Assembly (NCBI GenBank): GCA_037956075.1
Contig: CP138327.1
Coordinates: 1,434,296 to 1,498,295, forward strand
Origin: Catillopecten margaritatus gill symbiont
Lineage (GTDB): Bacteria > Pseudomonadota > Gammaproteobacteria > PS1 > Pseudothioglobaceae
Direction: 5' to 3'
DNA: 64,000 bases
The notes under the pieces were generated by a model that was not told the DNA's origin, did no database searches, and saw nothing but the letters and a program-made list of their open reading frames with translations. Below, piece after piece: positions 1 through 64,000 of this stretch (position 1 is the first letter of the stretch; the number at the start of each line of letters is the position of its first letter). Made by a program: the position numbers and the translations under genes.

Positions 1-3000
1 GGTACCTATATCGATGAAGCCACAGGTGTGACCACTACTAGCTCTCCAGTGCTCAGAGCGGCAAAAATTTATTCAGGCACAGGAGACTTAATTCTTCTAG
101 CCTCACCTCTATCAGAAATTGCTTATCAATTAGCTTATGCTGGTACTTTAGCTAATGATATAACCACTAAAAATACACAAATTGCAACAGCATTTGGTAT
201 AAGTGGCGTTGATTTTACCGCCACCATCCCAACGGATCTTAACACTATCACTGCCGCTAATGATGATGCGGGTAAATTTGGTACTGTGCTAGCAGCAGTC
301 TCACAAATGTCTGAGAATGCAGGACATGATGATACACAGTCAACTGCAAATAATGGTGGTGATAATATCCACGCCAATGAAACTATCCAAGAGCTTGTTG
401 TTGATATGGCTGATGGTGATATTGATGGTATTGCAGATGGACAAGGAAAAACTCTTAATCTTAATCAAGCTATAAACAATTTTAAAACAGGCTCTGGTGC
501 TAACAACCCAACATCAGATACTGGAAACACTAATGCAGGCAATGTAGATATTGTAACAACCACCCCTAGTGTTATTTTAAATAAAACCGCAGTAACTCTT
601 GATGAAAACGGTGTAACAACTTACACAGTAGTCCTTAACACGCAACCAACTGGTAGTGTTACGATCACCCCAGTGAGTGCTGATACCGGTGCTGCCTCCG
701 TATCAGGTGTAATGACCTTTACCACAGCTAACTGGAGCACAGCGCAAACAGTTACAGTCACTGGTGTAGCTGATGTTAATGCAACTGATGAGACTGTAAC
801 CATTAGTCATACTATTACAGGTGCTGATTATGCTAGTGTGACTTCTGCTGATGTGATTGCTACCGTAGTGGATTTTAGCATCAGTGCCCAAACTCGCTCT
901 ATTGCTGAGAACTCTGCCAATACAACTAATGTGGGTGCAGTTCTTGTAACCACAGGTAGTCCAACTGGCTTTAGCATTACCAGCGGTAACACTAACACCG
1001 CCTTTGCGATTAGCAACAGTGGTCAAATCACCGTGGCCGATGTCAACCAGCTTGATTTTGAAACCACGACTAGCTACACGCTAGCAGTGCAGATCACCAA
1101 AGCTGACACCACGTCACAAAGTGCTAATATTACGGTTAATGTCACTAACGTTAATGAGGGTAGTGCTTCGATCAGTGCCCAAACTCGTTCTATTGCTGAG
1201 AACTCTGCCAATGCAACTAATGTGGGTGCAGTTCTTGTAACCACAGGTAGTCCAACTGGCTTTAGCATTACCAGCGGTAACACTAACACCGCCTTTGCGA
1301 TTAGCAACAGTGGTCAAATCACCGTGGCCGATGCCAACCAGCTTGATTTTGAAACCACGACTAGCTACACGCTAGCAGTGCAGATCACCAAAGCTGACAC
1401 CACGTCACAAAGTGCTAATATTACGGTTAATGTCACTAACGTTAATGAGGGTAGTGCTTCGATCAGTGCCCAAACTCGTTCTATTGCTGAGAACTCTGCC
1501 AATACAACTAATGTGGGTGCAGTTCTTGTAACCACAGGTAGTCCAACTGGCTTTAGCATTACCAGCGGTAACACTAACACCGCCTTTGCGATTAGCAACA
1601 GTGGTCAAATCACCGTGGCCGATGTCAACCAGCTTGATTTTGAAACCACGACTAGCTACACGCTAGCAGTGCAGATCACCAAAGCTGACACCACGTCACA
1701 AAGTGCTAATATTACGGTTAATGTCACTAACGTTAATGAGGGTAGTGCTGTTTCGATCAGTGCCCAAACTCGTTCTATTGCTGAGAACTCTGCCAATGCA
1801 ACTAATGTGGGTGCAGTTCTTGTAACCACAGGTAGTCCAACTGGCTTTAGCATTACCAGCGGTAACACTAACACCGCCTTTGCGATTAGCAACAGTGGTC
1901 AAATCACCGTGGCCGATGCCAACCAGCTTGATTTTGAAACCACGACTAGCTACACGCTAGCAGTGCAGATCACCAAAGCTGACACCACGTCACAAAGTGC
2001 TAATATTACGGTTAATGTCACTAACGTTAATGAGGGTAGTGCTGTTTCGATCAGTGCCCAAACTCGTTCTATTGCTGAGAACTCTGCCAATACAACTAAT
2101 GTGGGTGCAGTTCTTGTAACCACAGGTAGTCCAACTGGCTTTAGCATTACCAGCGGTAACACTAACACCGCCTTTGCGATTAGCAACAGTGGTCAAATCA
2201 CCGTGGCCGATGCCAACCAGCTTGATTTTGAAACCACGACTAGCTACACGCTAGCAGTGCAGATCACCAAAGCTGACACCACGTCACAAAGTGCTAATAT
2301 TACGGTTAATGTCACTAACGTTAATGAGGGTAGTGCTGTTTCGATCAGTGCCCAAACTCGTTCTATTGCTGAGAACTCTGCCAATACAACTAATGTGGGT
2401 GCAGTTCTTGTAACCACAGGTAGTCCAACTGGCTTTAGCATTACCAGCGGTAACACTAACACCGCCTTTGCGATTAGCAACAGTGGTCAAATCACCGTGG
2501 CCGATGCCAACCAGCTTGATTTTGAAACCACGACTAGCTACACGCTAGCAGTGCAGATCACCAAAGCTGACACCACGTCACAAAGTGCTAATATTACGGT
2601 TAATGTCACTAACGTTAATGAGGGTAGTGCTGTTTCGATCAGTGCCCAAACTCGTTCTATTGCTGAGAACTCTGCCAATACAACTAATGTGGGTGCAGTT
2701 CTTGTAACCACAGGTAGTCCAACTGGCTTTAGCATTACCAGCGGTAACACTAACACCGCCTTTGCGATTAGCAACAGTGGTCAAATCACCGTGGCCGATG
2801 CCAACCAGCTTGATTTTGAAACCACGACTAGCTACACGCTAGCAGTGCAGATCACCAAAGCTGACACCACGTCACAAAGTGCTAATATTACGGTTAATGT
2901 CACTAACGTTAATGAGGGTAGTGCTGTTTCGATCAGTGCCCAAACTCGTTCTATTGCTGAGAACTCTGCCAATGCAACTAATGTGGGTGCAGTTCTTGTA

Positions 3001-4023
3001 ACCACAGGTAGTCCAACTGGCTTTAGCATTACCAGCGGTAACACTAACACCGCCTTTGCGATTAGCAACAGTGGTCAAATCACCGTGGCCGATGTCAACC
3101 AGCTTGATTTTGAAACCACGACTAGCTACACGCTAGCAGTGCAGATCACCAAAGCTGACACCACGTCACAAAGTGCTAATATTACGGTTAATGTCACTAA
3201 CGTTAATGAGGGTAGTGCTGTTTCGATCAGTGCCCAAACTCGTTCTATTGCTGAGAACTCTGCCAATGCAACTAATGTGGGTGCAGTTCTTGTAACCACA
3301 GGTAGTCCAACTGGCTTTAGCATTACCAGCGGTAACACTAACACCGCCTTTGCGATTAGCAACAGTGGTCAAATCACCGTGGCCGATGCCAACCAGCTTG
3401 ATTTTGAAACCACGACTAGCTACACGCTAGCAGTGCAGATCACCAAAGCTGACACCACGTCACAAAGTGCTAATATTACGGTTAATGTCACTAACGTTGT
3501 TGTAGAACTAGCCAGCATAACCATCGGCACTCAAACTTGGAGTGCATCTAATGTTTCATTAGTGCCTACTACAAATAATGTTCTAGGTACGGATTATTGG
3601 AATGCTTATGTGGGTACTGATGGTTCTGGAGATACAAGCGATGAAGACGGTTATTACTACACTTGGGATGCAGCGATGAACGTTTGTCCTAGTGGCTGGA
3701 GTTTGCCATCTGATGCTGATTGGAAAGTCTTAGAAGGTCAATTAGGTATGAGTGTTGCTAATCAAGAAGCAACGGGTTGGCGTGGTACTGATGAAGGAAC
3801 AAAACTAAAAGTAGGTGGCTCTAGTGGCTTCGAGGCTAAGTTAGCGGGCTACCGCAATACCAATGGTAGTTTCTACAATCGTGGCGACACCACGGGCTTG
3901 TGGAGTAGTACTGAGTCAGGTAGTCATGCCTACAGACGCTACCTGTACACCAGTTACGCCACGGTGTACCGCAGTACCCACAATGAGGCGTACGGGTTTA
4001 GTGTTCGCTGTCTAAAGGATTAA
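1..4023 (+). CDS. Large repeat surface protein, cadherin-like repeats plus C-terminal FISUMP domain (5' end outside window)
   Basis: The reading frame is open from base 1, so the true start lies upstream; the GTG at 28 is not a convincing start. Visible order: an N-terminal stretch of the kind that precedes repeats in large adhesins, a beta-strand domain (about 190-290 from the GTG), nine near-identical 97-98 residue cadherin-like repeats (about 285-1158), then a Fibrobacter-succinogenes-major-paralogous (FISUMP, TIGR02145-like) domain with WDAAMNVCPSGW, LPSDADW, LWSSTES and GFSVRC motifs ending the protein. Each repeat carries ENSAN, LDFE and NVTNVNEG, echoing calcium-binding cadherin signatures. 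Such proteins are normally secreted or surface displayed and mediate contact; that role is inferred. A terminator-like hairpin cluster follows. Confidence is high for the domain types, low for function. Confidence 0.85.
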   Translation, partial: GTYIDEATGVTTTSSPVLRAAKIYSGTGDLILLASPLSEIAYQLAYAGTLANDITTKNTQIATAFGISGVDFTATIPTDLNTITAANDDAGKFGTVLAAVSQMSENAGHDDTQSTANNGGDNIHANETIQELVVDMADGDIDGIADGQGKTLNLNQAINNFKTGSGANNPTSDTGNTNAGNVDIVTTTPSVILNKTAVTLDENGVTTYTVVLNTQPTGSVTITPVSADTGAASVSGVMTFTTANWSTAQTVTVTGVADVNATDETVTISHTITGADYASVTSADVIATVVDFSISAQTRSIAENSANTTNVGAVLVTTGSPTGFSITSGNTNTAFAISNSGQITVADVNQLDFETTTSYTLAVQITKADTTSQSANITVNVTNVNEGSASISAQTRSIAENSANATNVGAVLVTTGSPTGFSITSGNTNTAFAISNSGQITVADANQLDFETTTSYTLAVQITKADTTSQSANITVNVTNVNEGSASISAQTRSIAENSANTTNVGAVLVTTGSPTGFSITSGNTNTAFAISNSGQITVADVNQLDFETTTSYTLAVQITKADTTSQSANITVNVTNVNEGSAVSISAQTRSIAENSANATNVGAVLVTTGSPTGFSITSGNTNTAFAISNSGQITVADANQLDFETTTSYTLAVQITKADTTSQSANITVNVTNVNEGSAVSISAQTRSIAENSANTTNVGAVLVTTGSPTGFSITSGNTNTAFAISNSGQITVADANQLDFETTTSYTLAVQITKADTTSQSANITVNVTNVNEGSAVSISAQTRSIAENSANTTNVGAVLVTTGSPTGFSITSGNTNTAFAISNSGQITVADANQLDFETTTSYTLAVQITKADTTSQSANITVNVTNVNEGSAVSISAQTRSIAENSANTTNVGAVLVTTGSPTGFSITSGNTNTAFAISNSGQITVADANQLDFETTTSYTLAVQITKADTTSQSANITVNVTNVNEGSAVSISAQTRSIAENSANATNVGAVLVTTGSPTGFSITSGNTNTAFAISNSGQITVADVNQLDFETTTSYTLAVQITKADTTSQSANITVNVTNVNEGSAVSISAQTRSIAENSANATNVGAVLVTTGSPTGFSITSGNTNTAFAISNSGQITVADANQLDFETTTSYTLAVQITKADTTSQSANITVNVTNVVVELASITIGTQTWSASNVSLVPTTNNVLGTDYWNAYVGTDGSGDTSDEDGYYYTWDAAMNVCPSGWSLPSDADWKVLEGQLGMSVANQEATGWRGTDEGTKLKVGGSSGFEAKLAGYRNTNGSFYNRGDTTGLWSSTESGSHAYRRYLYTSYATVYRSTHNEAYGFSVRCLKD
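880..3501 (+). repeat. Nine tandem 291/294-bp repeats inside the surface-protein gene
   Basis: Units begin at 880, 1171, 1462, 1756, 2050, 2344, 2638, 2932 and 3226. The first two are 291 bp and the next six 294 bp, because an extra GTT codon (GSAV instead of GSA) is present from the junction of units 3 and 4 on. Nucleotide identity is almost complete; recurring differences are TTN/ATN and ADV/ADA codons plus a CGC/CGT change in unit 1. All lengths are multiples of three, so copy-number change keeps the frame. Confidence 0.97.
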
Positions 4024-4044
4024 TTCGACACTTTGGCACTTCGA

Positions 4045-4127
4045 CCAGCGAAGCTGGCATAAGTTGCACTAAAAGTGCAACTAAACACAGCCGAATGGCT
4101 GGGTATTTATACCCCCTTGCGGGGTAT
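4045..4127 (+). other. Cluster of four short hairpins directly downstream of the repeat protein
   Basis: Four perfect stem-loops follow one another with small gaps: CCAGC/GCTGG (4045-4057, loop GAA), AGTTGCACT/AGTGCAACT (4062-4082, loop AAA), CAGCC/GGCTG (4088-4101, loop GAAT) and ATACCCC/GGGGTAT (4109-4127). A fifth, terminator-like hairpin follows. GGGTAT at 4101-4106 could alternatively pair with ATACCC at 4109-4114, so the region may switch structures. No protein is encoded here. The function is unknown. Confidence 0.7.
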
Positions 4128-4131
4128 TTAT

Positions 4132-4158
4132 CACCCAAGCTTGCTTGGGTGGTTTTTT
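4132..4158 (+). terminator. Rho-independent terminator of the repeat-protein gene
   Basis: CACCCAAG pairs with CTTGGGTG (4132-4139 with 4144-4151, loop CTTG), followed by G and six T residues. It is the last of five consecutive hairpins after the stop codon at 4021-4023. Confidence 0.8.
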
Positions 4159-4575
4159 ATTACATAACAAGGAGTTAAGACATTTAAGGAAGGGCATTTA
4201 ACATTACAGCATTGAGAATAAATGAGTTAATCAGCCCGGCGTTGTTTAGTTTAAGGATTAAACAAGTGAGGTTTATAAATCCAAACATTCTCTCATTTGT
4301 TAATGGCACTAATGGTTAAGACTAGCAGTATCATTAAAAAAATGAGGATAAAAGAATCTTACATTTGGTGATGAGTAGGTGAAACTTTACAAATTATATT
4401 TACTGTAGAGGCAAAACCCCCCGAACTTAACAAGTTAATAATTTTTGTTGGGTTTTGGGTTTGATAGCCACTTGTTGACGTGAGGAATTGCCTCAGGTTA
4501 CGAATGTAAGGCAGGTTTTAATTTACAATAAAGATAGCAAAAAAAAAGCTAAAGTAGTTGTATGGTGGATTCGAC
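4159..4575. other. Non-coding gap before the IS30 element
   Basis: About 415 bases with no open frame of useful length, no tRNA and no match I can see to either IS in the window. It contains short AT-rich runs and a small palindrome around GAGGAATTGCCTC near 4481-4494. I searched it by eye for a template-repeat-like copy of the 3' end of the preceding gene and found none. Confidence 0.5.
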
Positions 4576-5559
4576 TCATAAGTGCACAACTCCCAATTGA
4601 CGAGCATCAACACCCGTCATCTCAAAAAACACCTGGTAAGGTGTTTTAAATCCTAGACATTTTCTCGGTCTAGAATTTAATTTATTCACTGCTATTTTAA
4701 CTTCATTGTAAGCAATATTTACCAAAGATATTGTCTTTGGGAAGTATTGCCGTAATAAGCCGTTAGCGTTTTCGTTTTGTCCACGTTCCCAGCTATGGTA
4801 AGGCTTAGCAAAGTAACTCTTACAATGGATTGTTTTATTAATTTTCTCATGTCCTGCGAACTCCTTGCCATTGTCATAGGTAATTGAATGTACAAAACCC
4901 TTAATAGGCTGAAGCAAGGTATTGATGGCAACACTAACACCGTCTTTGTGTTTGCTATTAAGCGGATACGCCAGTCTAAGCTTTGATATGCGCTCATCCA
5001 GCGTTACGATGGCGCCTTTGTGGGCTTTACCAATAATAGTGTCCGCCTCCCAATGTCCAAATACTGTGCGATTATTAACTGCCTCAGGGCGCTGGTCAAT
5101 ATCAATACGATTGGGAATGCCTGTGCGATTATGCGCGTAACCATAACGCTTTCTATAAGGCTTACCCTGATGTCTGAGGTGTTGATATAACAAGCCACCA
5201 TCTGCTTTATCTTTGAGCAAATAACGATAGATGCTCTCATGGTGAAGTTGAATGACATTGTTGGCATTAAGCCAACCACAGACTTGTTCAGGCGACCAAT
5301 CAAGTTTTAGACAATTGTCAATCAAGCGTTTACACTCAATGGTTAATTTAACAAACTTATCTTTGGCTTGATGTCTTTGCTGCGCAAAGCCATTAGCCTG
5401 ATTGTATCGATAGCCTCGCTTGCCCGTGTTACGGGCAATCTCTCTAATAATGGTAGAGTGGCTGCGATTAAGGTTTTGTGCGATTTTATTCTTAGACATG
5501 CCTTGTTTAATTCCAATCGCGATATAATGCCTCTCTTCAGAGGTTAGTTGCTTGTACAT
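4576..5559 (-). CDS. IS30-family transposase
   Basis: This DDE transposase of 327 residues catalyses excision and integration of the surrounding element. The N-terminus holds the helix-turn-helix of the family (YKQLTSEERHYIAIGIKQG, residues 2-20). The integrase core shows HWEADTII around residue 170 (first Asp), ITYDNGKEF around 226 (second Asp) and NENANGLLRQYFPK around 262 (Glu), the order and wording typical of IS30 transposases. Length is usual for the family and the frame is intact, so the copy could be active. The ATG at 5557-5559 is the natural start. The terminal codons overlap the left inverted repeat, as is common in compact elements. Confidence 0.95.
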   Translation of the reverse strand: MYKQLTSEERHYIAIGIKQGMSKNKIAQNLNRSHSTIIREIARNTGKRGYRYNQANGFAQQRHQAKDKFVKLTIECKRLIDNCLKLDWSPEQVCGWLNANNVIQLHHESIYRYLLKDKADGGLLYQHLRHQGKPYRKRYGYAHNRTGIPNRIDIDQRPEAVNNRTVFGHWEADTIIGKAHKGAIVTLDERISKLRLAYPLNSKHKDGVSVAINTLLQPIKGFVHSITYDNGKEFAGHEKINKTIHCKSYFAKPYHSWERGQNENANGLLRQYFPKTISLVNIAYNEVKIAVNKLNSRPRKCLGFKTPYQVFFEMTGVDARQLGVVHL

Positions 5560-5707
5560 AGTGTTCAGCTCCGTTTAAGCAAATCAATCATTATAGATTG
5601 ACCGACCTCTGATTTTATTCAAAGGCTTGGTGTATTTTGCTTTTTGCTTGACCTAAAGGCCAAGCAAAATACACTAATGCTAATTAAACTTAGTTGTGCA
5701 CTTATGA
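4576..5707 (-). mobile_element. IS30-family insertion sequence
   Basis: The element is bounded by a perfect 16-bp inverted repeat: TCATAAGTGCACAACT at 4576-4591 and its complement at 5692-5707. It carries one full-length transposase on the minus strand whose stop codon lies inside the left end. I see no clear target-site duplication: the left flank ends in GAC and the right begins with TGC. The right end contains the ATG codon from which the downstream symporter may now start. Confidence 0.88.
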
Positions 5708-7419
5708 TGCGAATTTACACATTAACATTTTTATTTGTGGGCATTACTTTTGCTATCTACATTGGTATTGCTTTTTGGGCAAGAGCCACAACAACCAGTG
5801 AGTTTTATGTTGCTGGTGGTGGCATTCACCCAATTGCAAATGGTATGGCGACAGCTGCTGATTGGATGAGTGCGGCGTCATTTATTTCAATGGCGGGTTT
5901 AATCGCTTTTTATGGATATGGTGGCTCGGTATTCTTAATGGGTTGGACGGGTGGTTATGTGCTTTTGGCGATGCTACTTGCGCCTTACTTGAGAAAACAC
6001 GGTTCATTTACAGTGCCTGAGTTTATTTCTGATCGTTATTATTCAAAAACCGCACGCGTTGTTGCGGTTATTTGTTTGATTATCGCCTCAGTTACTTATG
6101 TTATTGGTCAAATGAAAGGTATCGGCGTAGCGTTCTCAAGATTTTTAGAAGTAGATTATGAAACAGGCTTGGTAACAGGTATGGTGATTGTGGCATTCTA
6201 TGCGGTAATGGGTGGTATGAAAGGTATTACTTACACACAAATTGCACAATATGTGATTATGATTATCGCTTATACCATTCCAGCGGTATTTATTTCATTT
6301 ATGCTAACGGGCAATCCAATCCCACAGTTAGGTTTGGGTAGTGAAATGGCAGATGGTACTTATTTATTAGATAAACTTGACCAAGTGGTGGCAGGACTCG
6401 GGTTCTCCGAATATACTACGCAAGCGAGACTTAGCACGACTAATATGTTCGTTTATACTTTGTCTCTTATGATTGGCACGGCAGGTCTTCCACATGTGAT
6501 TATGAGATTTTTCACGGTATCTTCTGTGAAAGCAGCGCGTGAGTCCGCTGGTTGGGCATTAATCTTTATTGCTTTGTTATACACTACTGCACCCGCAGTA
6601 GCAGCTATGGCAAGATTGAACTTAATGACCACGATTGACCAACCAACTCAATCACAAAACTTAGCCTATGCTGATCGTCCTTCTTGGTTTAAAAACTGGG
6701 AAAAGACAGGTTTGTTGAAGTTTGAAGATAAAAATGGCGATGGTTTAATCCAATACACAGGCGATAAAAAAACCAATGAAATGGTTAAAGTCGATAGAGA
6801 TATTATGGTGTTAGCCAACCCTGAAATTGCAGGTTTGCCAAATTGGGTGATTGCGATTATTGCAGCTGGTGGTTTAGCGGCGGCACTTTCAACGGCAGCG
6901 GGTTTATTGTTGGCAATTGCATCCTCTATTTCCCATGACTTATTAAAAGGCGTGTGGAAACCCAATATTACGGAGAAAGAAGAGTTGAATTATTCTCGAC
7001 TTTCGATGATTGGTGCGATTTTGGTTGCAGGTTATTATGGGTTTAATCCGCCAGACTTTGCCGCAGGCACCGTTGCACTCGCCTTTGGTTTGGCAGCGTC
7101 GAGTATTTTCCCAGCACTCATGATGGGCATCTTCTCTAAGAAGATGAATAAAGAAGGTGCAATTGCGGGTATGCTTTCAGGTATTGGTATTACGCTACTT
7201 TATGTATTCCAGCATAAAGGCATTATGTTCGTGAAGTCAACTTCGTTCTTAGGTGATATGGACCCTAACTGGTTCCTTGGCATCGAGCCAAATGCATTTG
7301 GTGCAATTGGTGCGTTGGTTAACTTTGCGGTAGCATTCTTTGTTATGAGTCGCACTGCAAAAGTACCTGAGAAGATTGAGCAGATGGTTGAGAATATTCG
7401 TATTCCAGCGTCTAATTAA
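5704..7419 (+). CDS. Sodium:solute symporter, VC_2705 / acetate-symporter-like, start fused to IS30 end
   Basis: A sodium/solute symporter of the SSS family with about 13 membrane segments, expected to import acetate or another short carboxylate across the inner membrane. AGGGIHPIANGMATAADWMSAASF near the N-terminus is characteristic of the VC_2705-like subfamily; the text from YTLTFLFVGITFAIYIG onward aligns with the usual start of that family. The frame continues upstream to 5644 through IS30 sequence, giving possible starts at 5644 (TTG), 5677 (ATG), 5704 or 5707 (ATG). I chose 5704 because family similarity begins right there. The native first codons and promoter were probably replaced by the IS. 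Relatives usually have a DUF4212 small subunit just upstream; none is present. Downstream genes match the acetate locus seen in vibrios. Confidence 0.85.
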   Translation: MMRIYTLTFLFVGITFAIYIGIAFWARATTTSEFYVAGGGIHPIANGMATAADWMSAASFISMAGLIAFYGYGGSVFLMGWTGGYVLLAMLLAPYLRKHGSFTVPEFISDRYYSKTARVVAVICLIIASVTYVIGQMKGIGVAFSRFLEVDYETGLVTGMVIVAFYAVMGGMKGITYTQIAQYVIMIIAYTIPAVFISFMLTGNPIPQLGLGSEMADGTYLLDKLDQVVAGLGFSEYTTQARLSTTNMFVYTLSLMIGTAGLPHVIMRFFTVSSVKAARESAGWALIFIALLYTTAPAVAAMARLNLMTTIDQPTQSQNLAYADRPSWFKNWEKTGLLKFEDKNGDGLIQYTGDKKTNEMVKVDRDIMVLANPEIAGLPNWVIAIIAAGGLAAALSTAAGLLLAIASSISHDLLKGVWKPNITEKEELNYSRLSMIGAILVAGYYGFNPPDFAAGTVALAFGLAASSIFPALMMGIFSKKMNKEGAIAGMLSGIGITLLYVFQHKGIMFVKSTSFLGDMDPNWFLGIEPNAFGAIGALVNFAVAFFVMSRTAKVPEKIEQMVENIRIPASN

Positions 7420-7437
7420 ATTTTTTAAAGTATCTTT

Positions 7438-7471
7438 AAAACGCCTGGCAATGCTGGGCGTTTTTTTTATT
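7438..7471 (+). terminator. Terminator after the symporter
   Basis: AACGCC and GGCGTT flank an imperfect inner palindrome and are followed by eight T residues, just after the symporter stop. The next gene lies 20 bases downstream with a good ribosome site, so read-through or an internal promoter would be needed for operon expression. Confidence 0.7.
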
Positions 7472-7490
7472 TAGAATACAAGGAGTAAGT

Positions 7491-7958
7491 ATGTTTTTTA
7501 AAAATAAACATGTAATTACATCTATGATTGTTGCCCCGATTTTGGCACTCATCAGTTACTTTGCAGTGGATTATTATGTGGCTGAAGTGCCACATAAGGC
7601 CAAACAAGGACAGTCGTATAAAATGCTGGCAAAACCTAATTGCCGTTGGGCAAGTGGTGCTTGTGATTTGATTAATGGCGAGTTAGAAATTCGCATTACT
7701 TCTGATGGTCAAAACTATGGATTTAATCAACTTTTTGTTGATGCTTCAACTGATTTAAAAGGGATTAAATTTGCTTTGGTTGCAACAAAAGGCAAAAACT
7801 CTCAGCCACAATCAATGACCGGTGGCAAGCATTCTTGGCAATCTTCACGGGTGAATATTATAAAATCAGACTACTTACAGTTTGTTATTTCTGCGAATAA
7901 GAGTGTATTTTATGCGGAAGTGCCAGCTGTTTTTATTTATAAAGAACCTTTGATGTGA
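7491..7958 (+). CDS. Small membrane-anchored protein of the acetate-symporter locus
   Basis: A protein of 155 residues with one N-terminal membrane segment (about residues 9-27, ITSMIVAPILALISYFAVDY) and a presumably periplasmic remainder containing two cysteines in CRWASGACDL. The start has a strong ribosome site (AAGGAGTAAGT before ATG). I recognise the arrangement rather than a named family: similar short proteins sit between the SSS symporter and the DUF294/CBS gene in other gammaproteobacterial acetate loci. It ends three bases before the next gene. Function is unknown; a role in symporter control is guesswork. Confidence 0.75.
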   Translation: MFFKNKHVITSMIVAPILALISYFAVDYYVAEVPHKAKQGQSYKMLAKPNCRWASGACDLINGELEIRITSDGQNYGFNQLFVDASTDLKGIKFALVATKGKNSQPQSMTGGKHSWQSSRVNIIKSDYLQFVISANKSVFYAEVPAVFIYKEPLM

Positions 7959-7961
7959 GTT

Positions 7962-8423
7962 ATGGAAATTGAAGAATTAGAAATTATTGACTTTTTTAAA
8001 CTCACACTGCCTTTAGACAGTGCAACTCTTGAGGAATTAAAATCTTTACTTGCAAAAACCGAGGTTGCTTATCGCAGAAAAAGACACATATTAACCATTA
8101 AACCCGATTATTTGTATTTAGTGCGAAAAGGTGCGGTGCGAATTGAAGATGAAAATGAGGCGTTATTTTCTCTGCTTGGCGAACATCAATGGTTTGGTTA
8201 TAGCGCTCAATTATTACCATATACGCATCTATGTCAAGAGGACACGCTTTATTATCGAATTGATAAAGCCTATTTTTATGCGTTGTTTGCTGATAATGCG
8301 ACGATTGAAAACTTCTTTACCGAGGCGAATTTAGAGAGTAGTATCCAGTCGCAAAACCTCATTAAAAAAGACAGTTTATTGTCTAATTCGGTGCTGTCAA
8401 TGTCGCGTTCTAACAATGTATAA
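7962..8423 (+). pseudogene. N-terminal (cyclic-nucleotide-like) fragment of a DUF294/CBS regulator, cut by IS3
   Basis: The 153 residues match the N-terminal cyclic-nucleotide-binding-like domain of putative nucleotidyltransferases that continue with a CBS pair and DUF294 domains. Here the frame ends at TAA (8421-8423), one base before the IS3 element. The missing CBS and DUF294 parts resume at 9764 on the other side of the element. If the IS and one AAT target copy are removed, the two halves are in the same frame with only this TAA between them. The fragment may still be translated but cannot contain the catalytic part. Confidence 0.8.
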
Positions 8424-8424
8424 T

Positions 8425-9749
8425 ACCCCAACAATTTCAGACAACATTCTAAACTTTCTTATTTCGAACAAGTTAAACTAAACAAAAAAAATCGGAGTAA
8501 AAAAATGAGTAAAAAACGAACCAAATACACCTCAGCAGAAGGTGAATTGGCTTTAGCCAAGAGAGGCTACCCTGGGGTATTTAAAACAAAATTAGTGCTT
8601 GAGTTATTACAAAATGAAAGCACTTTAGCACAGATTGCCAGCAAACACAATATTCTTCCACAGAATTTAGCAAACTGGAAGAAGACCTTCCTTGCCAACG
8701 CAGAGATTGCTATGGAACCATCAAAAGCAGTCAAAGAATACAAAGAAGCGCTTATTAAATCACAAAAGCAAAATGAGCGCTTAACTACACTCGTTGGCAA
8801 GGTAACTGTAGAAAAGGAGTGGTTATCAAAAAAGCTCGTCAGCTTGGGCTCATCTAATCTCAAACAATTAGTTGACCTCAAGCCATCCTTATTATCGGTT
8901 AATCATCAATGTCAATTGTTAGGCGTCAACAGAAGTGGGCTTTATTACAAGTCAAGTGTCAATCACACCAAGCAAACAATTAAAAAACACATTACCAAAG
9001 TGTTTGAACAAATACCCATCTATGGTGAAAAAAAAGTTCATCAACAATTACTTGAAGAGGGTTGCAAAGTCAGTTTAAACACCGTTGCACGCTATCGCCA
9101 AGAGTTAGGATTAAAGGCAGTATTGGCAGTTAAATCACTCCATACTACAATACCAATCAAAGCACATAAAAAATACAGTTATAAGCTTAGGGGGCTTGAT
9201 ATTAATCAGGCTAATCAAGTGTGGTCTACAGACATCACTTACATCAAGATTGCAGGCGGTATGGTTTATATGGCTGCTGTTATTGACTGGCATTCAAAGG
9301 CTGTATTATCACATAGAATATCCAACACTATGGATACACAATTGGTAATGGGTGTATTAAATGATGCACTAGATAAACACCCACATCCAGAGATATTTAA
9401 TACCGATCAAGGTGCTCAATATACCAGTGAAGTGCATACCAAACGCTTAAAAGATTTAGGCGTTACAATATCAATGGATGGAAAAGGTAGGGCTACAGAT
9501 AACATTTGCATTGAACGCTTCTGGCGAAGTGCCAAATGTGAAAGAATTTATTTAAACGAGTATCAATCTATTAGTGAGCTAGTCGCTGATGTAGATGATT
9601 ATATTGAGTTCTATAATCATCGAAGATTCCACGAGACATTGGAATATAAAAAACCAATGAATGTGTATCAAGAAAGTGTAGAATTGAACCAGAAAAAGAA
9701 GAAGGCTTCTATATAAGAAAATTTAAAAAGTTGTCAGAAGTTTTGGGGT
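8425..9749 (+). mobile_element. IS3-family insertion sequence with AAT target duplication
   Basis: The ends are imperfect inverted repeats: ACCCCAACAATTTCAGACAA at 8425-8444 and, reading inward from 9749, ACCCCAAAACTTCTGACAAC. AAT occurs immediately outside both ends (8422-8424 and 9750-9752), consistent with the 3-bp duplications common in the family. The element is 1325 bp, carries one transposase and interrupts the DUF294/CBS regulator. Fragments of related copies lie near 14251-14336 and 17541-17596. Confidence 0.88.
8505..9716 (+). CDS. IS3-family transposase, OrfA and OrfB in one frame
   Basis: The 403 residues contain an N-terminal OrfA-like helix-turn-helix (KTKLVLELLQ...LAQIASKHNILPQNLANWKK, about 28-62), a coiled-coil linker, and an OrfB-type integrase core with WSTDITYI (first Asp, about 236), FNTDQGAQYTS (second Asp, about 298) and ERFWRSAKCE (Glu, about 333). 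Most IS3 relatives make the fused protein by programmed frameshifting between two overlapping frames; here the fusion is encoded directly. GGAG precedes the ATG. No disruption is visible, so the element may be active. Confidence 0.93.
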   Translation: MSKKRTKYTSAEGELALAKRGYPGVFKTKLVLELLQNESTLAQIASKHNILPQNLANWKKTFLANAEIAMEPSKAVKEYKEALIKSQKQNERLTTLVGKVTVEKEWLSKKLVSLGSSNLKQLVDLKPSLLSVNHQCQLLGVNRSGLYYKSSVNHTKQTIKKHITKVFEQIPIYGEKKVHQQLLEEGCKVSLNTVARYRQELGLKAVLAVKSLHTTIPIKAHKKYSYKLRGLDINQANQVWSTDITYIKIAGGMVYMAAVIDWHSKAVLSHRISNTMDTQLVMGVLNDALDKHPHPEIFNTDQGAQYTSEVHTKRLKDLGVTISMDGKGRATDNICIERFWRSAKCERIYLNEYQSISELVADVDDYIEFYNHRRFHETLEYKKPMNVYQESVELNQKKKKASI

Positions 9750-9763
9750 AATGTAATGCTTAT

Positions 9764-11137
9764 TTGGTGGATAAAAAAGTCAGTATTAGCGAAGTGGCAC
9801 AATTGATGTGCAAAAAAAAGGTAACTGCCGTGGTAATAACGGACAAAAAAGAAGTTTGTGGGATTATTACCGACCGTGCTTTTTGCACAAAAGTAGTGGC
9901 AGAAAATTTTGATATAAACAAGCCTATTGGCGATATTATGACTGGCAATCCCATCTCTATTGCTCATTACAAAAGTGGCGTTGAGGCGATGTTATTAATG
10001 GCAAATGCACAAATTAGGCATTTGCCAATTGTTAAAAATAAACAAGTAGTCGGCATGGTAACAGCGGCGGATTTGATGCGTAAACAAAGCCACAATGTGG
10101 TATTTTTGGTGAATGAAGTTCTGGCATCAAATACGACAAAAGAGTTGGAAAAAATCTCCAAACAAATTCCTTTGTTATTGCAAAATAGTTATGAATCCAA
10201 TATGGACCAACACGATACTACCTATTCCGTGAGTGCCATTGGCAAATCTATCAATCAACAACTGCTCAAACAAGCCGAAGTGTTATTAGGTCCGCCACCG
10301 ATAGACTATGCTTGGGTTGTGGCAGGATCGTTGGCTAGGTCTGAGCAAATTGCACACACCGATCAAGATAATTTGTTGATTTTGTCAGATGAATATCAAG
10401 AAAAATTGCACGGCGACTATTTCATTAAATTGGCACACTATGTCAGCGATGGGCTTAATGCCTGTGGTTATGTCTATTGCCCAGGGGATGTGATGGCGAC
10501 CAATCAAAAATGGCGTCAAAGTCTGAGCGTGTGGCAGTCATATTTTAAAAAATGGATTACTTCACCAGAGCCAAAAGCATTGATGTATGCCAGTATTTTC
10601 TTTGATTTGAAATGTATTTATGGCGAGGCTGAATTGCTGGATAATTTATTAACAGAGGTGTTTGAATTAACGGCTAATAATACGATTTTTCAATCACATA
10701 TGGCAGTTAATGCCCTGCATTACACACCGCCACTAGGATTTTTTAGAAACTTTACGCTGGATAAAAATGGTGCAAATGAAAAATCTTTGGATATGAAAAA
10801 GAAAGGCGTAGTGCCGATTGTGGATATTGCCCGAGTATATAGCCTGTCAAATGGCATTAGGTCGGTTAATACGCAAGATAGATTGAGAGAATTATCGGAT
10901 ATGGGCGGTATGAGTAGTTCGGGTGCCAATGATTTGATTGAGGCTTATAAATTCATTAACTCAGTGCGTATTAAACACCAAAGTCAGCAGATTAAATCGG
11001 GGCAATCAGCCGATAATTATGTTTTGACTGAGGAGATTTCTTCTTTAGACAAAAAACATTTAAAAGATGCGTTTAGATTGGTTAGCAATATGCAATCGGC
11101 ATTGGGTTCACGCTACCAAACTTCAATATTATCATGA
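9764..11137 (+). pseudogene. C-terminal CBS + DUF294 nucleotidyltransferase fragment of the regulator cut by IS3
   Basis: The 457 residues begin at TTG (or GTG 9767) directly after the IS3 element. They hold a CBS pair (about residues 5-110, with ITDRAFCTKVV and IMTGNPISI), then a DUF294 nucleotidyltransferase-like domain of the GlnD type (WVVAGSLARSEQIAHTDQDN, about 185-205, the G-S-x-A-R...D-x-D pattern) and a DUF294 C-terminal helical domain. The normal protein also has an N-terminal cyclic-nucleotide-like domain, now separated at 7962-8423. No ribosome site is evident before the TTG, but a promoter in the IS could drive a shortened protein. The family is thought to regulate uptake or acetate metabolism; the exact reaction is unknown. 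Confidence 0.8.
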
Positions 11138-11823
11138 TGTTTCTCAGTCATTTTTTGAGCGAATATCGCCGAAAAAAATTACTTAATACCCCTTTGGAAA
11201 AACCACTTCATCAGTATTTATCTCAGCCTTTGGTGAGTTATAAAAGTGCCATTCAAGACATAGAATTTTTAGTGTTGGATTTTGAAACCACAGGGCTTGA
11301 TGCGTCCAAGGAAAAAATTATCAGTATTGGATACACAGTGATTAAAAACCTGCGTGTTTTGCCACAGACATCCACGCATATCCTTGTCAATCCGAAGCAA
11401 GCACTGGCAGAGCAAAATGTTGCCATTCATCAATTAACCGACGAGGAATTAAAACAAGGCTTATCACTCAGTAGTACGATGAAAAAACTACTAACGCAGA
11501 TGCATAATAGGGTGGTGATTGTGCATTTTGACAAGATTGAAAAAAACTTTATCAATCAAGCCTGTCGCGAACTTTATCAAGTTAACGCACTGCCAATGAT
11601 AATGCTAGACACTTTGCAAATTGAACAAAAAAAACGACAACGCATACAACAACCCATTAAATCCAATGATTTGCGATTATTCACTTTACGAGAAACCTAC
11701 CATTTACCCCGCTATACAGCACACAACGCTATGCAAGATGCGATTGCAACCGCTGAATTATTTTTGGCACAAGTAGAATATATGGGCAATAAAAATACGC
11801 TTAAATTACAGCAACTAATCTAA
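11134..11823 (+). CDS. DnaQ-like 3'-5' exonuclease of the acetate locus
   Basis: A 229-residue DEDDh exonuclease fold: LDFETTGLD (about 50-58, first Asp and Glu), a middle Asp in VIVHFDKIEKNF (about 130-140) and HNAMQDAIATAELF (about 197-210, the His-Asp pair). It starts at ATG 11134 or 11137, overlapping the end of the preceding gene, so translation is probably coupled. This family is repeatedly found between DUF294/CBS proteins and acs in gammaproteobacteria. Its substrate there is not known; it is shorter than and distinct from the replicative epsilon subunit. Confidence 0.87.
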   Translation: MMFLSHFLSEYRRKKLLNTPLEKPLHQYLSQPLVSYKSAIQDIEFLVLDFETTGLDASKEKIISIGYTVIKNLRVLPQTSTHILVNPKQALAEQNVAIHQLTDEELKQGLSLSSTMKKLLTQMHNRVVIVHFDKIEKNFINQACRELYQVNALPMIMLDTLQIEQKKRQRIQQPIKSNDLRLFTLRETYHLPRYTAHNAMQDAIATAELFLAQVEYMGNKNTLKLQQLI

Positions 11824-11866
11824 AGTTTAGGTATTATTAATATTTTTTCCAACACCTAAAAAAATT

Positions 11867-13777
11867 ATGTATTCAATCGCAAAGCCTAACAGAACGCCTT
11901 TAATTGACGAAACCAAATATCTTTCTATGTATCAAGATTCCATTGATAATTCTGATGAATTTTGGGCAACGCAAGCCAAAGAATTTTTAGACTGGGACAA
12001 GGATTGGGAAGCCACTTCTAATGTCGATTACAACACTGGGTTGATTGAGTGGTTCAAGGGTGGCGAGTTGAATGTCGCCTATAATTGCATCGACCGCCAT
12101 TTACCACAACGAGCCAACCAAACCGCAATTATCTGGGAAGGCGATGACCCTAAAATTAGCCAAAAAGTTACCTATCAAAAACTGCATGATGAAGTGGCAA
12201 AACTCGCCAATGGTTTGAAAAAACTCGGCGTTAAAAAAGGCGATAGGGTCTGTATTTATATGCCGATGATTTTGCAGGCAAGTTATGCGATGTTGGCGTG
12301 TGCGAGAATTGGTGCGATTCATTCTGTGGTATTCGGCGGTTTTTCACCCGAAGCCTTAAAAGATAGAATCTTAGATTCAGAATGCAAGATTGTCATTACC
12401 GCTGACGAAGGTTTGCGTGGTGGCAGGGCAACTCCACTCAAAACCAATGTCGATAAAGCCATCGAAGCCTGTGATTGTGTTGAAGCCGTCATCGTTGTTG
12501 AAAACACCAAAGGCGAAGTGGCATGGGGCAAACGCGATGTGTGGTATCACGATTTAATTGCTGATATGCCAGCCGAATGCCCATGCGAATCATTCGACGC
12601 AGAAACCCCGTTATTCATCCTTTACACCTCAGGTTCAACGGGCAAACCAAAGGGCGTTCTGCACACCACAGGCGGTTATTTACTCTACGCCGCCATTACC
12701 CATAAATATGTTTTTGATTATCAAGAGGGCGACATTTATTGGTGCACCGCCGATGTCGGTTGGGTGACAGGACACTCCTATATCGTCTATGGACCACTCG
12801 CCAATGGTGCAACTACGCTGATGTTTGAAGGTATCCCCACCTATCCAGATGCCTCGCGTTTTTGGCAAGTCATCGACAAACACAAAGTTAACACTTTTTA
12901 CACCGCACCCACTGCCATCCGTGCATTAATGGGTGCAGGCGATGATTTTGTGGACAAAACTGACCGCTCAAGCCTGCGTATCCTCGGCACCGTCGGCGAA
13001 CCAATCAACCCCGAAGCGTGGGAATGGTATTATCACAAAATCGGCAATGGCACCTGCCCAATCGTTGACACTTGGTGGCAAACAGAAACGGGCGGACATA
13101 TGATTACCCCATTGCCTTACGCCACCGCCCTAAAACCAGGCTCCGCCAGCAAGCCTTTCTTCGGCATCGAGCCACAAGTCGTGAATGAAAAAGGTGAAAT
13201 TTTAGAAGGTGAAGCCGAAGGCATTTTAGTCCTCGCCCGCTCATGGCCCGGACAAATGCGCACCCTTTACAATAATCATGAGCGTTTTATGGAAGCCTAT
13301 TTCACTACTTTTAAAGGTAAATATTTCGCTGGCGACGGCGTTAAACGCGACGCAGACGGTTACTATTGGATTACCGGTAGAGTTGATGATGTCCTCAACA
13401 TCTCAGGTCACCGCCTCGGCACCGCAGAAATTGAATCCGCCTTAGTCCTACACAAAAGCGTCTCCGAAGCCGCCGTCGTCGGCTACCCCAACGACATCAA
13501 AGGTCAAGGCATTTATGCCTATGTTTCCCTCATCAACGGCATCACTCCAAGCGATGAGTTAAAAGCCGAATTAGTCAAACAAGTCCGCAGCGAAATCGGA
13601 CCCATTGCCAATGTTGACAAACTCCAATTCACCAACAGCCTACCAAAAACCCGCAGCGGAAAAATTATGCGCCGCATCCTCAGAAAAATCGCCGAAAACG
13701 ACTACGACAATCTTGGCGACACCTCAACTTTGGCAGAGCCAGAAGTGGTGGAGAGTTTGATTGCGAATAGGGTTTAA
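11867..13777 (+). CDS. acs: Acetyl-CoA synthetase
   Basis: AMP-forming acetate-CoA ligase, converting acetate, ATP and CoA to acetyl-CoA in the cytoplasm. The 636 residues match the usual length. Visible signatures: [19 protein letters not shown] (about 250-268, ATP-binding P-loop), [10 protein letters not shown] (about 402-411) and a C-terminal [13 protein letters not shown] (about 604-616) with the lysine that is acetylated in regulated enzymes. It closes the acetate locus, which fits the upstream symporter. Codon use turns noticeably more C-rich in the 3' half than in its neighbours. Start at ATG 11867. Confidence 0.97.
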
Positions 13778-13795
13778 AAATATTAGAGTTGAATA

Positions 13796-14115
13796 ATGGA
13801 ATATAAAAATTATAAAGCACAGGTAAATTTTAACGAAGAAGAGCAAATATTTTGGGGCGAAGTAACAAATATCGGCAAAAATAAAATCACTTTTTGAAAG
13901 TGATGATGCAAAAAAACTCTATGATGAATTTAAAACATCAGTGGATTTTTATCTTGAAACTTGCAAGAAAAATAATAATCAAGTTGTTAAACCAGCATCT
14001 GGAAATAGACCCTAAAGAACACGCAGAATTAGCACAAGTTGCCAGACAAAATAAAATAAGCGTTAATGCTTTAGTGCATAGTTTTATTACTGATAGATTA
14101 AATTTTCATCAATAA
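13796..14115 (+). pseudogene. HicB-family antitoxin remnant with two frameshifts
   Basis: Three frames read in order give a HicB-like protein: MEYKNYKAQVNF...KNKITF from 13796 to a TGA at 13895, then ESDDAKKLYDEFKTSVDFYL from 13896 to a TAA at 14013, then EIDPKEHAELAQVARQNKI to a TAA at 14113-14115. The last part is the ribbon-helix-helix (Arc-type) tail typical of HicB-like antitoxins. One extra T in the run at 13891-13895 explains the first shift. No HicA toxin gene is visible nearby. The copy is dead as a full-length protein. Confidence 0.75.
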
Positions 14116-14250
14116 TTTTTAAAAAATATCAGAGGGTTACGCCGTGAGCGACACCAATTTTCCCGCATTAAAATTCAATCCCGATTTATTAAAAAAAAGA
14201 CAATAATCCCTAGGTTGCACCTCTGGCTCCTTATTAATATTATAAGAGAG
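14116..14250. other. Non-coding debris after hicB remnant
   Basis: A GTG at 14143 opens a frame of about 20 codons (SDTNFPALKFNPDLLKKR) before a stop; it could be the beginning of a lost gene that I do not recognise. Nothing else is supported. Confidence 0.35.
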
Positions 14251-14336
14251 TTCATCGGACATTGGATTATAGAAAGCCTATGAATATGTATCAAGAGTAT
14301 AAAATTGAATCAAGGAAAGAAGAAGGCTTTCTAAGG
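14251..14336 (+). pseudogene. 3' fragment of an IS3 transposase related to the copy at 8425
   Basis: The sequence parallels the end of the intact transposase (9622-9717): GACATTGGATTATAGAAAGC, then CCTATGAATATGTATCAAGA, then AAAGAAGAAGGCTTTCTA. It differs by many substitutions, so it derives from a diverged relative rather than a recent copy. No frame of useful length remains. Confidence 0.8.
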
Positions 14337-14481
14337 TGTCCTATTTTTTATTAGAGGTGGTGCGCTTTGAAGTTGAGTGTGGGTTTTTGCCACAGGTTCT
14401 GGGTTTAAAAATGAAAAAGACAAACATCCCAAGTGGAAATAACGCTTATTACGCTGTAATGTTGATCAAATAAAGTTGTCT

Positions 14482-15834
14482 TTATTTGGTGGTATTGTCC
14501 AGTGAGCAATTACCATCAACAAAACAAAATATTTTGTTTTCTAAGTTTTTATAATCAGGATTAAAGGTGCCTCTGCGTATATATACATTGGGTATCTTTA
14601 CATTATTTTCAGAAAAAACATAATCAAAATCATCATTTTGACAGTTTTTAAAATCTTCTGTCATTTTCTTGTCGGTATCGTATTTTTTGCAATTATGATA
14701 AATGCCATCAAACCCATAATGTGTATCTGCTGGATCAACAGGTATGGCAATATGTGCTAAATTAAGCGTTTTGTATTTTTTCTGTAGCGTGTCTAATTTA
14801 ACTTCGGTAATATTGTTGCAGTTTAATTGTTTGTCTGCGTTGATTTCTGCATTAACTTTTGAATTTATGGATTGATACCATATCAAGACATTTTTGTTGG
14901 TATTTGTGTCTTTTGCATAACAGAAAAATGCTCTTGCAGCTTGTGCATCAATTGTGTCGTCATCTGCACTTATTGCCATTAATACAGGGATTTTCAATGC
15001 ATTTTTTGGATCAAGCATATCTTTGGTTAACTCGTAAAATTGTCCGCCAGCATTAAACGAAAATGACTCATAACGCGCCGCATCTCTTTCATATAAGGTG
15101 CTTAACCAATCCATAAATCTTGCAACAAATGGCGACAAAAAGGCAAAGTTTGATTTTGCTTTGACAGCGACCGATAAAAGAATTAGACCTTTGACCTTGT
15201 CATCTCTAGTGTTGTCCGCATTAGAGGGGTTGTTGTTCATGTAATCAATTAACAAAGTAGTGCCAGTGGAAAAACCAGCAAGATACAGATCACTTATTTT
15301 ATTGTCATTTTTAAAACGATTGATGCCGTATTTAACAATTTTTTTCCAGTCGCTACTTGTCATGTCTAATGAGTTGCCAACAACGCTGCCATGCCCTGGT
15401 AGTAAAACAGACCTGATAGTCGCACAAGGGTATTTTGCATTTAAAGATTTGCTTAAACTTCTCATTAAATAGGGTGAATCTGTTAAACCATGAACCAGTA
15501 AAAAGCCTTTTTGATTATTGCCCTTGCACTCGCTCTGCTCTGTTGGTTTAACCTCAAACGGTGCACGCATTTCTATAGTTTGTAAATTGCTGTATTTACC
15601 TAAGTATGAACTTTGGTCAAGATTAGGGCGTACAGTATTAATAATTTTAGCAATATTTTCTTTGCTGTTGGCAACATAAGTAGAAAATTTGACATTATCT
15701 TCAGGAGTGAATGCTGATTTGTTATATACAGATGTGTTTGTTATTTCTAAATATGGCTCGTCGGTTTTATTACATGAGGCTAACAATGCAATTGTCGTTA
15801 TTAAATAGATTTGTGCTGTGTTTTTTAAAAACAT
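14482..15834 (-). CDS. Alpha/beta-hydrolase lipoprotein
   Basis: A secreted, probably outer-membrane-anchored hydrolase of about 450 residues. The chosen start gives a signal peptide MFLKNTAQIYLITTIALLASC with a lipobox ending at Cys; an upstream ATG at 15874-15876 would place 14 odd residues before it. Fold marks: GFLLVHGLTDSP (oxyanion-hole region, HG), LAGFSTGTTLL (nucleophile Ser in G-F-S-T-G), ISADDDTID (acid) and DTHYGFDG (His). Substrate is unknown; esterase/lipase-like activity is inferred from the fold. It stands alone on the minus strand between decayed mobile DNA and looks like an accessory gene. Confidence 0.82.
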   Translation of the reverse strand: MFLKNTAQIYLITTIALLASCNKTDEPYLEITNTSVYNKSAFTPEDNVKFSTYVANSKENIAKIINTVRPNLDQSSYLGKYSNLQTIEMRAPFEVKPTEQSECKGNNQKGFLLVHGLTDSPYLMRSLSKSLNAKYPCATIRSVLLPGHGSVVGNSLDMTSSDWKKIVKYGINRFKNDNKISDLYLAGFSTGTTLLIDYMNNNPSNADNTRDDKVKGLILLSVAVKAKSNFAFLSPFVARFMDWLSTLYERDAARYESFSFNAGGQFYELTKDMLDPKNALKIPVLMAISADDDTIDAQAARAFFCYAKDTNTNKNVLIWYQSINSKVNAEINADKQLNCNNITEVKLDTLQKKYKTLNLAHIAIPVDPADTHYGFDGIYHNCKKYDTDKKMTEDFKNCQNDDFDYVFSENNVKIPNVYIRRGTFNPDYKNLENKIFCFVDGNCSLDNTTK

Positions 15835-15876
15835 ATTTATATGAGGCCTCGTAAAGAGATTGCTGAATTTTAACAC

Positions 15877-16184
15877 TTTATTGGCAGTTTTTTTATAATA
15901 AAAAGTGTAATATGCAAAGGTCTGAATATATACTTATGCGTTTATTTTTAGAAAATCGAACATATTTTCAATCGGATAATTTTCAGGTATTTATAATTTT
16001 AAAAGTTGAGAAGAGAAGAGGCGATGAATTTGAAAGTTGAAAATTGGACGGTATAATGTTTGAAAATGATAAAGATATTTTAGAGTTCAAACCCAAATAT
16101 TCGCACATGCTACCGCAAGATTGACAGGATGTGGCAAACCTATGAAGTCAATTTGCAATACTCATGATGATATTTCTCAAAAAT
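15877..16184. other. Intergenic region with possible frameshifted small gene
   Basis: Before the terminator at 16185 I see no intact gene. A short frame from about 16056 (MFENDKDILEFKPKYS) stops after 22 codons, while another frame continues with HATARLTGCGKPMKSICNT and runs to a stop near 16252. Together they could be the remains of one small protein. I do not recognise a family. Confidence 0.35.
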
Positions 16185-16211
16185 ATCAGGATAAACCTGA
16201 TCTTTTTTTTT
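16185..16211 (+). terminator. Terminator-like hairpin with T9
   Basis: ATCAGG (16185-16190) pairs with CCTGAT (16196-16201), loop ATAAA, followed after one base by nine T residues. It lies inside the broken small frame described above, upstream of the DUF6765 gene. Confidence 0.6.
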
Positions 16212-16326
16212 GCAAAATCCTTTGTATTGTTGTCGGGGGGGCAAACAATTAAAAACTTTGGTGCGATTTAATCCGCAAGGGTTAGACGCAAATAATTTAA
16301 TAATAATTTTTCAAAAAAGAGAAAGT

Positions 16327-17430
16327 ATGCAAGAAGATATGCACTATTATGGCACTTATGCCATGGCAAGAGCTGCAGGATTAGAAGTCAAACATGCAAA
16401 AGTAATTGCGTATGCAGCACAATATGTTGATGATTCAACTGCAAATGATAGCGAACAACACGAAGATGGTGGGATGTTTGAAACAACAGCAACCGCACAC
16501 ACAAATACAGAAGCAATTGCAAACGCAGTAGCGGATTATGCAGAACAACGCAAAGTATGGGTGCCATTCCATTTTTTCCCAGGGGGTGAAGGAACATCAC
16601 TCTCTGAAAAATTAAAATGCGTTAAAGATAGCCCTCTAGCACAAGCGATGGTTAAAAATCACACTCGTCATGCGGTTGCTGTAAAAGATGGTTATGGATT
16701 GGCTTTAATGGGGGTTATGGCACATGTGTATGCGGATACTTTTTCTCATTATGGATTTTCTGGGGTAAGCTCAAGAGAAAATGAGGTGGATGGACAATCA
16801 TTTGAATTGGATGTTAAAAATAAAAAAGTAAAGGCTTATATTATGGGTAAATTTACTGGGTTTTTGTCAAAGTACGCACCTAAGTTTCTTATTAAAAACT
16901 ATAGGAATATTGTAAGTAAAGGGGTAAGTGTTGCTACTGGTGCATTGGGGCATGGTGCAGTTGGCACCTATCCAGATAGGCCATTTTTGAGATGGAAGTT
17001 TACTTATATAAAGGACAACAAAACTTCTGAATGGAGAAATAATAATGAAACTTTTTTAGAGGGTTGTGAAAAAATACATCAGGCATTTAGTGAGTATGCA
17101 CAACAAGCAAATATATCAATTAATCCTGTTGAATTTAATGATATTAAAGAGAAGGTCAATACAATTTTGGCGATAGAAGCAGGCAAAGAAGGTAGAATAG
17201 AGGCGTGGAAAAAAGCCATCAATGAGGGTGATTTATTTGAAAAATCAGATAATGAAGCGTTGGAATATTCCCCTCATTACTGGGAAGAACAAACACATGA
17301 TTTTGAAGATTTGAAAAACTCACATGAAATGATAGATAGAGATGTTTATAAATTTCATCAAGCGGCTATTTATCATCGTAACTACACACTTAAACAACTA
17401 TTACCAAGCCATAACATTATGGTTTTATGA
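16327..17430 (+). CDS. DUF6765-like protein
   Basis: About 367 residues starting at ATG 16327, which has AGAGAAAG seven bases upstream; the frame also extends to 16210 but that part has no family-like content. The start MQEDMHYYGTYAMARAAGL with IAYAAQYVDDS resembles proteins of DUF6765. His- and Asp-rich motifs (MHYYGTY, AQYVDDST, GVMAHVYADTFSHYGFSG) recall the metal-binding helices of zinc-dependent phospholipase C-like folds. No signal peptide or membrane segment is visible. Function is unknown. Location in an accessory patch next to MITE and IS debris suggests transfer. Confidence 0.65.
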   Translation: MQEDMHYYGTYAMARAAGLEVKHAKVIAYAAQYVDDSTANDSEQHEDGGMFETTATAHTNTEAIANAVADYAEQRKVWVPFHFFPGGEGTSLSEKLKCVKDSPLAQAMVKNHTRHAVAVKDGYGLALMGVMAHVYADTFSHYGFSGVSSRENEVDGQSFELDVKNKKVKAYIMGKFTGFLSKYAPKFLIKNYRNIVSKGVSVATGALGHGAVGTYPDRPFLRWKFTYIKDNKTSEWRNNNETFLEGCEKIHQAFSEYAQQANISINPVEFNDIKEKVNTILAIEAGKEGRIEAWKKAINEGDLFEKSDNEALEYSPHYWEEQTHDFEDLKNSHEMIDRDVYKFHQAAIYHRNYTLKQLLPSHNIMVL

Positions 17431-17688
17431 TTTTAAAATGCCTAACAAGTAACTATTGAGCTCATTTCCACGATTTTCGTGGGAATGCATAAACCCTAAT
17501 CCAAAAATAGAAAATGCAAATCTGACGCCAACCCTCACTACCACAGCAGAAGGTGAATTGGCTTCAGCCAAGAGAGGCTACCCTGAGGTATTTTAAAAAA
17601 ATCACCGTGGAACCACTGGGTGGCACTAAGATTTTTTTAAAACATTGTAATAGCAAGGCTTAACGCTATATTCACACTTTCTATCTTT
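17431..17688. other. Intergenic region with IS3 5' fragment
   Basis: Bases 17541-17596 copy the 5' end of the IS3 transposase (8527-8583; GCAGAAGGTGAATTGGCTTC against GCAGAAGGTGAATTGGCTTT) and then diverge. A small hairpin CCACGA/TCGTGG sits at about 17467-17482. No gene is seen in the rest. Confidence 0.75.
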
Positions 17689-17851
17689 GAGACCCCTGCA
17701 TTGGGTATGAATACCGCCTAAAAGCCAACTTTCATCCATTTGATAACTTTTACAAAACCTGTATTAACCCTGCTAGGACTGGCTTTGTAAAAATTACCAA
17801 CTGAATAAAATTTAACTTTTATCCGGTATCCATACCCAATGCAGGAGTCTC
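17689..17851. mobile_element. Miniature inverted-repeat element, family A, complete copy
   Basis: A 163-bp non-coding element with 28-bp terminal inverted repeats (GAGACCCCTGCATTGGGTAT... against the reverse complement of ...ATACCCAATGCAGGAGTCTC, two mismatches). A perfect 5-bp target duplication TCTTT flanks it at 17684-17688 and 17852-17856. Related sequences occur at 36081-36108, 43457-43617 and 45577-45672. It encodes nothing and would need a transposase in trans. Confidence 0.88.
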
Positions 17852-17939
17852 TCTTTGGATTAGGGGGTTAATCTTGTGTAAAAAACTTTTAAGAATGGAT
17901 TATAATAAGATTTAACTTAATTTAATATCTGCTAAACTT

Positions 17940-18136
17940 ATGCAAACTATTCAATTTCATACAACAATTAAAGACAATATAGTGAATATCCCTAAGCGAT
18001 ATGCTAACTTAATTGGTAAAAATGCAGATGTTATTATCAACTATGATTTGCCAGAGCAAGGGAATGATAATTTAGCATTTTCTAATGCAAGTGCCAACAG
18101 TATTTCTGAATGGCGAGATGAGACTGAAGATAATGT

Positions 18137-18146
<10 letters not shown>
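17940..18146 (+). CDS. Antitoxin of a MazF/PemK-type module
   Basis: A 68-residue protein with an N-terminal strand-rich segment (QTIQFHTTIKDNIVNIPKRY) like small antitoxins of the AbrB/MazE or DUF2281 type, and an acidic tail (SEWRDETEDNVWV) suited to blocking a toxin. Its stop overlaps the start of the toxin gene by ten bases, a typical translational coupling. An AT-rich promoter region (GGATTATAATAAG at about 17894) precedes it. The antitoxin class is not certain from sequence alone; the pairing with a PemK-like toxin is the main evidence. Confidence 0.7.
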
Positions 18147-19470
<1,324 letters not shown>

Positions 19471-19494
19471 TTAGAGACTCTATTTATTATTTAA

Positions 19495-21381
<1,887 letters not shown>

Positions 21382-21387
21382 CTCCCA

Positions 21388-22137
21388 ATGCTAAATGTAT
21401 TATTAAAACTGCACAACAATAAGTTTTTTGAATTTAGCGTTATTGGTGTCATTGTCCTTTCATCGCTACTTATCGGGGTAAAAACCTACGATATTAATCC
21501 AAATTATTTGTTGGTTTTAGAGATTTTGGACATGGCGGTTACCGTATTTTTCTTAGTTGAAATTCTACTGCGATTTACCACCACCACAAATAAAAAACGA
21601 TTTTTTCACAACGCTTGGAATGTGTTTGACACGCTTATTGTGACGGTAAGCCTTATCCCTATTGACCAAAGTGAGTATGCGTTATTGGCTCGTTTAATTC
21701 GTATTTTCCGCGTCCTGCGTTTGATTAGTGCCATTCCAGAATTGCGTTTGCTAATCAATGCATTAATCAAAGCTTTACCAGCGATGGGCTATGTGTTGCT
21801 ATTGATGTTTATTTTGTTTTATATGTATGCCGCCATTGGTAGTTTTATTTTTGAGTCTATTAATCCCGTATTATGGGGCGATATTTCCATCTCAATGCTG
21901 ACACTATTCCGTGTAGTAACCTTTGAAGATTGGACCGATGTGATGTATGAAACGATGGCGGTGCACCCATGGTCGTGGCTGTATTATTTGTCGTTTATTT
22001 TCTTTAATGCCTTTGTGTTTTTGAATATGATGATTGGTATCGTCATTGATAAAATGCAGCAAGAACACACTAAAGATGACGAATGCGATATTACCAAACG
22101 CTTGGAACGCATTGAGCAAAAATTAGACAAAATTTAA
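21388..22137 (+). CDS. Voltage-gated cation channel of the bacterial NaV (ion transporter) type
   Basis: The 249 residues carry six membrane segments of the single-domain ion-transport superfamily. S4 shows positive residues at every third place (LARLIRIFRVLRLI, about 107-120). The pore helix and filter read TLFRVVTFEDWTD (about 171-183), in the place where NaChBac-like channels have LESWS. The C-terminal tail (KRLERIEQKLDKI) is a short coiled coil that would hold the tetramer. It begins six bases after thiC and is probably co-transcribed. Selectivity for sodium, calcium or mixed ions cannot be read safely from this filter. Confidence 0.85.
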   Translation: MLNVLLKLHNNKFFEFSVIGVIVLSSLLIGVKTYDINPNYLLVLEILDMAVTVFFLVEILLRFTTTTNKKRFFHNAWNVFDTLIVTVSLIPIDQSEYALLARLIRIFRVLRLISAIPELRLLINALIKALPAMGYVLLLMFILFYMYAAIGSFIFESINPVLWGDISISMLTLFRVVTFEDWTDVMYETMAVHPWSWLYYLSFIFFNAFVFLNMMIGIVIDKMQQEHTKDDECDITKRLERIEQKLDKI

Positions 22138-22183
22138 GCGGATTGTGTTAATAAATGTGTAGCGGACATTTATGGAAAAATAT

Positions 22184-22230
22184 TTGTCATAAAAGTTAAA
22201 TTAATTTATAATGTACATAAATACCGTACA
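22184..22230 (+). promoter_or_regulatory. Promoter and operator of yefM-yoeB
   Basis: TTGTCA (22184-22189) and TATAAT (22207-22212) are spaced by 17 bases. TGTACA at 22212-22217 and CGTACA at 22225-22230 overlap or follow the -10 box; paired TGTACA cores are the known YefM operator in Escherichia coli, so autoregulation is likely. Confidence 0.8.
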
Positions 22231-22244
22231 GAATGAAGAAAATT

Positions 22245-22517
22245 ATGAATAGTGTTAGTGTTAATAAATTTAGAGATAACTTAAAAAGTTTTGTCGATCA
22301 GTCTTATTCTGATCACGAACCTCTTAAGGTTACACGCAGAAATGCACAGGATTTTGTGGTGATGAGTGCAGAGGATTATGCGAGTGAGCAAGAAACGCTG
22401 TATATTTTGCAAAATTCCGATTTAATGAGGCAATTTAATGAAGCGTTAAAAACTCAAAAGGATGGAACAGGTTACAGACCGACTGCTGAGGAAATGGATG
22501 AAATCCTTAGTTCTTGA
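22245..22517 (+). CDS. yefM: Antitoxin YefM
   Basis: A 90-residue Phd/YefM-family antitoxin. SVSVNKFRDNLKSFVDQ at the N-terminus and RNAQDFVVMSAEDYASEQETLYIL are characteristic. The protein binds its operator through the N-terminal part and neutralises YoeB with the C-terminal part. I prefer the ATG at 22245 over 22233 because MNSVSVNKFR is the conserved beginning. It overlaps the toxin gene by 20 bases and lies behind a strong promoter with TGTACA operator cores. Confidence 0.9.
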   Translation: MNSVSVNKFRDNLKSFVDQSYSDHEPLKVTRRNAQDFVVMSAEDYASEQETLYILQNSDLMRQFNEALKTQKDGTGYRPTAEEMDEILSS

Positions 22518-22782
22518 GGGTAACGCTTGGTTTTCCTATGAAAAACTAAGAGAAAATGACAAGAGAGTGCATAAGGCATTAGTCAAAATATTGAAAGACA
22601 TATTACGAAATGACCCACGAGAAGGAATTGGAAAGCCAGAGCCTTTGAAATATAATTTAAATGGATATTGGTCTCGTAGAATCAGTCAAAAAGATAGGGT
22701 TGTTTATAGATTTGATGAAAATAGCGTTTATGTTATTGCCATTGGCGGTCATTACGATCAAGTTAATTTAAAATTACACTAA
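22498..22782 (+). CDS. yoeB: Toxin YoeB (ribosome-dependent mRNA interferase)
   Basis: About 94 residues of the RelE/YoeB fold, starting at ATG 22498 inside the antitoxin gene. KPEPLKYNLNGYWSRRIS, DRVVYRF and the end GHYDQ hold the conserved catalytic Glu, Arg, His and Tyr of YoeB. The toxin cleaves mRNA in the ribosomal A site. Its last 20 bases overlap the 3' end of waaA on the other strand. No damage is visible, so the module is probably functional. Confidence 0.9.
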   Translation: MKSLVLEGNAWFSYEKLRENDKRVHKALVKILKDILRNDPREGIGKPEPLKYNLNGYWSRRISQKDRVVYRFDENSVYVIAIGGHYDQVNLKLH

Positions 22783-24016
22783 TTCCTTCGATAAGGTTAT
22801 CAACCGCCCCTTGCTGAGATTTGAAATATTGATTGGCATTTTTACCTAAAGTTTTAGTTTGTTTTTCATTGGCTAACAAAGCCGAAATTTCAACTAATAA
22901 TTCATCTGCATTTTGTACTTGAATACTGGCATTTTGCTCGATTAAACCCGTAGATATTTCACTAAAATTGAACACATTTGGACCGAATACAATCGGCTTG
23001 GAAAGAGCGGCAGGCTCTAACATATTATGCCCGCCTGTGTTACTTAGACTGCCCCCCATAAAGACAATATCAGCAATTTCAAAATATGCCATCATCTCAC
23101 CCATAGAATCTCCGAGTAGGATTGTGCAATCGTTGCAAGGGATGTTGTCAGAGCGTTTGGTGATTTTTAAATTGTGCTTTTCGGCTAATTTATACACTTC
23201 ATCAAAGCGCTCAGGGTGTCTTGGGACGATAAGCATTAATGCGTCCAAAGGATTTTTTAGATAAGCATCCATAATCTGCATTTCTTCGCCTTTGTGGGTG
23301 CTGGCAAAAACCACCACTTTACGATTGCCAACAAGGGTTTTTAATTGTTGAGAAATGCTTGAATCTACACTCGGATTTTGGTCAAATTTGATATTACCTG
23401 TCACCTTTACTTTATCAGCACCTAATTGTTTAAAGCGTTCGGCAGAATTTTGATTTTGCGTGGCAATCAACGAGAGTTTATTTAAAATTTGCTTGGAAAA
23501 TTTAGGAAATTTTTGGTATTTTGCTAATGATTTTTTTGAAAGTCGAGCGTTCACTAGCAAAGTTGGCACGCCATTTTTATGTAGTGCGTGAATAAGATTT
23601 GGCCAGATTTCTGTTTCTAACAAAAGGCAGATTTTTGGATTAACTTTTTTAATGTAGCGTTTCACAATCCCAAACACATCAAACAGAAAATATAAGTGTA
23701 AAACTTTGTCTTTATAATGTCTTATCACCGCCTTAGAGCCTGTTAGCGTGGTACTTGTGACTAATATTTTATGATTAGGATATTGCAACATCAGTGCATC
23801 AATCAACACAATTGCCGCCCTAAATTCCCCCACAGAAACACAATGCACCCAAATCACATCTGCCGTTATCGCCTCTATAAATCCCAGTCGTTCACCCATC
23901 CTTTTTCGGTAGTTTGCACCTTTGAATATCAAGCGTAATACCATCACTGGTAACAGTAAATATCCGATTAGGTTGTATAGGGTTAAATTCATTGATAGTG
24001 GTATAATGTTGTTCAT
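22763..24016 (-). CDS. waaA: 3-deoxy-D-manno-octulosonic acid (Kdo) transferase
   Basis: This inner-membrane glycosyltransferase of 417 residues adds Kdo to lipid IVA in lipopolysaccharide synthesis. An N-terminal membrane anchor (LTLYNLIGYLLLPVMVLRLIF) is followed by VHCVSVGEFRA, LLLETEIWPNLI and the nucleotide-sugar-binding block FMGGSLSNTGGHNMLEPAA. Length fits the family. It is divergent from obgE with 19 bases between the starts, and its end overlaps yoeB. Confidence 0.95.
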   Translation of the reverse strand: MNNIIPLSMNLTLYNLIGYLLLPVMVLRLIFKGANYRKRMGERLGFIEAITADVIWVHCVSVGEFRAAIVLIDALMLQYPNHKILVTSTTLTGSKAVIRHYKDKVLHLYFLFDVFGIVKRYIKKVNPKICLLLETEIWPNLIHALHKNGVPTLLVNARLSKKSLAKYQKFPKFSKQILNKLSLIATQNQNSAERFKQLGADKVKVTGNIKFDQNPSVDSSISQQLKTLVGNRKVVVFASTHKGEEMQIMDAYLKNPLDALMLIVPRHPERFDEVYKLAEKHNLKITKRSDNIPCNDCTILLGDSMGEMMAYFEIADIVFMGGSLSNTGGHNMLEPAALSKPIVFGPNVFNFSEISTGLIEQNASIQVQNADELLVEISALLANEKQTKTLGKNANQYFKSQQGAVDNLIEGISVILN

Positions 24017-24026
24017 TGTATTTTAA

Positions 24027-25191
<1,165 letters not shown>

Positions 25192-25199
25192 AAAAGAAA

Positions 25200-25967
25200 A
25201 TGAAAAATAGATGGGTGATTAAAATCGGCTCCGCCCTGCTCACGAATGACGGCAAGGGTTTAGACAAAGTCGCCATCGCCTCATGGGTAGCACAAATCGC
25301 CGAACTCAAGCAACAAGGTATTGAAGTAATACTGGTCTCCAGCGGTGCCATCGCCGAAGGCATCAAACGCCTCGGTTGGAACACACGCCCAGAAAAAATC
25401 CATCAACTACAAGCCGCCGCTGCCATCGGACAAATGGGCTTAGTGCAAACCTACGAAACTTTATTCGCCAAGCAAAACATCCACACCGCGCAAGTATTGC
25501 TAACACACAATGACCTCGCAAACAAAGGACAAAGCAACAACATCAGTGCCACCCTTAACGAATTGTTAAAAATGGGCGTCGTGCCAATCGTCAACGAAAA
25601 TGACACCGTTGCCACCGAAGAAATTAAATTCGGCGACAACGACACCTTGGCCGCGCTAGTCGCCAATTTAGTCGGTGCCACACAATTGGTTATTTTGACC
25701 GACCAAGGCGGTGTCTATGACGCTGACCCACGCCAAAATACTGATGCACAATTGATTAAAAAAATCAGTATTACTGACGAAAAATTAGAAAGAGTCGCTG
25801 GCAGAATAGGCGGCTCCCTCGGCTCTGGCGGTATGCACACCAAAGTTTTAGCCGCCCAAACTGCCGCTAAAACCAACATCAATACCATCATCGCCTCGGG
25901 TAAAGAGAACGATGTTTTGTCTCGTTTGGGTAAAGGGGAGGCGATAGGAACCTTGGTTTTCTGTTAA
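25200..25967 (+). CDS. proB: Glutamate 5-kinase, catalytic domain only
   Basis: The enzyme phosphorylates glutamate in the first step of proline synthesis. The 255 residues form the amino-acid-kinase domain: [12 protein letters not shown] (5-16), [22 protein letters not shown] and [12 protein letters not shown]. The C-terminal PUA domain found in the Escherichia coli enzyme (367 residues) is absent, as in some other bacteria, so feedback control by proline may differ. It follows the inverted-repeat element and is followed after four bases by the RelA/SpoT-domain gene. Confidence 0.95.
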
Positions 25968-25971
25968 GATA

Positions 25972-27108
25972 ATGGCAACAAAAGCAAAAATTAATCAAGC
26001 TGGGCAAAGGCTAATCAATAAAGAAAGCCAAGTTTCAACAGAAGAAGCAAATTTAATACTTCAACAATTTAGGTCAATTCATCAGCATCCTATGTCTTTA
26101 TTTCGTCATATGATGGAGAGAAAATTAAAAAAACATAGCATTAAATCCACCCCTGTTCAAAGGCTTAAAAGAATACCGTCAATTATTAAAAAGCTTAAAA
26201 TTCAGAAGAAAATGAAATTATCTAGAATGCAAGATATTGGTGGTTTAAGAATTATTTTGAATAACATGCAAGAGGTTGATTTAGTTAGAGATGAAATTAA
26301 AAAAGTAGAAAAACACGGGAGTTTTAAATTTACATTTGCAAACGAGAAAAATTATATTGAAAACCCTCCTGAAAGTGGATATAGAAGTATTCACATGGTG
26401 TATAAATACGACAAAAATATCGAAATAGAAAAACAATGCAGGGTGGAAATACAAATAAGAACAAAACTTCAGCATTCTTGGGCAACGGCAGTAGAAGTGC
26501 TGGGAACATATTTAAACCAACCATTAAAACAAAGCCTAGGCGAGAGTGAATACTTGAATATATTCAAAGATATAAGTAAGCTGTTTGTTACTTTGGAAAA
26601 AAGAAATATAGATATAGATTACGACTTTATAAAAAAAGTTCAAAAAGATATTGCAAGCGTAGAGTTATTTGATAAGTTGCAAAGTTTTAATATGCTTTTT
26701 AGGCATCTTAATGACAGTAACAATGTTCAAGGACAGTATGTCTTGTTAAAAATGAATTTTAAAGAAAAGGTTGTTGAAATAGCTCAGTATGGAAAGGTTA
26801 AATTTGAGCAAGCTAATAAAGATTACTCGAAAATGGAGTTGGACAATTTTGCTAATAAAGCAGTTGAGGTTGTGTTGTTATCAATACAAGATATTAAAAA
26901 ATTAAAACAATCGTATCCCAACTATTTTATGGATACAACAGAATTTATTAACAACTTAGATAAACTATTTAATTTCACAAAAGAAATGCAAGAATTACAA
27001 CAATTAATTGACAATTCAAAGGATGAAAAGCACAAAGAATTGTTAAGTAAAATGCTGGACGATATTTTTAAAAATACGCTTAAGTCATTTAGCAGGAGTA
27101 AGAAATAA
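25972..27108 (+). CDS. RelA/SpoT-domain nucleotidyltransferase with C-terminal extension
   Basis: The 378 residues contain a (p)ppGpp-synthetase-type domain: RLKRIPSIIKKL (ATP-side basic motif, about 63-74), MQDIGGLRIIL (metal Asp, about 84-94), PESGYRSIHMVYKY (about 130-143) and VEIQIRTKLQHSW (about 156-168). All usual catalytic positions appear kept, so pyrophosphate transfer to a nucleotide or to RNA is plausible. No hydrolase domain is present. The C-terminal 190 residues are helical and Lys-rich and I do not recognise them. The gene is AT-rich, sits between proB and folK, and its TAA shares one base with the ATG of the next gene. It is not the housekeeping RelA or SpoT; toxic small alarmone synthetases of toxin-antitoxin or anti-phage systems are the nearest concept. 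Confidence 0.82.
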   Translation: MATKAKINQAGQRLINKESQVSTEEANLILQQFRSIHQHPMSLFRHMMERKLKKHSIKSTPVQRLKRIPSIIKKLKIQKKMKLSRMQDIGGLRIILNNMQEVDLVRDEIKKVEKHGSFKFTFANEKNYIENPPESGYRSIHMVYKYDKNIEIEKQCRVEIQIRTKLQHSWATAVEVLGTYLNQPLKQSLGESEYLNIFKDISKLFVTLEKRNIDIDYDFIKKVQKDIASVELFDKLQSFNMLFRHLNDSNNVQGQYVLLKMNFKEKVVEIAQYGKVKFEQANKDYSKMELDNFANKAVEVVLLSIQDIKKLKQSYPNYFMDTTEFINNLDKLFNFTKEMQELQQLIDNSKDEKHKELLSKMLDDIFKNTLKSFSRSKK

Positions 27109-27383
27109 TGTCTTTATTGATGGAAGAATATGACAGACTGGAAGAAATTCATAATAAGATTATTATGGACACCGCATTGTCTGGTGAACTGGAAGAGTTT
27201 TTGCATCTAATTGTAAAAAGTGGTAATGAAGCTGAAATGCTAAGTTATATGCGTGTTCTTGGTTTTTTTTCAATAGAAGAAATAGTGCAGCACTTGACTC
27301 AAGAGAAAAAAAATGAAGGAATCTCAACTGGCTTGGCAATTGCTGGCGGAGCGATATTGTTGGCAGCTTTACTAAGTAAATAA
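27108..27383 (+). CDS. Small protein with C-terminal membrane segment, partner of RelA/SpoT-domain gene
   Basis: The 91 residues start with acidic helices (MEEYDRLEEIHNKII) and end in a glycine/alanine-rich hydrophobic segment (TGLAIAGGAILLAALLSK) that could be a tail anchor. The ATG at 27108 overlaps the stop of the upstream gene (TAATG), implying strict co-translation. I do not recognise a family. The arrangement suggests an antitoxin, sensor or membrane effector for the RelA/SpoT protein; this is inference only. Confidence 0.65.
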   Translation: MSLLMEEYDRLEEIHNKIIMDTALSGELEEFLHLIVKSGNEAEMLSYMRVLGFFSIEEIVQHLTQEKKNEGISTGLAIAGGAILLAALLSK

Positions 27384-27398
27384 AGGACTGTAGTAAGT

Positions 27399-27872
27399 AT
27401 GCTCGCTTATATCGGACTAGGTTCCAACCTAAACAACCCAAAACAGCAAATCAAAGATGCACTAATCGCACTCAATACCGAATCCGATGTTAAGGTAGTT
27501 GGCTTGTCGAGTTTGTATCAATCGCCACCCATTGACGGCACTAAGCAACCCGATTATATCAATGTAGTGTGTGAAGTGCATACGCATCTCACGGCTCTGG
27601 AATTACTTTATGTTTGTCAGGATATTGAGACTAAGCAGCATCGAGTGCGTGAGAAAAAATGGGGAGCAAGGACGATTGATTTGGATATTATTACTTATGG
27701 CGTGCAGGTGATTGCATCAAAGCAGTTAATTGTGCCACATCCTGAGATGATGAATCGTGCTTTTGTGTTGGTGCCATTGGCGGAGATTGAGCCTGATTTT
27801 AAAGTGCCAGTTTTGGGTCCAATTCAGGAATTAATTGATAAAATAGACATTTCCCAATTAATTAAATTGTAA
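27399..27872 (+). CDS. folK: 2-amino-4-hydroxy-6-hydroxymethyldihydropteridine pyrophosphokinase
   Basis: HPPK transfers pyrophosphate from ATP to the pterin in folate synthesis. The 157 residues match family length. YIGLGSNLNNP at the start and WGARTIDLDIITYG (about 88-101) with the metal-binding Asp pair are diagnostic, as is VPHPEMMNRAFVLVPLAEI. The ATG at 27399 follows the RelA/SpoT bicistron by 15 bases, which suggests the pair was inserted into a proB-folK run of genes. Confidence 0.95.
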   Translation: MLAYIGLGSNLNNPKQQIKDALIALNTESDVKVVGLSSLYQSPPIDGTKQPDYINVVCEVHTHLTALELLYVCQDIETKQHRVREKKWGARTIDLDIITYGVQVIASKQLIVPHPEMMNRAFVLVPLAEIEPDFKVPVLGPIQELIDKIDISQLIKL

Positions 27873-27883
27873 CACGGGTTTTA

Positions 27884-27915
27884 ACACGGGCAAGGCCCGT
27901 GTAATTTTGGTTTTT
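27884..27915 (+). terminator. Hairpin between folK and panB
   Basis: ACACGGGC (27884-27891) pairs with GCCCGTGT (27895-27902), loop AAG, followed by a T-rich tract interrupted by GG. It lies directly before the panB ATG and could also act as an attenuator. Confidence 0.6.
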
Positions 27916-27918
27916 ATT

Positions 27919-28698
27919 ATGAATATTGAGCAATTAGAAATTTTTAAACAATCGGGTGAAAAGATTACTTGTTTAACGGCTTACGACAGTTCGTTTGCAC
28001 AGGTGTTTGATGCCTGTGGGGTGGATATTATTCTTATTGGCGACTCACTTGGCAATGTTATTCAAGGGGGTGAAAATACTTTGGGTGTGAGTATGGACGA
28101 TATGGTTTATCACACGCAAGCCGTGGTAACAGGGGCTCAAAATACAATGTTAATTGCTGATATGCCTTATCAAAGTTACACCAATGCGATACAAACGCTA
28201 AAAAATGCACAACGATTAATGGATGCAGGGGTGCAAATGGTTAAGCTTGAAGGTGGGCGAGAGCATGAGGCTTCTTTTAAAATCTTGCGAGATAACGATA
28301 TTCCTGTTTGTGGGCATTTGGGGCTACAACCACAATCAGTGATAGAAATGGGGGGTTACAAAGTCCAAGGCAAGGATGCAAACAGTGCACAAAGAATTTT
28401 AGAGGATGCCAAAATGCTTGAAGGTTGGGGTGTAAAGGTAATTGTGATTGAGTGTGTGCCTGTAAGTTTGGCAAAAAATCTCTCCGAACAACTCACCATC
28501 CCTACTATCGGTATTGGTGCAGGTGTCAATTGCGATGGGCAAGTGCTAGTTGGTTATGATATGCTTGGTATCACCCAAAACGCACCGAAATTTGTCAAGA
28601 ACTTTTTAACGAATGGCAGTGTTCAATCTGCCACTAACGATTTTATTCAAGCAGTTAAAAATGGCTCATTCCCTGCTAAGGAGCACAGTTATGGGTAA
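27919..28698 (+). CDS. panB: 3-methyl-2-oxobutanoate hydroxymethyltransferase
   Basis: First enzyme of pantothenate synthesis, adding a hydroxymethyl group from methylene-tetrahydrofolate to ketoisovalerate. 259 residues from ATG 27919; an upstream TTG in frame is not supported. ITCLTAYDSSFAQ, GDSLGNVIQG, VKLEGG, PVCGHLGLQPQS and GIGAGVNCDGQVLVGYDMLG are family blocks. It is followed by the helicase fusion and, 5 kb on, by panC. Confidence 0.96.
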   Translation: MNIEQLEIFKQSGEKITCLTAYDSSFAQVFDACGVDIILIGDSLGNVIQGGENTLGVSMDDMVYHTQAVVTGAQNTMLIADMPYQSYTNAIQTLKNAQRLMDAGVQMVKLEGGREHEASFKILRDNDIPVCGHLGLQPQSVIEMGGYKVQGKDANSAQRILEDAKMLEGWGVKVIVIECVPVSLAKNLSEQLTIPTIGIGAGVNCDGQVLVGYDMLGITQNAPKFVKNFLTNGSVQSATNDFIQAVKNGSFPAKEHSYG

Positions 28699-28703
28699 TA
28701 ATT

Positions 28704-31700
28704 ATGAACATTGCTTTTTTAGATATTGAAGTTAATACGACAAGTAATCAAATTGATAGTTTAGGCTATCTATCTGCACAATCTGATTTTAAAACCCACT
28801 CTATAACAGAGGTTAGAAGGTGTTGTGAGGTTGAAAAAAATGCCTTTATTTGTGGGCATAATTTTATTAATCATGATGCAAAGTTTTTAGCAGCAACAAG
28901 TTTCAATCAAATATTACAAAAAGTTGAGATTATTGATACTTTGTATCTTTCAATGCTGCTGTTTACCAATAAACAGACGCATAAATTAAATAAACCTTAT
29001 AAAGATAATTTAATTGATATTGGAAATGACCCACTTATAGACGCAGAAAATACCAAGGTATTATTCGAGAAATTGAATCAAGAATTTGATGTATTAAGTG
29101 AGAATTATCAGCAATTATTTTGTAATTTATTAAAAGATAATCAGTATTTTTCAGGGTTTTTTGCTTATAAAAACAAGGGTGAAAAATCAATTGATACCTA
29201 TCAACAGATAGAAAATTTGGTTGCAATTGAGAAAGCAAGATATTTAGAAATTGAAGTGCAATACCCCGTTGAAGTTGCTTTTGTTATCTCTTATTTAGCA
29301 ATGGGAATGGAAGGGGTAATATCGCCAATTATTTTAAATAATTACCCGAATGTCGTTACCGTGTTAAAGCAGTTGGTTTGTAATAAAGGCGTTGCCGATG
29401 TTGCTCAATTTGCCATGGATGAATTTGGCGTTGACGGGTTTAGAAAATTTGACAAAAATACCAAAGAAGCAACGGCGGATTTGTTTGTCAATGGCAAAGT
29501 TTATCAAAAAGAAATTATAGAACAAGCGATGGGTTCGGAGTCTCTGTTGGCTATTTTGCCAACGGGCGGTGGAAAAACCCTAACTTTTCAAATTCCTGCT
29601 TTAATTAAAGCACAACAATATAAGGGGTTAAGTGTTGTTATATCGCCACTTCAGGCTTTAATGAAAGACCAAGTTGATAGTTTTAAACGCAATAATAACA
29701 ATTTCAAAGTTATTGCTATTAGTGGCTATTTAAGCCCTATAGAACGACAAAATGCCATTATTGAAGTTGAAAATGGTGCGGTTGATATGCTTTATTTGGC
29801 ACCAGAGTCGTTACGCTCGAATACAATTTTTAAGGCGTTAAAAAGTAGGGTTATTGAGCGTTTTATTATTGATGAAGCGCATTGTTTCTCATCTTGGGGT
29901 CATGATTTTAGACATGATTATTATTTTATTGCCACCACTATTAAAGAATTAGAGAAATCCAGTTTTCAGCCACACATCCCCGTTTCTTGTTTTACAGCCA
30001 CCGCTAAACCAGAGGTTATTAAGGACATTAAAAAATATTTTGAAGAGAAGTTGGGTATTCATTTAAATGAATTTATCGCTTCTGTTGAGCGTTACAATTT
30101 AGAATACAAGGTTGAAAAGGTAGAGAATGATAAGGAAAAATACGAAAAACTTATTCAGATTTTAAGTGAATTAGAAAGAAGTGAGGATGAGAAAAATCCC
30201 ACCATTATTTACAGCCCTCAAAATGCTAGATTGTGCAAAGAATTGAGCGAAAAATTACAAGACGATGAGCGCCTACATCCGTTTAATTTGGCAATAGAAC
30301 CTTTTTATTCTAAACTGGACGACGATAAAGAAAACGGAAAAAGAGATAAAAATTCTAGAGGAAAAAGTGAAATACTAGCGGATTTTATTGACGATAAAGT
30401 CGATATTGTTATTGCGACAACCGCCTTTGGTATGGGCATTGACAAGGCGAATATCAGAACCATCATTCATTATGAGCAGTCTGATAGTTTGGAATCTTAT
30501 TTGCAAGAATCAGGGCGAGGGGCGCGCGATGAAAATATAAAGGCCCAGTGTTTTGTTTTGTATTCTAAAGAGGAATTTAACCGTTCGTTTAATCAACTTA
30601 ATCGTTCAAAAGTTGATTTTTCCGAGATTAAACGCATTATTAAGGCACTTAAAAAGCGTAAAAATGACCAACTTTATTTATCTCCTAAGGAAATTGCCAG
30701 AGAAATAGGTGTGGACATTGAAAATAGTGAGGTTGATTATGAGGTTGTCATCAAAACAGCATTATCAGAATTAGAAAAACATGGCATTGTTGAGCGAGGT
30801 CGAAATAGTTATAAAATGTTTGCAACTTCGGTTAGCCAAAGTGAAGAAAAACAAGGTATGCCTTATGTTCATGAAGTTTTAGACCCGAAAAAAGAACAAG
30901 CACCCTATAACAAACTTTATCAGTCTATGATTTTGGTAATGCAAAATATTATTCAACGCTCTAAACTGGATGCAATTGAGACGGATGATTTATCAGATAT
31001 TGTTGGGATTCGGCGTAAGGAGATGTTTGAGGTTTTATATCAGTTACAAAAAGATGGGTTGTTAAAATTTGAAGATGATATTAGTGTTTTTATTAAAAAT
31101 TCCGTTAAAAAGGAGTTTGAAAGGCATTTTAAAATAGAGCAGGAGGTATTTGAAGCATTTAAAGCTTGTTCAAATTATGAAAGTATTAATTTGCGAGCGC
31201 TTAATAAAGACGATGTTAATCGAGTAGATTTGTTTAAGCAGATTATTCAGAGTTGGGGTTTTTTATCTAAAATAGCCAACAACGACTTTTCAGTAAAATT
31301 TAAAAGAGATTTCTGCCATTTTGAATGTAATACACTGGATAGGTTGGGGCAATTAATACAGGCCAGAAGGACATTGTCAGAATTTATTATTACTGAATTG
31401 TTAAAAAAAATAGGCACTAATAACAAAGCAAAAGAAGTTGATTTTTCAAGTAATAGCTTAAAAATAAGTTACCCTTCTAATACTTTAACGATAGAATCTT
31501 ATCACCACACTTTTGTATATTTGCATGATATGCTAAAAGGTTTTGAGTTACGCCGAGGGCGTTTGATTTATTATCAGGCTCTAAGTATAAAGAAACAGGA
31601 AAAGATGAAGGAAAGGGCGCCTTATAAAAGGGCTGATTACAAGAAAGGGTTGGAGCGTTATTATGAGTTAAAAATTGAATCTATTCATATTCACATTGCA

Positions 31701-33557
31701 TTTTTAGAGAAACTATTGACAGAAAGTTGGGGCAAGACAAAAGACTTTGTTAAAGATTATTTTTCTATGGAGTATGTGCACTTTAAGAGGGTGTATAAGT
31801 TTGATGGTGCGGCAATAAAACGCCCTGTTACTGAAGAAAGATATAGGCAAATATTGCACGATTTAAACGCCGAGCAAAAGCAAATTTTTGAGGATAAAAA
31901 TTCAGATGCAATGATGGTGCTTGCTGGACCTGGCAGCGGAAAGACTAAAACTTTGGTGCATAAAATTGCCTCACTTATCACCATTGAGGGCAATAAACCA
32001 GACTATTTTTTAATGCTGGCACATTCTCGTGTGGCAGTTGCTGATTTTAGAGAAAAACTAAAGGCGTTAATCGGCAATCAAGTTTACGATGTGCAAATTC
32101 ATACTTTTCATGCTTTCGCTATTTCGTTACTAGGTAGAAATATTGGTGATGATGGAGATTTGCAAGATGTCGTGGAAAAAGCGACACAATTATTGGAAAG
32201 TGGAAATGCGTCTATGTCGTTTGTTAATATGTTGGTAATTGATGAGTACCAAGATGTGGGCGGGCAAAGTTATGAATTTATCAAAGCCATTCATCGACAA
32301 ATGGGGGAGGGTAAAGATAAGAGGATTATTGCTGTGGGCGATGATGATCAATGTATTAAAGATTTTGGCAAGGATAAGGCGGATATAAAATACATTCAAG
32401 AATTTGGAGCCTATTTTACGAGTGAACAAGAAGGTATTGAGTTTTCTCAATATCAACTTTTAACGAATTACAGGAGCTGCACTAATATTGTAGATTTTTT
32501 TACCCAATTTAGCGATGTGATTGGCGTGCGTTTAAAAACTAAGCCATTGAAAGTATATAGAAAATCTCCTGGCAGTGTTTCACTTGCTTATTATGAAAGA
32601 GGCAGTTATTATGATAATTTATTGAGCAACATTAAAAATAATAAATCTAACGACATTGCTATTCTTGCAAGGACTAACCAAGAGGTTTTGTCCATTTATT
32701 CAATGTTGGTTTCAAACGGAATAAAGGCACGCTATATTATTAATAACCATGGTTTTTCGTTAGGTGGCTTATTGGAGTTACAAGAGTTTCTTCAAGATTG
32801 GAAATTGAACAAAAATTTTGAAAAAAGCAGAGAAAATTCAGACAAAAAATATCATAAATCTACAAATAATTTGCTGAAAAACCAAGTATTAGATGTGTTT
32901 GAGGATGAATACCAGCAAGAAATTAAAAAATCTCAGAGTCATTTTATTCGTGTATTTGAGCAATATTTGTCTAAAATTGAGTTTGATGAATTTAAACAAA
33001 GTAGGGTAAAGGTAATTGTATCAACAATACATAAATCCAAAGGCAAAGAATGGAGTGATGTTTATCTGTGTATTGATGAGCAATTTTTCAAAACTGGTGA
33101 ACAAGGTGAAAGTGATAAGCGATTAGCCTATGTTGCCATTACTAGAGCTAAAAATAACTTATTTATTCATTCTAAATCTCCATTTTTTAATCGTTTTATC
33201 AAACCTGAAGTTTACAATGTTAATGACAAAAAACTGGAAACGATTGTTTTATTGTCGGGATTGTCCGATATCAAGCTAAGTGCTAATTATAGTAAACAAG
33301 GTATTATCAAGACATTGCCTATGGCTGGGGAAGAGGTTCAAATAGTAGAAAATGAAAACTACATTAGCGTTATGAAGGATAATAATCAAATTTCTAGTTT
33401 GTCAATTTCTATGGTTAATAAAATAAAACAACAACAGAATAATGGCTATATTTTACAAAAAGCAGAAATTGAAAATGTGGTTGTTTGGAGGGATAAGAAA
33501 AGTGATGAAACATTCAATCAAGTCTTATGCAAAATTTATTTAACCCAAGCACTATAA
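28704..33557 (+). CDS. Exonuclease-like / RecQ helicase / UvrD helicase fusion protein
   Basis: A 1617-residue protein with three parts. Residues 1-130 resemble a DEDD 3'-5' exonuclease: FLDIEVN (Asp, Glu), CGHNFINHDAKFL (His-Asn...His-Asp) and LIDAENTKVLF (late Asp). Residues about 265-650 are a RecQ-type helicase: LPTGGGKTLTFQIP (Walker A), FIIDEAHCFSSWGHDFR (DEAH and the RecQ aromatic loop), TAFGMGIDKANIR and ESGRGARDEN. Residues about 1050-1530 are a UvrD-type helicase: LAGPGSGKTKTLVHK, VIDEYQDVGGQ, VSTIHKSKGKEW and VAITRAKN. The middle region is helical. Similar RecQ-UvrD giants are known, mainly in Bacteroidetes. It starts five bases after panB and ends two bases before an inverted-repeat element that precedes panC. 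A role in DNA repair or defence is inferred. Confidence 0.87.
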   Translation: MNIAFLDIEVNTTSNQIDSLGYLSAQSDFKTHSITEVRRCCEVEKNAFICGHNFINHDAKFLAATSFNQILQKVEIIDTLYLSMLLFTNKQTHKLNKPYKDNLIDIGNDPLIDAENTKVLFEKLNQEFDVLSENYQQLFCNLLKDNQYFSGFFAYKNKGEKSIDTYQQIENLVAIEKARYLEIEVQYPVEVAFVISYLAMGMEGVISPIILNNYPNVVTVLKQLVCNKGVADVAQFAMDEFGVDGFRKFDKNTKEATADLFVNGKVYQKEIIEQAMGSESLLAILPTGGGKTLTFQIPALIKAQQYKGLSVVISPLQALMKDQVDSFKRNNNNFKVIAISGYLSPIERQNAIIEVENGAVDMLYLAPESLRSNTIFKALKSRVIERFIIDEAHCFSSWGHDFRHDYYFIATTIKELEKSSFQPHIPVSCFTATAKPEVIKDIKKYFEEKLGIHLNEFIASVERYNLEYKVEKVENDKEKYEKLIQILSELERSEDEKNPTIIYSPQNARLCKELSEKLQDDERLHPFNLAIEPFYSKLDDDKENGKRDKNSRGKSEILADFIDDKVDIVIATTAFGMGIDKANIRTIIHYEQSDSLESYLQESGRGARDENIKAQCFVLYSKEEFNRSFNQLNRSKVDFSEIKRIIKALKKRKNDQLYLSPKEIAREIGVDIENSEVDYEVVIKTALSELEKHGIVERGRNSYKMFATSVSQSEEKQGMPYVHEVLDPKKEQAPYNKLYQSMILVMQNIIQRSKLDAIETDDLSDIVGIRRKEMFEVLYQLQKDGLLKFEDDISVFIKNSVKKEFERHFKIEQEVFEAFKACSNYESINLRALNKDDVNRVDLFKQIIQSWGFLSKIANNDFSVKFKRDFCHFECNTLDRLGQLIQARRTLSEFIITELLKKIGTNNKAKEVDFSSNSLKISYPSNTLTIESYHHTFVYLHDMLKGFELRRGRLIYYQALSIKKQEKMKERAPYKRADYKKGLERYYELKIESIHIHIAFLEKLLTESWGKTKDFVKDYFSMEYVHFKRVYKFDGAAIKRPVTEERYRQILHDLNAEQKQIFEDKNSDAMMVLAGPGSGKTKTLVHKIASLITIEGNKPDYFLMLAHSRVAVADFREKLKALIGNQVYDVQIHTFHAFAISLLGRNIGDDGDLQDVVEKATQLLESGNASMSFVNMLVIDEYQDVGGQSYEFIKAIHRQMGEGKDKRIIAVGDDDQCIKDFGKDKADIKYIQEFGAYFTSEQEGIEFSQYQLLTNYRSCTNIVDFFTQFSDVIGVRLKTKPLKVYRKSPGSVSLAYYERGSYYDNLLSNIKNNKSNDIAILARTNQEVLSIYSMLVSNGIKARYIINNHGFSLGGLLELQEFLQDWKLNKNFEKSRENSDKKYHKSTNNLLKNQVLDVFEDEYQQEIKKSQSHFIRVFEQYLSKIEFDEFKQSRVKVIVSTIHKSKGKEWSDVYLCIDEQFFKTGEQGESDKRLAYVAITRAKNNLFIHSKSPFFNRFIKPEVYNVNDKKLETIVLLSGLSDIKLSANYSKQGIIKTLPMAGEEVQIVENENYISVMKDNNQISSLSISMVNKIKQQQNNGYILQKAEIENVVVWRDKKSDETFNQVLCKIYLTQAL

Positions 33558-33558
33558 T

Positions 33559-33746
33559 GGGACTGTTGAATATTGAGCACAACTTATGAAATACATAAAA
33601 CAGCCCCTTTCTAGCGCCACACAGCAGTCCTCTAGGAGGGTTTACCCAAAAAGGCGTCAAGTAGCTGGCTATTCTCCTCATTTTTGGGTAAAAAATGCAC
33701 TATTTTCTGCATTCCCTAAGTCGCACTCTCAACATTCAACAGTCCC
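33559..33746. mobile_element. Inverted-repeat element, family B, copy 2
   Basis: A 188-bp element with ends GGGACTGTTGAATATTGAG and, read inward from the right, GGGACTGTTGAATGTTGAG. A perfect 5-bp duplication ATAAT flanks it (33554-33558 and 33747-33751). The core matches copy 1 at 25032 with an extra segment of about 28 bases. It lies exactly between the helicase stop and the panC start; its duplication overlaps both the TAA and the panC ATG. Confidence 0.85.
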
Positions 33747-33749
33747 ATA

Positions 33750-34565
33750 ATGATGAAAAATTTTGATACCATTCCAGTCTTACAAACCACACTCAATCAT
33801 TGGAAAAATAAGGGTGAAAAAATCGCTTTTGTGCCAACAATGGGTGGGTTGCATCAAGGGCATTTGTCGTTGATTGAAATTGCTAAGGCGAATGCAGATA
33901 GGGTGGTGGTGAGTATTTTTGTCAATCCGACGCAGTTTGCAGAAAATGAGGATTTTGGTGATTACCCCCGCACTTTGGAGCGTGATTTGTCCTTGTTGGA
34001 GGGGTTGCAGGTGGATTGTATTTTTATCCCCGATGCCGAGATGATTTATCCTGATGGACTGTCATCAAGCGTTGATGTGGGTGAAGTTGGGCAGATTTTA
34101 TGTGGCAAAACTCGACCGCATTTTTTTAATGGGGTGGCACAGGTGGTGCAGCGATTGTTTGATATTGTGCGACCAGATATTGCTGTGTTTGGGCAGAAGG
34201 ATTATCAGCAATTACACATTATTCAGCAGCGGACTTCGGGGATTGAAATTCTGTCGGGGGCGATTGTGCGTGAGGCGGATGGCTTGGCAATGAGTACTCG
34301 TAATCAGTATTTGAGTGCGGAGGAACGCGCCGTTTCCACGCAGTTGCATAAGACGCTAACTCAACTACAGCAGGGTAAATTGGATTTGGATGGTGCTAAA
34401 AATCAACTTCAATCTTATTTTAAATTGGATTATTTAGAGATGCTGGATGCAAATACCCTTAAACAAATCACCGACAATACGAGTAAAATTGCGATATTAT
34501 GTGCGGTGTTTTTAGGCACAACACGATTGATTGATAATATAATTTTTAGGAGAGAAGATGTTTAA
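33750..34565 (+). CDS. panC: Pantothenate synthetase
   Basis: Joins pantoate and beta-alanine with ATP. The 271 residues show FVPTMGGLHQGHLSLI (nucleotide-binding HxGH), VVSIFVNPTQFAENEDF, FGQKDYQQLHIIQ and GLAMSTRNQYLS. Start at ATG 33750 or 33753. The first ATG is partly made of the target duplication of the element just upstream, so the native promoter or ribosome site may have changed. It overlaps nfuA by eight bases. Confidence 0.96.
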   Translation: MMKNFDTIPVLQTTLNHWKNKGEKIAFVPTMGGLHQGHLSLIEIAKANADRVVVSIFVNPTQFAENEDFGDYPRTLERDLSLLEGLQVDCIFIPDAEMIYPDGLSSSVDVGEVGQILCGKTRPHFFNGVAQVVQRLFDIVRPDIAVFGQKDYQQLHIIQQRTSGIEILSGAIVREADGLAMSTRNQYLSAEERAVSTQLHKTLTQLQQGKLDLDGAKNQLQSYFKLDYLEMLDANTLKQITDNTSKIAILCAVFLGTTRLIDNIIFRREDV

Positions 34566-35136
34566 TATTACTAACGAAGCAGAAACTTATGTAGCGGATT
34601 TGTTCGAGCAGCAAGGCGAAGAAGATTTAGGGTTGAAAGTCGATATTGAAAAAGCAGGCACCCCTGCTGCTGCCGTTACCTTTAATTTTTGTTATTCTAA
34701 AGATTTGAGTAAAGCCTATTCTAAATTTGAATACAAGGGTTTTAATGCGTTCATTGATGAGGTGAATTTTGACTATTTAAAAGACTCCGAAGTGTTGTTA
34801 AAAATAGAAGGGTCAACTAAAAAACTCGCCATCACCGCACCCAACGCCAAAGGCGAAGTGCCAAAAGACGATGCACCCCTTGAGGAAAAAATCAAATATA
34901 CCATCGCCGCCGAAGTCAATCCACAGTTAGCCTCACACGGCGGTTTTGTTGATTTGGTAGAAATTACCGAAGAAATGGATGTTATTTTAAACTTTGGTGG
35001 TGGTTGCCAGGGTTGTTCATCGGTCAAAGTTACTCTTAAAAACGGCGTAGAAGCACAACTCAAAGGTATTTATCCAGAAATTAGAAATATTTTAGATGTT
35101 ACTGATCATACCCAAAAAGAAAACGCCTATATGTAA
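34558..35136 (+). CDS. nfuA: Iron-sulfur carrier NfuA
   Basis: Delivers Fe-S clusters to client enzymes. The 192 residues consist of a degenerate A-type N-terminal domain (MFNITNEAETYVADLF...) and a C-terminal NifU domain with GGGCQGCSSV (about 142-151), whose CxxC binds the cluster. Length is close to that of the enterobacterial protein. It begins inside the end of panC (overlap eight bases) behind GGAGAGAAG. Confidence 0.93.
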   Translation: MFNITNEAETYVADLFEQQGEEDLGLKVDIEKAGTPAAAVTFNFCYSKDLSKAYSKFEYKGFNAFIDEVNFDYLKDSEVLLKIEGSTKKLAITAPNAKGEVPKDDAPLEEKIKYTIAAEVNPQLASHGGFVDLVEITEEMDVILNFGGGCQGCSSVKVTLKNGVEAQLKGIYPEIRNILDVTDHTQKENAYM

Positions 35137-35166
35137 TCACAGGTCGGATCGGATCTGTTTGTATCG

Positions 35167-36072
35167 ATGAACGAATTTGAATTAATTAACAAGTATTTTG
35201 ATTGGGGTATGGGCATCGGTGATGACTGTGCATTGATTAATGCTGATGCATATCAGCAACTTGTTACCACGGTTGATACTTTGATTGAGGGGGTGCATTT
35301 TCCCGTTAATACTGCTCCAGCCGATATTGCTTATAAAGCACTGGCGGTTAATCTCAGCGATTTGGCGGCAATGGGAGCAACGCCTTATTATTTTACTTTG
35401 GCGTTGACTTTGCCCAGTATTAACGAGCAATGGCTAAATGATTTTTCATTATCACTCAAAGCACTCGCCACAAAATATGATATTCAATTAGTCGGTGGCG
35501 ATACCACTAAAGGCACACTCAGTATTAGCATTAATGCCACAGGTGTCGTAAAAAAACAAGCCTTATTACGCTCAAATGCACAGGTAGGTGATGCTATATT
35601 TGTTTCTAATACTTTGGGTGATGCGGCATTAGCGTGGCAACAAATTCAAGCTCAACAAACTCCAACACCCGCTTTACTAAAACAATTTAACCGCCCAAAG
35701 CCACAAATAAAACTGGGGCAATCTTTATTAGGCATTGCCAACAGTTGTATCGATATATCCGACGGTTTACAACAAGATTTATCACATATTTTGGCACATT
35801 CTAAGGTCGGTGCTGTCATTAATATAGAGGCCTTGCCTCTATATAATGAAGTGGCACAGTATATTACTGATACGGGTGATTGGTGTGTGGCGTTGGCAGG
35901 GGGTGATGATTATGAACTTTGTTTTACTGTGCCACAGGCACAATTAAATACTATTCAGTCGATTGAAAAAAAATTAGGGATTGTTTTAACAAAAATTGGT
36001 GTAATTACCGATAAGCAAGGGTTGGAAATAAAAGGGTTGGAGGGGGATTGTCAGTCTTATCGGCATTTTTAA
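35167..36072 (+). CDS. thiL: Thiamine-monophosphate kinase
   Basis: Phosphorylates thiamine monophosphate to the active diphosphate. The 301 residues start MNEFELINKYFDW, then GIGDDCALIN (metal and ATP binding), VGGDTTKG (about 115-122), ISDGLQQDLSHIL and AGGDDYELCFT. The family is normally a little longer at the N-terminus but motifs are complete. No obvious Shine-Dalgarno site precedes the ATG; the upstream bases contain a small GGTCGGATCGGATCTG repeat. Confidence 0.94.
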   Translation: MNEFELINKYFDWGMGIGDDCALINADAYQQLVTTVDTLIEGVHFPVNTAPADIAYKALAVNLSDLAAMGATPYYFTLALTLPSINEQWLNDFSLSLKALATKYDIQLVGGDTTKGTLSISINATGVVKKQALLRSNAQVGDAIFVSNTLGDAALAWQQIQAQQTPTPALLKQFNRPKPQIKLGQSLLGIANSCIDISDGLQQDLSHILAHSKVGAVINIEALPLYNEVAQYITDTGDWCVALAGGDDYELCFTVPQAQLNTIQSIEKKLGIVLTKIGVITDKQGLEIKGLEGDCQSYRHF

Positions 36073-36080
36073 ATTTTAGA

Positions 36081-36108
36081 CGGTATTCGTACTCAATGCA
36101 GAAGTCTC
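36081..36108 (+). repeat. MITE family A, right-end remnant
   Basis: CGGTATTCGTACTCAATGCA and the following AGAAGTCTC match the right terminal repeat of the complete element (17824-17851). No left end is visible, so only a remnant is left, eight bases after thiL. A small CATAGG/CCTATG hairpin follows at about 36121-36138. Confidence 0.7.
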
Positions 36109-36190
36109 TAAATACGAAGATGCATAGGAAACCTATGTGGCTGAGTATTTAAGATATTTAACGCCTCAGAAAGGAAAAAGACGCCGAAAA

Positions 36191-36601
36191 TCAGACTTCT
36201 TTGCGTTCTGCGATGGTTTTGCAGTCAATACATTCGTCGGCTGTTGGACGAGCTTCTAAACGCATTAAAGAAATTTCAGTGCCACAAGTTTTGCAATAGC
36301 CATAATCGCCTAATTCAATCAAATGCAGTGTCTTTTCAATCTTATTAATGAGTTTTCTTTCACGGTCTCTGGTTCTTAACTCAAGCGCAAATTCCTCTTC
36401 AAGAGTTGCTCTGTCGTTGATGTCTGCGACTTTTGATGAGTCTTCTTGAATGTGGGTAATGGTAGTTTCAGCGTCGTTAATCAACTGGTCTTTCCAAGCG
36501 TTTAACTTGGTTTTAAAGTGCTCAGTTTGTCCGTCACTCATGAACTCTTCGTTCTTTTTAGGTGTGTAATCGGGAATATCTTGGAAAACAGGTTCTGACA
36601 T
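36191..36601 (-). CDS. dksA: RNA polymerase-binding regulator DksA
   Basis: Works with ppGpp to adjust transcription initiation from the secondary channel of RNA polymerase. The 136 residues contain the coiled coil with DINDRATLEEE, whose acidic tip residues (Asp-x-x-Asp-Arg-Ala) are required for function, and a zinc finger CKTCGTEISLMRLEARPTADECIDC. Length is close to the enterobacterial protein (151). It is transcribed towards thiL and stands alone. The start has AAACAC upstream rather than a strong ribosome site. Confidence 0.95.
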   Translation of the reverse strand: MSEPVFQDIPDYTPKKNEEFMSDGQTEHFKTKLNAWKDQLINDAETTITHIQEDSSKVADINDRATLEEEFALELRTRDRERKLINKIEKTLHLIELGDYGYCKTCGTEISLMRLEARPTADECIDCKTIAERKEV

Positions 36602-36694
36602 AGTGTGTTTTGTTTTAATTAAAAAAATAATCTTTTTACCTAAACTGCCTTAAAATAGCAACCTTTAGTAAATCTTTATAATTATAAATCTTTT

Positions 36695-37456
36695 ATGACA
36701 CTACAAGCACTTATTTTTGATGTTGATGGAACACTGGCAAATACCGAGCGAGACGGGCATTTAGTCGCTTTTAACTTGACTTTTAAAGAATTAGGGTTGG
36801 ATTGGCATTGGTCAAACGAACTTTATCACCGATTATTGGATGTTACAGGTGGGCAGTTACGCATCAAACATTACATCAAAAACTACGATTCTGATTTTAA
36901 ATGCGAAGATGTGGATGCCTTTGCCAAAAAAGCACACGCCTTAAAAACCAAAATTTATGTCAGTCTGGTCGATGAAGGTAAAATCCCTTTGAGAACGGGC
37001 GTGGTGCGTTTGTTTAAAGAAGCACGAGAGGCAGGATTGCGATTAGCCATTGCCACCACTACCACGCCTGCGAATGTGGATGCGTTGATTGCGAATACTT
37101 TAGGGCGTGAGGCTTTGGATTGGTTTGAAGTGATTGGTGCAGGCGATGTGGTGCCAAATCTCAAGCCAGCAGGGGATATTTACCACTGGGTGTTGGATAA
37201 AATGGACTTAAAAGCGAACGAATGCATTGTTTTTGAAGACTCACGCAATGGCATTGTTTCAGCAACGGATGCCAATTTAAAAACACTGGTTACTATTAAC
37301 GAATATACCGAATCGCACAGTTTTGACGGTGCGTTGGCAGTGCTCAATAACTTGGGCGAGCCGAGTAAACCATTTACAATAATAAAAGGCGATGCTACCG
37401 ATGCAACTTATGTGAGTGTTAATTATTTAAAGGAGTTACATGCAAAACATTGTTGA
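36695..37456 (+). CDS. cbbY: HAD phosphatase CbbY
   Basis: A haloacid-dehalogenase phosphatase of 253 residues. IFDVDGTLANTERDGHLVAFN (nucleophile Asp at 9) and the cap motif LDWHWSNELYHRLLDVTGG are those of CbbY, which removes xylulose-1,5-bisphosphate, an inhibitor of RuBisCO. FEDSRNGIVSA holds the metal-binding Asp. Its presence suggests a Calvin-cycle autotroph, although no cbb genes are in the window. It overlaps ilvA by 17 bases. Confidence 0.88.
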   Translation: MTLQALIFDVDGTLANTERDGHLVAFNLTFKELGLDWHWSNELYHRLLDVTGGQLRIKHYIKNYDSDFKCEDVDAFAKKAHALKTKIYVSLVDEGKIPLRTGVVRLFKEAREAGLRLAIATTTTPANVDALIANTLGREALDWFEVIGAGDVVPNLKPAGDIYHWVLDKMDLKANECIVFEDSRNGIVSATDANLKTLVTINEYTESHSFDGALAVLNNLGEPSKPFTIIKGDATDATYVSVNYLKELHAKHC

Positions 37457-38933
37457 TTTGGTTAATTCAACCCGTGTTTATGATGTTGTTAGCCCGACAC
37501 CGTTGAGTTTAACGCACCAACTTAGCGAGCGTAGCAAAAATACAGTTTATTTAAAGCGTGAAGATAAATTAGCCATTCATACTTTTAAAATCAGAGGCGC
37601 TTACCAAAAAATCTCAGGGCTATCTGCCGAACAAGCCGCCAAAGGGGTTGTTGCTTCAAGTGCAGGCAATCATGCGCAAGGCGTGGCAATGTCCGCCACC
37701 AAACTCGGGATTGAATCGGTGATTGTTATGCCACTTTCCACGCCAAAAATTAAAGTCAATGCCGTTGAGCAACTTGGCGGTAAAGTCGTTCTGCACGGCG
37801 ATGTGTATGACGATGCCTACCACTACGCCAAGCAATTAGAAAAAGAGCAAGATTTGGTTTTTATTCATCCGTATGATGATATTGAGGTTATGGCAGGTCA
37901 GGCGACCATTGCTAAGGAATTGCTTGAACAATTACCAACGATGGATAAAGTATTTATCCCTGTTGGCGGCGGTGGCTTGATTGCAGGTATGGCAATTTAC
38001 ATCAAACACCACGCACCGCATATTAAAATTATCGGCGTTGAGCCAAACGACTCACCCACCTTGCATCAAGCCCTTGAAATTGGCGAGCGTATTATTTTGC
38101 CTGAAGTCGGACGATTTGCCGATGGTGTAGCGGTGAAACAAATCGGTGAAAAGACTTATGCAATTGCCAAAAAAGTGGTGGATGAAGTTATTTTGGTGAG
38201 TAACGATGAGATTTGTGCGGCGATTAAAGATATTTATGAAGATGTGCGTGCTATCGCAGAACCTGCCGGTGCTTTAGCCACTGCGGGATTGAAAAAATAC
38301 GCTGAGCAAAATAACCTTGAAAATGAAAATCTAGTTGCCATCGTTTCAGGCGCAAATGTCAACTTTGACCGCCTACGCTACATTGCCGAACGCGCCGATT
38401 TAGGCGAACACAGTGAAGCCATCATCGCTGCCACTATCCCCGAACAACCAGGCAGTTTTTTAAAATTCTGCGAATTATTAGCGCAACATGCTATTACTGA
38501 ATTTAATTATCGCATCGCACCTGCTGAGCAAGCACGCATTTTTGTCGGTGTTGCCCTCAGCGAAGGGTTAAGTGAAAAACAAGTGTTATTAAGCAAACTC
38601 TCAAAGTCGTTTGATGTGCTAGATATGAGTGATAATTCAATCGCAAAAACCCATATCCGCTATATGGTCGGCGGCCGCGCCGAAGCCAGCGATGAAGTCC
38701 TCTACCGTTTCGAATTCCCCGAACGCCCAGGTGCCTTACTTAATTTTTTAAAGAAAGTCGGTAGCAAATGGAACATCTCGTTATTCCATTATCGCAATCA
38801 CGGCGCTGACTTCGGTCGCGTATTAATCGGCTTACAAGTCGATGATATGAAAGAAATCGAACGCAGTTTTGATGAACTCGGTTATTTCTACCAAAATGAA
38901 ACCAACAATACCGCTTATCAATATTTTCTTTGA
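37440..38933 (+). CDS. ilvA: Biosynthetic threonine deaminase
   Basis: Converts threonine to 2-oxobutanoate, the entry to isoleucine. The 497 residues hold the PLP lysine in TFKIRGAY (about 43-50), SSAGNHAQG, VPVGGGGLIAGM and two C-terminal ACT-like regulatory repeats (PEQPGSFLKFCELL about 338 and PERPGALLNFLKKVG about 430), so isoleucine control is expected. Start at ATG 37440 within the end of cbbY. Confidence 0.96.
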   Translation: MQNIVDLVNSTRVYDVVSPTPLSLTHQLSERSKNTVYLKREDKLAIHTFKIRGAYQKISGLSAEQAAKGVVASSAGNHAQGVAMSATKLGIESVIVMPLSTPKIKVNAVEQLGGKVVLHGDVYDDAYHYAKQLEKEQDLVFIHPYDDIEVMAGQATIAKELLEQLPTMDKVFIPVGGGGLIAGMAIYIKHHAPHIKIIGVEPNDSPTLHQALEIGERIILPEVGRFADGVAVKQIGEKTYAIAKKVVDEVILVSNDEICAAIKDIYEDVRAIAEPAGALATAGLKKYAEQNNLENENLVAIVSGANVNFDRLRYIAERADLGEHSEAIIAATIPEQPGSFLKFCELLAQHAITEFNYRIAPAEQARIFVGVALSEGLSEKQVLLSKLSKSFDVLDMSDNSIAKTHIRYMVGGRAEASDEVLYRFEFPERPGALLNFLKKVGSKWNISLFHYRNHGADFGRVLIGLQVDDMKEIERSFDELGYFYQNETNNTAYQYFL

Positions 38934-38963
38934 CAAACACCCTAAAAATAAAGGCAGAAGTGT

Positions 38964-39404
38964 ATGAGTGTTTCCTTTAATTTATTTACCCTGCAAGATA
39001 TTGATGCTATTTTAACGATAGAACAACTGGCCTATAAAAATCCTTGGAGTAAAGCACAATTTACTCAAAGTTTGAAAAACCCCAATATTTTGGCACATCT
39101 CATTTTTCAAGATAATAAAGTGGTAGGTTATAGCGTTGCCTTGCACACGCCAGATTTTACTGATTTACTGAATATATGTATCCATCCACAATATCAACAT
39201 CAAGGACTGGGTGGGCAATTGTTTCATTATTTATTAAGTATGGCGGATATTAAAGCTGTATTTATAGAAGTGCGTGTGTCTAATTATAATGCCTTGTCGT
39301 TTTATAAAAAATTAGGATTTAAGGCAATTAACCTGCGTAAAAAATATTATTCAGATGGCGAAGATGCTAAAATACTGCGTTTTCAACAAGCGATTAAACA
39401 ATGA
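38964..39404 (+). CDS. rimI: Ribosomal-protein alanine N-acetyltransferase RimI
   Basis: A GNAT acetyltransferase of 146 residues. [15 protein letters not shown] at the start and the acetyl-CoA loop [18 protein letters not shown] (about 72-89), then [18 protein letters not shown], are the RimI pattern; the enzyme acetylates the N-terminus of ribosomal protein S18. It shares ATGA with the following icd gene (four-base overlap). Confidence 0.88.
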
Positions 39405-40651
39405 CACAAAAGCACATATACGAACCTGTAAATGGCGAAAAAATTACTTTCAAAAATGGCGTTATTCAAGTGCCAAGCCAGCCGATTATTACTTATATTG
39501 AAGGTGACGGTATCGGTAGCGATGTATCGCCAGTGATGAAAAAAGTCATTGATGCGATTGTTGAAAAAGCCTATGATGGCAAAAAACAAATTCACTGGAT
39601 GGACATTTATGCCGGTGAAAAAGCCAACAACATCTATGGCGAATACCTGCCACAAGAAACCCTTGACGCAATTAAAAATTATGCCGTATCCATTAAAGGT
39701 CCACTGACCACACCTGTGGGTGGCGGTATGCGTTCGCTAAATGTTGCAATTCGTCAAGAACTTGATTTGTTTATTTGTCAACGCCCTGTGCAATATTTCA
39801 CAGGTACACCGACACCTGTTAAAGCACCTGAAAAAGTTGATATGATTATTTTTAGGGAAAATTCAGAAGATATTTATGCGGGTATTGAATACCAACAAGG
39901 CACCGAAGAAGTCAAAAAAGTCATTGATTTTTTGCAAAATGAAATGGGTACAACCAAAATCCGCTTCCCAGAAACCTCAGGCATCGGCATTAAACCAGTT
40001 TCGCAAGAAGGCACTGTGCGTTTAGTGCGTGCTGCGATACAATATGCAATTGATAATGACAAAGACTCCGTTACTTTGGTGCATAAAGGCAACATCATGA
40101 AATTCACCGAAGGCGGTTTTAGGGATTGGGGCTATCAATTGGCACAGGATGAATTTGATGCGACCTTAATTGGCGAGGGTCCTTGGTGCGAATTCAAAAA
40201 TCCAAACACAGGCACAATGATTACTGTGAAAGATGTCATCGCCGATGCCTTCTTGCAACAAATTTTATTACGCCCAGAAGAATATTCAGTCATTGCCACG
40301 CTTAACCTAAATGGTGATTATGTCTCCGATGCCTTGGCCGCACAAGTGGGCGGTATCGGTATTGCGCCGGGTGCCAATTTATCCGACACTACAGCAGTAT
40401 TTGAAGCCACACATGGCACAGCGCCAAAATATGCAGGGCAAAATAAAGTTAATCCAGGCTCAATCATCCTTTCCGCAGAAATGATGTTGCGCCATATAGG
40501 TTGGACAGAGGCGGCGGATATGGTACTGACAGCGATGTCAACTGTGATTCAAAATAAAACTGTGACTTATGATTTAGAAAGATTAATGGACAATGCGACT
40601 TTATTGTCATGTTCTGAATTTGGTGATGCGATGATTGAGTCTTTATCGTAA
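39401..40651 (+). CDS. icd: Isocitrate dehydrogenase (NADP)
   Basis: Oxidises isocitrate to 2-oxoglutarate. The 416 residues match the bacterial NADP enzyme ([73 protein letters not shown]). The phosphorylatable serine sits in RSLN. In sulfur-oxidising relatives an incomplete citric acid cycle uses this enzyme for glutamate supply; that is background, not read here. A terminator follows. Confidence 0.96.
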
Positions 40652-40672
40652 AATAAAGTCTAATTTTTGAAT

Positions 40673-40699
40673 AAAATCACCTTTATTGGTGATTTTTTA
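40673..40699 (+). terminator. Terminator of icd
   Basis: AAAATCACC and GGTGATTTT form a stem (40673-40681 with 40688-40696) followed by a T run. Confidence 0.85.
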
Positions 40700-40773
40700 T
40701 ATTTTTTTGACGCTAAAAACCCTTTTACTAAAGGAATTTTTGTATATTATAAAATATTAATATTAGAATATCG

Positions 40774-40801
40774 TTGACTTCTAATATAGTTACCGTATAA
40801 T
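40774..40801 (+). promoter_or_regulatory. Strong sigma-70-like promoter for the first Gly/Asn-rich protein
   Basis: TTGACT (40774-40779) and TATAAT (40796-40801) are separated by 16 bases. A leader of about 70 bases follows before the ATG at 40877. The near-consensus boxes suggest high expression of the secreted product. Confidence 0.75.
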
Positions 40802-40876
40802 ACACCCCATCAAGACGAAAAGGGCTTGGTAGAAAACACCCAATAAAGGCGTGTTAAAAAATTGAGGAATATTATT

Positions 40877-41383
40877 ATGAAAAAAATTATCGCAATCACT
40901 GCTCTAGTAGCAGCAACATCAGCTTCAGCCTTCTTTGGTAACGGCAACAATGGCAACAACAACTGGGGTCCATCAAATGGTGGTTCAAACTGGGGTCCAT
41001 TCAATTCAGGTTCAAACTTCGGTCCTGCAAATGGTGGTTCAAACTTCGGTCCTTTCGACGGTGGAAACAACTGGGGTCCTTTCAACGGCGGTTCTAACGC
41101 TGGTCCATTTAATGGCGCTCAAAACTGGGGTCCTTTCAACGGTGGCAACAACTGGTTAAACGACACAGATTTCGGTCTTAAGTTTGACACTAAGAACAAA
41201 AATAATGCGACAGGTACTGGCTCTGCAGATGGTAGCGCAACTGGTGTTGCTGATGCTACTGCTAAAGGTCAAGCTGATGCATACGCAAAAGGTCAAGCTG
41301 ATGCTTTCGCTAAGGCACAAGCTGACGCATACGCTAAAGGTTACGCTGATGCACAGGCAAAAGCTGCTAATGCTGTTAAGTAA
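40877..41383 (+). CDS. Secreted Gly/Asn/Trp-rich repeat protein, possibly sulfur-globule-like (paralog 1)
   Basis: 168 residues from ATG 40877 (15 bases inside the longer frame, with GAGGAATATT upstream). A signal peptide MKKIIAITALVAATSASA is followed by about eight copies of a (N/S)WGPFNGGS-like unit (about 28-95), then a short linker and four Ala-rich KGQADAYA-type octads at the C-terminus. The composition recalls sulfur-globule envelope proteins of purple sulfur bacteria, but I cannot confirm homology. A strong promoter and terminator make it a single highly expressed gene. A paralog follows at 41536. Not a membrane protein and without cysteine. Confidence 0.75.
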   Translation: MKKIIAITALVAATSASAFFGNGNNGNNNWGPSNGGSNWGPFNSGSNFGPANGGSNFGPFDGGNNWGPFNGGSNAGPFNGAQNWGPFNGGNNWLNDTDFGLKFDTKNKNNATGTGSADGSATGVADATAKGQADAYAKGQADAFAKAQADAYAKGYADAQAKAANAVK

Positions 41384-41406
41384 TTAACTACTTTAAATGT
41401 GTTAAA

Positions 41407-41432
41407 AAACCACCCTTTAGGGTGGTTTTTTT
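41407..41432 (+). terminator. Terminator of Gly/Asn-rich paralog 1
   Basis: AAACCACCC (41407-41415) pairs with GGGTGGTTT (41420-41428), loop TTTA, followed by T residues to 41432. Confidence 0.9.
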
Positions 41433-41535
41433 ACGCCTGAATTTTATTCATTTGATTTTTCAATGTTTTTTACTTATAATACAAATCTTAAATACTGATA
41501 TTTTTCAGTGTTTTCAAACAAAAATGGAGAGAATA

Positions 41536-42030
41536 ATGAAAAAAATAGTAAAAATAGCAGCGATCACAGCAGCAATCGCAACGACATCAGCATCCGCTTT
41601 TTTTGGCAACAACAATGGTTACAATGGTAGTAACAACTGGGGTCCTATGGATGGTGGTTCAAACTGGGGACCTATGAATAGTGGCTCTAATTGGGGGCCT
41701 TTCAATGGTGGCAACAACTGGGGTCCTTTTAACGGTGGTTCTAATGCTGGTCCATTCAATGGTGGTTCAAACTGGGGTCCCTTCAAAGGCGCCAACAACT
41801 GGTTAAACGACACAAACTTCGGCATGAATTTTGACACAAAAAATAAAACTAACACTAATGCTTCTGGCATTGCTGATGGTAACGCCTCTGGTATTGCCAA
41901 TGGTTTTGCTAAAGGTCAAGCTGACGCTTTTGCTAAAGGTCAAGCCGATGGTTTTGCCAAGGGACAAGCAGATGCTTACGCTAAAGGCTATGCAGACGCA
42001 GTTGCACAAGGTGCTTCTAATAATCGTTAA
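41536..42030 (+). CDS. Secreted Gly/Asn/Trp-rich repeat protein (paralog 2)
   Basis: 164 residues from ATG 41536, which has GGAGAG upstream; an earlier in-frame start would put a hydrophobic tail before the signal peptide and is rejected. Signal peptide MKKIVKIAAITAAIATTSASA, then repeated NWGPFNGG units, the shared block NNWLNDTNFGMNFDTKNKT, and five KGQADAFA-type octads. The order and the linker match paralog 1, so the pair arose by tandem duplication. Whether it coats sulfur globules, forms a matrix or binds a surface is unknown. It has its own terminator. Confidence 0.75.
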   Translation: MKKIVKIAAITAAIATTSASAFFGNNNGYNGSNNWGPMDGGSNWGPMNSGSNWGPFNGGNNWGPFNGGSNAGPFNGGSNWGPFKGANNWLNDTNFGMNFDTKNKTNTNASGIADGNASGIANGFAKGQADAFAKGQADGFAKGQADAYAKGYADAVAQGASNNR

Positions 42031-42051
42031 ATAAGCAATTTAAAGTAATTT

Positions 42052-42081
42052 AAAAAAGGACGTCTTGGCGTCCTTTTTTTT
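42052..42081 (+). terminator. Terminator of Gly/Asn-rich paralog 2
   Basis: AAAAAAGGACG (42052-42062) pairs with CGTCCTTTTTT (42069-42079), loop TCTTGG, ending in a T run. Confidence 0.9.
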
Positions 42082-42144
42082 ATTGGGAAATTCAGTAAAA
42101 TAATTAAACATAAGTCTTGGTTGTCGTTATAATATCTCACTTAT

Positions 42145-42220
42145 TCCTCGATAGCTCAGTTGGTAGAGCAATGGACTGTTAATCCATTTGTCGCTGGTTC
42201 GAGCCCAGCTCGAGGAGCCA
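42145..42220 (+). tRNA. tRNA-Asn (GTT)
   Basis: A cloverleaf with acceptor TCCTCGA/TCGAGGA, D arm GCTC...GAGC, anticodon stem ATGGA/TCCAT with loop CTGTTAA (anticodon GTT), T arm GCTGG TTCGAGC CCAGC and encoded CCA at 42218-42220. Confidence 0.97.
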
Positions 42221-42226
42221 TATTTT

Positions 42227-42258
42227 AAAAAAGCCTATACTTTGTTATAGGCTTTTTT
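42227..42258. terminator. Bidirectional terminator between tRNA-Asn and cobO
   Basis: AAAAAAGCCTATA pairs with TATAGGCTTTTTT (42227-42239 with 42246-42258). Genes on both sides point at it, and the A and T tracts serve both strands. Confidence 0.88.
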
Positions 42259-42262
42259 ATGC

Positions 42263-42853
42263 TTAAAAATCAATGCCTTTCTGAGCTTTTATGTTTGCTC
42301 TAAAAGCGTGCTTTTCATCTCTTAGAATAGAAACAGTATCAGCAATTTTTATTAAATGATCACTGGCAGCTCTGCCAGTGATAACGACATGTTGATTTTT
42401 TGGGCGATGAGTTAAGGTATTTAGAATCCTTGCCTCATCAAGATATTGATAACTAATCATATAAGTCAACTCGTCAAGCACGACTAAATCAATAGATTTG
42501 TCAGCAAGGTATTTTTCAGCCACTGCCCAAGTTTCTTCGGCTTTTTGTGTGTCGTATTCTTTGTCTTGTGTGTCCCAGGTGAAACCTGTTTTCATGAAGG
42601 TGGTGCGGACATTGGTTTGTTGGGCGAGGAAGGTGTCTTCGCCTGTGTCTTGTACGCCTTTTAAGAATTTGACGATGGCAATTTGCATGTTATAGCCGAG
42701 TGCACGACAGACCATGCCGAGTGCAGAGGAGGATTTTCCTTTACCGTTGCCCGTCAGTAAAACAATGATACCTTTGTCAATATTGGCTTCTTTTATGCGG
42801 GTGTCGATGTGCGCTTTTTTGCGCTGCATTCTTTGTTTGTATTTATCTGGCAC
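42263..42853 (-). CDS. cobO: Cob(I)yrinic acid a,c-diamide adenosyltransferase
   Basis: Adds the adenosyl group to corrinoids (CobO/BtuR family). The 196 residues include the P-loop LLTGNGKGKSSSALGMVCRALGYNM (Walker A, about 33-40), VKFLKG, LVVLDELTYMISYQYL and VITGRAASDHLI. It overlaps the preceding btuM-like gene by 11 bases. With btuB and a riboswitch upstream, the set serves corrinoid salvage rather than de novo synthesis; no other cob genes are in the window. Confidence 0.95.
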   Translation of the reverse strand: MPDKYKQRMQRKKAHIDTRIKEANIDKGIIVLLTGNGKGKSSSALGMVCRALGYNMQIAIVKFLKGVQDTGEDTFLAQQTNVRTTFMKTGFTWDTQDKEYDTQKAEETWAVAEKYLADKSIDLVVLDELTYMISYQYLDEARILNTLTHRPKNQHVVITGRAASDHLIKIADTVSILRDEKHAFRANIKAQKGIDF

Positions 42854-43424
42854 TGTGTTGGAAATTCAGGGCAGGGATAATGCGTGGTACGAGTGTGAAT
42901 ACAATGATAACTACGGTCATCCAATATAAAGTTGCTGGGATTTCAACTAATGACCAGTGGGCGATGTATGTTGGGAAATCGCTCCAACCTGTGTTGGTAA
43001 AAGTCTCGGTAAAGAAGTAATAACTACTGGTAACTGCCAACCATTGAGTTCCTACAGAGGCGATGATAACCAATGCATTTTTAATGATATTATTATCAAC
43101 AGTCAATGAACTGATAAATTTACCTGACCAAAAAACAGCATAAAAAGTCAACGGCATAAAACTATAGGCAGGAGTGATGCAATTGGCGCTAATTCCTTGA
43201 TGTACAATTGCATAATTATCAATCGCTACTGCACTGAAAATCAACACGAACGCTACCCAGAATTGGCGAAAATACACCCCAGCGATGAAGAGGGCGGGGA
43301 TGGTAAAATCGGGCAAATGCACAAATGTTGATGCCCAATTGTCGTGTCCGCGTGTGGCAATCATTAATAGCACCATAAAAAATGTGGCAAATAGTGGCAT
43401 GGTTTTGTTGAGTTGGTTTGTCAT
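42843..43424 (-). CDS. btuM: BtuM-like cobalamin permease (ECF-type S-component homolog)
   Basis: A 193-residue integral membrane protein with about six hydrophobic segments. The start is ATG 43424, with AGGAGGAAAT just upstream; a longer frame exists but lacks a ribosome site. It contains exactly one cysteine, Cys82 (SANCITPAYSF). BtuM of Thiobacillus denitrificans, a solitary S-component that imports and decyanates B12 without an ECF module, uses Cys80. Position between btuB and cobO supports B12 transport. The family call rests on context, size, topology and the single Cys, not on a search. Confidence 0.75.
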   Translation of the reverse strand: MTNQLNKTMPLFATFFMVLLMIATRGHDNWASTFVHLPDFTIPALFIAGVYFRQFWVAFVLIFSAVAIDNYAIVHQGISANCITPAYSFMPLTFYAVFWSGKFISSLTVDNNIIKNALVIIASVGTQWLAVTSSYYFFTETFTNTGWSDFPTYIAHWSLVEIPATLYWMTVVIIVFTLVPRIIPALNFQHSAR

Positions 43425-43456
43425 ATTTCCTCCTATAAATGTTATCTTATTATACT

Positions 43457-43617
43457 GAGACCTTTGCATAAATATGAATAATCATCAAAACGCCACTTTT
43501 CGTCAAATTGAAAACTTTTTAAAAACACTCTTGGACTTGCTAAAAGTGGATTTAAAAAATGTACAATTTAATAAAATCTGTCATTTTGCTAATCATCCCT
43601 ATTTATGCAAAGACCTC
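43457..43617. mobile_element. MITE family A, diverged complete copy
   Basis: A 161-bp element starting GAGACCTTTGCATAAATA and ending with its near complement (two mismatches), flanked by a perfect 5-bp duplication ATACT (43452-43456 and 43618-43622). Size, duplication length and the GAGACC..TGCAT end agree with the element at 17689. It sits between btuB and the btuM-like gene, eight bases after the btuB stop. Confidence 0.87.
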
Positions 43618-43625
43618 ATACTACC

Positions 43626-45413
43626 TTAGAAGCGATAGTCTAATCCCAGCTCTATTGTTCTACCGAGATTTCTGAAACCAACCGCAGTTGTGTAATCTTT
43701 ATTGGTTGCATTTTTGATATTTAGGGATGCTTTGACATTTTTATTAATGTCATAATTGGTGGATAAATTAAGTAAAGTGTAACCCTGCATTTCTATATTT
43801 CCTCTATCTAAACTGGAAGATTTTTTAATCACTTGCGCCTGAGAATTGAACTTACCATACGGTTTGTTCACCGTTAAGACGGTTGTATTTTTTGGTCTCC
43901 TAATGCTTTGTGTTGTTGCATCGCCTATTCTGCTTTTGTTATAGTTGTGGTTAAAATTAATTGTGTATCCAGCAATGTTGGTATTGGCGGATAACTCAAC
44001 ACCTTTGGATATATATTGACCGTTATTTTCATAATAGTCATTAGGATAGGTGCCTGCATAGGATATTTTGTCAATGACTGTGCTTTTGTACAGTTCAATA
44101 TTTGTTTCACCCCACGAATGTTGTTTACTCAGGCCTATATTGAGGTTTTTTGAGGTTTCTGGATTGAGTTTTCCAGTGGCTCCATAATCATATTGAGCAA
44201 GAACGGGTGCGTTAAAAGCAGTGTTGTAGTTTGCTGTTAATTTAATGCCGTTATTCAGGTATTTGGCTATGCCAGCGTTGTAAATAGTGTGATTATCAAA
44301 TTCATCGTGTTTGATGTAACGAGCGCCTACATTAGCATCAAAACTGTTAATATTTTTTTGCCAATTGATAAATAAATCTTGACTGGATAATTTTTTCTTA
44401 TCTGTGGTATTTTCTTCGCTAACTTTTGACAAGCCAATATTTAATAAAGCGTCATTAACCTTTATATCATTGAGCAAAGTTATCGTTGTATTTTTATAAT
44501 CTTTATCACTCCAACTTTGAAGAACGCCATCGGTATGGACATGCCGACTGCTTTTGATTTGAGAAAGTGAAAGTTTGGCTTTCCAAGTGTCGTTAATTTT
44601 TTTATTGATATTGGTTGAGATTTTGGTTAAATTTCTAACCCCTAGCCCTTGCCTGAGAGGTGTGGCAAAAGTACCTGTGGTGGCGGGAATATCATATTCA
44701 GTTTTATTATTAGCAACTAAATAACTTATATCAAACGCTTTATTACCCACTTTTATTTGAGTAGAGCGATTACTCACCCCATCTTTCTCACCCGTTGTAT
44801 CGCCAGTTCTAACATTAATACCGTCAGTTGAATATTTGTTATGGGTAAATCTGACAAATCCCTCTTTACTGCCACTGCTCGCTGAGAGTGTGTAAGTTCT
44901 AGAATTGTGCGTGCCAAATTTGGTGCTTATGGTTGCACGCTTGCTATCTGCACTTTTTTTAGTGGTGATAGAAATAACCCCTGCAATGGCAGATGAGCCA
45001 TATAAAACAGAGCCAGCACCTTTAATAATTTCCACTTTTTCAATATCATTGAGCGCAATGCTTGTTAATCCATATTCAACGGCGCCATCTGTAGAATTTG
45101 GGGGATTTATTTTTACACCATCAACCAAAACCAAAGTATGCCTTGACTCGCTACCACGCATAAATATGGCAGGTACATTGCCTTGTGGGCTTACTAATCC
45201 AACACTCGGCACCGTTTCTAAAAAATTCAAAAAAGTATTCGCACCTGTTGCTTTAATATCTTCTGCAGTAAACGAAAGTGCTGAGGTAATTGAGCCAATC
45301 ACTGGGCTGTCGGTACGATATTCGGCATTCATATAAATGGGAATGGGACCGAGTACTGCGTTGATATTGGTTGTAGCAAGGGCGAGACTGGTCGCCAGTA
45401 TGATTTTTTTCAT
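43626..45413 (-). CDS. btuB: TonB-dependent outer-membrane cobalamin receptor
   Basis: A 595-residue receptor with a signal peptide (MKKIILATSLALATTNINA), a plug domain (FLNFLETVPSVGLVSPQGNVPAIFMRGS...VLVDGVKINPP...IEKVEIIKGAGSVLYGSSAIAGVI) and a 22-strand barrel ending in the aromatic residue GLDYRF. The riboswitch upstream and the cobO/btuM neighbours identify cobalamin as the likely ligand. I do not see a clear TonB box. A MITE lies just after the stop codon and may separate its transcript from the btuM-like gene. Confidence 0.92.
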   Translation of the reverse strand: MKKIILATSLALATTNINAVLGPIPIYMNAEYRTDSPVIGSITSALSFTAEDIKATGANTFLNFLETVPSVGLVSPQGNVPAIFMRGSESRHTLVLVDGVKINPPNSTDGAVEYGLTSIALNDIEKVEIIKGAGSVLYGSSAIAGVISITTKKSADSKRATISTKFGTHNSRTYTLSASSGSKEGFVRFTHNKYSTDGINVRTGDTTGEKDGVSNRSTQIKVGNKAFDISYLVANNKTEYDIPATTGTFATPLRQGLGVRNLTKISTNINKKINDTWKAKLSLSQIKSSRHVHTDGVLQSWSDKDYKNTTITLLNDIKVNDALLNIGLSKVSEENTTDKKKLSSQDLFINWQKNINSFDANVGARYIKHDEFDNHTIYNAGIAKYLNNGIKLTANYNTAFNAPVLAQYDYGATGKLNPETSKNLNIGLSKQHSWGETNIELYKSTVIDKISYAGTYPNDYYENNGQYISKGVELSANTNIAGYTINFNHNYNKSRIGDATTQSIRRPKNTTVLTVNKPYGKFNSQAQVIKKSSSLDRGNIEMQGYTLLNLSTNYDINKNVKASLNIKNATNKDYTTAVGFRNLGRTIELGLDYRF

Positions 45414-45468
45414 AATATTTTATCCATTGTAAAGTTATATACCATTTTATAAATGGTATTAAAAGGTT

Positions 45469-45572
45469 TAATTATGTATCGGACTCATTTCCAATGTAAG
45501 AGGTTGAACCTTTTACATTGGAAAAATACCGTTGCAAGGACAGTGTCGGATTTTCACCGACTTCCATAATTA
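45469..45572 (-). promoter_or_regulatory. Cobalamin riboswitch upstream of btuB
   Basis: On the minus strand the segment runs from a closing stem TAATTATG (paired with CATAATTA) through GGAAGTCGGTGAAAATCC, ACTGTCCTTGCAACGGTAT, a perfect 11-bp arm (TTCCAATGTAA/TTACATTGGAA) and GAGTCCGATAC, the B12-box core. These are the conserved pieces of the cobalamin aptamer. At about 104 bases it is compact. A nine-base hairpin (ATACCATTT/AAATGGTAT) between it and the btuB ATG may be the expression platform. Confidence 0.87.
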
Positions 45573-45576
45573 GAAA

Positions 45577-45672
45577 CCCCTGTATTAACCCTGATAGGAC
45601 TGGCTTTGTAAAAATCACCAACTGAATAAAATTTAACTTTTATTTAGTATTCATACTTAATGCAAGGATCTC
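45577..45672 (+). repeat. MITE family A, truncated copy abutting the riboswitch
   Basis: It matches the right 95 bases of the complete element (17757-17851): CCTGTATTAACCCTG, GGACTGGCTTTGTAAAAAT, ACCAACTGAATAAAATTTAA and a degenerate right end TTAATGCAAGGATCTC. The left end is missing. It begins a few bases beyond the 5' end of the btuB riboswitch and ends 82 bases before serC, so promoters of both genes must lie in or beside it. Confidence 0.85.
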
Positions 45673-45754
45673 AATTAAACTGAGGTACATTATAGCTGTT
45701 AAATAGCCGAGTTCTGATAAAATTATCTTCTTTAAAACAAGGGAGTTTGTCAAA

Positions 45755-46834
45755 ATGAGCCAAGTGTATAACTTTAGTGCAGGTCCTGCGATGTTGCCAG
45801 CACAGGTAATGAGGCAGATGCAGGCGGAATTATTGGAATATGGTAATGCCAAAGCATCGGTGATGGAAATTTCTCATCGGGGTGCGGATTTTATGGCATT
45901 GGCTGAGAAATCTGAGCAGGATTTGCGTGATTTGATGAATATTCCTGATAATTACAAAGTTTTATTTTTGCAAGGGGGTGCATCGGCACAGTTTTCGATG
46001 GTACCGATTAATTTATTACATGGTAAAAAAGTGGCAAATTATGCGCATACGGGGCATTGGTCGAAAAAGGCGATTGCTGAGGCACAACGATATTGTAATG
46101 TTAATATTTGTGCAGACAGTTCGCATAATAAATATACGAATATTGACGATTTTGAAAATTGGCGTATTGATGAGCAAGGTGCATATTTGCATTACACGCC
46201 GAATGAAACCATTGCAGGCTTGGAGTTTGATTATATTCCAGAAGTGGATATGCCGTTGGTAGCAGATATGTCTTCGACGATTTTGTCACGAGAGATTGAT
46301 GTGTCAAAATATGGCGTGATTTACGCGGGTGCACAGAAAAATATCAGTATTTCTGGCTTGACGATTGTGATTGTTAGAGATGATTTAGTGGGCAATGTAG
46401 TGGCTAATCAGCCAATTTTATTTGATTACAAAACGCAAATAGATAATGACTCTATGTATAACACCCCATCGACTTATCCTTGGTATGTGGCAGGTCGTGT
46501 GTTTGAATGGCTGAAAGAACAAGGCGGTTTGAGTGCGATGGCAAAGATTAATGAAAATAAGGCAAAGACGCTGTATGATGCGATTGACAACTCTGATTTT
46601 TATTCAAATCCAGTGGTAGAAAAATACCGTTCTTGGATGAATGTGCCATTTTTGTTGGCGAATGAAGATTTGAACGGTTTATTTTTAGAGCAGGCGGCAG
46701 AATGCAATTTGATTACCCTAAAAGGACATCGTTCTGTGGGTGGTATGCGCGCCAGTATTTATAATGCGATGCCACAAGAAGGCGTTGATGCGCTGGTTGC
46801 ATTTATGCAAGCGTTTGAAAAGGAGAATGGCTAA
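45755..46834 (+). CDS. serC: Phosphoserine aminotransferase
   Basis: Transaminates 3-phosphohydroxypyruvate in serine synthesis. The 359 residues begin VYNFSAGPAMLP, hold MEISHRGADF, FLQGGASAQFSMVP and the PLP lysine in YAGAQKNISISGLTIVIV (about 193), and end with KGHRSVGGMRASIYNAMP. GGGAG precedes the ATG. The last base of its TAA is the first base of the serA ATG, giving coupled synthesis. Confidence 0.97.
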   Translation: MSQVYNFSAGPAMLPAQVMRQMQAELLEYGNAKASVMEISHRGADFMALAEKSEQDLRDLMNIPDNYKVLFLQGGASAQFSMVPINLLHGKKVANYAHTGHWSKKAIAEAQRYCNVNICADSSHNKYTNIDDFENWRIDEQGAYLHYTPNETIAGLEFDYIPEVDMPLVADMSSTILSREIDVSKYGVIYAGAQKNISISGLTIVIVRDDLVGNVVANQPILFDYKTQIDNDSMYNTPSTYPWYVAGRVFEWLKEQGGLSAMAKINENKAKTLYDAIDNSDFYSNPVVEKYRSWMNVPFLLANEDLNGLFLEQAAECNLITLKGHRSVGGMRASIYNAMPQEGVDALVAFMQAFEKENG

Positions 46835-47991
46835 TGTTCACCGTACAAACGCTGAATAATATTTCTCCTATTGGCTTGGATAAATTGCCGAGAGACGGGT
46901 ATGAAGTAGCGTCTGAGATGAGCAATCCTGATGCGATTTTGGTGCGTAGTGCTAAGATGCATGAGATGGAAATTGGCAACAATTTAAAGGCTGTAGGGCG
47001 TGCAGGTGCGGGAGTGAATAACATTCCATTGGATAAAATGAGCGATAAGGGTGTGGTGGTTTTTAATGCACCCGGTGCGAATGCGAATGCAGTCAAAGAA
47101 TTGGTTATTTCATCAATGTTGCTAGCCAGTCGTAATATTTGTCAGGCGTGGGATTATGTCAATAAATTGCCGCTGGACAATCTCAAAACTGCGGTAGAAG
47201 AGGGTAAGAAAAATTATGCAGGTTCGGAATTACCAGGCAAAACATTAGGCATTGTTGGTTTGGGTGCGATTGGTGTGCAGATTGCCAATGCGGCGACTAT
47301 GTTGGGGATGCGAGTGGTTGGTTTTGACCCGAGTATTACTATTAAAAGTGCTTGGAAATTGTCGGCAGATGTGGAGCAGGCGTTGAGCGTTGACGCCTTG
47401 TTTTCGCAGAGTGATTTTGTCTCGTTTCATGTGCCATTGGTGGAAGGCACTAAGAATTTGTTGAACAAAGAGCGCATTGCTTTATTACCAACAGGGGCAA
47501 CGATTTTGAACTTTGCCCGTGATGGGATTGTGGATGAAGAGGCGTTGATTAACGCATTGGAAGCGGATAAAATTAACTATTATGTAACGGATTTTCCGAT
47601 TGATGATAAAAAAGACCACAAACGCGTGATTGCCTTACCACACTTGGGTGCATCAACGGCTGAAGCGGAAGATAATTGTGCGATTATGGTGGCTAATCAA
47701 GTGAAAGATTATCTTGAAAATGGCAATATTGTTAATTCGGTCAACTTTCCAGAGGTAAAAATGCCACGCTCAGGCGGTGTGCGTTTGGCGATTGCCCATC
47801 AAAATATTCCTAATATGGTGGGGCAAATATCCACTATTCTTGCCAATGCAGAGATTAATATTATCGATATGTTGAACAAATCAAGGGAGGAAGTTGCTTA
47901 TACTTTAATTGACTTAGAAGGTGAAATTTCTGATACAGTAGTCAATAGTTTGCAACAGGTAGAAGGTGCGTTGAGCGTTAGGGTTTTATAG
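46834..47991 (+). CDS. serA: D-3-phosphoglycerate dehydrogenase
   Basis: First step of serine synthesis, 385 residues. The nucleotide-binding GLGAIGVQIANAA (about 138-150), GRAGAGVNNIPLD, ARDGIVDEEAL and the catalytic His in LPHLGASTAEAEDN are present, and an ACT domain closes the chain (IPNMVGQISTILANAEINI). The protein is shorter than the 526-residue type with an intervening domain. Directly coupled to serC. Confidence 0.96.
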   Translation: MFTVQTLNNISPIGLDKLPRDGYEVASEMSNPDAILVRSAKMHEMEIGNNLKAVGRAGAGVNNIPLDKMSDKGVVVFNAPGANANAVKELVISSMLLASRNICQAWDYVNKLPLDNLKTAVEEGKKNYAGSELPGKTLGIVGLGAIGVQIANAATMLGMRVVGFDPSITIKSAWKLSADVEQALSVDALFSQSDFVSFHVPLVEGTKNLLNKERIALLPTGATILNFARDGIVDEEALINALEADKINYYVTDFPIDDKKDHKRVIALPHLGASTAEAEDNCAIMVANQVKDYLENGNIVNSVNFPEVKMPRSGGVRLAIAHQNIPNMVGQISTILANAEINIIDMLNKSREEVAYTLIDLEGEISDTVVNSLQQVEGALSVRVL

Positions 47992-48002
47992 AGGGTAAAA
48001 AA

Positions 48003-49076
48003 ATGGCTAAAACATTAGAGGAGTTGAGAGTTGAGATTGATGCGGTAGATAAAAAAATTCTAGCGCTTATCAATGGACGCTCAACACTTGCGGCTGCTGT
48101 GGCAGAAGTGAAAAAAGCCACCAATGATAACAGCAGTTTTTACCGCCCAGAGCGTGAAGCACAAGTATTACGCAAGATTCTTGAAGAAGATAATCTGATT
48201 AGAGATAAGGATATGGCACACATATTCCGTGAGATTATGTCGGCTTGTTTGGCACTTGAGCAGGGCATCAAAGTGGCTTATTTAGGCCCTGAAGGGACAT
48301 TTACGCAAGAGGCAGCACTCAAACATTTTGGTCATGCCGTTTCCACTTTGGATTGTGGTGGCATTGATGAAATATTCCAAGAAGTTGAAAATTCCAATGC
48401 AAATTATGGTGTTGTGCCGATTGAAAATTCATCCAATGGCGTGATTGGTGGCACGGTCGATATGCTTTATTCGCAAGATTTAAAAGTGTGTGGTGAAGTT
48501 GAAATTGCCATCCAACATCAATTAATGAGTGCAGACCAAACCCAAGAAATAAAAGTTATTTATGCCCATCAACAAGCATTAGACCAATGCCGTCGCTGGC
48601 TTGATAATCATTATCCAAAAGCTGAATTGAGCGCAGTAGCATCAAATGCTTTGGCAGCACGAATGGTAAAAGACGAGCCAAATGCAGCAGCAATTGCCTC
48701 AGAAGCAGCGTTGAGTTTGTACGGATTAGAACGCATTGCTAAAAATATTCAAGACAAAACAGGCAATGTAACCCGTTTCCTAGTACTCGGCAAAGAAGAA
48801 GTACCTCCCTCAGGCAATGACAAAACTTCTTTATTGATCGTTACCAAACACGAAACAGGCGCATTACTTGAGTTATTAGAACCCTTCAAAGCGAATAATA
48901 TCAATATGTTACAACTAGCTCGCCACCCGATACCAGGTGTTAAGTGGGAATACTTATTCCTCATTGACATTGAGGGTCATCAACAAGAATCCCATGTGCA
49001 AAAAGCCTTGGCAGAAGTATCAGAAAAAACGCTCAAAATGACGGTTTTAGGTTCTTATCCTGTTGCAGTTTTGTAG
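48003..49076 (+). CDS. pheA: Chorismate mutase / prephenate dehydratase
   Basis: Bifunctional enzyme of phenylalanine synthesis, 357 residues. An AroQ-type mutase fills about 1-85 (LRVEIDAVDKKILALINGR), then the dehydratase (VAYLGPEGTFTQEAALKHFG, VPIENSSNGVIGGTVDML, NVTRFLVLG) and an ACT domain. The usual phenylalanine-sensing ESRP is replaced by LARHPIPG before KWEYLFLID, so feedback inhibition may be altered. GAGGG lies upstream of the ATG. It follows serA by 11 bases. Confidence 0.95.
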   Translation: MAKTLEELRVEIDAVDKKILALINGRSTLAAAVAEVKKATNDNSSFYRPEREAQVLRKILEEDNLIRDKDMAHIFREIMSACLALEQGIKVAYLGPEGTFTQEAALKHFGHAVSTLDCGGIDEIFQEVENSNANYGVVPIENSSNGVIGGTVDMLYSQDLKVCGEVEIAIQHQLMSADQTQEIKVIYAHQQALDQCRRWLDNHYPKAELSAVASNALAARMVKDEPNAAAIASEAALSLYGLERIAKNIQDKTGNVTRFLVLGKEEVPPSGNDKTSLLIVTKHETGALLELLEPFKANNINMLQLARHPIPGVKWEYLFLIDIEGHQQESHVQKALAEVSEKTLKMTVLGSYPVAVL

Positions 49077-49214
49077 TGAGTTAAATTTGCTCTTGATTTA
49101 AAATTATTGCAGTGCTAAATTTTTTAGAAACTTAAGTATTAACTGTGTATAATTTTTGACTATGTAGTGGTTTTAATGATTGCTAATTTTTTTAATAAAA
49201 AGAGGTATAAACAA

Positions 49215-49331
49215 ATGAAATATTTAATTTTAACATTAACCGTTATTTTTCTAGCTTCTTGCCAAACCAATGGTCAGAGTGTAACAAGTAAAGGGGATAT
49301 TAAAGGGAAAATAAAAGTATTAATAAAGTAA
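49215..49331 (+). pseudogene. Lipoprotein signal fragment, frameshifted from the coiled-coil protein
   Basis: 38 codons: signal peptide MKYLILTLTVIFLASC with a lipobox, then QTNGQSVTSKGDIKGKIKVLIK and TAA. The next frame is open from 49327 without an ATG and continues as the coiled-coil protein, so one indel around the A tract at 49328-49334 would join them into a single lipoprotein of about 310 residues. Alternatively this is a separate tiny lipoprotein. Confidence 0.6.
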
Positions 49332-49386
49332 AAATGCATTACAAGTAAAGCATGCACAAGATGAAATTCAAGACTTAAGACTCACC

Positions 49387-50154
49387 TTGTCTAAAACTAT
49401 AGAAAAAACAAATCAAAGATCCATGCAAATAGCGTCAGATTTACAAAAAGAATCTGAGCAAGCTAACAATCAAATAATCGATTTAATTTTAATAATTAAT
49501 GAAAGTATTGATAAAATAAAAAGTCAAAATAAAATAATTGAACATAGAATAGAAGCAAATAAGGACAATAACACTAAGTTCAGTAAAAAAATTAGTTCTA
49601 GACTACAAGAATTGATGAGCGATTATGATGCAGAGAATAAGATTGTTAAAGCTAAATTAACAATAATTAAGAAAAGCCATGTTGATAAAAAATCTTTTAA
49701 GAAAAATGTTGTTGATATTAATGCGAGGTTAAAAAAAGTATTTTCTGGTAATAGAAAAATGATTCAATTGGTTGACTCTGAAAATAGAAGATTAATTCAA
49801 TTGGTTGATTCTGAAAATAGAAAGTTAATCCAATTAGTTGACTCTGAAAACAGAAAATTGATTAAGGGAATAAATTCTAACATTCAATCAGTGGTTGCTG
49901 ATAACAAGAAGTTGATTAAATCAGTAGATATTGATAACAAGAAGTTGATTAAATCAGTAGATATTGATAACAAGAAGTTGATTGATGTAGTGGATTTTAA
50001 TAATAAAAATGCAATTCAGAGGGTTATAGCTAAATCTTTGGAGATAGAATCTAAAATGAATAAAATGAAGGACAATGTAAATAATTTTAATAAGTCTTTC
50101 GAGTTATTAGGTAAAGTAATAAACGATCTAACTTTAAAAAATGTAGCGAAATAG
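49387..50154 (+). CDS. Coiled-coil protein with 11-residue repeats (likely body of a frameshifted lipoprotein)
   Basis: About 255 residues from TTG 49387; the frame is open from 49327, with no ATG. The whole chain is predicted helical and polar. From about residue 120 it carries hendecad repeats: LIQLVDSENRK three times and LIKSVDIDNKK twice, the last pair being an exact 33-base tandem duplication (about 49900-49980). Hendecads form right-handed coiled coils. The upstream lipoprotein signal at 49215 probably belongs to it. It interrupts the run of amino-acid genes between pheA and hisC. No family is recognised. Confidence 0.6.
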   Translation: MSKTIEKTNQRSMQIASDLQKESEQANNQIIDLILIINESIDKIKSQNKIIEHRIEANKDNNTKFSKKISSRLQELMSDYDAENKIVKAKLTIIKKSHVDKKSFKKNVVDINARLKKVFSGNRKMIQLVDSENRRLIQLVDSENRKLIQLVDSENRKLIKGINSNIQSVVADNKKLIKSVDIDNKKLIKSVDIDNKKLIDVVDFNNKNAIQRVIAKSLEIESKMNKMKDNVNNFNKSFELLGKVINDLTLKNVAK

Positions 50155-50408
50155 CTCCCTTTTTTTTCTGTTGTTTGACCTGTGTTATGGTGGTAAATTA
50201 GTTTGTTGATGTTATTAAAATATATGCACAAAAAATAGGAAGTAAAGATTTTCATTAGTTGGCTTAAATGAAAAAAAGTTCTCTATTGTGATTACAAGGT
50301 TGATGCATATTGTCTTTATACTTTGATTTAGAGATGGTTTATATCAGTTTTAGCTTGATATAAATTTATTGCATAATAGTTTGTTTACTTTTAAAGAGCA
50401 AAATATAT

Positions 50409-51473
50409 ATGAGCATTTGCCCCACCATTAAATCTTTACAACCTTATCAAGGCGGTAAACCCATCAGTGAATTGCAGCGAGAATTGGGTTTAAATAGAGT
50501 GGTGAAACTTGCCAGTAATGAAAACCCGTTGCCGACCAGTGTAAAAGTGCGAGCGGCGATTGAACGGGCGGTGAGTGAGGTGGGGCGCTATCCTGATGGC
50601 AATGGCTTTGAACTCAAGCAGGCGATTAGTCAGCATTTATCGGTGTCGATGGATGCGATTACTTTGGGTAATGGTTCAAATGATTTGTTGGAATTGATTG
50701 CCAGAGCTTATGTGTGTGGTACGGGTGATGAGGTGATTTTTTCGCAATATGCGTTTGTGGTTTATCCGTTGGTCACGCAAGCACTTGGGGCGAAGGCGGT
50801 GGTAACGCCTGCAAAAGAGTTTGGGCACGATTTGGCGGCAATGTTGGCGGCAATTACCGATAATACTAAATTGATTTTTATTGCCAATCCGAACAATCCG
50901 ACGGGTACATTGCTGAGTGATGAAGCGGTTTATGCGTTTTTGTTGCAAGTGCCAAATCACATTACCGTCGTGCTTGATCAGGCTTATATTGAGTATTTGG
51001 ACGCCGAAGATAATGCCGTTAGTTGGCTCAAAAAATTCAATAATTTAGTCATCACTCGCACTTTTTCTAAGGCATATGGTTTGGCAGGTTTACGGGTCGG
51101 TTATTCGATTTGCTCAGCAGAAATTGCCGATTATATTAATCGCATTCGCCAGCCGTTCAATGTCAATCACATTGCTCAAAGTGCGGCAATTGCAGTGTTA
51201 TCCGATAAAGAATTTATTGCAAAATCAGTGAGTGAAAACAAAAAAGGACTGTTGCAACTTGCCAAAGGATTTGGGGAATTGGGTTTAATTTATATCCCCT
51301 CCGCTGCAAATTTTATTGCCGTGAAAGTCAGTGATGCAGGGGTAATTTACCAGAAATTATTAGAAAAAGGCGTTATCGTGCGCCCTGTGGAAATGCCGAA
51401 TTATATCCGTGTTTCTGTGGGAACACAAAATGAAAACACAACCCTTCTTGATGCGTTAAAATCCCTATTATGA
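50409..51473 (+). CDS. hisC: Histidinol-phosphate aminotransferase
   Basis: A PLP enzyme of 354 residues (LASNENPLPTS, NPNNPTGTLL, LDQAYIEYL and the PLP lysine in TRTFSKAYGLAGLRVGY, about 218). In this block with tyrA and aroA it probably also transaminates aromatic precursors, as broad-range HisC enzymes do; that is inferred. It overlaps tyrA by four bases (ATGA). Confidence 0.94.
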   Translation: MSICPTIKSLQPYQGGKPISELQRELGLNRVVKLASNENPLPTSVKVRAAIERAVSEVGRYPDGNGFELKQAISQHLSVSMDAITLGNGSNDLLELIARAYVCGTGDEVIFSQYAFVVYPLVTQALGAKAVVTPAKEFGHDLAAMLAAITDNTKLIFIANPNNPTGTLLSDEAVYAFLLQVPNHITVVLDQAYIEYLDAEDNAVSWLKKFNNLVITRTFSKAYGLAGLRVGYSICSAEIADYINRIRQPFNVNHIAQSAAIAVLSDKEFIAKSVSENKKGLLQLAKGFGELGLIYIPSAANFIAVKVSDAGVIYQKLLEKGVIVRPVEMPNYIRVSVGTQNENTTLLDALKSLL

Positions 51474-52321
51474 ATAAAATTTGTATCATCGGCGTGGGAT
51501 TGATTGGTGGTTCGTTTGCACTCGGCTTAAAAAAAGCAGGAAAAGTGCAGAGCATTGTCGGTTATGGCAGAAATGAAAACCACTTGAAAAAAGCACTAGA
51601 ATTAGGGGCGATTGACAGTTATAGTATGGACATTGCACAGGCGTTATCGGGTGCAGATTTGGTGTTGATTGCCACACCAGTTAATAGTTTTAAAGCCGTG
51701 TTGACAATGATTAAACCGCATATGACCGAAACGATGATTATCTCTGATGTTGGTAGCACTAAGGGCAGTGTGATTGCAATGGCTAAGGCGGTTTTTGGCA
51801 CGATGCCTAAGCATTTTATCCCCGCACATCCAATCGCTGGCAAAGAACAGAGTGGGGTGGTGGCAGCCGATGGGACTTTGTTTAATAACAAACGGGTGAT
51901 TTTGACACCGACAGACAATACCAGCACGCAATCGGTAGTGACCGTGAGTGAATTGTGGGAATCAATCGGTGCACAGGTAACACTTATGGACAGCCTAACC
52001 CACGATGATTTATTGGCAATGACTTCGCACTTACCCCATATGTTGGCGTTTTCATTGATGGATTATTTGATGGACAGTGATGCTAATGCTTTGGATTATG
52101 CGGCAGGTGGGTTTAAAGATTTTTCTCGCATTGCCTCATCAGATGCGTCGATGTGGCGGGATATTTGCATTAATAATCCCGATGAAATTGTCAAACATAT
52201 CGAGGGTTTTCAACAAAGTTTGAGCAAATTATCGCGTTTGATTAAAGAGGGTCAGGCAAGGGAAATAGAAACTTTATTTATCAATGCAAAAACAGCAAGG
52301 GATGATTGGTTAAATGTCTAA
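51470..52321 (+). CDS. tyrA: Prephenate dehydrogenase
   Basis: NAD-linked step to tyrosine, 283 residues. IIGVGLIGGSFALGLKKAG (about 4-22) binds the nucleotide; SDVGSTKGSVI, PAHPIAGKEQSG and TSHLPHMLAFSLMD include catalytic His residues. It is the monofunctional, cyclohexadienyl-type enzyme without a mutase domain. Overlaps hisC by four and aroA by eight bases. Confidence 0.95.
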   Translation: MNKICIIGVGLIGGSFALGLKKAGKVQSIVGYGRNENHLKKALELGAIDSYSMDIAQALSGADLVLIATPVNSFKAVLTMIKPHMTETMIISDVGSTKGSVIAMAKAVFGTMPKHFIPAHPIAGKEQSGVVAADGTLFNNKRVILTPTDNTSTQSVVTVSELWESIGAQVTLMDSLTHDDLLAMTSHLPHMLAFSLMDYLMDSDANALDYAAGGFKDFSRIASSDASMWRDICINNPDEIVKHIEGFQQSLSKLSRLIKEGQAREIETLFINAKTARDDWLNV

Positions 52322-53618
52322 ATTTATTACCCAGCCTGCCAGCAAACTCAGTGGCAATTTAAAAGTACCCGGCGATAAGTCGGTATCACATCGCACAATT
52401 ATGCTCGGCTCATTGGCAAATGGCACCACAGAAGTCAGTGGCTTTTTACAGGGTGAAGATGCACTTGCAACGCTCAAAGCCTTTCAGTCAATGGGCGTTG
52501 ATATTCAAAGAAAGGGTGACAAAGTTACCATTCACGGTGTGGGTTTGCACGGTTTAAAAAAGCCCAATGTGCCACTTGACTTAGGCAATTCTGGCACTTC
52601 AATGCGTTTAATGTCAGGCATTTTGGCAGCACAGGATTTTGATTCCGAACTAATTGGCGATGTGTCGCTATCCAAACGACCGATGGGCAGAGTGATTGAC
52701 CCGTTGACAATGATGGGGGCAGTGATTGAAAGTAATGACGGCAAACCGCCGTTGAAAATCAAGGGTGGGCAGTTGCTCAAAGGCATCCATTACGATTTGC
52801 CTGTGGCATCGGCACAGGTTAAATCTTGTGTATTGTTGGCAGGTTTGTATGCGCAGGGCGAAACTTGCGTGGTTGAGCCTGAAACCACGCGCGACCATAC
52901 CGAGCGGATGTTGACAGGGCTAGGTTATCAGGTGAATACGATTGATAATAAAATGTGTTTAACGGGTGGTGGACAACTCACTGCCACGCAATTTCAAGTA
53001 CCGAGCGATATTTCGTCGGCGGCGTTTTTTATGGTGGCAGGCTGTATCGCACCGCAAGCGGATATTACCTTGCAAGGTGTCAACATTAACCCAACCCGCA
53101 CAGGTGTAATTGATATTTTGAAATTAATGGGAGCGAATTTAACACTTGCAAATGAACGAGAAATTGGCGGTGAATTGTTGGCAGATATTCGTGTGCAATC
53201 TTCCAAATTAAAGGGCATTCAAATTCCACCAGAGTTTGTCCCTCTTGCAATTGATGAATTTCCAGCTATTTTTATTGCTGCCAGTTGTGCGAAGGGTGAA
53301 ACGATTTTAACGGGTGCGAAAGAACTTCGTGTTAAAGAATCTGACCGCATTCAAGTGATGGCAGATGGGTTGACTATTTTAGGCATTCAAAATGAAGTGC
53401 TGGAAGATGGTATTAAAATTCAAGGTGGCACTTTCCAAAAACCAACGGGCATAATTCAATCCCACCACGACCACCGTATTTCAATGTCATTTGCAATGGC
53501 ATCACTTCAATGTCAACATTCAATCGAAATTGATGGGGTGGATAATGTGGCAACCTCTTTCCCTAATTTTGTTGAATTATGTAATTCTATTGGGATGAAT
53601 ATCACAGAAGTAGAATAA
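52314..53618 (+). CDS. aroA: 3-phosphoshikimate 1-carboxyvinyltransferase (EPSP synthase)
   Basis: Joins shikimate-3-phosphate and phosphoenolpyruvate. 434 residues with VPGDKSVSHRTIMLGSLANG (about 18-37), LGNSGTSMRLMSGILA, SKRPMGRVI and LRVKESDRI (about 336). It has the sequence flavour of class II enzymes (SxxxMRLMSGI...). It ends the hisC-tyrA-aroA unit; a repeat and a terminator follow. Confidence 0.96.
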   Translation: MSKFITQPASKLSGNLKVPGDKSVSHRTIMLGSLANGTTEVSGFLQGEDALATLKAFQSMGVDIQRKGDKVTIHGVGLHGLKKPNVPLDLGNSGTSMRLMSGILAAQDFDSELIGDVSLSKRPMGRVIDPLTMMGAVIESNDGKPPLKIKGGQLLKGIHYDLPVASAQVKSCVLLAGLYAQGETCVVEPETTRDHTERMLTGLGYQVNTIDNKMCLTGGGQLTATQFQVPSDISSAAFFMVAGCIAPQADITLQGVNINPTRTGVIDILKLMGANLTLANEREIGGELLADIRVQSSKLKGIQIPPEFVPLAIDEFPAIFIAASCAKGETILTGAKELRVKESDRIQVMADGLTILGIQNEVLEDGIKIQGGTFQKPTGIIQSHHDHRISMSFAMASLQCQHSIEIDGVDNVATSFPNFVELCNSIGMNITEVE

Positions 53619-53643
53619 AAAACAGATTGAACCTGTTGTGCTG

Positions 53644-53729
53644 TCATCCCGAGTGCCAGTCGAAGGATTTTATGTGAGAGTATGAATCCCTCGGCTAACG
53701 CTCGGGATAATAGGGAACGCTCGGGATGA
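53644..53729. repeat. Intergenic inverted repeat
   Basis: TCATCCCGAG at 53644-53653 is the complement of CTCGGGATGA at 53720-53729, and AACGCTCGGGATAATA also occurs just inside (from about 53697). Such CTCGGGAT-bearing palindromic units are common intergenic repeats in proteobacteria. No coding content. Confidence 0.65.
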
Positions 53730-53773
53730 TATAGGGTTGTGACAGATTGGACTTATTTTTTAATTAGACGCAA

Positions 53774-53801
53774 AAAAAGGCACTCGCTTGAGTGCCTTTT
53801 T
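53774..53801. terminator. Bidirectional terminator between aroA and the DsrC-like gene
   Basis: AAAAAGGCACTC (53774-53785) pairs with GAGTGCCTTTTT (53790-53801), loop GCTT; A and T tracts serve both strands. Confidence 0.9.
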
Positions 53802-53825
53802 TATTTTAAGAGTTAAAACTAAATC

Positions 53826-54152
53826 TTAGTAACCACCTTTGCGCTTAGTCTCAGGCAATCCAGCAATTTTACCCGCTTGCTTTGCAGGACCCTTAGGGAA
53901 CAAAGTGTATAACTCTTTGGTCGTTAATTTACCTTCCCAGTCGCCTTTTAAACCTTTAACCATATTGCGTTCATTAGGTTGGTTAGCGTTGTTGTTGATA
54001 TATTCTTCACGCAAAAAAGCGATGAGTTTAAAACTGTCGTCTGTTAAGTTAACCCCTTCCTCTTCTGCAAATTCGTGTGCAATGTCTTTGTTCCAATCAT
54101 TAAGGTCAACTAAATAACCGTGTCCGTCTCTTTCTAAATCAGCTAATGCCAT
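53826..54152 (-). CDS. DsrC/TusE-family protein lacking both conserved cysteines
   Basis: The 108 residues follow DsrC/TusE throughout: DGHGYLVDLNDWNKDIA, DDSFKLIAFLREEY and LYTLFPKGPAKQAGKIAGLP. True DsrC ends in a flexible arm with two redox cysteines (ACKIAGLP... and a penultimate Cys); here the first is Gly (AGKIAGLP) and the end reads KRKGGY. The whole protein contains no cysteine. It therefore cannot carry sulfur as DsrC does and resembles the cysteine-free, possibly regulatory DsrC homologs (RspA-like). I chose ATG 54152, with GGAGAAAGC upstream. Divergent from lepB. Confidence 0.85.
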   Translation of the reverse strand: MALADLERDGHGYLVDLNDWNKDIAHEFAEEEGVNLTDDSFKLIAFLREEYINNNANQPNERNMVKGLKGDWEGKLTTKELYTLFPKGPAKQAGKIAGLPETKRKGGY

Positions 54153-54225
54153 TTTGCTTTCTCCGTGATATAAGTAAAAGAAATTATTATATAATACTCT
54201 CTTATTATTTTTTAACTTTTTTTCT

Positions 54226-55146
54226 ATGACCATCGAAAATGCTTCTTCCTTTTTAGCCTGGGATGTTTCTTCCTTTTTAGCAATATTTCTTGCTTTAGCC
54301 TTTGTTATCGTGGCTTCAGACCATTTTTTTATGGGTGGGGCAGCGGTTAATGCGCCAACGACAAAAAAATCCTTGTTTGGAAAGTGGTTATATTTTGTTT
54401 GTTTTTTAAGGTTAAATAAAAAAGAAAAATACGCACACCGCTCGAAGGTGGTACAACTCTCGGCAGAATTTTATCCCGTATTACTGCTGGTATTTTTACT
54501 TAGAGGTTTTGTTGCGGAGCCATTTAGAATTCCGTCTAATTCGATGATGCCGACTTTTTTGACTTATGATTTTTTACTGGTGGATAAGTTATCATATGGT
54601 ATTCATTTGCCTGTTTTAAATACCGAATTAATAGACATTAATGACCCAGAGCGTGGCGATATAGTAGTATTTAGGTATCCTAATTATGAAAAACGCAGCG
54701 CATACAAAGGTGCAGACTTTATCAAGCGTGTAATCGCCATACCAGGTGATAGGATTGAATATGTAGGTGATAAACTCACCATTAATAATAAAGTGATTAA
54801 AAACGAGGATATTGGCACTTACACGGGGATTGAAAAAGGTGTTGAGATGACGGGATACAGACATCAGCGTGAAATATTAGGCAATAATCCACACGATGTA
54901 TTGTTGCACCCTAATAAAAATTCTAAAGAGGTTAGGGCGATTGTACCCAAAGGTCATTATTTAGTGATGGGTGATAATCGTGCGCATAGCAGCGACAGTC
55001 GTTTTTGGGGTTTTGTGCCTGAGGAATATATCATTGGTAGAGCCTTTTTTATCTGGGCACATGGTGATATTGGTGGGTTGTTTTCTGGCAGTCCTTTAAA
55101 AGCATTAAAAACCTTTACTTTCAATCGTAATGGCGTGGTTGATTAA
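54226..55146 (+). CDS. lepB: Signal peptidase I
   Basis: Cleaves secretory signal peptides at the inner membrane. 306 residues with one or two N-terminal membrane segments (FLAIFLALAFVIVASDHFFM and FYPVLLLVFLLRGFVAEPF), catalytic Ser in PSNSMMPTF (about 105), catalytic Lys in DFIKRVIAIPGD (about 168) and the end GDNRAHSSDSRFWGFVP. Unlike in many relatives it is not next to rnc and era, which lie 8 kb away. Confidence 0.95.
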   Translation: MTIENASSFLAWDVSSFLAIFLALAFVIVASDHFFMGGAAVNAPTTKKSLFGKWLYFVCFLRLNKKEKYAHRSKVVQLSAEFYPVLLLVFLLRGFVAEPFRIPSNSMMPTFLTYDFLLVDKLSYGIHLPVLNTELIDINDPERGDIVVFRYPNYEKRSAYKGADFIKRVIAIPGDRIEYVGDKLTINNKVIKNEDIGTYTGIEKGVEMTGYRHQREILGNNPHDVLLHPNKNSKEVRAIVPKGHYLVMGDNRAHSSDSRFWGFVPEEYIIGRAFFIWAHGDIGGLFSGSPLKALKTFTFNRNGVVD

Positions 55147-55184
55147 AGATAGAAATAATAGGTTCAACCTGTTGAAAATGGTCT

Positions 55185-56039
55185 TTAATTGATACGCTGT
55201 AAAAGCTCATTAAGCTCATCTTTGGTTTGATAGTGGATGATAATTTTGCCTTTGTTGCCATTGGCTCTAATTTCAGCTTTTGAGTTGAGTTTTTCTGTCA
55301 AAGTGCTTGATAGTGCTTTAATATGAGGGTCAATTTCATTAGATTTGACTGGTTTTGGATTGAGGGTGCGTTTAACTAATTCCTCAGTTTGACGCACTGA
55401 GAGTTGCTTTTGTACGATTTGGTTGGCCACTTTGAATTGTTGTTCCGCTTCTAATGGCAACAATGCACGGCCATGACCCATTTCTATTGTGCCATTATTG
55501 AGTAGTTGTTTAACCTCATTGCTGAGTTGCAATAAACGAATTAAATTACTCACACTTGAGCGAGAGCGACCAACGACATGGGAAATTTCTTCATGTGTCA
55601 TTTTAAAGTCTTCAATTAATTGTTGTAGCGCCTTGGCTTCTTCAAGTGGCGTCAAAGATTCACGCTGAATATTTTCAATTAATCCAATGGCTAATGCCAC
55701 TTGATCGTCAATTTTACGGACAATAACAGGGACCTCAGTTAACCCTGCAATTTTGGCAGCACGCCAACGCCTTTCACCAGCAATGACCTCATATTTATTA
55801 TAGGTAATTTTGCGAACGACAAGGGGTTGAATGATGCCTTGTGAAGAAATTGAATCAGCAAGTTCGTTAAGCGCCTCAGGGTCAAAATTCCCTCTTGGTT
55901 GAAATTGACCGCGTTGCAATTCATTGACACTTAGCATTTTTAAATTACTGTCAGGCTGTCCATTATTAGACTGCCCATTATCAGCTGTTTGCCCAAGCAA
56001 TATATCCAGTCCACGCCCTAATTTTGAAGAATTTGCCAT
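55185..56039 (-). CDS. parB: Chromosome partitioning protein ParB
   Basis: Binds parS sites and spreads on DNA. 284 residues with the CTP-binding blocks (QPLVVRKI, VIAGERRWRAAKIAGL, ENIQRESLTPLEEA) and the helix-turn-helix THEEISHVVGRSRSSVSNLIRLL (about 138-160). It is two bases downstream of parA in the same transcript. I did not find a parS site by eye. Confidence 0.95.
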   Translation of the reverse strand: MANSSKLGRGLDILLGQTADNGQSNNGQPDSNLKMLSVNELQRGQFQPRGNFDPEALNELADSISSQGIIQPLVVRKITYNKYEVIAGERRWRAAKIAGLTEVPVIVRKIDDQVALAIGLIENIQRESLTPLEEAKALQQLIEDFKMTHEEISHVVGRSRSSVSNLIRLLQLSNEVKQLLNNGTIEMGHGRALLPLEAEQQFKVANQIVQKQLSVRQTEELVKRTLNPKPVKSNEIDPHIKALSSTLTEKLNSKAEIRANGNKGKIIIHYQTKDELNELLQRIN

Positions 56040-56041
56040 AA

Positions 56042-56812
56042 TTAATGTACCATTGTTTTTCTAACTACTTCGCTTGCGAGCGATACATATGAGATTGCCC
56101 CTCTGGAGGATCTAGCATAATTAATTGCTGATAGTCCAAAACTGGGTGCCTCTGCTAATTTTACATTCCTTGGAATAATAGTTTTAAATACTTTTCCTCC
56201 AAAATATTGCTGTAATTGTACTGAGACTTCGTTTGACAGGTTATTGCGAGCGTCGTACATGGTTCTTATTAGTCCAGTAATTTCTAAGTCAGGATTGGTG
56301 GACAGTTGAATTCTTTCAATAGTTTGCACCAAAGCACTCAATCCTTCCAGTGCATAATATTCACACTGCATCGGAATAATAATACCTTTTGATGCAGTAA
56401 ATGCATTAATCGTTAACATGTTTAACGAAGGTGGGCAATCAATAATTATGTAGTCATATTGATCGTCAACTTTGGCAAATGCTTCTTTTAACCTATATTC
56501 TAAATGCTCACCTTTAAGTAGAGAAACTTCCGCAGCAATAAGATTAATATTAGCAGGGATAACATCAATATGAACTTGGTCTGAATGGACAATGGCATTT
56601 TCAATACTACATTCATTTAGTAACACCTCACAAGTAGAATTTTTTATATTATTTTTCTCAATGCCACAGCCCATAGTTGCATTACCCTGTGGATCAATAT
56701 CAACCAGTAATACGCGTTTTTTAACAGCTTGAAGTGCAGCACTTAAATTTACCGCAGTTGTGGTTTTACCCACGCCTCCTTTTTGATTTGCAATTGAAAG
56801 AATGATTGCCAT
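56042..56812 (-). CDS. parA: Chromosome partitioning ATPase ParA (Soj)
   Basis: 256 residues with the deviant Walker A NQKGGVGKTTTAVNLSAAL (about 8-26), DIDPQGNATMGCG and DYIIIDCPPSLNMLT. It works with ParB to segregate chromosomes. Unusually for the group, the pair follows a carboxy-terminal protease gene rather than mnmG/rsmG; two bases separate ctp and parA. Confidence 0.95.
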   Translation of the reverse strand: MAIILSIANQKGGVGKTTTAVNLSAALQAVKKRVLLVDIDPQGNATMGCGIEKNNIKNSTCEVLLNECSIENAIVHSDQVHIDVIPANINLIAAEVSLLKGEHLEYRLKEAFAKVDDQYDYIIIDCPPSLNMLTINAFTASKGIIIPMQCEYYALEGLSALVQTIERIQLSTNPDLEITGLIRTMYDARNNLSNEVSVQLQQYFGGKVFKTIIPRNVKLAEAPSFGLSAINYARSSRGAISYVSLASEVVRKTMVH

Positions 56813-56814
56813 TT

Positions 56815-58176
56815 TTATCTCCTTAATACCGTGAGTGCTTTGAGTAGGTTGCGTGCCTCAAGTACAAAATAATCTTTATCCAATCTAGCGATAGCCTTTT
56901 TGATCTTTTCTATCTTCTTAGTTTCTTGCACACTTGAAATTTCTTTAGAAGAGGGTTCAGATGAATCTTCAACTTCAAGATGTCCATCTAAGTCACTTTC
57001 TTGAGTATTAATAATACTCTCGTCCTTTTCTTTTCCTAATTCGATATTTTTGAGTTTAATATCAGGAACAATTCCCTTGGCTTGAATAGAGCGACCATTT
57101 GGCGTGTAATATTTTGCTGTGGTTATTTTTAAACCATAGCCACCCTGAAGTTCTAAAATGGTTTGTACCGAACCTTTGCCAAATGAAGTGTCGCCCATAA
57201 TGATGGCGCGTTTATGATCTTGCAGTGCACCAGCAACAATTTCTGACGCTGAGGCAGAGCCTTTATTGATTAAGACTACCATTGGAGAATCAGACAGGAT
57301 ATCACCTGCATCAGAGGTAAATTTAGTGTTAGAACCTGGAACCCTACCTTCGGTGTAAACGATAGTGCCTTTATTATCAAGGAATAAGTTAGAAATATCG
57401 ACTGCACCATCTAGCAACCCACCAGGATTATTCCTCAAGTCAAGAATAAGAGAGTTCAAATAACCATCATTCTCTTCTTTCAAACGCTCAATCGTTTTTT
57501 CTAATAGGTCGAAGGTCGGTCTTTGGAAGCTGGAAACACGAACATAACCAACCCCCTCTTCGAGCAAATAGCCCTTCACCGAAACAATAGTAATAATTTC
57601 ACGGATAATTTTAACGACAAATGGTTTTTTATCTTTGCGTAAAATAGTTATCTTTATATCTGTACCTGGTTTGCCACGCATCAAATTGACACCATCTTCC
57701 AGGGTCATTCCGCGTACAAGTTTATCGTTAATTTTTATAATCTTATCGCCTGCTTGAATGCCAGCTCTATAAGCGGGCGTGTCATCAATTGGAGAGATAA
57801 CCTGAATGACATCATCTTTTTTACTGATAACAATACCCAATCCGCCGAATTTCCCAGAGGCACTTTCTAATAAGGTTTTCTGCTCTTTCGGTTCCAAGTA
57901 AACGGAGTGTGGGTCTAATCCATTAACCATGCCCTTAATAGCATTAGTAAAAAGTTCTTTGTTCTCGGTGTCTTCTACATACAACCCTTTAATTTTGCTA
58001 TAAATAACTGTAAACGCTTCAAGATCTTTGAAAGAAACGCTTAGATTTTTCTTTTCTTCGGCACTTAATGCTTTTTTTTCTGGATTAAGTTCTGCCGATA
58101 TAGGCATACTTAGTGCAAAAAAAGCTGTAAAAAGCGTTAAAAGCACTGGGTTTTTAAATTTATTTAAGAAAATCAT
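56815..58176 (-). CDS. ctpA: Carboxy-terminal processing protease (S41 family)
   Basis: A periplasmic serine protease with signal peptide (MIFLNKFKNPVLLTLFTAFFALSMPISA) from ATG 58176. A PDZ domain (FGGLGIVISKKDDVIQVISPIDDTPAYRAGIQAGDKII) precedes the S41 core, with the catalytic Ser in NKGSASASEIVAGAL and Lys in FGKGSVQTIL. The C-terminal tail is acidic (ESIINTQESDLDGHLEVEDSSEPSS). The upstream ATG at 58191 adds five residues and is a possible alternative. Confidence 0.93.
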   Translation of the reverse strand: MIFLNKFKNPVLLTLFTAFFALSMPISAELNPEKKALSAEEKKNLSVSFKDLEAFTVIYSKIKGLYVEDTENKELFTNAIKGMVNGLDPHSVYLEPKEQKTLLESASGKFGGLGIVISKKDDVIQVISPIDDTPAYRAGIQAGDKIIKINDKLVRGMTLEDGVNLMRGKPGTDIKITILRKDKKPFVVKIIREIITIVSVKGYLLEEGVGYVRVSSFQRPTFDLLEKTIERLKEENDGYLNSLILDLRNNPGGLLDGAVDISNLFLDNKGTIVYTEGRVPGSNTKFTSDAGDILSDSPMVVLINKGSASASEIVAGALQDHKRAIIMGDTSFGKGSVQTILELQGGYGLKITTAKYYTPNGRSIQAKGIVPDIKLKNIELGKEKDESIINTQESDLDGHLEVEDSSEPSSKEISSVQETKKIEKIKKAIARLDKDYFVLEARNLLKALTVLRR

Positions 58177-58292
58177 AATATAATTGTTCACTTATAAAGA
58201 ATTAAAGGTTAAAAGCAGATATAATAACGCAAGATATTTAACAGAATGTTTTATATTTTACTTGTTTTTGTTTTTAAATAATGGAGAAAATA

Positions 58293-58901
58293 ATGAAAAA
58301 ATTAAATCATTTTTTATTTGTGTTTATTGTATTTGTGTCATTTGCTGTATCTGCATATGAAGAGCATAAAGAAGTGCCCACAGGGAAAGTGCAGGCGGTA
58401 GAAGACCCTGTTAAAGTAATCCAATCAGCTGTTGTTAAACTTAATCAATTAACAACAGCAACTACTTACTCTCCAAAAATGATGGGATTCTTAGTCGATC
58501 AAGAAATCAGTCCGCTGTTTGATTTTAATCATATTGCAACGAAAGTATTGTCTATAAGTCGTGTCACACTTGGTGAAGAAGAGGCGGTATTTTTTGCAAA
58601 TACCCTGAAAAAAAATATCATCAATACTTTGTTGTCAAAATTAGCACAAGGCCGCACAGGGTCACTTGATTTTATCTCTGCAAGACCAACCGCACAAGGG
58701 GGTATTGTGGTTAGGCTAAATGCAAAAGGTTACTCTCGATTTGGTTTTAATTTAGACCTATCTTTTCATCAAAGCCAGTCAGGAAAATGGCAAATTTTTG
58801 ATGTGGTGCTTGATCACGATAGTCTGGTTAATTATTATCAAAGAATGGTACGGATTAAAGCAAGAAGATACGGTGTGTATGGCATGCTAGGTAGGATTTA
58901 A
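58293..58901 (+). CDS. MlaC-like phospholipid-binding protein
   Basis: About 202 residues with a signal peptide (MKKLNHFLFVFIVFVSFAVSAYE) and a Tgt2/MlaC domain: VDQEISPLFDFNHIATKVL, LLSKLAQGRTGSLDFISARP, WQIFDVVLDHDSLVNYYQ. MlaC shuttles phospholipids across the periplasm for the Mla ABC transporter; no other mla genes are near. ATG 58293 has GGAGAAAATA upstream, better than the ATG at 58281 which overlaps that site. Confidence 0.83.
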   Translation: MKKLNHFLFVFIVFVSFAVSAYEEHKEVPTGKVQAVEDPVKVIQSAVVKLNQLTTATTYSPKMMGFLVDQEISPLFDFNHIATKVLSISRVTLGEEEAVFFANTLKKNIINTLLSKLAQGRTGSLDFISARPTAQGGIVVRLNAKGYSRFGFNLDLSFHQSQSGKWQIFDVVLDHDSLVNYYQRMVRIKARRYGVYGMLGRI

Positions 58902-58914
58902 TTTATATAAACTA

Positions 58915-59223
58915 GTGAGCAACATGGAGTTATTGGAAAGGGACGAGGACATTGTAAGGGCAACCAACGCCTTGAAGGCAATGGCACACCCACTGCGTTT
59001 AAAAATTTTATGCGCTCTAAAAAGCGATGAATTGCCTGTACTTGAAATTGTGGAGTATGTTGGCTCTTCTCAATCTAACATTTCACAACACATAGAAATC
59101 CTTAGAACCAAAAATATCATCGAGTCCCGACGCGAAGGCAACCGAATTTTGTGCAAAGTAAAAGATGAAAAAATTTTGAAATTAGTTGCTAATATGCAGG
59201 CAGTTTTTTGTTCAGAAGATTAA
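58915..59223 (+). CDS. ArsR-family regulator with SqrR/BigR-like cysteine pair
   Basis: 102 residues (GTG 58915; ATG 58924 possible). The winged helix is clear: MAHPLRLKILCALKSDELPVLEIVEYVGSSQSNISQHIEILR with recognition helix SQSNISQHIEIL. Cysteines occur at 33, 80 and 99. Cys33 (in LKILC) and Cys99 (in AVFC) are 66 residues apart, the spacing of the persulfide-sensing pair in SqrR (41/107) and BigR (42/108). This suggests a reactive-sulfur-responsive repressor, fitting a sulfur oxidiser. It follows the mlaC-like gene by 13 bases; targets are unknown. Confidence 0.8.
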   Translation: MSNMELLERDEDIVRATNALKAMAHPLRLKILCALKSDELPVLEIVEYVGSSQSNISQHIEILRTKNIIESRREGNRILCKVKDEKILKLVANMQAVFCSED

Positions 59224-59239
59224 CCATTTGACGATTTAT

Positions 59240-59316
59240 GCGCTCGTAGCTCAACTGGATAGAGTCTTGGCCTCCGAAGCCAAATGTTGGGTGTTCAAAT
59301 CACCTCGAGCGCACCA
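59240..59316 (+). tRNA. tRNA-Arg (CCG)
   Basis: Acceptor GCGCTCG/CGAGCGC, anticodon stem TTGGC/GCCAA with loop CTCCGAA (anticodon CCG), T arm around GGGTGTTCAAATCACC, discriminator A and encoded CCA at 59314-59316. Confidence 0.96.
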
Positions 59317-59328
59317 TACATATAAAAT

Positions 59329-60096
59329 ATGACTTATCCTGACATCAACCCAATCGCATTAGACCTAGGCTTTATCCAAATTTATTGGTATGGCATTATG
59401 TATTTATTGGCATTTTTGAGTGCGTATTTATTAGCCAGCCATCGTGCCAAGCAATTGGACAGCTGGAATAAGCAGCAAATAGAGGATTTAATTTTTTACG
59501 GCGCTCTTGGTGTTGTCATTGGTGGGCGTTTGGGCTATATTTTGTTTTACAATTTTAGTGCTTTTGTGGCAGACCCACTCTCTATTTTTGCAGTGCAAAA
59601 TGGGGGTATGTCGTTTCACGGTGGTTTCTTAGGGGTGGCATTGGCAATGTGGTTGTTTAATCGAAAACACCATAAAACTTTTTTCTCTACCGTTGATTTT
59701 GTCGTGCCATTAGTGCCACTCGGCTTGGGTTTTGGGCGAATAGGTAATTTTATTAATGGCGAACTTTGGGGTAAGATTACCACCAGTCCTTTTGGGGTGT
59801 TTATTCAAGAGCAGGGTGTTGCGCGCTACCCTTCGCAATTATATGAGGCTTTTTTAGAAGGATTGGTGTTGTTTGTTGTGTTGTGGGTATTTAGTAGTAA
59901 ATCTCGCAAACCAATGACAATTTCTGCATTGTTTTTAATTCTTTATGGGGTATTTAGGTTTGTTGTTGAGTTTGTGAGGGTGCCTGATGAGCAATTAGGG
60001 TATTTGGCGTTTGAGTGGTTGACTATGGGGCAGTTGCTCAGTTTACCGATGATTATTGTGGGTGTCTTTTTGCTGTTAAAAGCGAATAGAAAATAA
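59329..60096 (+). CDS. lgt: Prolipoprotein diacylglyceryl transferase
   Basis: Transfers diacylglycerol to lipobox cysteines in the inner membrane. 255 residues, about seven membrane segments, with GGRLGYILFYN (about 64-74), NGGMSFHGGFLG (His of the catalytic region) and the signature GFGRIGNFINGELWG (about 133-147). Its TAA shares the last base with the thyA ATG. Confidence 0.96.
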   Translation: MTYPDINPIALDLGFIQIYWYGIMYLLAFLSAYLLASHRAKQLDSWNKQQIEDLIFYGALGVVIGGRLGYILFYNFSAFVADPLSIFAVQNGGMSFHGGFLGVALAMWLFNRKHHKTFFSTVDFVVPLVPLGLGFGRIGNFINGELWGKITTSPFGVFIQEQGVARYPSQLYEAFLEGLVLFVVLWVFSSKSRKPMTISALFLILYGVFRFVVEFVRVPDEQLGYLAFEWLTMGQLLSLPMIIVGVFLLLKANRK

Positions 60097-60950
60097 TGGA
60101 AGCCTATCTTAATATTGGAAAACGAATTTTAGACGAAGGCGTTTGGCAGTCTAATGTACGCACAGGGCAAAAAACTTTAGCCATTATCGGTGCAACTTTT
60201 GAACACGATTTATCTGATGGTACTGTGCCTGTGATTACCACTAAAAAACTGTTTTGGAAATCAGCTATTGCTGAAATGCTGGGTTACTTGCGGGGTTATC
60301 GCAGTGCTGCACAATTTAGGGCACTTGGCTGTAATACTTGGAATGCCAATGCTAACGATAATCAAGCATGGTTGGACAACCCATATCGTCTCGGGGAAGA
60401 TGATATGGGGCTGTGTTATGGTGTGATAGGGCGTGCTTTTCCAGGTATTGAAGGTGATGAGCCGTTAGACCAATATAAGAAGATTGTTACTGATTTATCT
60501 CAAGGGGTTGATGACAGACGCGAGATAATGACTTTTAATCATCCTAATCTTACCCATCGCGCTTGTTTGCCTGCTTGTATGCACACGCATCATTTTAATT
60601 TATTGGGTGATGATTTATATATTGAAAGTTATCAGCGTAGTAGTGATTATGCATTAGGGCAGCCTTTTAATCATTTTCAAGTTGCGTTTTTGCTTTTAAT
60701 TACTGCACAAATTACGGGGAAAAATGCTAAAGGTATGCGCCATCATTTGTCTAATGTGCATTTTTATGAAAACCAAGTTGAGATTTTTAAAAATGAACAG
60801 GTTAATCGTGAACCATTGCCATTGCCATCGCTTAAAATTAATCCAAAAATCAAAACCTTGGAAGATTTAGAAACTTGGGTAACAATGGATGATTTTGAGT
60901 TGATTGACTATGAACATCATTCAGCAATAAAATATCCATTCACTGTTTAA
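60096..60950 (+). CDS. thyA: Thymidylate synthase
   Basis: Methylates dUMP to dTMP. 284 residues, with VRTGQKTLAIIGATFEHDL, ITTKKLFWKSAIAEMLGYLRG, the catalytic Cys in HRACLPACMHTHHFNLL (about 166-170) and YQRSSDYALGQPFNHFQVAFLL. It belongs to the longer gammaproteobacterial variant (GCNTWNANANDNQ) rather than the 264-residue Escherichia coli type. Coupled to lgt, as in many gammaproteobacteria. Confidence 0.95.
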   Translation: MEAYLNIGKRILDEGVWQSNVRTGQKTLAIIGATFEHDLSDGTVPVITTKKLFWKSAIAEMLGYLRGYRSAAQFRALGCNTWNANANDNQAWLDNPYRLGEDDMGLCYGVIGRAFPGIEGDEPLDQYKKIVTDLSQGVDDRREIMTFNHPNLTHRACLPACMHTHHFNLLGDDLYIESYQRSSDYALGQPFNHFQVAFLLLITAQITGKNAKGMRHHLSNVHFYENQVEIFKNEQVNREPLPLPSLKINPKIKTLEDLETWVTMDDFELIDYEHHSAIKYPFTV

Positions 60951-60959
60951 ATCATTGCT

Positions 60960-61289
60960 ATGTCTTTACCAAACTGCCCAAAATGTAATTCCAGCTATGT
61001 CTATGAAGATGGCAATCTTTTAGTTTGCTCAGAGTGCGCATATGAGTTTTCTGCTGCTGATTTGGTTGAAGAAGAGGTGGTTATTAAGGATTCAAATGGC
61101 AATATATTGGCTGATGGTGATACGGTAACTGTTACTAAAGATTTAAAAATTAAAGGCACTTCAAATTCTGTAAAAGTTGGCACTAAGGTTAAAAATATCC
61201 GCCTATGTGACGGCGACCACGACATTGATTGCAAAATCCCAGGTTTCGGTGCGATGAAACTCAAATCCAAATTTGTTAAGAAAGTTTAA
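60960..61289 (+). CDS. PhnA-family zinc-ribbon protein
   Basis: 109 residues: zinc ribbon [21 protein letters not shown] (about 5-25) and a C-terminal SH3-like PhnA domain ([26 protein letters not shown]). The historic link to phosphonate use is weak and the real role is unknown. It sits nine bases after thyA. Its stop abuts that of the convergent thioredoxin gene. Confidence 0.87.
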
Positions 61290-62321
61290 TTACTTCCAAA
61301 GGTCCACGGTAATACCTTGCTCTCTTAATTCGTCAGATTTGTGTTCAAGATAGCGTTGAAAATTGGTTTGTTTTTTATAAGCACCCGTTAAGATATAAGT
61401 CATAATACCATGCAAATGGTACTGTTTAAAATACGCATCTTTGCGAATAATCTCTTTACCATTTTCATTAAAGAAAACAATGGCAGGTTTGTAAGTGAGT
61501 TTCAGTGCATCGTACCACGCTTTAGCAGTAGTGCGTTTGCCCGCTGGAGTGATGAGTTTTTCATCAGAAAGTGCATTAAAACGCACCACTTGCATTTGCT
61601 TTAAATAATCTTGTGTTTGTTTGAGCGACATTAAGCCCTTGTGAAATACATCACATTCTACACAATTTGGCTCTTCAAAAAATACCGCTAAAACCTTTTG
61701 TGCTGGCATTGCTTGATTGCGTGTTAACAGATGTGGACCTGACTCAAAAATTGAGTGAATATTTAACACACCAGTTTTATCCTTTTTCAAGTTATTCATA
61801 TAACTCGCATAGGATTGCTTGAGATAAGTTTTGCCACTAATGTAATCTAAAGTGGCGTGCATTTTGTCAATGGATTGGTAACCATTGAGGCGTAATACAG
61901 TGTTACCTTTCGTATCTAAAAACACGAGTGTCGGGGTAAATTGTACTTTCATATGGGCTGAAAATTCTTTTTCAGTAAATTCCTTACCTGTCCAATCAGT
62001 TAAATCACGATCCCCCCACATATTAGTTTCAATCACATCAAAATCTTTTTGTAGTTTTGCCACCAATTGCTTATCATGAAAATTATCTTGCACCAATTTA
62101 GCGCAATAAGGGCAGCCATTTTGATGAAAATAAATCATAATATGGCGATTGTTATCTGTGGCTTCTTCTAAATCTTCAGAAAAATCCATAAAACTGGTTT
62201 TGAACCAGTCAGGCGTAGATTCAACAATTTTCGCCCCTAAAAATTCACCTCGCTTAGTCGTCTCTTCGGCAATTGTTCCCGATGAGAAATATAAAGAAAT
62301 GATAATAAATATAATACGCAT
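61290..62321 (-). CDS. Periplasmic protein with two thioredoxin-like domains (SoxW-like)
   Basis: 343 residues with signal peptide MRIIFIIISLYFSSGTIA. The first thioredoxin fold has the redox pair in NGCPYCAKL (about 69-77) and cis-Pro in QFTPTLVFLD; the second has PNCVECDVF (about 218-226) and YKPAIVFFN. Sulfur oxidisers use such thioredoxins (SoxW and relatives) to keep sulfur-oxidation proteins reduced; the assignment to that role is inferred. Confidence 0.78.
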   Translation of the reverse strand: MRIIFIIISLYFSSGTIAEETTKRGEFLGAKIVESTPDWFKTSFMDFSEDLEEATDNNRHIMIYFHQNGCPYCAKLVQDNFHDKQLVAKLQKDFDVIETNMWGDRDLTDWTGKEFTEKEFSAHMKVQFTPTLVFLDTKGNTVLRLNGYQSIDKMHATLDYISGKTYLKQSYASYMNNLKKDKTGVLNIHSIFESGPHLLTRNQAMPAQKVLAVFFEEPNCVECDVFHKGLMSLKQTQDYLKQMQVVRFNALSDEKLITPAGKRTTAKAWYDALKLTYKPAIVFFNENGKEIIRKDAYFKQYHLHGIMTYILTGAYKKQTNFQRYLEHKSDELREQGITVDLWK

Positions 62322-62369
62322 AATTGATTGTAACCCTAAAACACTTGAGAGGCAAGAGTTCTCAGTAAA

Positions 62370-63038
62370 TTAAACAGCATCAACGCTTTCAATGCCTTTC
62401 TGAGGTAGAAACAATCCGCAACCTAGTAAGCGATGTTCGCCGATACCCTGTTCTTGTAAAGTAACAGACTCAACCTTGCGTAAGTTGGCGACCATTAATG
62501 AGCGAGTGTGGATAATGCCGTTAGGTGTGTGGATGTTTCTTTGTAATCCGGCCATCATTTTTTTAGGTTGAATGTTGAGTGCTTGAAGTTGATTAAAGGC
62601 AGTTTGTAAGAATTCTTCTTCACTACTATCTTTGTCGCAGACGACGCGTTTAGAAAATACAATTTGCATATCACTCATTAGTTTTGATTCTAATGATTTT
62701 ACAATATCAATACTGTACTCGCCTAAATCAAGCGTTTTCCCAGTTAACTCTTGTATGTCGGCTAATTTTTCTTGTGGCACGCGGATATTGAGTTTTGAGC
62801 GTTTAGAGGGGTAATAAAGCCCAGATTCGTCTTGTTCCCAGCCATTACCATCTGCCACGCTAATGTCAAAAACACCTGCGTTCACTTCTGCCAACCAAGG
62901 CAAATGTTTTAATAGTCCTTGCGACAAAAGATAGGCGTGGTCCATTGGTAAAACTTTTGAACGAATTGAAAACACAGCGTCTTGAATTGTCTTAGGGAGC
63001 GTAAAATGTTCTTCTTTAATATCTTCTTGCCAAAACAT
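62370..63038 (-). CDS. Orphan Cas6/Cmx6-type protein (type I-MYXAN family)
   Basis: About 222 residues from ATG 63038; an upstream ATG at 63081-63083 is possible but MFWQEDIKEEHFTLP is the usual family start. LPMDHAYLLSQGLLKHLPWL, NGWEQ..LYYPSKRSKLNIRVP and above all RSLMVANLRKVESVTLQEQG then GEHRLLGCGLFLPQKGIE match the Cas6/Cmx6 profile, including the Gly-rich loop of the RAMP fold. No CRISPR array or other cas gene is present. It is divergent from rnc. Cas6 proteins cut CRISPR RNA; the substrate of this orphan is unknown. Confidence 0.8.
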   Translation of the reverse strand: MFWQEDIKEEHFTLPKTIQDAVFSIRSKVLPMDHAYLLSQGLLKHLPWLAEVNAGVFDISVADGNGWEQDESGLYYPSKRSKLNIRVPQEKLADIQELTGKTLDLGEYSIDIVKSLESKLMSDMQIVFSKRVVCDKDSSEEEFLQTAFNQLQALNIQPKKMMAGLQRNIHTPNGIIHTRSLMVANLRKVESVTLQEQGIGEHRLLGCGLFLPQKGIESVDAV

Positions 63039-63085
63039 AGGATTGTCTTTTTTTGTAATGGCGCTATTATAAACGAATACCATTG

Positions 63086-63748
63086 ATGGATAAATTACAG
63101 AAACAAATTAATTACAAATTTAAAAATAGTGGCTTGCTAAAACAAGCGTTGACGCATCGCAGTGTTGGCAAAAATAACAATGAACGTTTGGAATTTTTGG
63201 GCGATAGTATTTTGGGTGCGGTGGTTGCACGCGAGTTGTATCAGCGTTTCCCCGACATTGGCGAAGGTAAATTATCTCGTTTTAAATCCTATGTAGTCAG
63301 AGGGCAAACTTTGGGATTGATCGCCTCTAAACTTAATTTATCCAATTTATTGATTTTAGGTCCAGGTGAGTTAAAAAGCGGTGGGCACAATCGTAAATCT
63401 ATTCAAGCGGATGCGGTTGAGGCAATTTTAGGCGCTATTCTTTTGGAGTCTAATTTTGAGACAGTTAATACTGTAATTTTGGATTTGTTTAAAGAATATT
63501 TAGATGAGATTAATCCAAGCGACACGCTTAAAGATTTCAAAACCAAATTACAAGAGCATTTACAAAAGTTCAGACAAACCTTGCCAAAATATACGCTCAT
63601 TCAAACCATAGGCAAAGACCATAATGCGATATTTACGGTCAGATGTTTGTTGCAAGACCAAAAAATACAAGTGGAACAAGACGCTAAAAGCATCAAAAGA
63701 GCAGAGCAAATGTGTGCTGAGGCATTATTAAAAAGGTTGGAAAAATGA
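63086..63748 (+). CDS. rnc: Ribonuclease III
   Basis: Cuts double-stranded RNA during rRNA and mRNA processing. 220 residues from ATG 63086 (TTG at 63083 is in frame). The signature [17 protein letters not shown] (about 32-48), the second acidic site [15 protein letters not shown] (about 110-124) and a C-terminal double-stranded-RNA-binding domain ([20 protein letters not shown]) are complete. It overlaps era by four bases (ATGA). Confidence 0.97.
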
Positions 63749-64000
63749 TACATAAAGCAGGATTTATTGCCGTTATCGGTCGCCCAAATGTCGGTAAATC
63801 GACTTTGACAAATGAGCTAATTGGGCAAAAATTATCCATTACTTCGCACCGCCCACAAACCACGCGCCATCGTATTCACGCGATTAATACCACAGATGAT
63901 TATCAAATGGTATTCGTCGATACACCAGGGATGCACATCGGCAACAAAAAAGCCATCAATGCTTATATGAACAGGGCAGCGAGTTCAAGTGTGGCGGATG
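63745..64000 (+). CDS. era: GTPase Era (3' end outside window)
   Basis: The first 85 codons of Era, a GTPase for 16S rRNA maturation and 30S assembly: [18 protein letters not shown] (G1, about 11-28), [13 protein letters not shown] (G2) and [10 protein letters not shown] (G3). The ATG lies within the rnc stop, the standard rnc-era coupling. The gene runs past base 64000. Confidence 0.97.

Follow-up and report, generated by a model that had tools for sequence, protein, structure and literature searches.

What is a gene for a RelA/SpoT-domain protein doing between proB and folK in the gill symbiont of Catillopecten margaritatus, and why does it overlap a second gene for a protein of only 91 residues with a hydrophobic end? 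The window analysed here, i.e., the whole stretch of 64,000 nucleotides (contig CP138327.1, positions 1,434,296 to 1,498,295), carries the larger gene, with 378 codons, at 25972..27108 and the smaller one at 27108..27383, both on the forward (+) strand. The stop codon TAA of the former (27106-27108) and the start codon ATG of the latter (27108-27110) have one base in common, and this TAATG overlap (27106..27110, +), by which a preliminary description had tied the two genes together, as well as the two open reading frames, are present as it reported. On balance, we favour the view that the pair is a phage-defence module composed of a fused CapRel and a membrane adaptor. The evidence is strongest for the identity of the large protein and becomes more tentative toward the role of the small one.

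Insertion site and identity of the large protein

The pair is flanked by proB (25200..25967, +) on the left and folK (27399..27872, +) on the right. The GC content of proB is 0.48 and that of folK 0.41, compared with 0.29 for the capRel-like gene and 0.35 for its small neighbour. Elsewhere in the genus, proB and folK are neighbours in five genomes (G001, G006, G007, G009 and G010); they are contiguous with a 16-nt gap in G006, overlap in G007, and lie next to each other in G001, G009 and G010. The drop in GC across the insert and the adjacency of both genes in relatives bear out the earlier claim that the pair interrupts the proB-folK region. The junction of the Bathymodiolus brooksi symbiont (G003) and of G011 is occupied by an inserted ORF, which we take, by recognition, to encode a prepilin peptidase-like protein. 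In G004 the junction contains decayed versions of this CapRel and of the small gene, and after them a pair of ORFs that, again by recognition, is presumably VapBC-like. As the site is empty in some relatives and holds differing inserts in G003/G011 and in G004, insertion at proB-folK is variable, and the window's insert there is intact. A promoter scan was uninformative, since its counts equalled those of shuffled sequences.

Two other features of the window may be recorded here. An overlapping ORF pair at 22233-22782 resembles a toxin-antitoxin system of the YefM/YoeB type. Between panB and panC, a stretch with a GC content of 0.33 (28704-33557) encodes a 1617-aa protein in which RecQ-like and UvrD-like helicase regions lie at about 265-650 and about 1045-1515, respectively; near full-length copies (72%) occur in G003 and G011, a split copy in G002, and no copy in the remaining genus members searched.

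The 378-aa protein contains a single Pfam domain, RelA_SpoT (residues 63-173, E=1.9e-20), and no hydrolase domain was found in it with Pfam; its catalytic residues are in place, in keeping with the earlier reading of a synthetase without a hydrolase. It is matched by the PADLOC model PDC-S33 over residues 3-334 (E=1e-98, model positions 9-343 of 349) and by CapRel-SJ46 (7ZTB/9ERV) over residues 3-329 (E=9e-31), and it also matched the SJ46 phage gene itself in a tblastn search. Within the toxSYNTH core (residues 63-181; 26158..26514, +), as delimited by alignment and a residue map, R64, R93 and Y137 align with R79, R116 and the G-loop Y155 of CapRel-SJ46, and these positions are invariant in an alignment of 93 sequences. 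The AlphaFold2 model, built from 93 window and locus sequences (pLDDT 89.4, pTM 0.85), predicts a pseudo-zinc-finger region at residues 255-304 (26734..26883, +) with strands 256-262 and 267-273, helix 275-291 and strand 298-304, accompanied by flanking helices, in the region aligned to 7ZTB/9ERV. This topology is the one described for CapRel-SJ46 (PMC9712102). The YXXY neutralisation motif takes the form YPNY at residues 315-318 (26914..26925, +), equivalent to 352-355 of SJ46; among the 93 sequences Y315 and P316 are invariant and Y318 nearly so. Of the residues that scaffold or dock the motif in SJ46, V338 and L339 are identical in the window protein, and A341, A351 and A77 are replaced by S, S and V, respectively.

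The three best PDB matches of the model are CapRel structures, with 9ERV and 7ZTB on top (E down to 2e-19), and the next best are small alarmone synthetases that match in the catalytic domain only. The large protein is thus almost certainly a CapRel-type enzyme, i.e., a fused toxin-antitoxin of the toxSAS class; all sequence elements for the CapRel mechanism are present, and enzymatic activity may be predicted from them. Most of what had been noted as a long helical C-terminus is the built-in antitoxin and phage sensor of CapRel. The preliminary description had rightly seen in the locus a candidate toxic synthetase with a possible defence role, but it had also found the arrangement unlike any it recognised, and this is correct in part only: the large protein is a fused CapRel, and what is unusual is a helical extension of about 45 residues at its end, together with the small, candidate tail-anchored partner.

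CapRel homologues occur in phage SJ46, on plasmids and in 80 fetched viral contigs. The searches matched 100 plasmid records and 10 phage records, three of the latter near full length, and at least 291 genome places were confirmed; a further 121 matches lay in viral contigs. Within the window's own genus, to which the thiotrophic gill symbionts of B. brooksi and B. heckerae also belong, CapRel was otherwise found only in G003, G004 and G007. The window and B. brooksi proteins group as sisters in a maximum-likelihood tree (100/99), where the closest relative outside this pair is a protein from a Woesebacteria MAG (100/100). This is the distribution of a mobile defence gene and not of a core gene. 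Nearly all homologues do lack the small gene, but they are scattered and often borne by plasmids or prophages and do not form a stable core. On the basis of the plasmid, phage SJ46 and viral-contig homologues, the patchy presence in relatives and the low GC content of an insert at a variable site, a function in defence is very probable. Many phage-immunity genes have been described in these symbionts in a study of the B. thermophilus symbiont (PMC5581435).

The extension and its coupled small gene

The lineage-specific helical extension comprises residues 334-378 (26971..27105, +), and the model places two long helices at the C-terminus (319-348 and 352-373). The usual single-gene CapRel ends soon after YXXY, whereas the window protein has a longer tail and a coupled second gene: 60 residues follow the motif in the window and B. 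brooksi proteins, the median for 155 other CapRel ORFs being 20. Seven other CapRel ORFs have at least 45 residues in this position, and these are unrelated in sequence by eye. The extension was found in the window, in the B. brooksi and B. heckerae symbionts and in the decayed copy of G004. It is the least conserved part of CapRel, with 42% identity between the two intact copies, which argues only weakly for a conserved interface, although a co-evolving interface could look alike.

The small protein ends, as had been stated, in a hydrophobic segment close to its C-terminus. Hydropathy predicts this stretch (residues 72-88; 27321..27371, +) as a candidate tail anchor, with a Kyte-Doolittle mean of 2.06 over 17 residues; the corresponding values are 2.43 in B. 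brooksi and 2.11 in G011. The tail is short (about 17 residues) and rich in glycine. In a low-confidence AlphaFold2 model (pLDDT 64) it forms a hydrophobic helix preceded by four short helices. Residues 1-70 carry a net charge of -9, compared with +2 on the CapRel extension. No YXXY motif is present in the protein, and searches of Pfam, NCBIfam, PADLOC and PHROGs gave no antitoxin family match. Homologues occur in six Thioglobaceae genomes besides the window; so small a family limits the statistics of its co-occurrence with CapRel, part of which is explained by shared ancestry. HMM searches covering 369 genomes from the class and 398 from the phylum returned only the window and G022, and no match was obtained in plasmids (with the window protein as query), in phages (with the G011 copy as query) or in viral contigs.

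The B. brooksi symbiont possesses both genes together with the TAATG overlap, at 64% identity for the large and 58% for the small protein, and the overlap is also found in the B. heckerae symbiont. When the two intact pairs are compared, differences at the first, second and third codon positions amount to 0.25/0.17/0.41 in the large gene, hence mostly at the third, and to 0.33/0.26/0.40 in the small gene, where the third-position bias is weaker. The recurrence of both genes and their overlap in B. brooksi, along with this bias, indicates that the pairing is more than chance. Five Thioglobaceae genomes hold this CapRel lineage, and traces of both genes are found in all of them: the pair is intact in the window genome (G000) and in G003. 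In the B. heckerae symbiont (G007) a repeated element breaks it up, and a truncated copy of the small gene is kept; the pair of G004 is decayed, and in G022, from another genus, a deletion has left a piece of CapRel joined to the final ~60 residues of the small protein. Two kinds of location are represented, proB-folK in G000 and G004 and the vicinity of an hsdM remnant in G003 and G007, from which it follows that the pair was moved or kept as a unit. The extension and the small gene also have the same distribution. The proposal that the two genes belong together therefore gains support from their overlap, co-location and shared distribution, and in a homologue search every Thioglobaceae genome with at least part of a CapRel of this lineage also had at least part of the small gene immediately after it.

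This pairing is confined to a narrow lineage. Among 161 CapRel loci, comprising the window and 160 fetched loci, some of them near-identical, the small-protein profile was detected beside CapRel in three, i.e., the window, B. brooksi (L039) and B. heckerae (L040). The extension and the small gene are both missing from 158 of the 160 fetched loci, the exceptions being these two Bathymodiolus thiotrophic symbionts. A general link between CapRel and a coupled small gene was considered and rejected: an ORF of 60-130 aa starts within 20 nt of the CapRel stop in 13 of the 161 loci, and besides the window and L039 none of the 13 matches the small-protein profile. Separately, the CapRel genes of two viral contigs (L197 and L198) are followed by different small genes with a 4-nt overlap, one for a 60-aa hydrophobic protein and one for a 75-aa HTH-like protein. 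We also observed a short repeated element in L006 and L199, which reads ...LVLAGLRLGLKN.QAGEKWIFDDYSYLCKGL... and breaks capRel of the B. heckerae symbiont in two places; a similar element adjoins the lone small gene of G011.

Possible roles of the small protein

In CapRel, docking of the pseudo-zinc-finger on toxSYNTH places YXXY in the ATP site; the enzyme is opened when its C-terminal domain is bound by a phage capsid protein or by Gp54, upon which it pyrophosphorylates tRNA (PMC9712102, PMC11578894, PMC11782079). Autoinhibition, triggering and tRNA modification have been shown for CapRel-SJ46, and we infer them here from conserved residues and the predicted fold. The N-terminal toxSYNTH would be held off by its own pseudo-zinc-finger, with YPNY plugging the ATP site, until a phage protein binds this sensor; the opened enzyme would then modify the 3' CCA end of tRNA, so that translation stops and the infection is aborted. 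The small protein could act on this cycle through its N-terminal helical part, which may bind the extra C-terminal helices of CapRel, and through its hydrophobic tail, which may hold the enzyme at the inner membrane and thereby localise it or tune its triggering. The conserved TAATG overlap, the presence of the pair at different sites and the shared distribution of extension and small gene make it probable that the small protein and CapRel are physical partners. Its assignment as a membrane tether or adaptor is more tentative.

Two genomes bear on this assignment. In G011 the small gene is intact and the genome has no CapRel. In G008 the small domain forms the C-terminus of a 293-aa protein that is unrelated to CapRel and is encoded directly behind an intact hsdM; the fusion gene (L201, 2402-3283) lies between hsdM and a Fic/death-on-curing-like gene. 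The N-terminal part of the 293-aa protein carries RSNLVH, a motif resembling that of HEPN RNases, and the protein may be called HEPN-like from this motif; it had no match of this kind in Pfam, NCBIfam, PADLOC, PHROGs or PDB sequences, and was not matched in a Pfam HEPN_Apea search of G008. That the domain is fused to an unrelated, HEPN-motif protein in one genome and intact without CapRel in another favours an adaptor over a dedicated antitoxin.

Could the small protein nevertheless be a second, trans-acting antitoxin, a safety lock clamped to the C-terminus of CapRel and removed upon infection? Such a two-lock system would account for the translational coupling and for the opposite charges of the small protein and the extension, and an antitoxin gene left intact without its toxin, as in G011, would be tolerable. 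However, the autoinhibitory motif of CapRel is already intact, and with an antitoxin built into the C-terminal region the small protein is not required as one. The other 158 fetched loci manage without the small gene, and the protein has neither a YXXY motif nor an antitoxin family and serves a different protein in G008, all of which render a second lock unlikely. For the same lack of YXXY and of a family match, we rejected the small gene as the antitoxin of a bicistronic toxSAS, whether a pseudo-zinc-finger protein with YXXY, Tis1-like, PanA or a hydrolase.

It is less likely still that the small gene just travels with CapRel as a lineage-specific neighbour without a shared function, as its presence in few genomes and its absence from nearly all fetched CapRel loci might suggest. 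A mere passenger is hard to square with a one-base coupling kept in three genomes, a pairing kept at different sites and in two genera, the restriction of the small gene to CapRels with extra helices, and the domain's fusion to a different protein at a restriction-modification locus.

The recurrence of hsd genes raises another question, namely whether the pair descends from a guard of type I restriction that evolved in hsd operons, sensed inhibition of restriction as PrrC does, and left the operon in the window. In the Woesebacteria locus (L041, 2490-6206), the sister CapRel gene belongs to a type I restriction operon, where it is flanked by hsdM and hsdS and the ORFs overlap. An hsdM C-terminal remnant precedes the pair in B. 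brooksi and B. heckerae, and in G006 a related hsdM is followed directly by a gene that we take, by eye, to be hsdS-like. Together with the G008 fusion behind hsdM, the L041 and G006 arrangements suggest that this CapRel branch was formerly an optional insert in type I restriction operons, where the small domain seems to have been combined with two effectors. The silencing of PrrC by a linked type I restriction-modification enzyme (PMC2610378) would fit such a guard. Against it, hsdM lies near CapRel in only 4 of 161 loci, on which ground we also rejected a general association of CapRel with type I restriction. A gene inside an hsd operon is found only in the sister L041; no hsdM adjoins the window copy, and the hsdM-like match in the window genome is distant and different (148.6-149.3 kb). 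Descent from a guard is thus improbable, and it would bear on the origin of the pair more than on its present function.

A lethal role for the small protein, as a small pore or depolarising peptide that is released or activated when CapRel senses a phage, is very unlikely, even though the C-terminal helix is hydrophobic and glycine-rich. Some 70 residues of soluble helices precede this one short helix, the HEPN-motif protein to which the domain is fused would be its own effector, and the survival of the small gene alone in G011 is unexpected for a toxic peptide. A housekeeping role of the large protein, as a small alarmone synthetase that supplies (p)ppGpp in stress adaptation, is hardly tenable, because, despite a RelA_SpoT domain with all synthetase motifs, the protein scores 63 bits against a cut-off of 320 bits for the YjbM/RelQ model, has CapRel architecture over its full length and is missing from most relatives.

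The membrane tether or adaptor thus remains our preferred role for the small protein. A broader version of it is speculative: the 91-residue domain might be a portable membrane adaptor, working in trans with the CapRel toxin and in cis with a HEPN-type RNase-like toxin, both originally behind hsdM, so that effectors that kill translation would be plugged into one membrane-bound unit for sensing or localisation. Its occurrence on a second, unrelated protein suggests a module that may be used to find further effectors.

Comparison with known systems

CapRel is among the most thoroughly studied immune proteins of bacteria with direct sensing of phage proteins, and it has been described as a self-sufficient, single-chain system. 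CapRel-SJ46 and the window protein, which are ~30% identical, share the toxSYNTH domain with its ATP-stacking arginines and G-loop tyrosine, the pseudo-zinc-finger and YXXY, and both are single-chain toxin-antitoxins in a mobile genetic context. In contrast to CapRel-SJ46, the window protein continues for a further ~45 residues at its C-terminus and is coupled to a candidate tail-anchored partner of 91 aa; the PADLOC PDC-S33 model likewise consists of one protein, and both the extension and the partner gene fall outside it. If our reading is correct, CapRel defence would be open to membrane localisation or to a second layer of control.

In FaRel2/ATfaRel2 and other bicistronic toxSAS systems, toxSYNTH is blocked at the ATP site by a pseudo-zinc-finger bearing YXXY (PMC11782079), as predicted here. 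However, the second gene of FaRel2/ATfaRel2 is the antitoxin (PMC11782079), whereas in the window the antitoxin lies in cis and the second gene lacks YXXY and an antitoxin family. PrrC and its EcoprrI partner (PMC2610378) offer only an analogy in the manner of working, in that a tRNA-directed effector is encoded in or beside hsd genes, as is the sister CapRel in L041; PrrC is an anticodon nuclease of another fold, and the window pair lies outside any hsd operon. Compared with these systems, the type of the enzyme, CapRel, is known, and what is unusual is the extra helical tail and the candidate membrane-inserted partner, seen only in close relatives.
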